Origin: a virus
Virus record (IMG/VR): IMGVR_UViG_3300035670_001145
Coordinates: 1 to 25,694 of that record
Strand: one strand, 5' to 3'
Length of the DNA: 25,694 nt
The position numbers were made by a program, and so were the translations under genes. The notes beneath the pieces were generated by a model. The model did no database searches. It worked only from the letters and a program-made list of their open reading frames with translations, and was not told where the DNA came from. Of this stretch, positions 1-25,694 are shown in pieces; position 1 is the stretch's first letter; each line of letters starts with the position of its first letter.

Positions 1-63
1 GCGATAGAGAAGATCAGAGTAAGCAAGGTTTCCGCCTACTGGAATACCGCCTGTAATACGCAT
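1..63 (-). CDS. 5' end of an unidentified gene (partial)
   Basis: Read on the minus strand, an ATG at 63-61 opens a frame that stays open to the window edge and begins MRITGGIPVGG. A good ribosome site, AGGAAG, lies a few bases upstream of the ATG, which is why I accept it although only 21 codons are visible. It is the next gene downstream of the AbrB-like gene in the late block, so a structural role is possible, but the fragment is too short to name. Confidence 0.6.
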   Translation of the reverse strand, partial: MRITGGIPVGGNLAYSDLLYR

Positions 64-88
64 CTAACTTCCTGTCAATACTTTTATT

Positions 89-271
89 TTACTCTTCTAT
101 AACTTCGTAGCCAGCAGCATCATTGACTTTACTGATGACAATACCATTGCTGCGTACGTCCCAGTTGAGAAGGTCGCCTTCCTGCCAGCCAAGATCTTCG
201 ATTACCTCGTCGGGCAACACAATATATTGATCTCCGTTATCGTCCTCCTGGACCTCGAGGATGTAGCTCAT
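89..271 (-). CDS. AbrB/MazE-like swapped-hairpin protein
   Basis: This 60-aa acidic protein has the pattern of a single AbrB/SpoVT/MazE-type DNA-binding domain: a first strand (YILEVQED), then an 'LP.EVIEDLGWQEGD' segment, then a final strand (GIVISK). Proteins of this fold dimerise and bind DNA as transition-state regulators or antitoxins. Small stand-alone versions are common in cyanophages, where their role is not established. Its ATG overlaps the stop of the upstream 99-aa gene by ATGA, so the two are translationally coupled. No toxin partner is visible next to it, so an antitoxin function is not implied. The family assignment rests on pattern recognition only. Confidence 0.75.
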   Translation of the reverse strand: MSYILEVQEDDNGDQYIVLPDEVIEDLGWQEGDLLNWDVRSNGIVISKVNDAAGYEVIEE

Positions 272-567
272 TTACTCGAAAGCATCGTCTCGATTAGTTT
301 ATCAAGCTTATTATTGATTTCGCGAAAATTGTCACGCATATCTTGAATTTCTCTTAAGAAGTCGACCTTTAAAACGTATTCCATTGGCAGGCGCTTGAGA
401 TCTTCTTCCAAAATATCAATCCTTCTTTTTTGGGAGCCGATGTAATTAAAGGCTTGCTGCACTTGATCACTGTGCCTACTCAAGATTTTAGATGCAGCCC
501 AGCCTCCGCCTGTCACGGCTGATATAACGGCGGTCAAGCCGATAGCTACGTATTCGGGTCCCACCAC
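268..567 (-). CDS. small membrane protein with C-terminal coiled coil
   Basis: 99 aa beginning at GTG 567; no ATG precedes it in frame before a stop. Residues 5-28 (EYVAIGLTAVISAVTGGGWA) are a likely single membrane segment. The rest is charged, with heptad-like spacing ending in REINNKLDKLIETM, typical of a coiled coil. The layout (membrane helix plus coiled coil, about 100 aa) resembles holin- or XhlA-like accessory lysis proteins and also membrane-anchored virion proteins; I cannot choose between them. The stop overlaps the AbrB-like start by four bases. The ribosome site is weak. Before the HNH insertion upstream this gene would have directly followed the terminase. Confidence 0.7.
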   Translation of the reverse strand: MVGPEYVAIGLTAVISAVTGGGWAASKILSRHSDQVQQAFNYIGSQKRRIDILEEDLKRLPMEYVLKVDFLREIQDMRDNFREINNKLDKLIETMLSSK

Positions 568-596
568 TAAATTGCGCTTTTTTCTAATTCTAAAGT

Positions 597-659
597 TTAG
601 TAATCAAGTTGAAGCTGCCCGCGTCGCATCAATCCTGTCAACAAATACACAAGAGCGCT
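597..659 (-). pseudogene. orphan second copy of the terminase C-terminus
   Basis: Immediately after the HNH stop, one frame reads S-ALVYLLTGLM-RRGQLQLDY-stop. The true terminase ends D-ALVYLLTGLM-RKGQLQIDY-stop. From the first Ala to the final Tyr, 17 of 19 residues are identical, but 11 of those 17 use a different codon, and about 20 of 60 nucleotides differ. There is no start codon. This is therefore the old 3' end of a terminase gene left behind after the HNH gene entered with a recoded replacement 3' end, or the reverse. It fills most of the 90-bp gap between the HNH gene and the 99-aa gene. Confidence 0.9.
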
Positions 660-1092
660 AACACTTCTTTGCTTTTTGATTGTAAGTTTTAATTCGATGA
701 CAATTTGCGCATAAAACTTGGCATTTTTCAATCTCTTTCATCAAATTTTTGATGTTTGTAGTATGCATTTTGGCAATATCACGAACTTTGGCGGAAGGGT
801 CTAGATGATCAAAATCAAGTGCAACATGGTGCTCTTTGTAGCCACACATCTCGCAACCGCGTTTTAATTTTTCTTCTTTTATGATTTTTGCATTGCGTTT
901 TTGAGCTCGCTGTGCTGCTTTTGCGCAACCAACTTTTCTTCTTTCCCATGCTTCTGGAGTTAACCAGTTAATCTGAAAGCGGCCATCCTTGTTTAAATTG
1001 GCTTGACGTCTATAAGACAGAAAAATTTTTCCGTCCGCTCTGACCTCTCCATACTTCCATGGATTGCCAGTTTCAGGATTAATCGTTTCCAT
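658..1092 (-). CDS. HNH homing-type endonuclease
   Basis: A 144-aa HNH nuclease. The C-terminal half carries a zinc-bracketed HNH domain: Cys80 and Cys83, the catalytic DFDH at 93-96, and Cys128, Cys131 and His132 (CANCH). The N-terminal 50 residues (NPETGNPWKYGEVRADG...) match the accessory region of many phage free-standing HNH proteins, probably for DNA recognition. The ATG overlaps the terminase stop (TGATG), and its own TAG abuts an orphan copy of the terminase C-terminus. That placement marks it as a mobile endonuclease inserted at the end of the terminase gene. The likely activity is nicking or cutting terminase alleles that lack the insertion. Whether it is active cannot be told from sequence. 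Confidence 0.92.
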   Translation of the reverse strand: METINPETGNPWKYGEVRADGKIFLSYRRQANLNKDGRFQINWLTPEAWERRKVGCAKAAQRAQKRNAKIIKEEKLKRGCEMCGYKEHHVALDFDHLDPSAKVRDIAKMHTTNIKNLMKEIEKCQVLCANCHRIKTYNQKAKKC

Positions 1093-2618
1093 CAGTAGTC
1101 AATCTGAAGTTGGCCTTTACGCATTAGACCTGTAAGAAGATATACTAAAGCATCGACCGTATCGTCGTGACTACTGACGCCGAAATTGGTCAGTTCCTCA
1201 AACATTGCCGTGAAGTTGCGGAAACGATTGAAGATAATCTTGCGGTCTTCAAACATACCCATGCAACCACGGAAACGTGCCAATTTATCTGCACGGAATC
1301 CTTTAACGGCGTGCCAATTAAGATTGTATAAGCTTTCGTTGTTCAGGCAAACGCGTTTGAAATCAGCCTCTAGTGATGCCTGGTACGCAACGGCTTCACT
1401 CCAGATATCACACGTTGAATAAGTTGGGAAATAATTACCGTTTTCATCTTTGCCAAGGATGGACCAGTCGTTAAGGAGTTCCTTGAGTGCATCCAGTTTC
1501 TCTAGGTTACCCATAACACGCAGTCGGCGGTAATCAATAATGTGAATTTGATCACCAATACGTCCACCTAACACCATTACGGTGTAATCGTTTTTCTCTT
1601 TAGTGCCAACAGATAAGTCAACCCCAATACCAAGCGAGTCAAACTCAGTGGCGATTTCAGCTTTAACAATCAGCTCTGGCGCCAGTGACAGCTCATTCTG
1701 GCGGATGACCTGATTCATGTACTGGAAAGAGAAAGCAATTGGTGCTTGCCGTTTCTTTTCCTTTAAGTAGTCCAATGACCACATCGATGGCCAGTAGGAC
1801 ATCTCATCCCCTGTTTCAGGATCATTCAAGATTGCGGAGAGCACAATTTGCAACCAGTTGTTTTGAGGATTGAATGTCGTTGCATGAATGTCATCATGCC
1901 TGAAGCGCGTACCAAGACAGATAGCTCGTCCGCCCTCAAACATGGTTGGTGCGATCACAGCATTCCAGTTATCCTGCATCTGTTTCCGGATGTCAGGGTT
2001 AGAGATATCCGCAGCAGACTTGATGGCGTCATCAATGATGACTAGATGTGAACGTTTGGAAGTCACGGAGCCTTTAAGACCTGCAGCGCAGAGCGTGAAT
2101 TGCTCTTCACCGGTGGTATCGATACCAGCAAACCTATGGTCAATAGACCAGTACTCATTACTGGTGACGTTTTTAAGAAGGCGTACGGTTGGAAATACTT
2201 CTTGGTACCGTTTGCTTTCAATGATGCGTTTAATGGTTGCTGATTTAGAACGCGCAATATCAACCGTATAAGACAAGTAAAGAATCTGCAGTGGCAACTT
2301 GGCAGCGGTATGCACGCCAATAGCCCAGGCGGTAAACAAACCCAAGACTGTGGATTTAGCTGATCCCCGTGGTGCCAGGAGATCTACATTTGGTCCTGCA
2401 ATCTTGCGTAAACAGCTACTGTCTTCGTTAGTGACAAAGTGACGGTGCCATTCTTTGTGGTGATCGGCCGGAGGTTTATCTGCTACGTACTCACAAAAAA
2501 ATCCGAAATCTTCCCTTGCTTTTTCCAGGGATTCAAGATTTCGGGGAACACGTATTTGTTGCCTGCGAGCAGCAGCTTGTGCATTACGTCGGTAAGCAAG
2601 ATGTTGGTAAGCAGGCAC
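1092..2618 (-). CDS. terL: terminase large subunit
   Basis: 508 aa, normal length for TerL, the motor-nuclease that packages DNA into the prohead. The ATPase half shows a Walker A APRGSAKST (82-90), a Walker B LVIIDD (192-197) and a coupling-type GTRFRHDD (236-243). The RNase H-like nuclease half shows Asp334 in IGVDLSVG, Asp404 in STCDIWSE, and the HDD..D pair near 484-489. The start is GTG at 2618; an in-frame stop lies just upstream and there is no ATG. The gene is preceded by small charged proteins and followed, with a TGATG overlap, by an HNH endonuclease. The last 20 codons look like a replacement 3' end: a recoded second copy lies beyond the HNH gene. Confidence 0.97.
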   Translation of the reverse strand: MPAYQHLAYRRNAQAAARRQQIRVPRNLESLEKAREDFGFFCEYVADKPPADHHKEWHRHFVTNEDSSCLRKIAGPNVDLLAPRGSAKSTVLGLFTAWAIGVHTAAKLPLQILYLSYTVDIARSKSATIKRIIESKRYQEVFPTVRLLKNVTSNEYWSIDHRFAGIDTTGEEQFTLCAAGLKGSVTSKRSHLVIIDDAIKSAADISNPDIRKQMQDNWNAVIAPTMFEGGRAICLGTRFRHDDIHATTFNPQNNWLQIVLSAILNDPETGDEMSYWPSMWSLDYLKEKKRQAPIAFSFQYMNQVIRQNELSLAPELIVKAEIATEFDSLGIGVDLSVGTKEKNDYTVMVLGGRIGDQIHIIDYRRLRVMGNLEKLDALKELLNDWSILGKDENGNYFPTYSTCDIWSEAVAYQASLEADFKRVCLNNESLYNLNWHAVKGFRADKLARFRGCMGMFEDRKIIFNRFRNFTAMFEELTNFGVSSHDDTVDALVYLLTGLMRKGQLQIDY

Positions 2619-2648
2619 AGTAGTTATTGTTCAGTGTATTACTGAATA

Positions 2649-2999
2649 CTACCTCATTCTTCGTCCTGCTTGCCCTTCTTTTGCTCTTTGTACTTGCGAG
2701 CTTTGTCCAATGCCGCCTTCCTCTTCTCCTTGTCCGACATCTCGCTGCCGTCCTTGTTCTTTGCCTCTTTCTTCTTGAAGTGCTCCAGGAGTTCCGGAGG
2801 CATTTTGTTCTTGCTCATCTTGTTTTTTGTTTTGTAAAGCAGCAATTACTTGTTCGCCTTCCGCAACTTTATCAATGAAAGGAGTGGGACGACGAAAGCC
2901 GGAAAGCCGCTCTCTATTCTTTTGAAGTTGACGAGCAACATCAAATAGTTTTCCAGCGATATTTTCCCCGTATTGAGGTTGTTGAGCTGGTTGGTTCAT
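2649..2999 (-). CDS. hypothetical protein with overlapping-frame tail
   Basis: 116 aa from an ATG at 2999, 18 bp after the 190-aa gene. Residues 1-60 (MNQPAQQPQYGENIAGKLFD...) look like a genuine soluble protein, with a helix rich in Gln, Arg and Lys. From about residue 61 the frame overlaps the small basic gene 2654-2818 for 165 bp and turns into a Gly/Gln/Glu-rich low-complexity tail, which is what an out-of-frame reading of a Lys-rich gene gives. The simplest view is a real gene whose original stop was lost, so that it now runs through its neighbour. No function is assigned. Confidence 0.5.
   Translation of the reverse strand: MNQPAQQPQYGENIAGKLFDVARQLQKNRERLSGFRRPTPFIDKVAEGEQVIAALQNKKQDEQEQNASGTPGALQEERGKEQGRQRDVGQGEEEGGIGQSSQVQRAKEGQAGRRMR
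2654..2818 (-). CDS. small very basic, Lys-rich protein
   Basis: 54 aa, beginning MSKNKMPPELLEHFKKK and rich in Lys, Glu and Asp throughout. The 'MPPELLEHFKKK' opening resembles small hypothetical proteins I associate with cyanophages. I use the ATG at 2818; a longer reading would need a TTG start at 2845. The gene lies entirely inside the 3' part of the 116-aa frame 2649-2999 in another frame. Of the two, this one has the more protein-like composition over the shared stretch. It directly precedes the terminase. The function is unknown; binding to nucleic acid is possible from charge alone. No clear ribosome site. Confidence 0.6.
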   Translation of the reverse strand: MSKNKMPPELLEHFKKKEAKNKDGSEMSDKEKRKAALDKARKYKEQKKGKQDEE

Positions 3000-3017
3000 T
3001 TTACAAGTCTAAGATAT

Positions 3018-3590
3018 TTATTCTTCAAGCTGGATGTGGGCCCACACGCTCATTGCAGCCTCTTCCAAGGGGCCTTCAATGGGATCGTCTTTGAATACGG
3101 TAAGTAGTTCGCGTATGGCACGATCAGCGCCAGCCATCAAGAGTCCTTTGCGGTCTCGATTGGCAATACTTACCTCAATCTGAGCAATGGTCCCACGTAG
3201 TTCTTTTTGCATTCCAGCAATACGCGCCACACCTGCATCGCGTTTTACCAGGCCGTCATCAACGTCTTGACGTAACTTACGGATATCTTCCTGCATCTCT
3301 TCAATTTCATACAAAAGCACCGATCTATGGTCGGGCTTTGGATGATTTTTTTGAACCCAAAGATCGCAGCTAGTTATGCTGCCTTGGTAGCCAAGGAAGC
3401 GAGAATATAGATAACATTCGATCACAGAAGAATTGCCAGCGCAAAACGCCGAGAAGGACTCTTCAGTTGGTGCATCAAGATTATCGACCCAGCGGTCGAA
3501 GATCTCAATATCGATAAGCTCTTTGGGCTTGTTTGTAGTCGCGGGCCTCGTCACTTTCTGCGAAGCTCTGGGCTTGAGCTGCTGTTTCAC
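3018..3590 (-). CDS. candidate terminase small subunit (position-based)
   Basis: 190 aa from GTG 3590, which has a GGAAGG-type ribosome site upstream. The middle (about 90-140) is strongly helical and charged (EIEEMQEDIRKLRQDVDDG), likely a coiled coil for oligomerisation. The C-terminus ends in an acidic segment. Its size, predicted helix content and place just before the terminase gene fit a TerS, which binds phage DNA and hands it to TerL. No DNA-binding motif is clear enough to prove this, and it could equally be a virion protein. The first 29 codons overlap the 3' end of the 88-aa gene in a different frame (3505-3590). Confidence 0.6.
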   Translation of the reverse strand: MKQQLKPRASQKVTRPATTNKPKELIDIEIFDRWVDNLDAPTEESFSAFCAGNSSVIECYLYSRFLGYQGSITSCDLWVQKNHPKPDHRSVLLYEIEEMQEDIRKLRQDVDDGLVKRDAGVARIAGMQKELRGTIAQIEVSIANRDRKGLLMAGADRAIRELLTVFKDDPIEGPLEEAAMSVWAHIQLEE

Positions 3591-3771
3591 GTTCTTGCCT
3601 TCCGGCCTCCTTCATTTTTTCCTTGGTAGAACCAACGGAAACATCTTGGAAAATCTTAGCGCTAGCAGCCGCTTTACGTGCCGCATCTTCGTCAAAAAGT
3701 ATATCGTAAGGATCCGGATTCTCAGGCGTTTCCCAATCTGAGGGAGTGCCTGTGTAATACGAAGATGACAT
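3505..3771 (-). CDS. small acidic/Ala-rich hypothetical protein
   Basis: 88 aa starting MSSSYYTGTPSDWETPENPDP, with a GAGG ribosome site before the ATG. The ATG overlaps the previous stop as TGATG. The N-terminus is Asp/Glu/Pro-rich and probably disordered; residues 30-80 are helical (EDAARKAAASAKIFQDV, then KEKMKEAGRQERE). The final 28 codons overlap the start of the 190-aa gene in another frame, so either this gene's end or the neighbour's start has shifted. Position in the late block suggests a minor virion or assembly protein. No family is recognised. Confidence 0.65.
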   Translation of the reverse strand: MSSSYYTGTPSDWETPENPDPYDILFDEDAARKAAASAKIFQDVSVGSTKEKMKEAGRQERETAAQAQSFAESDEARDYKQAQRAYRY

Positions 3772-3938
3772 CAGTAAACCTCTTTTTTATCAACGCCAAA
3801 CACTGGCTCTTCCTGTTCTTCGTCAGGCTTTTCTTTTGACTCAAGCTTGTTTTTTGCGTAACGATAAGCTACATCAGCAGCTTGCCGATAACGGTTTAAT
3901 TCAGCTTGTTCGCTAGAGCCAGTGTTATCGTCCTTCAT
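3771..3938 (-). CDS. 55-aa charged hypothetical protein
   Basis: A 55-codon frame (MKDDNTGSSEQAELNRYRQ..., ending GVDKKEVY) fills what would otherwise be a 170-bp hole. It starts 4 bp after the stop of the 92-aa gene and its TGA overlaps the ATG of the next gene (TGATG). This tight packing on both sides is the main support. The protein is hydrophilic, with a helical middle (YRQAADVAYRYAKNKLES) and an acidic Glu-rich stretch. No clear ribosome site, so translation is probably coupled to the gene upstream. Confidence 0.65.
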   Translation of the reverse strand: MKDDNTGSSEQAELNRYRQAADVAYRYAKNKLESKEKPDEEQEEPVFGVDKKEVY

Positions 3939-3942
3939 TTGA

Positions 3943-4221
3943 TCAGAAGTTGGTCATCATACTGGCGAGACCACCGGCCATCACATCACGCTGACGAGCG
4001 CGGTTCGCTTGGGAAGCCTGGCGCATTTTAGAACCCTCAAGACGACTAATAAGAGTATCAAAGTCTTGCAGTTCAGCGCGAGACATGCCGCCGCCGACTT
4101 CACGTTCAGCCTGGACATCAACGGCCTGTTGCGCTTCCGCTTCAGACATGCCTTCGGCCATTAGTTGGGCTTTGCTTTTGCGCACACGATTGTACGCAGA
4201 GGCGGGAATGCTGTAAGACAT
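3943..4221 (-). CDS. hypothetical late protein, 92 aa
   Basis: 92 aa, almost entirely helical by composition, with repeated Ala/Glu/Gln (MAEGMSEAEAQQAVDVQAE) and a Met/Gly-rich end. AAGG lies very close to the ATG. An AT-rich box (4235-4251) in the gap upstream fits the set of possible late promoters. The protein resembles the small helical proteins often found in phage virions but has no motif I can name. Confidence 0.65.
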   Translation of the reverse strand: MSYSIPASAYNRVRKSKAQLMAEGMSEAEAQQAVDVQAEREVGGGMSRAELQDFDTLISRLEGSKMRQASQANRARQRDVMAGGLASMMTNF

Positions 4222-4234
4222 AACCTTTCAAGAA

Positions 4235-4251
4235 GTATAAAAATATTTTAG
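4235..4251 (-). promoter_or_regulatory. possible late promoter box ahead of the 92-aa gene
   Basis: Minus strand CTAAAATATTTTTATAC in a 39-bp gap. It shares the TAAAATA core of the other boxes but not the octamer. Confidence 0.22.
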
Positions 4252-4260
4252 CGCATTAAC

Positions 4261-4830
4261 TTAAAAGTTGAATGCACCCATGATGCTAGAGAACATATTT
4301 GAACCCCTTTCGATATTAGCAATGTTTTTATAGCCAGCATTCACAATACCTTGTAAATCTATTTTGCCCTTGGCTTCAGCTTGAATTGTAGGGATGCGAC
4401 TTTCAATATCCATTTTCGCCCGTTCAGATTCACCGGCTTGTCTGATGCGCTCTACTTCAATTAAAGAATTTGCATTGATTGAAGTAGTTGCTTGCTGGCC
4501 GGCAATTTCGGCCATTGTCGTTGCGTAAGAATACTCCGGATATGAAACTTGGCTAGAAGAATCTGTATAACTGTAAGAATATGGATCTGATTGCTGAGGG
4601 GCTGGCGTGGGAGCAGGGGCGGGGGCGGGAGCAGGAGCAGGAGCAATCCTTTTTGCAGCGGCTGAAGAAACGGGTACGTTTTTATTTTCTACTTTTTGTG
4701 CAATTTGCGCAGTACTTACACCTTGTTTTTGAAGTTGCTTAACTTCACCAGCGCCTAGTTTTTTGCCAATATCAATTTTGACGCCACCAACCTTAATTGT
4801 ATTATCCTTTTTTTTATCTTTGTTGGCCAT
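4261..4830 (-). CDS. late protein with Pro-Ala repeat linker
   Basis: 189 aa with a good AGGAG site. Residues 1-48 are Lys-rich, with a helix-turn-helix-like stretch (GEVKQLQKQGVSTAQIAQKV). Residues 62-77 are a pure Pro-Ala run (APAPAPAPAP with one Thr), encoded by a GC-rich tandem repeat, which usually forms a stiff extended linker. After a Ser/Tyr-rich segment comes a C-terminal helical domain. The three-part layout suits a virion protein that spans between partners. The first segment could bind nucleic acid, but that is inference. Confidence 0.7.
   Translation of the reverse strand: MANKDKKKDNTIKVGGVKIDIGKKLGAGEVKQLQKQGVSTAQIAQKVENKNVPVSSAAAKRIAPAPAPAPAPAPTPAPQQSDPYSYSYTDSSSQVSYPEYSYATTMAEIAGQQATTSINANSLIEVERIRQAGESERAKMDIESRIPTIQAEAKGKIDLQGIVNAGYKNIANIERGSNMFSSIMGAFNF
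4604..4646. repeat. GC-rich tandem repeat coding Pro-Ala
   Basis: About 40 bases of imperfect six-base repeats (GGAGCA / GGGGCG on the plus strand) lie inside the 189-aa gene and encode its Pro-Ala linker. Such repeats change length by slippage, so linker length probably varies between relatives. Confidence 0.7.
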
Positions 4831-4862
4831 TTGTTTGCTCCTGTTTTTATACGTGTTTTGGT

Positions 4863-5477
4863 TTATAAATTAATTGTAGTAGTCGAGGTGTTGGTACTAA
4901 TAGGGAAATGTTTCCGCAGCGTGCCAAACATTGCATCGGCAATGCCCGCAGCTTTATTAACGTCAAAATTAACCATGCCACGAATTAAGTTGCCTTGTGC
5001 ATCGCGAGGCATGTTGCCGTACATGGACTCCCATTCAATATCGCGTTGGCTTTTAATCTTAGACTGACCCTCAGGAGAAGACGTAATACGTGAAGTGATT
5101 AAAGATTGGAATGCGCTGGGATCACGCACTCCCATTTCCTTGGCGTATGCAGTGGCTTCCAGCCAATCTGCATCAGTCATTCCGCGATTTAACAGATCTT
5201 GGAATGCTGTGGCGCCAATGGTTCGATAACGGTTGTAATCAATTGGTTTTGATTGGTATTTACCAATTAACCTATCGGGTCTAAAGTTGGTATATCCACG
5301 TTGCCCAGCAAGAAAAGAAGTTGCGGCATCTGCACCCTGCTCTTCAAACAAACGCTTTGCAGTTTGACGAAGACCCTTTTTTTCTTTTTTGGATATGCGA
5401 GAAACTTTTGCAGGATAATTTTCGTAAATACTTAAACCTGTACTATGCCCTTCGCTTGGGTCTATACCTAAAGACAT
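4863..5477 (-). CDS. hypothetical virion-associated protein, 204 aa
   Basis: 204 aa from ATG 5477 with an AGGTAGG ribosome site. Hydrophilic; Lys/Arg-rich near 25-45 (SRISKKEKKGLRQTAKRLFEE), mixed helix in the middle, and a Ser/Thr-rich C-terminus ending in TNTSTTTINL. No membrane segment and no catalytic motif. Directly upstream is an AT-rich box containing an exact TATAAATA (minus strand), so it may head its own late transcript. Context indicates an internal virion or assembly protein; no family is recognised. Confidence 0.7.
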   Translation of the reverse strand: MSLGIDPSEGHSTGLSIYENYPAKVSRISKKEKKGLRQTAKRLFEEQGADAATSFLAGQRGYTNFRPDRLIGKYQSKPIDYNRYRTIGATAFQDLLNRGMTDADWLEATAYAKEMGVRDPSAFQSLITSRITSSPEGQSKIKSQRDIEWESMYGNMPRDAQGNLIRGMVNFDVNKAAGIADAMFGTLRKHFPISTNTSTTTINL

Positions 5478-5493
5478 TTACCTACCTATGCGT

Positions 5494-5507
5494 TATTTAT
5501 ATTTTAA
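5494..5507 (-). promoter_or_regulatory. possible late promoter box with exact TATAAATA
   Basis: Minus strand TTAAAATATAAATA, 16 bases upstream of the 204-aa gene. It contains the exact T4-type late octamer TATAAATA. Late sigma-like factors of T4-related cyanophages use similar boxes; whether this phage encodes one is not visible here. Confidence 0.35.
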
Positions 5508-5517
5508 ACTACCAATA

Positions 5518-5952
5518 TTAACCACGCATTCGCGTTGCAAGACCCTGGAGGTAAGGATCAAATTTTCCAGAGAGAGCAAAGGCTTCTCCGAAATCCTGCC
5601 TACCCTTTGCTTGGAATAAAGGAGTGCGCATAAAACCATAGCCCTCCATAAGAGACTGGGCTTGTGCAGCACGCTCCTTGTCGCGCATCCAGGTATCAAA
5701 GCCCCAATTACGCACCAGTTGTTCTTCAGCTGCGTTGATGGCGTCTCGTTGGGACTGCTGACCCATAAGACCGCCACCGATGCCGGCCAGGGCTTGAATG
5801 CCTGCGGATGCTGCCATCCATGGTCCTAATGCCATTGATCCTGCTCCTGTTGCTGCTGTGGTCGTAGCGGCACTTCCTGCACCTGACATTGCTGCTCCGC
5901 CACCAAAGATGTCGGGAAAAAATTGAGCAATTGAACCGGCGCTTCCTGCCAT
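5518..5952 (-). CDS. Gly/Ala-rich internal virion protein candidate
   Basis: 144 aa. I take the ATG at 5952 because the longer reading would need a TTG at 5958. Residues 18-70 are extremely Gly/Ala/Met-rich and hydrophobic (GGGAAMSGAGSAATTTAATG onward), able to insert in a membrane. A helical amphipathic part follows (QQSQRDAINAAEEQLVRN). A hydrophobic Gly/Ala segment followed by a helical half resembles small internal/ejection proteins of podovirus-type phages such as T7 gp14. That similarity is by architecture only. Confidence 0.65.
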   Translation of the reverse strand: MAGSAGSIAQFFPDIFGGGAAMSGAGSAATTTAATGAGSMALGPWMAASAGIQALAGIGGGLMGQQSQRDAINAAEEQLVRNWGFDTWMRDKERAAQAQSLMEGYGFMRTPLFQAKGRQDFGEAFALSGKFDPYLQGLATRMRG

Positions 5953-5963
5953 TGCCAAAACGT

Positions 5964-5979
5964 TATTGTTTTATTTTAA
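5964..5979 (-). promoter_or_regulatory. possible late promoter box ahead of the Gly/Ala-rich gene
   Basis: Minus strand TTAAAATAAAACAATA, sharing the TTAAAATA core with other gaps in the late block. It sits between the stop of the 158-aa gene and the start of the next. Confidence 0.25.
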
Positions 5980-6452
5980 CCGACAAAACTGTAGTAATTA
6001 GGGATGCCGTACCCAGGGAGGGACCTGTTGGCTGCATTAGCTGCGATCTGAATGCGCTCAGGTGCATAACGCTGGCCCTGGCTAAATGCATTACCAATCG
6101 CGGCGGGAACATCAACAAGGAACGAACGCATCACTGCATCTTCCCTTGCAAGTTTTTTGGCTTCCAGGGATTCTTCCCTGCGTTGCTTTAGCATATCTTG
6201 CATGAACTCACGATTTGCCTGACGAGATTGCTCAGCATTTAAACCCTGCAATCCCATAAGGCTATAGAGCATGCGATCTTCACCAGTGATATCGCTTGGG
6301 ATATTAGTAAGAAAACCACGTACAGCGTCCATGTATCCGCCGGCAAGCGGATAAGGTTGAGATGCGCCATAACCCTGTCCGGGTTTAGGAAAAGCCATTT
6401 GATTCCAAACGGGGCCAGCATTGAAAGGCTGTCCTTGCGCGTAGGAAGCCAT
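5976..6452 (-). CDS. hypothetical virion-associated protein, 158 aa
   Basis: 158 aa. Its ATG shares one base with the stop of the 269-aa gene, and GGAGG lies a few bases upstream. The N-terminal 60 residues are Gly/Pro/Tyr-rich and probably disordered; residues 70-115 are charged helix (EQSRQANREFMQDMLKQRRE). It ends in an aromatic/Gly segment (GIPNYYSFVG). It belongs to a run of structurally similar Ala/Gly/Gln-rich proteins that probably make one internal or tail-tip assembly. No catalytic motif. Confidence 0.7.
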   Translation of the reverse strand: MASYAQGQPFNAGPVWNQMAFPKPGQGYGASQPYPLAGGYMDAVRGFLTNIPSDITGEDRMLYSLMGLQGLNAEQSRQANREFMQDMLKQRREESLEAKKLAREDAVMRSFLVDVPAAIGNAFSQGQRYAPERIQIAANAANRSLPGYGIPNYYSFVG

Positions 6453-7261
6453 CAGCCAATCCCTCCAATCTGTGCATAAGGATTGTTTTGTAAAGCAGTT
6501 GCAGCTAAGCCGTACATACCAGCTTGCTGACCTTGTGCCAAATTGCCTGCAGTCTGGAGAACACCAAGTTGACCACGAATGCGACCTTGTAGTGCCATGG
6601 CATTTTGATACCTGGCAAAGTCATTCATCTTTGCTTTTTCAATCTCAGGCGCCATTGCTTTGTATTGATCAACTTGAGCTTGGTTATAGAACTTGGTGAG
6701 ATCGTATGTGGCTTGTAGTTGAGTAGCAAGGCTACGATCAAGCATGCTCAGGTCTTGATCCATGAGTTGCCCACGCATTGCCAGTTGCGTAGAAAACTCA
6801 GCCTCTTTGCCTTTGGTAGGTTTGCCTGTGGCACTCTGACGTGCGGACTCAACGCCTGCTGCCGCTGCACCAGGGAGAAGGGCTCCAAGACCCATGAGTC
6901 CAAGACCAACTGCTGATCCAGCAAGGCCACCTTTACCGATCATTGCCTGACCTGTGCGGCCAATCATGGCAGCACCTGCAGTAGACAAAAGACCTGGGGC
7001 AAGAGCGCCTAATGCACCAGCGGGACGTCCGGCTTCAATCTCTTCTTTTGCTTGCATGGCAGCGGGAACAGCGCCAGCAATAGCAAGAGTTGGAAAGGCG
7101 TATTTACCCAGGAATTTTTGTGCAGATTCACCAGCGCCTTGTAAAGGCCTGCGTAACGTGGCGTTGTAATAAGCACCTGGATCACGAAAAGCGCCTTGAG
7201 CTGCAACCAGGGGATCGTATACGGTTAAACCGCCTCCTTGAGGAATACGTTCAGAAGCCAT
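6452..7261 (-). CDS. Ala/Gly-rich hydrophobic virion protein candidate
   Basis: 269 aa, ATG 7261 with AAGGAAG upstream. Residues 50-145 hold several hydrophobic Ala/Gly/Leu stretches (for example SAVGLGLMGLGALLPGAAAA). Residues 155-230 are charged and helical, rich in Gln and Met. This is the pattern of ejected internal virion proteins, which insert into or cross the host envelope during infection. A purely structural tail protein is the alternative. An AT-rich box lies in the 31-bp gap upstream. Confidence 0.7.
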   Translation of the reverse strand: MASERIPQGGGLTVYDPLVAAQGAFRDPGAYYNATLRRPLQGAGESAQKFLGKYAFPTLAIAGAVPAAMQAKEEIEAGRPAGALGALAPGLLSTAGAAMIGRTGQAMIGKGGLAGSAVGLGLMGLGALLPGAAAAGVESARQSATGKPTKGKEAEFSTQLAMRGQLMDQDLSMLDRSLATQLQATYDLTKFYNQAQVDQYKAMAPEIEKAKMNDFARYQNAMALQGRIRGQLGVLQTAGNLAQGQQAGMYGLAATALQNNPYAQIGGIG

Positions 7262-7292
7262 TAATCTATCTTCCTTTATAAAATAAATTCTA

Positions 7293-8174
7293 TCACTGCA
7301 TTCCTTGTGAATATTCGGCAGTTGTAGGAAGTTTTGGTCTGTTGCCAGTGGCTATTGCTTCGTTGATCACATTACCTGTTAAGCCGCCTGCAACGGAACC
7401 TGCTAGTGCACTACCAGCAATGCGCCCAAAGCGTCCCTTGGGTCCACCAAGACGTGCCGCTGCTGTCATCCCGGCAATACCACCTGCTGCCGCTGTTGCA
7501 GAAGGAATGGTAATTGGATAACCCAGTAGCCTTGCCTCTGGATATCCTTGTAAGTTTTCGGGAGTTGCTTTTAAGACACCAAGTAAACCACGATCTTGAT
7601 AATAACTTCTCATAAAGTTACCATAACGTTCAGGGGTGAGGCTTGGAATATCTTGTTTAGCAGTCTCATATTTCAAGGGTTGGCCAGTGCGTCCCAGGAA
7701 CATGCGTTCAAACAGCTCTGGTACTGGTTGGCTTGTTTCCCTGCGGTCTTCAGAGCCTTGTTCTGCATACGTTTGCGCAAACCCCTTGGGCCTGAACTGC
7801 TCCCCAATATTCGTAATATCGTAGGCGCCTGTCAATAAAGCAGATGGGGCAAGCGCTGCAGTCATCACCAAACCTTTTTGAATAGGACCAAGTTGTGCTG
7901 CAGTTTCTTCTCCTAATGCAACTCTTGCTGCTTGTTGTTTAATTGCTTCCGGATGGTTGTAACGCCACCAAAGCATCCTTGTACCATCGTTAGTGATATC
8001 AGCGACAACACGGGCGGCATAAGCACCGACAAATTGTTGTGGTGTTTGGCGAAGAGTAATGCCCTCTTTTTCTAATCCCTTTTTAAAGCCCGGTGCACCA
8101 ACCGATAAGTTATAACTGGGCGATTCTTTCATCAGCCTTTCGGCTGTTGTATAACCTTTCTTATACGGATTCAC
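7293..8174 (-). CDS. virion-associated protein, 293 aa, with Gly/Ala C-terminus
   Basis: 293 aa starting at GTG 8174, which overlaps the previous stop as GTGA and has GGAGG about eight bases upstream, so the GTG is well supported. The first 150 residues are mixed soluble protein. Residues 215-275 are Gly/Ala-rich and hydrophobic (SATAAAGGIAGMTAAARLGG, then another Gly/Ala stretch), again like membrane-active internal proteins. Translational coupling with the 184-aa gene implies the two are needed together. No known family. Confidence 0.7.
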   Translation of the reverse strand: MNPYKKGYTTAERLMKESPSYNLSVGAPGFKKGLEKEGITLRQTPQQFVGAYAARVVADITNDGTRMLWWRYNHPEAIKQQAARVALGEETAAQLGPIQKGLVMTAALAPSALLTGAYDITNIGEQFRPKGFAQTYAEQGSEDRRETSQPVPELFERMFLGRTGQPLKYETAKQDIPSLTPERYGNFMRSYYQDRGLLGVLKATPENLQGYPEARLLGYPITIPSATAAAGGIAGMTAAARLGGPKGRFGRIAGSALAGSVAGGLTGNVINEAIATGNRPKLPTTAEYSQGMQ

Positions 8175-8725
8175 GGCATACCTCCGGCACTTGCTTGGGC
8201 CAATAAAGTTTGCTCATAAGGTCCAAGGTATTGTTGCCAATTGCCAGCCAATTCAATCTGCCTGGTTGGATCGCCAAGAAATTCAAGGCCCGCTGTCTGG
8301 AATTGCGTGCCAGGAGCAACTGCTTGTACTGAAAGATTATTAAGTTCAGCTCGTTGCATCATCTCTTGCATCAACTGTTGCTCTTGTGACATAACAGTTG
8401 GAGTCACAGCTTGATCGCCATACAAAAGCCTGCTTGCCGCAGAAGCAGTCCCCAGGGAGGCGCCAATATTTGCAACATTTTCAATACCGCCTTGTACATA
8501 TTTTGGCGCGATGCCAAGGATAGGTTTCTTTATCTTGGAACCCACCGCACGAGCTGCCAGCGTCGCTGGAAAAGAGCCCGCAAAATCAGCAGCTCCATAC
8601 ACTAAAGCAGCTTGAGGACTTTCCAGTAGGCCAAAGCCTCCTGCTAATAAGCTCCCAGGAGCAACCGCTTTAGCTACATTGCCAGCATTGCGTCCAACAA
8701 AATTTAATAGCCGTTGGAAAGACAC
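8171..8725 (-). CDS. virion-associated protein, 184 aa
   Basis: 184 aa from GTG 8725; no upstream ATG is available and an AGGA lies upstream. Residues 18-60 are hydrophobic Gly/Ala/Leu (PGSLLAGGFGLLESPQAALV). The C-terminal half is Gln/Met-rich helix (QEQQLMQEMMQRAELNN). The composition matches the neighbouring proteins so closely that they probably form one multi-protein assembly. Its end overlaps the 293-aa gene start by four bases. Confidence 0.7.
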   Translation of the reverse strand: MSFQRLLNFVGRNAGNVAKAVAPGSLLAGGFGLLESPQAALVYGAADFAGSFPATLAARAVGSKIKKPILGIAPKYVQGGIENVANIGASLGTASAASRLLYGDQAVTPTVMSQEQQLMQEMMQRAELNNLSVQAVAPGTQFQTAGLEFLGDPTRQIELAGNWQQYLGPYEQTLLAQASAGGMP

Positions 8726-8753
8726 TTATCTACTGTTTTTTCCTATTATAAAC

Positions 8754-9329
8754 CTAGGCTTTTTCCGGCTTCTCGTTATTCTTTTTAAAAGCTTCTTTGG
8801 TATCAACAGTTTTTGAGGATAACAGTTGCGCAACTGATTTATTGTTTTCTACTTCGTTAAGAGCACGCTTCTCCGCTGAAGCCATCATGTAACCCTTCGG
8901 ATCAGGATTGGCAACGCGAGGCATTGGATTAGTAGCCCTCTTATCAGGATTGACGGTTGGGCTGATGCGATAAGCCTCGACCCACACAGGAGAGAATCCA
9001 GGTTGTTCCTCGGGACGCAAGGAGGTCAATGGCCGCCCAGTGTTGAAATCATAGCTTTCATTGCGCACGAAACGCCCGATGTTAGCAAATACCTCATACT
9101 CTTCTGGTGTATTACCAACGAAGTTAAGGCTTGGGTTAAGTTTTAATTTACGTGTTTGAATGCGACGCAATAAATCCTGTTGTTCAAATCTGCTTGGCAT
9201 CCAAGGCGATGCACCTGTAGATGACTTAGTTGCAAATGAATCACTAAAGTCAACCTTTCGTTGTTTAATGAAAGGATCCTTTGCGTAGTCAATATAACGA
9301 TCTAAAGCTAAGCGATGATCCTTTGCCAT
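8754..9329 (-). CDS. hypothetical late protein, 191 aa
   Basis: 191 aa, hydrophilic, with no membrane segment. It begins MAKDHRLALDRYIDYAKDPF and ends in a Lys/Glu-rich tail (KEAFKKNNEKPEKA), likely disordered. Its ATG shares one base with the TAA of the small Lys-rich gene upstream (TAATG), so it is probably translated by coupling. Unlike its neighbours it is not Gly/Ala-rich, so it may be a scaffold-like or connector component. That is only a guess. Confidence 0.7.
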   Translation of the reverse strand: MAKDHRLALDRYIDYAKDPFIKQRKVDFSDSFATKSSTGASPWMPSRFEQQDLLRRIQTRKLKLNPSLNFVGNTPEEYEVFANIGRFVRNESYDFNTGRPLTSLRPEEQPGFSPVWVEAYRISPTVNPDKRATNPMPRVANPDPKGYMMASAEKRALNEVENNKSVAQLLSSKTVDTKEAFKKNNEKPEKA

Positions 9330-9544
9330 TACTTTTTATTCTTACGTTTTTTCAATCCTACCAACGTTTTACGGAGCCGTGCTTGCTTCACGGTTTTTTC
9401 ATCGTACTCATCTGGATTAGAAAGTACGTTTTCCTGGAGTTGAGCAGTGGTAATTCCTTTACGCTTGGCTTTGGCGGTGAAGGCACCCTCCTTCATCTCC
9501 ATGCCTTGAATCCACTTTTTGTCTTTCTTTTTCTTTTCAGCCAT
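9329..9544 (-). CDS. Lys-rich small protein, 71 aa
   Basis: 71 aa from ATG 9544, two bases after the stop of the 1074-aa gene; a TTG at 9550 is possible but unnecessary. Strongly basic at both ends (MAEKKKKDKKWIQ and LVGLKKRKNKK), with a helical middle containing ITTAQLQENVLSNPDEYDEKT. The middle has a distant look of the 'GVSTAQIAQKV' segment in the 189-aa late protein. Possible nucleic-acid binding by charge; no family is recognised. Confidence 0.65.
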   Translation of the reverse strand: MAEKKKKDKKWIQGMEMKEGAFTAKAKRKGITTAQLQENVLSNPDEYDEKTVKQARLRKTLVGLKKRKNKK

Positions 9545-9546
9545 GA

Positions 9547-12500
9547 TCAACGATTCCGACGTTTACCAGCACGACGACCTGCTTGGGCCATAAGTTGATT
9601 AGTCACAACTTCAAGGTTAGAAGGAAGACGTTCTGGTGAAAAAACAATTTTTTCTGGTTCAACTTTAGCAAGGGCTTGCCTTGTTGATTGCATCTCTGCG
9701 CCAATACCCTGCGGATCTAAAGCTTGAAGCTGCTGCCCAAGATCACCAAAACGAAGCGTCATTGGTTTTGATGGCTGTTGTGTTGTTCCATATCGAGGAA
9801 GGGTTGAAACACCCCCTGGATACTGCTGCAGATTGGTTTCCGGTAACAACACAAAGTCACGGGTGGGGCCTATGATTGGACCACCGGTATAAAGCGGTTT
9901 ATTTGCCGGACTTGTAGCGCGTCGTTGTTCTTCTGGACTACGAGCAGATTTAAGTTCCACAGATCCGTAATAAGCGGAAGGGCCTTGTTCCAGGTAGTTT
10001 TCAATATCGATGAAATCTTCTGCACCTGCGCCAACGCGTTCGGCGGTCGGACCTCCAGAAAGATCTTTTGGTGAGAACATAACATCCCTTGGGATCGGAC
10101 CGGAAACCCTACGAGTCAGTGAAGTGTCTGATTGAGAAACAGTTCGATAGTTTTTAGGCATTAAGTTTGCCTGTTGCGCGGCAATTAGCTCTTCTTGGGC
10201 AACCGGGAAGATTTGACCTTCTTTACCAAGGCTTACAAGACGTCTTTGAGCAGGTGGATTGGAAGGACGTCCAATGATTCCTTGCACGAACTCATAAGCA
10301 GTTGGCGACTCGAGTACAGGTAATTGGATGCCTTTTTGAGAACGTAGCTCGTCTTGTACGCGTCCTGCAATGCGAACATTGGCTTGAGGCACTGGGACGC
10401 CAGCTTCCCTAGCTACTTTGGCTACTGGATTGGTTTTAAGATTCCCACGGCCTGCGGCCATGTTAAGGAAATTATTAATTGATTGAATATTTTCCGCAGG
10501 CACGCCAATCTTTTTAAGATTTGCCGTTTCTTGTTTGGCGGCAGAAAGTTCTTGATTTAATTGACGCTGAGCACGCAACATAGAATCTTCCATGTCTGAA
10601 CGGCGTACGCGGCCGGCGTAGCTAACCGGAGCACCTTCTAAATCTTCAACTTGAAGAGGTGCTTGAACAATCTCGTCGGTTGCTTCATATACATCAGCAA
10701 GAAAATCATAAGGACGTCCATATTTAGAAATACCTTGTTTCCTGATTTGGCCAACGGGTTGATTTATAGCCGTGCTTAAATTGGCAAGCTCTTGCTCGTA
10801 GGTATTACTATCAATAAGACCTTGGTTTAGCTGACGACGTAAGTTGCGTTCAGCGCGTTCAACATTTTTAGATTTGGAAAGAAGTCCCGGAACAGCCATT
10901 GGCTGTGTTGTTATGTACTCGGGATCGTATGGTTTGCGACCAATTTTATACAGCGGTACGCCAGTGTCTTCACCTGTATCTGACAGACGGTTTAGATCAA
11001 GATCAGAAACAGTAACATTTGTAAAAGTGGGTTCAGTTGCTCCAGGGGCAAAAGTAACGCCTTCAACAATTTTTGTTTGACGCCCTGCCTTGGTTGTATA
11101 AGGAGTGTACTGAAGATTGTACACTTCGTCAGGCAGCTCTACGTCAGGAGCGCCACCGACTAAACGACCTTTTTGAGAACCACGTCCTGTTTCGGGTGTT
11201 AGGTTTTCCCCTTTTGGAGCGTCAAAATAAAGACCTTCTTCCAGGCCTTGTTGGACGTATTTATTTTGTCCAAGATTACCAACAGTGCGCTCGTAAACAT
11301 CGGTCAGCGTACGACCGGTATCAATATATTGTTGCGCCTTAACGCGAAGCTCTGGCATTTGTTTGCCAAAGGCTTCGGCATCTGCAATAGCACGTTCTTT
11401 GTTAACAAGGAAGGGAACTTCAACTTCTACTTTTTCGCCGGCCTCCACGCGCCTGATTGTGTCTTCGTCAAGCATTTCACGGAAGCGTGCGGTTGGATAA
11501 AGATTACCATCTTCATCGGCTTCGATGCGAGTAGGAATATCTAAGTCATAAGCATCAATAGGGCGGACTTCTCTTGATGGGAAATAAATGCCAGTGGCAG
11601 GGCCCTCCCGATGGAGTGTATCCCATTGATTAGCAAATTTATCAATGGCAAGTTGAAACTGTTCTGATAATTTTTCCTGTTTGATGCGTCGTGTTTCAAA
11701 CTTTGCAGATTGACTTGCCAAAAATTCTTGGGGATCAGAAACAAGTGATTTACTAGAGGGATCAACAGTTTGAACGACTTCTACACCACCTTCTGTCCCA
11801 AACATTTCAGCGAGAGGATCGTAGTCTCCCTCTTTCAGTTCCATGACAGTGCCTTGGCTTCCACGAAAAGATCTGCGTATTTCACCAGTGGGATTGACAA
11901 GGTCACCGGAGACAATGCGACCGGCACGATCAACATCAGCGTTAACAATATTCAACGCACGTGCAAAAGCACGCGGACCACCTTCAACTGTTGCTGCATT
12001 GTAACCAGGGTTTAGAAAGTCTCTATTTCCTGTATTTGCAAAAGCTTCAATACGGGCATTAATCTCAAACTCCGGCAAACCTGCATCGGTCAACTGTTGA
12101 AGAGCTGGAGTTGCATATTGGGTTTTATCTTGTGCAGTAAATTGAGACTCTTTAATATCCCGTTGTTTGTTTTCAGTAGTATTCCTATAGTTTTCCTGAT
12201 CAAGACCAGTGTCATTGGCTTGGTTTTGTTGAGAAACCACGGCAGGTGTTTCTATTTCCTGCATAGTGGTTAAATCAATAGTTGCGCGTGGAATAGCTGT
12301 AGGTGTGCGCCTGACAGTAGAAGCAGGTACCATGCGGCCATGACGGCGTATCATGCGTTCACCAGGTGCTGCTTTAGTTACACCAAGATCTACAGTTGCC
12401 TGTGGAATAGCCGCAGCAGGTGGCTCAAAAGAAGGTTTAACTGTTTCATATTGTTCAGGCTCTGGGACAACAGCCTTTTGAACAGTTGCAAGATCCGTTG

Positions 12501-12771
12501 GTTGTGGCGCACGGAAGACAGGCGCCTCTTGTTGGCGGCCACGACCTGCTAAACGTGTCAAACCATATGCACCGGCCCCCAGGGCACCTAAGCCAAGTGC
12601 TGCAGTACCCAGGATTCCTGGAAGATTCGACTCTTCTTGCGGCGCACGGAGCTGATTACGGCGAAATTCAAGGACTTCAGGCGCTAATGCCGCCCTTTCT
12701 TCCGGATCTTCTGGTACCGGCACCCCGGTTGCACGGCTATAGGCGTAAAAATCGGCGGGTGCTAGTGCCAT
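9547..12771 (-). CDS. very large virion protein, 1074 aa
   Basis: The largest gene in the window and the first of the leftward block. The first 35 residues (DFYAYSRATGVPVPEDPEER) precede a hydrophobic Gly/Ala/Leu segment at about 50-70 that could span a membrane. Residues 95-180 are Pro/Ala-rich with an imperfect internal repeat ('IPQATVDLG' and 'IPRATIDLT'). The remainder is long, hydrophilic and Gln/Arg/Glu-rich with no catalytic motif visible. Size, composition and company suggest an internal ejection protein or a long structural filament. A tail-fibre role is less likely because there is no collagen-like or beta-repeat pattern. Confidence 0.75.
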   Translation of the reverse strand: MALAPADFYAYSRATGVPVPEDPEERAALAPEVLEFRRNQLRAPQEESNLPGILGTAALGLGALGAGAYGLTRLAGRGRQQEAPVFRAPQPTDLATVQKAVVPEPEQYETVKPSFEPPAAAIPQATVDLGVTKAAPGERMIRRHGRMVPASTVRRTPTAIPRATIDLTTMQEIETPAVVSQQNQANDTGLDQENYRNTTENKQRDIKESQFTAQDKTQYATPALQQLTDAGLPEFEINARIEAFANTGNRDFLNPGYNAATVEGGPRAFARALNIVNADVDRAGRIVSGDLVNPTGEIRRSFRGSQGTVMELKEGDYDPLAEMFGTEGGVEVVQTVDPSSKSLVSDPQEFLASQSAKFETRRIKQEKLSEQFQLAIDKFANQWDTLHREGPATGIYFPSREVRPIDAYDLDIPTRIEADEDGNLYPTARFREMLDEDTIRRVEAGEKVEVEVPFLVNKERAIADAEAFGKQMPELRVKAQQYIDTGRTLTDVYERTVGNLGQNKYVQQGLEEGLYFDAPKGENLTPETGRGSQKGRLVGGAPDVELPDEVYNLQYTPYTTKAGRQTKIVEGVTFAPGATEPTFTNVTVSDLDLNRLSDTGEDTGVPLYKIGRKPYDPEYITTQPMAVPGLLSKSKNVERAERNLRRQLNQGLIDSNTYEQELANLSTAINQPVGQIRKQGISKYGRPYDFLADVYEATDEIVQAPLQVEDLEGAPVSYAGRVRRSDMEDSMLRAQRQLNQELSAAKQETANLKKIGVPAENIQSINNFLNMAAGRGNLKTNPVAKVAREAGVPVPQANVRIAGRVQDELRSQKGIQLPVLESPTAYEFVQGIIGRPSNPPAQRRLVSLGKEGQIFPVAQEELIAAQQANLMPKNYRTVSQSDTSLTRRVSGPIPRDVMFSPKDLSGGPTAERVGAGAEDFIDIENYLEQGPSAYYGSVELKSARSPEEQRRATSPANKPLYTGGPIIGPTRDFVLLPETNLQQYPGGVSTLPRYGTTQQPSKPMTLRFGDLGQQLQALDPQGIGAEMQSTRQALAKVEPEKIVFSPERLPSNLEVVTNQLMAQAGRRAGKRRNR

Positions 12772-12893
12772 GGGTACTTTATTTGCTTATGTGATCCTGT
12801 TATTTGTATTTTAGAGTATTAAAACGCAAGTAGATGGGTTAAAGTAATAGCAGAAGACGTCAAAATGACCTGTACCTAGGGATTTAACGCGAA
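12772..12893. promoter_or_regulatory. divergent intergenic region between late and early arms
   Basis: The two arms diverge from these 122 bp, so promoters for both directions should lie here. Apart from the AT-rich box at 12801-12814 for the leftward arm, I see no strong rightward -35/-10 pair and no ribosome site before the rightward ATG at 12894. Confidence 0.5.
12801..12814 (-). promoter_or_regulatory. possible late promoter box ahead of the 1074-aa gene
   Basis: On the minus strand this reads CTAAAATACAAATA, 30 bases before the 1074-aa start. It matches the box at 5494-5507 at 12 of 14 positions and contains TACAAATA, one base from the T4 late octamer. No convincing sigma70 -35/-10 pair was found nearby. 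Confidence 0.35.
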
Positions 12894-13103
12894 ATGAACC
12901 CTAAAGACCGAGCTGAACGCGTTGTTGCACTAGACACAATTGCAAATGAAGCCGAAAAGCTAGCCAAAAGCGGCGCTGATCCCATGACTGTGAAAAGTTT
13001 TACGATTGGCGCCAGGAAAAAATTGGCAGAAGAGAAGCCTGACGTAGAGAATTACAAAAAAGCGTCCGTTGTTTCTAAAAAAGTAAAGGACGCACTTGAA
13101 TAA
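12894..13103 (+). CDS. small helical hypothetical protein, 69 aa
   Basis: First rightward gene. 69 aa, charged and almost wholly helical (ERVVALDTIANEAEKLAKSG, then KKLAEEKPDVENYKK), with no Cys or membrane segment. No Shine-Dalgarno sequence precedes the ATG. A strong intrinsic terminator follows 28 bp after the stop, so it is a one-gene transcript set apart from the small-gene array. Its place at the divergence point would suit an early or regulatory protein, but no DNA-binding motif is visible. Confidence 0.7.
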   Translation: MNPKDRAERVVALDTIANEAEKLAKSGADPMTVKSFTIGARKKLAEEKPDVENYKKASVVSKKVKDALE

Positions 13104-13131
13104 AAAACAAAACAAAGCAATATTTACGCAT

Positions 13132-13159
13132 AGCCGGGGCATAAAACCCCGGCTTTTTT
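13132..13159 (+). terminator. intrinsic terminator after the 69-aa gene
   Basis: A perfect 8-bp stem AGCCGGGG / CCCCGGCT with a 7-base loop is followed directly by a run of T. Textbook rho-independent form. Confidence 0.92.
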
Positions 13160-13392
13160 GTTTGTAAATTAGGGTAAAACCTTAAATACCACGACACTTT
13201 TTAGGTTTTGGTACGTTGTGATACAAAAGAAGGCCCTATAGAGGTCAAAAAAGGAGAAAAAATTATCTGAGCCTTCTCCAACACCCCACGCGACGTGAAT
13301 TGCGTATAGAAAAAAAGAAAGGTGTGATGGGTTGAAATAGATATCGGGGGCTGCGCATCCGTGTAACGCAGAGTACCATCGCGTTTAGTTCA
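13160..13392 (+). promoter_or_regulatory. 233-bp leader before the rightward small-gene array
   Basis: No convincing gene. It holds two mutually exclusive pairings: AGAAGGC (13228-13234) with GCCTTCT (13271-13277), or GGAGAA (13253-13258) with TTCTCC (13274-13279). It also holds a minimal version of motif A at 13351-13371. A promoter for the array should lie here, but no clear -35/-10 pair was seen. Confidence 0.4.
13351..13371 (+). ncRNA. weak, minimal copy of motif A (copy 6)
   Basis: Outer stem CTGCG / CGCAG encloses CA-TCCG-TG followed by TAA. The CA, TG and UAA positions agree with the motif A consensus, but the bulge lacks its GU end and the inner stem is only two pairs capped by a UCCG loop. 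It ends 21 nt before the next ATG, as in good copies. Confidence 0.4.
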
Positions 13393-13695
13393 ATGGCAAC
13401 AGTGATTACCACGATTGACGAGCGAGAGCTTGATTATCGCATCGACCAAGCAGCGTTTGCGTTGTTTGAAGGCAAGAGAGTAAGGCTTCAGGCTGGGTTG
13501 TTCCGCGCCAGCGGACTAACACCGAAGCAACTGATGCATCAACTACTCAACGGTTTGCGTTGCCAAGAGCTTGAGTGGCTGCAATCAGAGTATGGCGTTA
13601 CGTGTGGTTGGATTAAGCCACGTGAGTGGCGAGTGATGATAACACGAAAGCCAGAAGATCTCAGCTTCGTTGTACAAGCAACCTGCGTCGATTGA
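13393..13695 (+). CDS. hypothetical protein, 100 aa
   Basis: 100 aa, mixed alpha/beta by composition (MATVITTIDERELDYRIDQA ... WRVMITRKPEDLSFVVQ). The 'ELDYRIDQAAFALFEGKRVRLQAG' part looks like a small compact domain with a helix flanked by short strands. No metal or catalytic motif. There is no Shine-Dalgarno sequence; the ATG follows the CA/T-rich TTTAGTTCA. It heads the rightward array. The function is unknown. Confidence 0.75.
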   Translation: MATVITTIDERELDYRIDQAAFALFEGKRVRLQAGLFRASGLTPKQLMHQLLNGLRCQELEWLQSEYGVTCGWIKPREWRVMITRKPEDLSFVVQATCVD

Positions 13696-13747
13696 CGGTT
13701 AACTCTTCCCCTGGTGAGAGCCAGGGGTCCACTTAGCCCTCAACACC

Positions 13748-13801
13748 TGCTTCGTTGATAAGTATTCTTAATACTTGCTTCGTTTGATACGAATTCGTAT
13801 C
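13748..13801. repeat. two direct repeats, each leading into an inverted repeat
   Basis: TGCTTCGTTGATA (13748) and TGCTTCGTTTGATA (13776) are near-identical. The first leads into AAGTATT-CTT-AATACTT (13760-13776). The second leads into the perfect 16-bp palindrome GATACGAATTCGTATC (13786-13801). Paired operator sites or a replication or packaging signal are possible. Confidence 0.6.
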
Positions 13802-13878
13802 GCGCGTGCGGGATTTTGGGTATCTCCGCGCCTACTTCGCCAAGAACCGTTCTCGCGCAAGGGATTTCAGCGATTGCT

Positions 13879-13903
13879 CGTCAAGCTGGACGTTAAACGC
13901 AGC
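13879..13903 (+). ncRNA. possible motif B pseudoknot (copy 4, weaker)
   Basis: Stem 1 is CGTC (13879-13882) with GACG (13889-13892). The linker is TTAAAC (13893-13898). Stem 2 is GCTG (13885-13888) with CAGC (13900-13903). It shares the literal GACGTTAAAC with two good copies, but its loop is shorter and its second stem has four pairs. Confidence 0.45.
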
Positions 13904-13925
13904 AGACAACTCGGCGGTTGGTCAC

Positions 13926-13965
13926 GAGCTTGGCATCCACACTTCAGTGGTGTAAGACCAAGCTC
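13926..13965 (+). ncRNA. structured RNA element, motif A (copy 5)
   Basis: Outer stem GAGCTTGG / CCAAGCTC; 5' CATC; inner stem around loop ACTTCA; 3' bulge TAAGA just before the closing CC. It ends 18 nt before the GTG of the next gene. Confidence 0.75.
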
Positions 13966-13983
13966 ACCCTACGGAGTAACACC

Positions 13984-14145
13984 GTGACCATCAACCCCAC
14001 CAAGCTGCTCTCTCGTGAAGAGGTTGGCGACAAGATCATGCTTGAGATCCTTGATCTCCTTGAGCATGGTCATAGCCAGACTCTTGGAGCGCAGCACCTC
14101 CAGGTCATCAAGTCCTACGTGGACGAGATGCTGGAGAACAACTGA
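13984..14145 (+). CDS. small helical hypothetical protein, 53 aa
   Basis: I place the start at GTG 13984, which has GGAG seven bases upstream. Longer readings from 13918 would begin inside the motif A stem. The 53-aa product (VTINPTKLLSREEVGDKIML..., ending VDEMLENN) is a helical, acidic mini-protein with no known motif. It is one of few first-in-cluster genes here with a Shine-Dalgarno sequence, and it uses GTG. Confidence 0.65.
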   Translation: MTINPTKLLSREEVGDKIMLEILDLLEHGHSQTLGAQHLQVIKSYVDEMLENN

Positions 14146-14160
14146 TCCGTTAAAGCGGGT

Positions 14161-14208
14161 GACCAGGTGCAAACCCTGGTCCAGTTATTACCCACAGCGG
14201 AGATGGGT
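14161..14208 (+). promoter_or_regulatory. double-hairpin intergenic unit
   Basis: GACCAGG / CCTGGTC around TGCAAAC, then ACCCA (14190-14194) with TGGGT (14204-14208). The second hairpin ends 20 nt before the ATG at 14229, which is preceded by a CA-rich leader (ATACCACACAACACC) with no Shine-Dalgarno sequence. Confidence 0.5.
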
Positions 14209-14228
14209 ACCGCATACCACACAACACC

Positions 14229-14390
14229 ATGACTTACACCGTCATCATCAAGCATCACGACGCATTCTCTCAGGCTTATCTCCAGGGCTGTGAGCAATCG
14301 TTTGATACTGAGCAGCAAGCTCAGGACTACATCCAAATCTTCGAGGATTGGGAACAAGATCTCCTGGAGATTGACTTCAATCCCTTCTGA
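14229..14390 (+). CDS. hypothetical protein, 53 aa
   Basis: MTYTVIIKHHDAFSQAYLQG..., 53 codons ending DLLEIDFNPF. A short beta strand is followed by acidic helices (EQQAQDYIQIFEDWEQDLLE). No family is recognised. The ATG lies after a CA-rich leader, as at the other array genes. The stop codon lies inside the 5' strand of the tRNA-like element at 14387-14430, so coding and structured RNA overlap by four bases. Confidence 0.7.
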   Translation: MTYTVIIKHHDAFSQAYLQGCEQSFDTEQQAQDYIQIFEDWEQDLLEIDFNPF

Positions 14391-14430
14391 GTACCAAGCG
14401 TGATGCCGGGGGATCGAATCCCCCACTCAG
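14387..14430 (+). ncRNA. tRNA-like mini-element (acceptor stem plus T-arm)
   Basis: CTGAGT (14387-14392) pairs with ACTCAG (14425-14430). The 3' strand is directly preceded by a T-arm-like hairpin GGGGG-ATCGAAT-CCCCC. The D and anticodon arms are missing; only 15 bases connect the two parts. The T-loop ATCGAAT differs from the usual TTCGAAT at its first base. It is either a decayed tRNA or a functional tRNA mimic. Confidence 0.55.
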
Positions 14431-14433
14431 CAT

Positions 14434-14451
14434 TGCCACAATCCAGTGGCA
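14434..14451 (+). promoter_or_regulatory. leader hairpin
   Basis: TGCCAC / GTGGCA with a six-base loop, ending 20 nt before the ATG at 14472. The leader TTTACCTACACTACACGACA has no Shine-Dalgarno sequence. Confidence 0.5.
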
Positions 14452-14471
14452 TTTACCTACACTACACGACA

Positions 14472-14660
14472 ATGATCAAAGGACAGAACGTGTTTGCACT
14501 CATCATCATCCAGGCATTCGGACTCGGTATACTTGCCGGTCCTGTCGCTGCCTACTTCATTGATAAGGCAACGACGAGGCAATGCCTGACACATGATTGG
14601 CCGAAGGAGGCCGATCAGATCCACCGTGATTGGTGCATTGCCAACGGCTACAAGATTTAA
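14472..14660 (+). CDS. small single-span membrane protein, 62 aa
   Basis: Start chosen at ATG 14472 because it follows the CA-rich leader; an earlier ATG at 14400 would read through the tRNA-like element and hairpin. Residues 7-29 (VFALIIIQAFGLGILAGPVA) form one membrane segment. A soluble tail follows with two cysteines (RQCLTHDWP... RDWCIANGYKI). The layout parallels the 67-aa protein at 15295, suggesting a small family of membrane-anchored proteins with paired external Cys. Host-envelope takeover or superinfection exclusion would fit but is speculative. Confidence 0.75.
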   Translation: MIKGQNVFALIIIQAFGLGILAGPVAAYFIDKATTRQCLTHDWPKEADQIHRDWCIANGYKI

Positions 14661-14671
14661 GACTCCTGCTC

Positions 14672-14710
14672 TGGGGACTACGGTCCCCTCAACAGGACTC
14701 AACATCCTGT
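14672..14710 (+). promoter_or_regulatory. double-hairpin intergenic unit
   Basis: GGGGAC-TACG-GTCCCC has a stable UNCG-class tetraloop; then ACAGGA / TCCTGT. It ends 23 nt before the ATG at 14734, after which comes the leader ACACAGTCCACCTACACAAC. Confidence 0.5.
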
Positions 14711-14733
14711 ACACAGTCCACCTACACAACACG

Positions 14734-15006
14734 ATGACAACACCTGCACTGGTCTACAAGCCATCTGCCGAACGTAAGTATCGCGTCACATGGTATGGCG
14801 GAGAATCTACCCAGCTTCATTTCGAGAAGCTGTGGAATATCTTCGACCCAGACACGAATGCCGAATGGCAAGAGTGGCAAGACCGTGACGTACGTACGTT
14901 AGGCGGTGGTATTCCCAGCTCCATGAAGGATATGCTCATGGAGATGGAAGATTACTACAACTACTCCATTGCCATGGAACAAGAACGTCAGTACCAACTG
15001 ATGTAA
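14734..15006 (+). CDS. hypothetical protein, 90 aa
   Basis: 90 aa from ATG 14734; longer readings start inside the previous gene. Residues 10-35 suggest two short strands (YRVTWYGGESTQLHFEKLW). An acidic Trp/Glu-rich stretch follows, then a Met/Glu helix (MKDMLMEMEDYYNYS). It ends in Glu/Gln/Arg. Nothing catalytic. The leader is CA-rich and lacks a Shine-Dalgarno sequence. Confidence 0.75.
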   Translation: MTTPALVYKPSAERKYRVTWYGGESTQLHFEKLWNIFDPDTNAEWQEWQDRDVRTLGGGIPSSMKDMLMEMEDYYNYSIAMEQERQYQLM

Positions 15007-15066
15007 CAGACTCCTGCACTTAACCCTTCCGTTGTGGTATGTATGTACTACCGCGGTGGGTTTACT

Positions 15067-15083
15067 GCAGGCACTCTGCCTGC
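15067..15083 (+). promoter_or_regulatory. leader hairpin
   Basis: GCAGGCA-CTC-TGCCTGC, a perfect 7-bp stem ending 20 nt before the ATG at 15104. Confidence 0.5.
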
Positions 15084-15103
15084 TATCCATAACATCTCAG
15101 CTC

Positions 15104-15283
15104 ATGACCAAGCTCAACATCCGTAAGAACATTGCTGCTGCTTTGGTTAACACTGCAGCGGCAGTAGAGAATGCCAAGCTTCCTACCAAGGAAGGCATTG
15201 GTATCAAGATGAATGAGTATCGCATTCGTGCGGCGGCACTCATCATGCCGAACGATGCAGCATTCATCATCGAACATAAGTGA
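15104..15283 (+). CDS. Ala-rich hypothetical protein, 59 aa
   Basis: 59 aa, MTKLNIRKNIAAALVNTAAA..., ending IMPNDAAFIIEHK. Mostly helical and moderately basic at the N-terminus, with Ala-rich repeats that are not hydrophobic enough for a membrane helix. The next gene starts 11 bp after its stop, so the two form a small operon. No family is recognised. Confidence 0.7.
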   Translation: MTKLNIRKNIAAALVNTAAAVENAKLPTKEGIGIKMNEYRIRAAALIMPNDAAFIIEHK

Positions 15284-15294
15284 GACAATTAATC

Positions 15295-15498
15295 ATGCGT
15301 CCCTCAAACCTCATCAATCTTTGTGTTGCTGTCATTCTTGGCTCTGGCTTGGGTCTACTTACATCTGTTGGAGCGCAGAAGCTCCTCAACAAGCACTACC
15401 AAGCAACGTGCCACGACAGACCAGGACACAATCTGATCTACACCCAAGGTTTTCTTGGGGACACGTACTACTGCATCAACAGTAAGTACATGAACTGA
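15295..15498 (+). CDS. small membrane-anchored protein, 67 aa
   Basis: Start at ATG 15295; a GTG at 15280 would overlap the preceding gene. Residues 5-26 (NLINLCVAVILGSGLGLLTS) are a membrane or signal-anchor segment. The tail holds two cysteines (YQATCHDRPG ... DTYYCINSKYMN) that could form a disulfide outside the cytoplasm. It resembles the 62-aa gene at 14472 in layout, not clearly in sequence. Translation is probably coupled to the gene before it. Confidence 0.72.
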   Translation: MRPSNLINLCVAVILGSGLGLLTSVGAQKLLNKHYQATCHDRPGHNLIYTQGFLGDTYYCINSKYMN

Positions 15499-15518
15499 TC
15501 TCTGCACTTTCCCATCAT

Positions 15519-15559
15519 GTCCACTGGATGTGATGGGTTTCTGCAGGGTTCTCCCTGCA
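15519..15559 (+). promoter_or_regulatory. double-hairpin intergenic unit
   Basis: CCCATCA / TGATGGG with a second, wobble-containing stem inside it; then TGCAGGG-TTCT-CCCTGCA (15542-15559). The second hairpin ends about 27 nt before the ATG at 15587, after which the leader is CA-rich. Confidence 0.5.
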
Positions 15560-15586
15560 TATACCACACGACACCAAGTTAGTTCC

Positions 15587-15832
15587 ATGAACTACCAAGC
15601 TGTTGAACAACTCCTGACCCAAGACGCCCGTCTGCTTGCCAGGAGAGATGCCCCTGTCATCGACCAGGAACTTGAAGCGCAGCGTCAAGCGGCACTTGAA
15701 GTTTTCTTTCAATGGCAAGACGGCATGCGTCAATTCCAAGACCTTGTTCCCTTCGTTGCTATTGTGCAGCGTAAGGTAGATCTCAACCGGGATCTGCTTC
15801 GGTGGGAACGGAGGCAACTGGAACAAGACTGA
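15587..15832 (+). CDS. helical hypothetical protein, 81 aa
   Basis: 81 aa from ATG 15587, nearly all helix, rich in Gln, Arg and Glu (MNYQAVEQLLTQDARLLARR ... NRDLLRWERRQLEQD). Possibly a coiled coil. No Cys, no membrane segment. The ATG follows CA/T-rich leader sequence with no Shine-Dalgarno. Function unknown. Confidence 0.75.
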   Translation: MNYQAVEQLLTQDARLLARRDAPVIDQELEAQRQAALEVFFQWQDGMRQFQDLVPFVAIVQRKVDLNRDLLRWERRQLEQD

Positions 15833-15833
15833 C

Positions 15834-15869
15834 GACTACACTGAGGGGCTTCGGCCCTTCTCTGTAGTC
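15834..15869 (+). promoter_or_regulatory. long hairpin with UUCG tetraloop
   Basis: GACTACA (15834-15840) pairs with TGTAGTC (15863-15869), enclosing GGGC-TTCG-GCCC. Very stable, with no T-run after it, so not an obvious terminator. A CTTCAACTCAACTA leader lies just before the ATG at 15909. Confidence 0.6.
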
Positions 15870-15908
15870 TTCACCAAGAAGGCTACGTCCTTTACTTCAA
15901 CTCAACTA

Positions 15909-16190
15909 ATGGCATTAACGCTTACACCACGTGAAATCTTTGATGCATTGCAACCTATCAATGCTGATTCAGATGCTTGTTACCTGGAATTTACAGGTGA
16001 CATCATCTATCTGCATTGGACCACAGACAAGGAGAATGCTCAGATGTATGTCGACAACATCTTTGAGTGTTTAGACATCAAACTCTATGGTCATTGGGTA
16101 GACATCTGCGGTCAACACGAACGTGGCACCCCAGTTGTATTACCTGATGCAACTTTGTTTGATTGTCGTTACATCCTTGCTACTAACTGA
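15909..16190 (+). CDS. hypothetical protein, 93 aa
   Basis: 93 aa, beginning MALTLTPREIFDALQPINAD. Alternating strand-like and helical stretches (CYLEFTGDIIYLHWTTD, then NAQMYVDNIFECLDIKLYG) suggest a small alpha/beta fold. Four cysteines are scattered without a zinc pattern. It uses the CA-rich leader type of start. A membrane protein gene follows 1 bp after its stop, so the pair is probably co-translated. Confidence 0.75.
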   Translation: MALTLTPREIFDALQPINADSDACYLEFTGDIIYLHWTTDKENAQMYVDNIFECLDIKLYGHWVDICGQHERGTPVVLPDATLFDCRYILATN

Positions 16191-16191
16191 T

Positions 16192-16395
16192 ATGAAGACT
16201 ATCTACTCCATGGGAAGAGGCAAGTACATCCACCTCGATTCTTACGGTGAGACTCCTGAGACTCGCCGTTGGTCAGTTGGTATTGCCCTCTTCTCCGTCA
16301 TCATCGCCGCCATCACCATCAGTGCACTGGTAGGCGTTGATATTACACAAATCAATTCACAGTATACCCAGCAGCAGACCAATGAAGCTCAGTGA
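16192..16395 (+). CDS. small single-span membrane protein, 67 aa
   Basis: I use the ATG at 16192, one base after the previous stop, rather than an upstream ATG inside the preceding gene. The first 30 residues are soluble (MKTIYSMGRGKYIHLDSYGE), residues 29-50 are hydrophobic (VGIALFSVIIAAITISALVG), and a short Gln/Thr-rich tail follows. Its end overlaps the next gene by 14 bp. Probably an inner-membrane protein; role unknown. Confidence 0.7.
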   Translation: MKTIYSMGRGKYIHLDSYGETPETRRWSVGIALFSVIIAAITISALVGVDITQINSQYTQQQTNEAQ

Positions 16396-16729
16396 AAAGA
16401 CTCAAGTACTTGAGGCACGTATCGATTGCTTGATCAACAAGTTGATCGAGAAGTACACCAAGCAGTACGGTTATAACGACTTGGTATTTGACGTTGTCAA
16501 AGGCACCAAATACTACAAGCTGATCCAACGCTCCATCAAACGTAGTGGCATTGGCACTGAACATGGAAGTGTACATGCCTTTATCCATAGGCAGTCAGGT
16601 GCTGTCTACAAGCCTGCCTCGTGGAAAGCACCGGCCAAACACGTACGTTACAACTTGCTTGATGACGTATCGTACGAGACCTGCCTACACAATGCCGACT
16701 GGGCAGGCGGATACCTTTATATGAAATGA
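16382..16729 (+). CDS. hypothetical protein, 115 aa
   Basis: 115 aa from ATG 16382, overlapping the membrane protein gene by 14 bp; an earlier start at 16337 would overlap more. The N-terminal 45 residues are helical (KTQVLEARIDCLINKLIEK). The C-terminal 70 contain 'SVHAFIHRQSGAVYKPASWK', a strand-rich pattern seen in small phage proteins of unknown function, and end GGYLYMK. No catalytic motif is clear. Confidence 0.75.
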   Translation: MKLSEKTQVLEARIDCLINKLIEKYTKQYGYNDLVFDVVKGTKYYKLIQRSIKRSGIGTEHGSVHAFIHRQSGAVYKPASWKAPAKHVRYNLLDDVSYETCLHNADWAGGYLYMK

Positions 16730-16736
16730 CTTAACT

Positions 16737-16791
16737 AACCTGGGCATTTGCGATTGATTCTCAATATCAATTGCGATGTAAGTCCCAGGTT
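16737..16791 (+). ncRNA. structured RNA element, motif A (copy 1)
   Basis: Outer stem AACCTGGG / CCCAGGTT (8 bp); CATT with GATG; inner stem GCGATTGAT / ATCAATTGC around TCTCAAT; bulge TAAGT before the closing CCC. It ends 27 nt before the ATG at 16819, and the leader is CCTCACTCAACTCACACC. Confidence 0.85.
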
Positions 16792-16818
16792 CACTGCAAA
16801 CCTCACTCAACTCACACC

Positions 16819-17010
16819 ATGAGAGATCCTAACTTCATCGATGAACAGCGCAACGCTGACATCATGGACGCAATGGCTGACATTGCATACGAACAAGAGC
16901 AAGCTGTGCGTGAATCAATGCAATCAGAATGGTCCCTCATCGAAGATGAACAAGGGACATTCATTGGATTTACTGTAATCAATCCGGAGGAATACGATGA
17001 CCAAGCCTAA
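16819..17010 (+). CDS. acidic hypothetical protein, 63 aa
   Basis: Start at ATG 16819, at the end of the CA-rich leader; a longer frame would begin in the motif A loop region. 63 aa, strongly acidic (EQRNADIMDAMADIAYEQEQ), helical then strand-like (WSLIEDEQGTFIGFTVINPE). Its last codons contain the GGAGG site for the overlapping next gene. Acidic mini-proteins of phages often bind host enzymes, but nothing here proves that. Confidence 0.75.
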   Translation: MRDPNFIDEQRNADIMDAMADIAYEQEQAVRESMQSEWSLIEDEQGTFIGFTVINPEEYDDQA

Positions 17011-17410
17011 GTACACACTGCGACAAGCATGGGATGACGGTGACATCATCATCATCCTGATCGCAATCATTTCAATCATCATCACTGAATTCGCATCATG
17101 TCTTACATCTCAGAACTCAAGAAGTTCTACCCCAAGTCCTACAAAGTCCGCTTTGCAATCAACGCCTACAACACACACAAGTACTTCGAACACGAAAATC
17201 CAACGGTCATCACCGTGCACGAAACCTGTCTCCGTTACGGAGGACCCGAAGAAGGAGGCTGGTGGTTCCAGCAAGGTGACCCGGTCCTCAGCCACTGCAT
17301 CTTCTCCAAGAAGCAAGCGATCCAAACCTACGTCAAGTACTTCGAAGAGTACGAAATCGAAGGGCAGCCGTCTCTTGGAGATACAACAACTTGCTCCAAC
17401 ATCGAGCTAA
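16997..17410 (+). CDS. membrane mini-protein whose frame overprints the next gene
   Basis: The ATG at 16997 has an excellent GGAGG site and overlaps the previous gene by 14 bp. Residues 1-34 look real: a soluble start (MTKPKYTLRQAWDDGD) then a very hydrophobic Ile-rich helix (IIIILIAIISIIITEF). From residue 35 on the frame is a Ser/Thr/Lys-rich low-complexity tail that coincides with the better gene at 17098 in another frame, for 313 bp. Either the tail is a passive read-through after loss of an early stop, or both frames are expressed. Confidence 0.5.
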   Translation: MTKPKYTLRQAWDDGDIIIILIAIISIIITEFASCLTSQNSRSSTPSPTKSALQSTPTTHTSTSNTKIQRSSPCTKPVSVTEDPKKEAGGSSKVTRSSATASSPRSKRSKPTSSTSKSTKSKGSRLLEIQQLAPTSS

Positions 17411-17466
17411 GTTTTTCCAACAGGTATGCAGAGGTGTACCCTAAGACGCGTCCCCATTACTGCTGA
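17098..17466 (+). CDS. hypothetical protein, 122 aa
   Basis: 122 aa with a normal globular composition: MSYISELKKFYPKSYKVRF opening, a strand-rich 'TVITVHETCLRYGGPEEGG' with WWFQQGDPVLSHC, then helix (SKKQAIQTYVKYFEEYE). The conserved-looking 'GGPEEGGWWF' stretch is reminiscent of hypothetical phage proteins of unknown function. It starts within the 16997 frame without a Shine-Dalgarno sequence and ends 5 bp before the winged-helix-like gene. The middle part is clearly the true coding frame here. Confidence 0.8.
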   Translation: MSYISELKKFYPKSYKVRFAINAYNTHKYFEHENPTVITVHETCLRYGGPEEGGWWFQQGDPVLSHCIFSKKQAIQTYVKYFEEYEIEGQPSLGDTTTCSNIELSFSNRYAEVYPKTRPHYC

Positions 17467-17471
17467 GATTC

Positions 17472-17714
17472 ATGCCTGCCACTGCAGTACCAGCACTCAG
17501 TATCAATCAACGTAATCTCTATGCTTATTTCTTGAACCACAAGAAGAAGCATGGGAATACACCATGTTTTGTACCAAGGCTTCCATCCCAGAACTCAAGG
17601 CTTGAGCAATATCTTCAAGCCTTGGTAAGGCTAGAGGAATACGGATTGATATGTGTAGACAGAAGCAGTGATAACTACACAGGCTGGATCATGCTAGAAC
17701 CTAAGGCCGCATAA
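17472..17714 (+). CDS. possible winged-helix protein, 80 aa
   Basis: 80 aa. The pattern 'LSINQRNLYAYFLNHKKKHG', then 'PSQNSRLEQYLQALVRLEEYG', then a beta wing (LICVDRSS..TGWIMLEPK) is what a winged helix-turn-helix of LexA N-terminal type looks like: helix 1 with an Arg/Tyr core, recognition helix, wing. It may be a small DNA-binding regulator of the array. No dimerisation domain is present. It starts 5 bp after the preceding stop with no ribosome site, so translation is probably coupled. Confidence 0.6.
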   Translation: MPATAVPALSINQRNLYAYFLNHKKKHGNTPCFVPRLPSQNSRLEQYLQALVRLEEYGLICVDRSSDNYTGWIMLEPKAA

Positions 17715-17731
17715 CATCATAACGCTGCTGT

Positions 17732-17774
17732 AGTATTGTTCGCTATTTGCGAATAGCGAATACATGCCAATACT
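17732..17774 (+). promoter_or_regulatory. long bulged hairpin
   Basis: TTCGCTATT-TGCG-AATAGCGAA is a perfect 9-bp stem, flanked by AGTATTG (17732-17738) and CAATACT (17768-17774), which also pair, with a 7-base bulge on the 3' side. No T-run follows. Confidence 0.65.
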
Positions 17775-17791
17775 TCAGTCATAGCCTCAAT

Positions 17792-17832
17792 CCTGGGCAG
17801 CACCTGCGCGAGTACGGTGCGTAAGTCCCAGG
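17792..17832 (+). ncRNA. structured RNA element, motif A (copy 2)
   Basis: Outer stem CCTGGG / CCCAGG; CA; inner stem GCACC / GGTGC with loop TGCGCGAGTAC; TAAGT bulge. This copy is not followed by a plus-strand start until 18132, because a minus-strand gene intervenes. Confidence 0.82.
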
Positions 17833-17835
17833 CTT

Positions 17836-18063
17836 TTATCTGACTATATTACGTACATCAGGTGTAAACCGTTGCATCTGATCTAACAACCTAAGCTCTG
17901 CTTGTTTGTTTTGTATCGGAATGCTTTCATTTCTTACAACAGATGTTAAGAAGTCCATTACTTTATCTTGTGGCGGCATAGAACCATGCGCCTTCATGTA
18001 TTCTTGTTGCCACCCTTGAAGGAATGGACTATTGGCCATTGCATATCTACCAGCTAATAACAT
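17836..18063 (-). CDS. isolated minus-strand hypothetical protein, 75 aa
   Basis: The only minus-strand gene candidate in the right arm. The 75-aa product (from ATG 18063; ATG 18039 is an alternative giving 67 aa) has ordinary protein composition: 'MANSPFLQGWQQEYMKAHGS', a helical middle, and an Arg/Asp-rich end. No plus-strand frame competes here. An AAGGA lies about 18 bases upstream of the start. It sits exactly between a motif A and a motif B element, as if inserted as a cassette. No family is recognised. It could be a late or moron-type gene. Confidence 0.55.
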   Translation of the reverse strand: MLLAGRYAMANSPFLQGWQQEYMKAHGSMPPQDKVMDFLTSVVRNESIPIQNKQAELRLLDQMQRFTPDVRNIVR

Positions 18064-18090
18064 GGACCTGAGTATGTCCTTAAACTGCTC
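18064..18090 (+). ncRNA. structured RNA pseudoknot, motif B (copy 3)
   Basis: Stem 1 is GGAC (18064-18067) with GTCC (18076-18079). Stem 2 is GAGTA (18070-18074) with TGCTC (18086-18090). The linker is TTAAAC. Both stems differ in sequence from copies 1 and 2 yet still pair. The same bases can alternatively form one bulged hairpin (18062-18072 with 18088-18097). Confidence 0.7.
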
Positions 18091-18131
18091 AGTCCATCAT
18101 ACTCATCATCAACTTCAACTCCAAACGAACC

Positions 18132-18407
18132 ATGGCTTACCCTGAAATCAACTGGACAAAGAATGAGTACAAGCAATTGGAACAAGCTTTGGACATACTC
18201 AAAGCTGTCATCGAACGTGAATCAAAGCGTCATCAAATGGACGAGCACTTAGTCCCAGGGGACAATGATATTGTCCAAGAAGCAATCGGCTTGCTTGAAG
18301 AAATCATTGACTATGACCCGACACCTAACGAGCCTGGTGAACCTCCCATGACAATGGATGAGATGCACAGTGTTGCATGGAAAGAACACCAGGAGATGCA
18401 CCGGTAA
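18132..18407 (+). CDS. acidic hypothetical protein, 91 aa
   Basis: 91 aa starting after a TCAACTTCAACTCCAAACG-type leader. Helical N-terminal half (NEYKQLEQALDILKAVIERE) and an acidic Pro-rich C-terminal half ending in a His/Met-rich helix (MDEMHSVAWKEHQEMHR). No metal-site spacing is convincing. A motif B element precedes it and a very stable hairpin follows the stop, so it appears to be a one-gene unit. Confidence 0.75.
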   Translation: MAYPEINWTKNEYKQLEQALDILKAVIERESKRHQMDEHLVPGDNDIVQEAIGLLEEIIDYDPTPNEPGEPPMTMDEMHSVAWKEHQEMHR

Positions 18408-18417
18408 CAGCCAATTA

Positions 18418-18532
18418 GGGGGACTAGTACATAAGTACTTCCCCCCACACCCCCCGACAGAGTACCAGGGAATCCTTGGATTTATATAGGACATACTTAT
18501 GTTCCATTCCCTTGCTTCCCTGGTAGACTGTC
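18418..18532 (+). promoter_or_regulatory. large structured leader: two long hairpins
   Basis: First, GGGGGA-CT-AGTAC-ATAA-GTACT-TCCCCC (18418-18445). Second, a 17-base arm 18456-18472 pairs with 18516-18532 (15 pairs around a tandem A.G mismatch), enclosing a 43-base loop that itself contains a small hairpin. It ends 25 nt before the ATG at 18558. Confidence 0.7.
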
Positions 18533-18557
18533 CTTGTTAATCAACTCATCTCAACCC

Positions 18558-18770
18558 ATGACTACTCCCAACACTCCACGTATACCTGACTCTCTTGACA
18601 TGCAAAGACTTCAAGCTATGCAGCTTGTTGCCAAGATGAAGGAATCAGCAGAGAGAAATGGTATTGGATTCATTGGTGGATTCATTTCACCCAACGGAGA
18701 GAAGTTTGTTATGACCAACATGACAGACGAAGACGACATCAATGCACTCATGCCGGAGGATCTCAAATGA
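18558..18770 (+). CDS. hypothetical protein, 70 aa
   Basis: 70 aa from ATG 18558, at the end of the leader AATCAACTCATCTCAACCC; the longer frame needs a TTG. A helical start (LDMQRLQAMQLVAKMKESAE) is followed by a Gly-rich strand pair (NGIGFIGGFISPNGEKFVM) and an acidic end (DEDDINALMPEDLK). The last codons hold the GGAGG site for the next gene, whose ATG overlaps the stop (ATGA). Function unknown. Confidence 0.75.
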   Translation: MTTPNTPRIPDSLDMQRLQAMQLVAKMKESAERNGIGFIGGFISPNGEKFVMTNMTDEDDINALMPEDLK

Positions 18771-19102
18771 CTCAATCTCATCCCGTTATTCCAACCGAGT
18801 ACCTGCTTGATGCTTGGCATCAGCAACATCAACGATACAGAAAGAGCTTCAAAGAAATTCTTATCGAAGCTGCCCAATGGGGAGCTGATATTGAATTAGA
18901 AGAATGCTGTAAGCTATTCGAATCTAATTCTGTATGTGGCACCAAGTTTCAGCGAAGATCTTCTGTTCAAGATCTACGTGAAAAGCGTAGACCTTCACCC
19001 AAGCAGAAGACGCTAACAGTATCAATCACTGGTACTGAAGATGAACTTGAACAACTCATTCGCAAACTCAAACATGAACAACAAATCTCGATTGAACTTT
19101 GA
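18767..19102 (+). CDS. 'AAQWGAD' family protein, 111 aa
   Basis: Member of a family with at least two other copies in the window (24128 and, more distantly, 20032). The shared pattern is a Pro-rich start with 'YLLDAWHQQ', the 'EAAQWGADIELEECCKLFE' helix, and 'LREKRRPSPKQ'. Here the C-terminal part differs: a strand (KTLTVSITGTEDELEQLIRK) replaces the SLKEQ helix. Such proteins occur in cyanophages and picocyanobacteria as unknowns in my recollection. It has a GGAGG site and an ATGA coupling with the gene before it. Confidence 0.8.
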   Translation: MTQSHPVIPTEYLLDAWHQQHQRYRKSFKEILIEAAQWGADIELEECCKLFESNSVCGTKFQRRSSVQDLREKRRPSPKQKTLTVSITGTEDELEQLIRKLKHEQQISIEL

Positions 19103-19271
19103 CAAAACTATCGCAGGATTTAACATTACCGAGCGCGGTGTGCGCTCGTACAGTAAATCAATTAAGCTTGGTCCATTCCAAGTAACACTTAACGCACGTG
19201 AGTCTGGCTTACGTGGTACCATTGGTATCCCTGGCACAGGCGTTAGTCTGCCGAACATTAAGCTAATCTAA
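19074..19271 (+). CDS. DUF4236-like small protein, 65 aa
   Basis: The core 'SKSIKLGPFQVTLNARESGL' followed by 'RGTIGIPGTGVSLP' matches the DUF4236 signature (SIKLGPGxRxNxSKSGxGxSxGxPGTGxS), a short all-beta domain of unknown function found in bacteria and phages. I use ATG 19074, overlapping the preceding gene by 29 bp; ATG 19041 is possible. The last base of its stop is the first base of a motif A element. Confidence 0.75.
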   Translation: MNNKSRLNFDKTIAGFNITERGVRSYSKSIKLGPFQVTLNARESGLRGTIGIPGTGVSLPNIKLI

Positions 19272-19335
19272 AGATCTGGGCATCCGAAAGCAACGCCGCG
19301 TCCAGGACACGCCGTAGGTGTAAGTCCCAGATCTT
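19271..19335 (+). ncRNA. structured RNA element, motif A (copy 3)
   Basis: A 10-bp outer stem, AAGATCTGGG / CCCAGATCTT; CATC / GGTG; a variable interior with its own GCGT / ACGC hairpin; TAAGT bulge. It ends 22 nt before the ATG at 19358, with leader CACTAACTCAACTCAACTC. Confidence 0.88.
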
Positions 19336-19357
19336 GTCCACTAACTCAACTCAACTC

Positions 19358-19543
19358 ATGTCTGCTTACGTCGAAAACCTCACCTTGTTTGATCGCATCA
19401 ATCTTGCTGCCTGCGCACAGCGCAGAGCAACAGAAAATGTGTTGGATTCAACACGATTCAATGGCGAGTTTGACACAGCACGTCTGTGGATGAAGTATCG
19501 CCTTGTCAAGTACAGCAACTATTCATTTATCGAGGGCAACTGA
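19358..19543 (+). CDS. hypothetical protein, 61 aa
   Basis: 61 aa, MSAYVENLTLFDRINLAACA..., ending KYSNYSFIEGN. Helical with one Cys; 'LFDRINLAACAQRRATENVL' could be an amphipathic helix. The start follows the repeat-like CTCAACTCAACTC leader without Shine-Dalgarno. Its stop overlaps the next ATG (TGATG), making the first of a three-gene coupled set. No known family. Confidence 0.75.
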   Translation: MSAYVENLTLFDRINLAACAQRRATENVLDSTRFNGEFDTARLWMKYRLVKYSNYSFIEGN

Positions 19544-19794
19544 TGACAGTCTTAGCAATCGAAAACACTTCATTCACTGACACTCATGTCACAGTTACAG
19601 CAGTTGTTGACGAGATGCGCCTGCTCTATCGCGGAAGTCGTCTCGACCCTGAAGAGTGGGCTCCTGCATTGTGTCAAGCAACTATTGAGTTGGATCCAGA
19701 GGAACAAATCCCTCTTGATGAAGATGGCTTCTGTGCCTATCTTGATCACCTCGATCCTCAATGGCAAGTACTAGATCCGGAGGACATCGGATGA
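19543..19794 (+). CDS. acidic hypothetical protein, 83 aa
   Basis: 83 aa, strongly acidic. Strand-rich N-terminus (MTVLAIENTSFTDTHVTVTA) and an Asp/Glu/Pro-rich C-terminus (LDPEEQIPLDEDGFCAYLDH, then LDPEDIG). It starts in the stop of the gene before it and ends in ATGA with the next gene. The GGAGG site for that next gene is inside its last codons. Charge mimicry of DNA is conceivable from composition only. Confidence 0.75.
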   Translation: MTVLAIENTSFTDTHVTVTAVVDEMRLLYRGSRLDPEEWAPALCQATIELDPEEQIPLDEDGFCAYLDHLDPQWQVLDPEDIG

Positions 19795-19976
19795 TTGGCT
19801 TCTCAATTGAATTCAAACGTTGGTACTTTGTACTACGTGGTCCTAAGGGTCGTGTGTACTTGGCAACTGGCTTTGCTAAACGCATGCCAGTCATAACGCC
19901 GATTGGCACCTATGACATGGAACAGTACATCGAAGAGACGTCACTGTTCTTAGATATACATCGGTACGAAGACTGA
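19791..19976 (+). CDS. hypothetical protein, 61 aa
   Basis: 61 aa starting at ATG 19791 with a GGAGG site and an ATGA overlap; a longer reading from 19761 is less likely. The sequence suggests a small beta-rich fold (MIGFSIEFKRWYFVLRGPKG, then RVYLATGFAKRMPVITPIG) with an acidic helix at the end. Function unknown. It is the last of a three-gene coupled set. Confidence 0.75.
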   Translation: MIGFSIEFKRWYFVLRGPKGRVYLATGFAKRMPVITPIGTYDMEQYIEETSLFLDIHRYED

Positions 19977-19980
19977 TCAC

Positions 19981-20008
19981 ACGTCCTGGACATGACGTTA
20001 AACTGTCT
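19981..20008 (+). ncRNA. structured RNA pseudoknot, motif B (copy 1)
   Basis: Stem 1 is ACGTC (19981-19985) with GACGT (19994-19998). Stem 2 is GGACA (19988-19992) with TGTCT (20004-20008). Linker TTAAAC (20.0 kb; it shares its first T with stem 1). It ends 23 nt before the ATG at 20032. Confidence 0.75.
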
Positions 20009-20031
20009 ATTTCATTTACTCATTTAACCCA

Positions 20032-20328
20032 ATGGAAATCAATTCTCCAACGCCACCTTTAGATCTTGTTAATGATTGGATGACGCATTGGTATGACGAC
20101 AATCAAACCGATGATACCCAAGAAATGTACATTGCAACTAAGGCTGCAATGTGGGGTGCTATCTGGGGTGCTACTAATGCGTTAGAAACAGCTATCAAAG
20201 ACACATCTCCTGTTCACTGGCGTGTAGCCGGTGGTGCAGAAGATGGTCAGCAAATAGTACGTGTTATTGATCTAATGGAATGGCTTGCACAATTCCGTAA
20301 AGAATATGAGGAGAAGATCAATGGCTGA
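20032..20328 (+). CDS. divergent 'AAQWGAD'-family protein, 98 aa
   Basis: 98 aa. The start 'PTPPLDLVNDWMTHW' and the helix 'ATKAAMWGAIWGATNALETA' align with the family seen at 18767 and 24128, but the GAD becomes GAI and the Cys pair and the LR..RRP segment are absent. The C-terminal 40 residues ('QQIVRVIDLMEWLAQFRKEY') replace it. So this is a remote paralogue or a truncated and rebuilt copy. It overlaps the next gene by 8 bp, and that gene has its own GAGGAG site. Confidence 0.7.
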   Translation: MEINSPTPPLDLVNDWMTHWYDDNQTDDTQEMYIATKAAMWGAIWGATNALETAIKDTSPVHWRVAGGAEDGQQIVRVIDLMEWLAQFRKEYEEKING

Positions 20329-20575
20329 ACTTTCACCAGTAGCAAAATCAATTTTGAAAGCTGCTTATAAAGCAACACGAATTCCTGATTGGCAGAATAA
20401 GTTTTATTCCAGCTATGCTGCTGCTGTGCTTCGTACTGCCGTAGAAAAAGTGATTTCAAAGGAATGGCCAACTATTGAAGACTACAACGAATACGATCAA
20501 GGCTTTGCTGCTGCACACATCAACTATCGAAATCAACTTTTAGATATTGCTGATGAACTTGAAAGCTTGACTTGA
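20321..20575 (+). CDS. hypothetical protein, 84 aa
   Basis: 84 aa from ATG 20321 with GAGGAG upstream; the frame could be read from 20285 but that start lies in the previous gene. All helical (SPVAKSILKAAYKATRIPDW, then AAAVLRTAVEKVISKEWP), ending in an acidic Leu/Asp helix. No family is recognised. Its gene ends just before a motif B element. Confidence 0.75.
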   Translation: MAELSPVAKSILKAAYKATRIPDWQNKFYSSYAAAVLRTAVEKVISKEWPTIEDYNEYDQGFAAAHINYRNQLLDIADELESLT

Positions 20576-20580
20576 TCAAC

Positions 20581-20607
20581 CGTCCTGGATATGACGTTAA
20601 ACTGTCC
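20581..20607 (+). ncRNA. structured RNA pseudoknot, motif B (copy 2)
   Basis: Stem 1 is CGTC (20581-20584) with GACG (20593-20596). Stem 2 is GGATA (20587-20591) with TGTCC (20603-20607). Linker TTAAAC. It ends 23 nt before the ATG at 20631, the same spacing as copy 1. Confidence 0.75.
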
Positions 20608-20630
20608 ATTCCCTTTACCTACACTACACC

Positions 20631-22358
20631 ATGCAATTTGCTCTGCCTTCCAACTTGCAAACTGAACTGCTTGCCTATGATCCAAAGCGCAAGGCTTTGG
20701 CTAAGCAACAACAGGCCAACAAACCAAGTGCTAAACCTAAATATCCACTTGGTAAGATTCCTTGTCTGATTCCAACGAATGTTGTACGTGAAGCAGATCA
20801 GCTAGCGGCTATCGAACGCATCAATCAGCAACCTGCACCACAGAGGTACCAGGTGTTTACTACGCCTGTGGATGTAGCAACTCCGCAGGCCAGACTCAAA
20901 GTCATTGCCATCCTGTATCACTATGAACAGGTGTGGTATGCAGCATGGTTACCTCCCAAGCAGGAGAAAGATCAGTACATCTATGGTCATGCGTATGCAT
21001 TCAAGAACACATCCGCAGCAGCAAATACTGCACCTAATTGGATATGGAACAGCAAAGATAAGTGCATCATGCACGACATCGGTCGTGGTTCTCAACTCTT
21101 TACGTATATCAAGAATATAACAAGAGATGAGATCACAGCTACCGATGGTAATGGCTGGACTAGTTACCAGTGGAAAGCAGCTAATCTTTTCCAGCGGAAG
21201 GGATATGAAATCCGTGACAATGCTGTGCATCAATTCGAAGCAAGCCTAAGGGAAGACCTGCCAACATGGGAGGATTCACGTGGTTTGTTTGATCGCATCC
21301 GCTGCAAGAACATCTTTGATGCAGCAGGTATTCCACACATGACGTCAAGATACCTTGATGTCGAACGTGGTCTTACTGTTGAGAATTTTATTGATGGTGC
21401 AATTAAATTTAATGAAGAGAGTTGTGTTTCATTTACATACACATCTGTTGTAAAACTAACTCACATTATTACTAAACCTGCAATCCGTAAGCTATTACAA
21501 GAAGAACTTGATCGCAGCATCACCGCATATAACAATCCTAATAATAGGAATCAGCTACCTATTAAACAAGGCTTCAACACTTTTGTTCAGATCATTAACT
21601 CTATTGATTGGATCAATGACATCTGGCCTGACTGTCCTATTGATTATTATCAAACTTACTTTAAAGAACTGAAGTACATTCGATTGAATCAGGTGCGTGT
21701 ATGTAATGTTAACAACCAGTCAGTATTGATTCCTTGGTTACGTGAGCACATGCCAGTTGCATCTATGTTCACAATCATGCGTAAGTATCTTGAGCAGGAT
21801 GAGCCTAGCCGTTGGACTGACAACGAAGTTGGTTATGCACGCCAGGGATTCTATCAGCTCAACGATACATTCTCAATGATCATTCGCATCCTAAGTAATG
21901 ACAAAACACTTGAGCCTCCTAAGCGTTGGCGCCTGACTGAGTTCCACGACTATGTGCAAGCAGAGTCTTGGAAGATTGAGAATCCTAAGGAAACACTACG
22001 TCAAGATCTATTCCCTGAACCCATTAAGGTGAAGCGTCAAGATGAAGTGTGGACTTTCATCCAGCCTTTTGATACTCACCAGCTAGCAATGTGGGGCCAG
22101 GCTGTACGCAACTGCGTTGGCTCGGCATCACACTATGCGGAAGATATTAAGAAACGTAAACACTTCATTGTGTTGTGCATGGTTGACGGCAAGCCCACCT
22201 TCACAATCCAACTGGTTGTGGATCAGGGCGTTATGTCTGTCAAGCAGATTGCTGGCGTTGCCAACAGGAGTCTGGACTGTCAGCAGCGTGAGGCCTATAC
22301 CGAGGCATTCCGTGAGGCGTTGCAACTCCGTGAATCTGCGCTAGCATCTGAGAGCTGA
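20631..22358 (+). CDS. PcfJ-like protein, 575 aa
   Basis: The largest gene of the right arm. The C-terminal 100 residues carry the PcfJ-like signature: 'LAMWGQAVRNCVGSASHYA', then 'FIVLCMVDGKPTFTIQLVV', then 'VKQIAGVANRSLD'. PcfJ-type proteins are found on conjugative plasmids and in many phages, and their activity is unknown. The first 380 residues are a long region without a motif I recognise, with an early basic part (DPKRKALAKQQQANKPSAKP). The ATG follows leader TTTACCTACACTACACC after a motif B pseudoknot, without Shine-Dalgarno. A stand-alone transcription unit. The family call is good; a role in replication or DNA transfer would be a guess. Confidence 0.8.
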   Translation: MQFALPSNLQTELLAYDPKRKALAKQQQANKPSAKPKYPLGKIPCLIPTNVVREADQLAAIERINQQPAPQRYQVFTTPVDVATPQARLKVIAILYHYEQVWYAAWLPPKQEKDQYIYGHAYAFKNTSAAANTAPNWIWNSKDKCIMHDIGRGSQLFTYIKNITRDEITATDGNGWTSYQWKAANLFQRKGYEIRDNAVHQFEASLREDLPTWEDSRGLFDRIRCKNIFDAAGIPHMTSRYLDVERGLTVENFIDGAIKFNEESCVSFTYTSVVKLTHIITKPAIRKLLQEELDRSITAYNNPNNRNQLPIKQGFNTFVQIINSIDWINDIWPDCPIDYYQTYFKELKYIRLNQVRVCNVNNQSVLIPWLREHMPVASMFTIMRKYLEQDEPSRWTDNEVGYARQGFYQLNDTFSMIIRILSNDKTLEPPKRWRLTEFHDYVQAESWKIENPKETLRQDLFPEPIKVKRQDEVWTFIQPFDTHQLAMWGQAVRNCVGSASHYAEDIKKRKHFIVLCMVDGKPTFTIQLVVDQGVMSVKQIAGVANRSLDCQQREAYTEAFREALQLRESALASES

Positions 22359-22367
22359 AGCCACAGC

Positions 22368-22401
22368 AGGGGGATCCTATCTTCGTTATATGGATCCCTC
22401 T
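22368..22401 (+). promoter_or_regulatory. long leader hairpin, possible start-site occluder
   Basis: AGGGGGATCC (22368-22377) pairs with GGATCCCTCT (22392-22401). Unlike other leader hairpins it ends only 6 nt before the chosen ATG (22408), and it contains an alternative in-frame ATG at 22390. Confidence 0.6.
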
Positions 22402-22407
22402 TTACCT

Positions 22408-22626
22408 ATGACTGACTACACCGATGATCAGTTACTTGCTATGGCCATGGCAAACCTTGGCGAATACATTCACGAAAACTCACCACACTATGTATTGATT
22501 GAAGAAGATTCTCGTAACGAGGATGACTACGACACATGGGAGTACGGCACTGAGCCGTTACCTCAAGACCACACTTGGCACTCCACATCAATTGATGTAG
22601 AGGTAAGTCCAAGTGAGGCCGACTAG
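22408..22626 (+). CDS. acidic hypothetical protein, 72 aa
   Basis: 72 aa from ATG 22408 (after TTTACCT, as in other leaders); ATG 22390 lies inside the hairpin. Very acidic (EEDSRNEDDYDTWEYGTEPL). Its last codons overlap two RNA structures: a motif A element (22572-22615) and the first 10 bases of the tRNA, so the TAG stop is inside the tRNA acceptor/D region. Constraint on RNA structure probably shapes the C-terminus. Confidence 0.72.
   Translation: MTDYTDDQLLAMAMANLGEYIHENSPHYVLIEEDSRNEDDYDTWEYGTEPLPQDHTWHSTSIDVEVSPSEAD
22572..22615 (+). ncRNA. structured RNA element, motif A (copy 7, inside a gene's 3' end)
   Basis: Outer stem CACTTGG / CCAAGTG; CA; CTC / GAG; palindromic inner stem ACATCAATTGATGT; TAAGT bulge. 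It ends one base before the tRNA and overlaps coding sequence of the 72-aa gene. Confidence 0.82.
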
Positions 22627-22692
22627 CCCAACGGCAGAGGCAAGCGACTTAAAATCGCTCAAGTCCCGGTTCGAATCCGGGGTCGGCTACCA
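22617..22692 (+). tRNA. tRNA with anticodon UAA (Leu), short variable loop
   Basis: 76 bases with encoded CCA. Acceptor GGCCGAC / GTCGGCT (one G.U at 1-72), A73, anticodon stem AGCGA / TCGCT, loop CTTAAAA giving anticodon UAA, T-arm CCCGG-TTCGAAT-CCGGG. The D-stem pairs three (GCC / GGC). The variable loop is only five bases (CAAGT), whereas bacterial tRNA-Leu is normally class II with a long arm. It would decode UUA, a codon common in AT-rich phage genes. Confidence 0.85.
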
Positions 22693-22711
22693 ATTTACTT
22701 AACAAAATCCA

Positions 22712-22972
22712 ATGACTTCAACAAACGATCGCTTTACTTTTTTCTCACGTGATGGAGTTAAAGTTCCTATAAATTGTCATCATTGTTTTTATTACATTCC
22801 AATGGATGATAATACTGGCGAATGTCATTACCATCCACCTGTTGGAAGGAATTTTGAATATGAACATATAGAAGACATTCCTGACAAACCAACAGAGTGG
22901 CTTTTCCCTACATTAGATGGTGCCAATTATTGTTCTAAATGGAAATGGAGTGGAGAACGAAAAGTAAACTAA
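22712..22972 (+). CDS. Cys/His zinc-binding small protein, 86 aa
   Basis: 86 aa. The pattern C-H-H-C (22-25), then GECHYHPP, then a Trp/Pro segment and YCSKWKW matches a small phage/bacterial metal-binding module (CxxC ... GxCxxxxP ... WPxxxxxxWCxxW). Four Cys plus His probably hold one zinc. The role is unknown; protein-protein or nucleic-acid contact is typical of such ribbons. It starts 19 bp after the tRNA with leader ATTTACTTAACAAAATCCA, and a motif A element follows. Confidence 0.75.
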   Translation: MTSTNDRFTFFSRDGVKVPINCHHCFYYIPMDDNTGECHYHPPVGRNFEYEHIEDIPDKPTEWLFPTLDGANYCSKWKWSGERKVN

Positions 22973-22993
22973 GAAGTTTTTAGTTCTTAAATG

Positions 22994-23022
22994 ACTAGGC
23001 ATCTTACGGTGTAAGTCCTAGT
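22994..23022 (+). ncRNA. structured RNA element, motif A (copy 4, shortest good copy)
   Basis: Outer stem ACTAGG / CCTAGT; CATC / GGTG around loop TTAC; TAAGT bulge. It ends 25 nt before the ATG at 23048; leader ACCAAATCACACTCAATTCA. At 29 bases it shows the minimum of the motif. Confidence 0.85.
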
Positions 23023-23047
23023 TACCAAATCACACTCAATTCACATC

Positions 23048-23410
23048 ATGCAAATCTTTGCCGCTTTCAAACATCTCATTCCTGAGTTCCATGCATTTAG
23101 TGATGAGGACAAGCGTTACAACATCGGTGCTACCTGGACCGATAACGATGGCCTGCGAGACTTCCACAATCTTGAGATGCGGTACGTCCGTAACTCAGAG
23201 CGCCTTGCTCTCCAGGGGGAGCCTCAGCCTGATGGTTCATGGAAGTACGTGGAACCCAACGGCAACACACACGTCATCTCAGCGGAGCGTGCACGTCACT
23301 TCATGGAAACCACACAAGCTCACGCCAGCATGATGTGTGACATGCTTGAGCGCCTGAAAAAGGCTGGCCTTTATGACAAGTTCATTGACACCGAGGCACG
23401 GCCTGCCTAA
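23048..23410 (+). CDS. hypothetical protein, 120 aa
   Basis: 120 aa with globular composition: 'MQIFAAFKHLIPEFHAFSDE', a strand part with 'WTDNDGLRDFHNLEMRYVRN', a turn with 'PQPDGSWKYVEPNGNTHVIS', then two helices ending KFIDTEARPA. More GC-rich codons than its downstream neighbours. A terminator-like hairpin follows 20 bp after the stop. No family is recognised. Confidence 0.78.
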   Translation: MQIFAAFKHLIPEFHAFSDEDKRYNIGATWTDNDGLRDFHNLEMRYVRNSERLALQGEPQPDGSWKYVEPNGNTHVISAERARHFMETTQAHASMMCDMLERLKKAGLYDKFIDTEARPA

Positions 23411-23428
23411 GATCACAGCGGAATGTTC

Positions 23429-23457
23429 GGCCCCTGCACAAGCGGGGGTCTTTTCTT
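23429..23457 (+). terminator. probable intrinsic terminator
   Basis: GGCCCC pairs with GGGGTC (one G.U), loop about ten bases, followed by TTTTCTT. It lies between the 120-aa gene and the next ATG at 23459, so read-through would still reach the next gene. Confidence 0.65.
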
Positions 23458-23458
23458 C

Positions 23459-23788
23459 ATGATCAGTTCATTGCAATCAGAAACAGCAACAGATGTAATG
23501 CAACTTATTGCAGATTGTATTCCAGATTCCGAATGGTATCGGGTACGCAATGCAATTGTTGAACGCATTGTTGATAACATGCCAGGTGAAATTTTATTCA
23601 GGTTGACAAACAGCCATGATGACTTTGATTTGGCTGAGATTATTCTTAAAACTCATTACGAAGAGTCTCCAAATGTTGAATTAATTGCCGATGCATTTAA
23701 GCTCATTGGCTCTGAGCAAACAGCAGATCTTCTCGATTCATTGAACATTCAAGAAACAGATGGCATTTCAAAAGGCAATCCTTCCTGA
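23459..23788 (+). CDS. acidic helical hypothetical protein, 109 aa
   Basis: 109 aa from ATG 23459; a start at 23423 would read through the terminator hairpin. Helical repeats (VMQLIADCIPDSEWYRVRNA; DLAEIILKTHYEESPNVELI; AFKLIGSEQTADLLDSL) suggest a small alpha-helical bundle. It overlaps the zinc-ribbon gene by 29 bp. Because the terminator leaves no room for the usual leader, this gene may depend on a promoter inside or just before the hairpin. Function unknown. Confidence 0.72.
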   Translation: MISSLQSETATDVMQLIADCIPDSEWYRVRNAIVERIVDNMPGEILFRLTNSHDDFDLAEIILKTHYEESPNVELIADAFKLIGSEQTADLLDSLNIQETDGISKGNPS

Positions 23789-24131
23789 CTGCCCTGAATG
23801 TAAACAACCTGGACTCAGAGTTATTGAATCAAGGAAGACTGATCTATCTACAAGACGCAGAAAGAAATGTGATTACTGTGGCTACAAGGTTACAACCCAT
23901 GAAGTTACAGCAGACTTCTTTGAAGAAGCCAAGCAGAATCAAATTCTGGTTAAGCAAATGCGTAATCTTCTTGGTGCAGACCTACCCATTCCTGGGGTAG
24001 AACCACCCCAGATGGGGGTGGAAATCAAATGTGACGAATGCGTGCACAACAATGGCAAGCGTTGTGCATTTGACTTTCCAGAGTACGGCACAGATGAGTC
24101 GTATGATTGCAATCAGTATTCACTACCATGA
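23760..24131 (+). CDS. NrdR-like zinc-ribbon protein, 123 aa
   Basis: Residues 11-48 (CPECKQPGLRVIESRKTDLS, then TRRRKKCDYCGYKVTTHE) match the zinc ribbon of NrdR, the repressor of ribonucleotide reductase genes: Cys11, Cys14, Cys37, Cys40, an SR pair and RRR..C..CG. The ATP-cone domain that senses nucleotides in NrdR is absent. Instead there is a second Cys cluster near the C-terminus (KCDECVHNNGKRC ... YDCNQY). So it is a phage DNA-binding ribbon rather than a true NrdR. Being near thyX fits control of nucleotide metabolism, but no nrd gene is in the window. Confidence 0.75.
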   Translation: MAFQKAILPDCPECKQPGLRVIESRKTDLSTRRRKKCDYCGYKVTTHEVTADFFEEAKQNQILVKQMRNLLGADLPIPGVEPPQMGVEIKCDECVHNNGKRCAFDFPEYGTDESYDCNQYSLP

Positions 24132-24475
24132 CACAAGAGCATTCAATCACGCCAGCGCCAGAGCTAATTACAGAATGGATTGAAAATTATTTTGGTTGCG
24201 TTGTTACCGGCGCACTTTCTGATCTTGAAACTGCTATTGCTACACAAGCTGCCCAATGGGGTGCTGACCAGGAACTTGAATCATGTTGCGCATGGGTTGA
24301 TTGGAAATGCTCAGGCAATAACGCTCGCCAGCTTCGAGAAGATCGACGCTCCAAACCGCTGAGCTTGAAGGAACAATCCATTGCCTTGCTTGACTTGATC
24401 CAAGGAAGCAAGAAGACTTGGCAGCTTGAAGACCTAGACGTAGTGCGCCGCGCCCTTGAACAACTTCCTGATTAA
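24128..24475 (+). CDS. 'AAQWGAD' family protein, 115 aa
   Basis: Full-length member of the family also found at 18767: 'PELITEWIENYFG', then 'IATQAAQWGADQELESCCAW', then 'LREDRRSKPLSLKEQSIALL' and a helical end. ATG 24128 overlaps the preceding stop (ATGA); the longer reading from 24107 starts in that gene. The Cys pair and basic RR segment are conserved between the two copies. Nothing is known of its function. Confidence 0.8.
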   Translation: MTQEHSITPAPELITEWIENYFGCVVTGALSDLETAIATQAAQWGADQELESCCAWVDWKCSGNNARQLREDRRSKPLSLKEQSIALLDLIQGSKKTWQLEDLDVVRRALEQLPD

Positions 24476-24479
24476 CCCC

Positions 24480-24779
24480 ATGACAACTAAACCTCAATAC
24501 AGCTACGCCATTGGTGATCGCGTTGCAGAACGTCCTAAGACCCATGGCATCTACACGCGACATGCTGATGTTCGTCAACGCATTGCTCAATACCGTAAGC
24601 AACGGTATGGCACAGTAGTTGACATCAGAACTAAACGCATCAATGGTGATCGCAAGATGAAAGTACTTGTGATCCAGTGGGATAATCTTAAGACACCAAC
24701 TGAACATGCCAAGATGCGCATCTGTCCTATCAATGAATTAGACAGGTTGGCCAAGGAAACTATTGTGCCAGGGGAATGA
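24480..24779 (+). CDS. SH3/KOW-like small basic protein, 99 aa
   Basis: 99 aa. The pattern 'YAIGDRVAERPK ... QRYGTVVDIRTKRINGDRKM' followed by 'KVLVIQWDNLKTP' looks like a small SH3-like barrel of KOW type (GDxV, GxV, VxWD), with a basic helix inserted (RQRIAQYRKQR). Such domains bind RNA or proteins. It starts 4 bp after the previous stop and overlaps the next start by ATGA. The fold call is by pattern only. Confidence 0.65.
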   Translation: MTTKPQYSYAIGDRVAERPKTHGIYTRHADVRQRIAQYRKQRYGTVVDIRTKRINGDRKMKVLVIQWDNLKTPTEHAKMRICPINELDRLAKETIVPGE

Positions 24780-24976
24780 AAGATCTTAGACCTTTTATTG
24801 CTGCAGCAATTCTTTTCTTTGGGTTTTTGCTTTTGTTTTATGGAATCTTTTTTACTGATAAACCTTATGCAGAAAACTCAGCTAAGTTCCAGGTGATTGA
24901 CACCTATCAAGGTTGTGACGTAATCAAGTACACTGATCCAACACAACGCTGGCACTACTTCCTTAAATGCTCATGA
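24776..24976 (+). CDS. small single-span membrane protein, 66 aa
   Basis: 66 aa: basic start (MKDLR), hydrophobic helix at 6-27 (PFIAAAILFFGFLLLFYGIF), then a 38-residue soluble part with two Cys (YQGCDVIKY ... YFLKCS). It is the third protein of this layout in the array (compare 14472 and 15295): membrane anchor plus paired Cys. Coupled by ATGA to both neighbours. Outside topology is likely if the Cys form a disulfide. Confidence 0.75.
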   Translation: MKDLRPFIAAAILFFGFLLLFYGIFFTDKPYAENSAKFQVIDTYQGCDVIKYTDPTQRWHYFLKCS

Positions 24977-25494
24977 ACAAAATATGCACTCGATGCAAAC
25001 AATTAAAACCAATTAATCTTTTTCCTTGTGTATCCAGAGAGAACAGAAAACCTAGAGCACAATGCAAGCAATGTTGTGCAGAAAAACAAAGACAAACTTA
25101 TGCAAGCAAGCCACAACAATATCGCAATTACGTTAAAAAAAGGCGCATTAAATATAACAACGTACACAAAAGAATAGCTAATCTTAAAACATTCGGTTTA
25201 ACAATTGAAGATTATGAAACAATGTTGAAAAGTCAAAATAAACAATGCGCTATTTGTGGTACACTACAATGCACATCTGGAAAGAGGTTGGCCATTGACC
25301 ATTGCCATTTAACCGGTAGGATACGTGGACTCCTTTGCCTAAGATGCAACCAAGCAATTGGTAAATTTAACGACAACTACTTTCTTTTACAACAAGCTGC
25401 AGACTATGTGTCAGGTCAAGTTAGTGTGGGCCACCCCGAACGCAGAAAACCTGATTGTGGAAATGGCAAGGGTATCGAATCCCAAGAACGCTAA
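24973..25494 (+). CDS. endonuclease VII-type HNH nuclease with out-of-frame tail
   Basis: 173 aa from ATG 24973 (ATGA overlap; ATG 24967 also possible). Two zinc pairs come first (Cys5/Cys8, Cys31/Cys34). The endonuclease VII domain follows: '[20 protein letters not shown]' (Cys92/Cys95), DHCH (Asp109, His110, His112) and LLCLRCN (Cys122, Cys125, Asn126). Family members normally end just after the AADY helix (here residue 145). The remaining 28 residues are encoded by the first codons of thyX in another frame. That suggests the nuclease was inserted here without its own stop. It may be a homing nuclease guarding thyX, or a resolvase-like enzyme. Confidence 0.88.
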
Positions 25495-25694
25495 GAATAC
25501 TAAGACTGCGCCAAAGCTTTTGAGATATCTTTTAGAACACCACCACTATTCACCATTTGAAATGGCTAACATGTGTGTTGAAATCAACACAACACGTGGT
25601 ATTTCACCACAGATCTTGAGGCATCGTTCATTTAGTTTCCAGGAATTCAGTCTGCGTTATGCAGATGTCTCAGAGGTGGGCAGTATTGTAATGC
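25406..25694 (+). CDS. thyX: flavin-dependent thymidylate synthase (partial, runs off window)
   Basis: ATG 25406 begins [20 protein letters not shown], followed by ARVSNPKN, the usual ThyX opening. The signature RHR(X)7S is present at 72-82 ([11 protein letters not shown]), followed by RYADV. ThyX makes dTMP from dUMP using FAD and methylenetetrahydrofolate, supplying the phage with thymidine. 96 codons are visible and the rest lies beyond the window. The first 89 bp overlap the endonuclease VII gene in another frame, and there is no clear ribosome site. The native ThyX N-terminus appears intact, so it is the nuclease gene, not thyX, that lost its own end. Confidence 0.95.

Follow-up and report, generated by a model that had tools for sequence, protein, structure and literature searches.

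How does a phage terminase gene come to have two ends, one on either side of a nuclease gene? The question is raised by a 25,694-nt stretch of viral DNA (IMG/VR record IMGVR_UViG_3300035670_001145; hereafter the window, meaning the whole of this stretch) from an uncultured relative of Synechococcus phage S-EIV1. On its minus strand lies terL (1092..2618), which encodes a terminase large subunit of 508 aa from a GTG start (Terminase_6C, E = 2.3e-8; phrog_38, E = 3e-74; 83.7% amino acid identity to the S-EIV1 terL) and ends in ...ALVYLLTGLMRKGQLQIDY-TGA. In the sequence TGATG (1094-1090) this stop overlaps the ATG of an HNH endonuclease gene of 144 aa on the same strand (658..1092; PF01844, E = 3.6e-5; phrog_3106, E = 4.6e-32), and the TAG stop of that gene (660-658) is followed by one C and then, at 656-597, by a second terL end, ALVYLLTGLMRRGQLQLDY-TAA, which has no start codon and is probably untranslated (feature 597..657, minus strand). 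The two tails agree in 17 of 19 residues, 11 of these 17 are written with different codons, and 38 of 57 nucleotides are the same. The earlier note on this DNA had described the stop-start overlap, the startless second tail and these residue and codon counts, and our reading of the sequence reproduces all of them exactly. Among 300 shuffles of the region the best 19-residue match reached only 8, and a tblastn search with terL recovered the second copy at 600-677 (E = 1.4e-6).

Relatives indicate which of the two ends is native. We gathered 162 distinct terL 3' ends from IMG/VR through HNH-driven, pattern-driven and terL-driven scans; this HNH family follows terL directly in 33 of them, all metagenomic contigs, so that a single site is patchily occupied in the manner of intronless homing. 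A leftover second tail stands behind the HNH gene in 28 of the 33; in four loci (the L042 type) the leftover has shrunk to about TTGATTACTAA, and one HNH-bearing locus (L159) is cut by the contig end. Among the 129 ends that lack the HNH gene, a second tail was seen in one alone (L099), where ~20 nt from the start of a deleted HNH gene also survive. In the first 80 IMG/VR relatives (87-98% amino acid identity) terL is nearly always joined directly to a gene of 99 aa, its fixed right-hand neighbour (268..567 in the window, minus strand; phrog_462, E = 1e-10), the gap being 26-39 nt in nearly all HNH-less relatives, and in their choice of codons the terL ends of HNH-less relatives resemble the downstream copy of the window. 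This is what the earlier note had proposed to look for, and it implies that the native end is the downstream one, the upstream tail having arrived with the HNH gene. Empty sites occur in close relatives, with HNH-less terL bodies up to 97.8% identical, and the terL tree requires at least 21 changes between presence and absence of the gene. Two variations of the layout were also seen: some close relatives (L005, L016, L017 and L033) carry a gene of 230-253 aa without a Pfam match between terL and the 99-aa gene, and in L133 and L134 the HNH gene and the leftover tail, tightly joined at other loci, are set apart by ~200 nt of extra sequence.

The HNH protein has the features of a homing endonuclease. 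Its domain scores above the PF01844 cut-off, and the motif CxxC...DFDH...CxxCH, with its metal-binding and catalytic residues, is intact in 32 of the 33 loci, the remaining one being cut by a contig end. In 24 of the 33 loci the HNH start lies directly on the terL stop, in 23 of these as TGATG or TAATG, and translation of the nuclease is therefore probably coupled to that of terL. No relatives of the family were found by sequence in the PDB at E up to 0.01. The closest homologues in isolates, at ~40% identity, are HNH genes situated after gene 1.7 in T7-like phages (EFA-2, KP34); that of EFA-2 overlaps the end of its upstream gene as in the terL element, but unlike the terL element the EFA-2/KP34 type has no second end of the upstream gene after the nuclease gene. 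Nor did other HNH loci and five phage isolates yield a convincing leftover of the gene upstream of the nuclease. One locus (L089) has a second HNH gene of the same family (5907-6347, 46% identity) ~1.9 kb downstream of its terL element, and around this gene there is no sign of a duplicated gene end.

Movement of the upstream tail together with the HNH gene is recorded in pairs of loci whose terminases are otherwise diverged. Between L139 and L141 the terL bodies are 81% identical, the tails 100%, the HNH genes 99%, the leftover tails 80% and the next genes 78%, and the shared island, whose bounds relative to the terL stop are -72 and +437 (510 nt with 5 differences, p = 9e-32), identifies the recoded tail plus the HNH gene as the unit that moved. 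A second pair, L103 and L112, combines 83% identity in the body with 98-99% in the unit, and a third, L120 and L121, has an identical core of 520 nt. Distances between HNH genes are uncorrelated with those between terL bodies (r = 0.09, p = 0.25); the tails follow the HNH gene (partial r = 0.36, p = 0.0025) and the leftovers follow the terL body (partial r = 0.48, p = 0.003). The window clusters by terL with L022 and L035, and L022 falls outside a well-supported HNH clade of 11 rows that contains the other two. The transfer islands and discordant trees show that the element has moved horizontally and independently of its host gene, and the islands bear out the proposal that tail and nuclease travel as one unit between diverged terL lineages. 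In one further locus (L166, region 1-2268) a distant HNH gene (40% identity) interrupts terL ~75 codons from its stop and is accompanied by a recoded tail of 75 codons and a leftover native end of the same length; L166 is a second, independent insertion site, in which the carried tail is as long as an insertion farther upstream requires.

What this unit carries is a terminase end written in unusual codons. When the comparison with the nearest HNH-less relative is limited to agreeing residues, the leftover tail has a codon identity of 0.540 and the upstream tail one of 0.289, as against 0.559 in a control between native ends; the leftover is the closer of the two to the nearest native in 24 of 28 loci, and the upstream tail in 4. 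(Unaligned comparisons of the body are degraded by indels in L127, L128, L130, L131, L146 and L149, a problem that aligned analyses avoid.) The boundary is sharp: HNH-bearing loci resemble the controls up to codon -23 and are low from codon -22 to the stop, falling from 0.78 (-26..-23) to 0.25 (-22..-19), whereas the controls pass from 0.69 to 0.60. In the window the recoded end, 1092..1160 on the minus strand, accordingly comprises codons -22 to -1 (ACG GTC GAT GCT TTA GTA ...) plus the TGA, and only 2 of 19 codons are the same as in the nearest HNH-less relative. At codon -22 most elements have ACG or ACT (Thr) in place of TGY (Cys); TTA GTA at -18/-17 is found in 25 of 33 HNH-bearing ends (L151 is one that lacks it) and in none of the 112 ends that lack the HNH gene and have Cys at -22; and codon -2, GAT in 61 of 61 thinned native alleles, is often GAC in element tails. 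These patterns mark the recoded tail as specific to the element rather than a copy of any sampled native terL.

The earlier note had held that the two ends came from diverged terminases and that a homing element bearing a foreign terL end had invaded the gene while keeping the protein whole. The architecture, the empty sites and the joint transfer uphold the invasion, and the unit does move between diverged terL lineages; the foreign origin of the tail stands only in part, since its codons look element-specific and match no native terL that we sampled, and its amino acids are close to those of its own leftover (0.926, against 0.726 for other loci). A fresh foreign arrival would not need such a fit, which could reflect a bias of transfer towards compatible lineages, selection, or adaptation after arrival. 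The same closeness favours a more local history, in which the terL end was duplicated in place, the HNH gene inserted, and the upstream copy then changed at an accelerated rate at synonymous sites because self-cutting or recombination between the repeats was selected against, the element seldom moving horizontally. However, tails share codons with each other (0.457) more than with their own leftovers (0.307, compared with 0.277 for the leftovers of other loci), and the three transfer islands and the discordant trees speak against a largely stationary element. We thus consider local duplication improbable, and as the sole explanation it is contradicted by the L139/L141 island, although the first recoded tail may have originated in this way. 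The second rival sees in the HNH protein not a homing enzyme but a partner of the terminase in packaging, of the HK97 gp74 or HrdP type, and draws on the protein's position beside terL, its translational coupling and the existence of such proteins (PMC12724721, PMC10448857). Packaging HNH proteins would be expected in essentially all members of a phage group, but 129 of the 162 terL ends of this family do without it, it has been gained or lost at least 21 times, and a packaging role leaves both the recoded tail and the leftover unexplained; we regard it as very unlikely. Although introns do occur in phage terL, as in ICP1 (PMC10448857), we give hardly any credence to a group I intron or other spliced insertion, because Rfam detected no group I intron RNA core around the nuclease gene, and no match at all, up to E = 1 (1-3000), the upstream copy already completes the protein, and there is no room for an intron core between the HNH gene and the two tails. 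An assembly chimera of two terL alleles, suggested by the metagenomic origin of all the contigs, is just as implausible and is contradicted by the layout's independent recurrence: many contigs, drawn from many samples, show it with junctions and HNH sequences of their own.

We thus conclude, with high confidence, that the element at this locus is a free-standing homing element of the HNH type and that it moves as a unit made up of the recoded last 22 codons of terL and the HNH gene. Counting against this reading are the closeness of the tail amino acids to the phage's own leftover, the almost vanished leftover of the L042 type, the lack of TTA GTA in L151, the four loci in which the upstream tail is the nearer to a native end, and the purely metagenomic origin of the HNH-bearing examples. 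The S-EIV1 terL itself (L116, KJ410740.1, 2501-5041), annotated only as terminase, is interrupted in frame after residue ~199 by ~330 aa that include an intein splicing domain (PF14890, E = 1.4e-11), and mobile nuclease-type elements of two or more kinds have therefore struck the terL of this group. Elsewhere in the window, on the plus strand, there is a second nuclease gene, of endonuclease VII type (24967-25494; phrog_2633), whose 3' end overlaps the start of thyX (~25406 onward; PF02511) in another frame; it is possibly a second homing gene, beside a gene of nucleotide metabolism, and no duplicated thyX start was found around it (24967-25494). Also on the plus strand are genes for a 575-aa protein with a PcfJ-like domain (20631-22358; PF14284, phrog_16315) and for a small protein with an NrdR-like zinc ribbon N-terminus (23760-24131; PF22811).

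The leftover tail shows what becomes of the displaced native end. Its ratio of nonsynonymous to synonymous changes, 79:103 compared with 56:308 in natives, indicates relaxed constraint, which fits untranslated relics of no great age, and poorly sampled lineages may add part of the excess. Codons -3 to -1 of native terL are unusually fixed (0.89, against 0.45-0.64 just upstream), and the conserved GATTACTAAACTTTAGAATTAGAAAAAAG to which they belong (577..605 in the window, minus strand, where it has one exact site), spanning the native stop and the intergenic gap, survives in even the shortest leftovers and probably serves the next gene as a cis signal. The conserved flank TTGATT...TAGAAT was set aside as a sigma-70 promoter candidate, its spacing being only ~9 nt.

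Some HNH-less alleles contain recoded codons. In several (L036, L038, L097, L104, L115 and others) the recoding extends from -22 to about -15 and then gives way to native-like codons; in L059, L095 and L105 most of a recoded tail persists; and L099/L106 and L032 retain remains of deletion. One of them, L104, has the same flank as the HNH-bearing L086, and its codons switch in mid-tail from the tail type to the leftover type, the pattern that recombination between the two tail copies would produce. These alleles look like scars or cut-resistant alleles, and, if the recoded codons are the target, they should resist the nuclease. Because several were found by the scan for the recoded block, which selects such alleles, their frequency is not to be read from that scan; among the 124 ends assigned to the terL-driven scans (shared loci counted once, HNH-bearing ends undercounted) 5 are of this kind.

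One could thus envision the following cycle. In a mixed infection, the HNH protein would cut an HNH-less terL near the conserved codons TGY-GTN-GAY-GCN-YTN-GTN-TGG (DDCVDALVW), and recombinational repair would copy the tail and HNH gene from the HNH-bearing genome, with upstream terL serving as one homology arm and the leftover native tail as the right arm. The recoded tail, in which the cleavage target is presumably changed, would keep the essential protein whole while removing the site and so making the carrier immune, and the leftover would preserve the conserved GATTACTAA...TTAGAATTAGAAA stretch, or cis signal, before the next gene. In HomeR, an engineered home-and-rescue drive, the inserted rescue version is likewise said to be designed to escape cutting by its own nuclease.

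The earlier note had pointed to fungal mitochondria for C-terminal replacement by mobile nuclease genes, and the precedent is real: foreign C-termini are carried on mobile nuclease ORFs in atp6 of Allomyces and in atp6, atp9, cox2 and nad3 of Glomus (PMC3630166). As there, a nuclease gene comes with an in-frame C-terminus that completes the host gene, the native C-terminus is left downstream of the nuclease gene, the native copy stays near relatives, and the inserted copy has diverged mostly at synonymous sites (PMC3630166). The fungal nucleases are LAGLIDADG or GIY-YIG enzymes of mitochondrial hosts, whereas this is an HNH protein in a phage packaging gene, and the phage element, unlike the fungal case, comes with many alleles, joint-transfer islands and scar alleles; it works like the fungal type and is not a member of it by descent. 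It resembles free-standing phage homing endonucleases (T4 SegF-type intronless homing; PMC2988022, PMC12724721) in being free-standing, patchy, fixed in site and placed beside an essential gene, and free-standing phage nucleases near terminases are common (PMC10448857). By analogy it may also be compared with HomeR, in which, in outline, an essential gene is targeted and restored on insertion (PMC7968924). The drive so outlined is CRISPR-based, engineered and housed in Drosophila (PMC7968924), whereas the terL element is natural, viral and HNH-based, with a nuclease specificity that we infer.

We found no report, in open PMC papers, of free-standing phage homing elements that carry the recoded end of the gene they invade, and as far as this literature goes no earlier phage example is on record of a homing element that rescues an essential gene through a recoded gene end. 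Near-synonymous second gene ends beside nuclease genes should hence not be dismissed as duplications or assembly errors. We think it somewhat more probable than otherwise that these elements, L166 included, form a natural family of home-and-rescue drives in phages, in which codons would evolve to escape the element's own nuclease and repeat recombination, amino acids would stay fitted to each lineage, and populations would answer with cut-resistant recombinant alleles. The locus makes questions about home-and-rescue drives testable, namely how far recoding must reach, how a rescue adapts to new backgrounds and how resistance originates, and its natural alleles (native, drive, deleted drive, and recoded without the drive) are enough to follow invasion and resistance in the wild.
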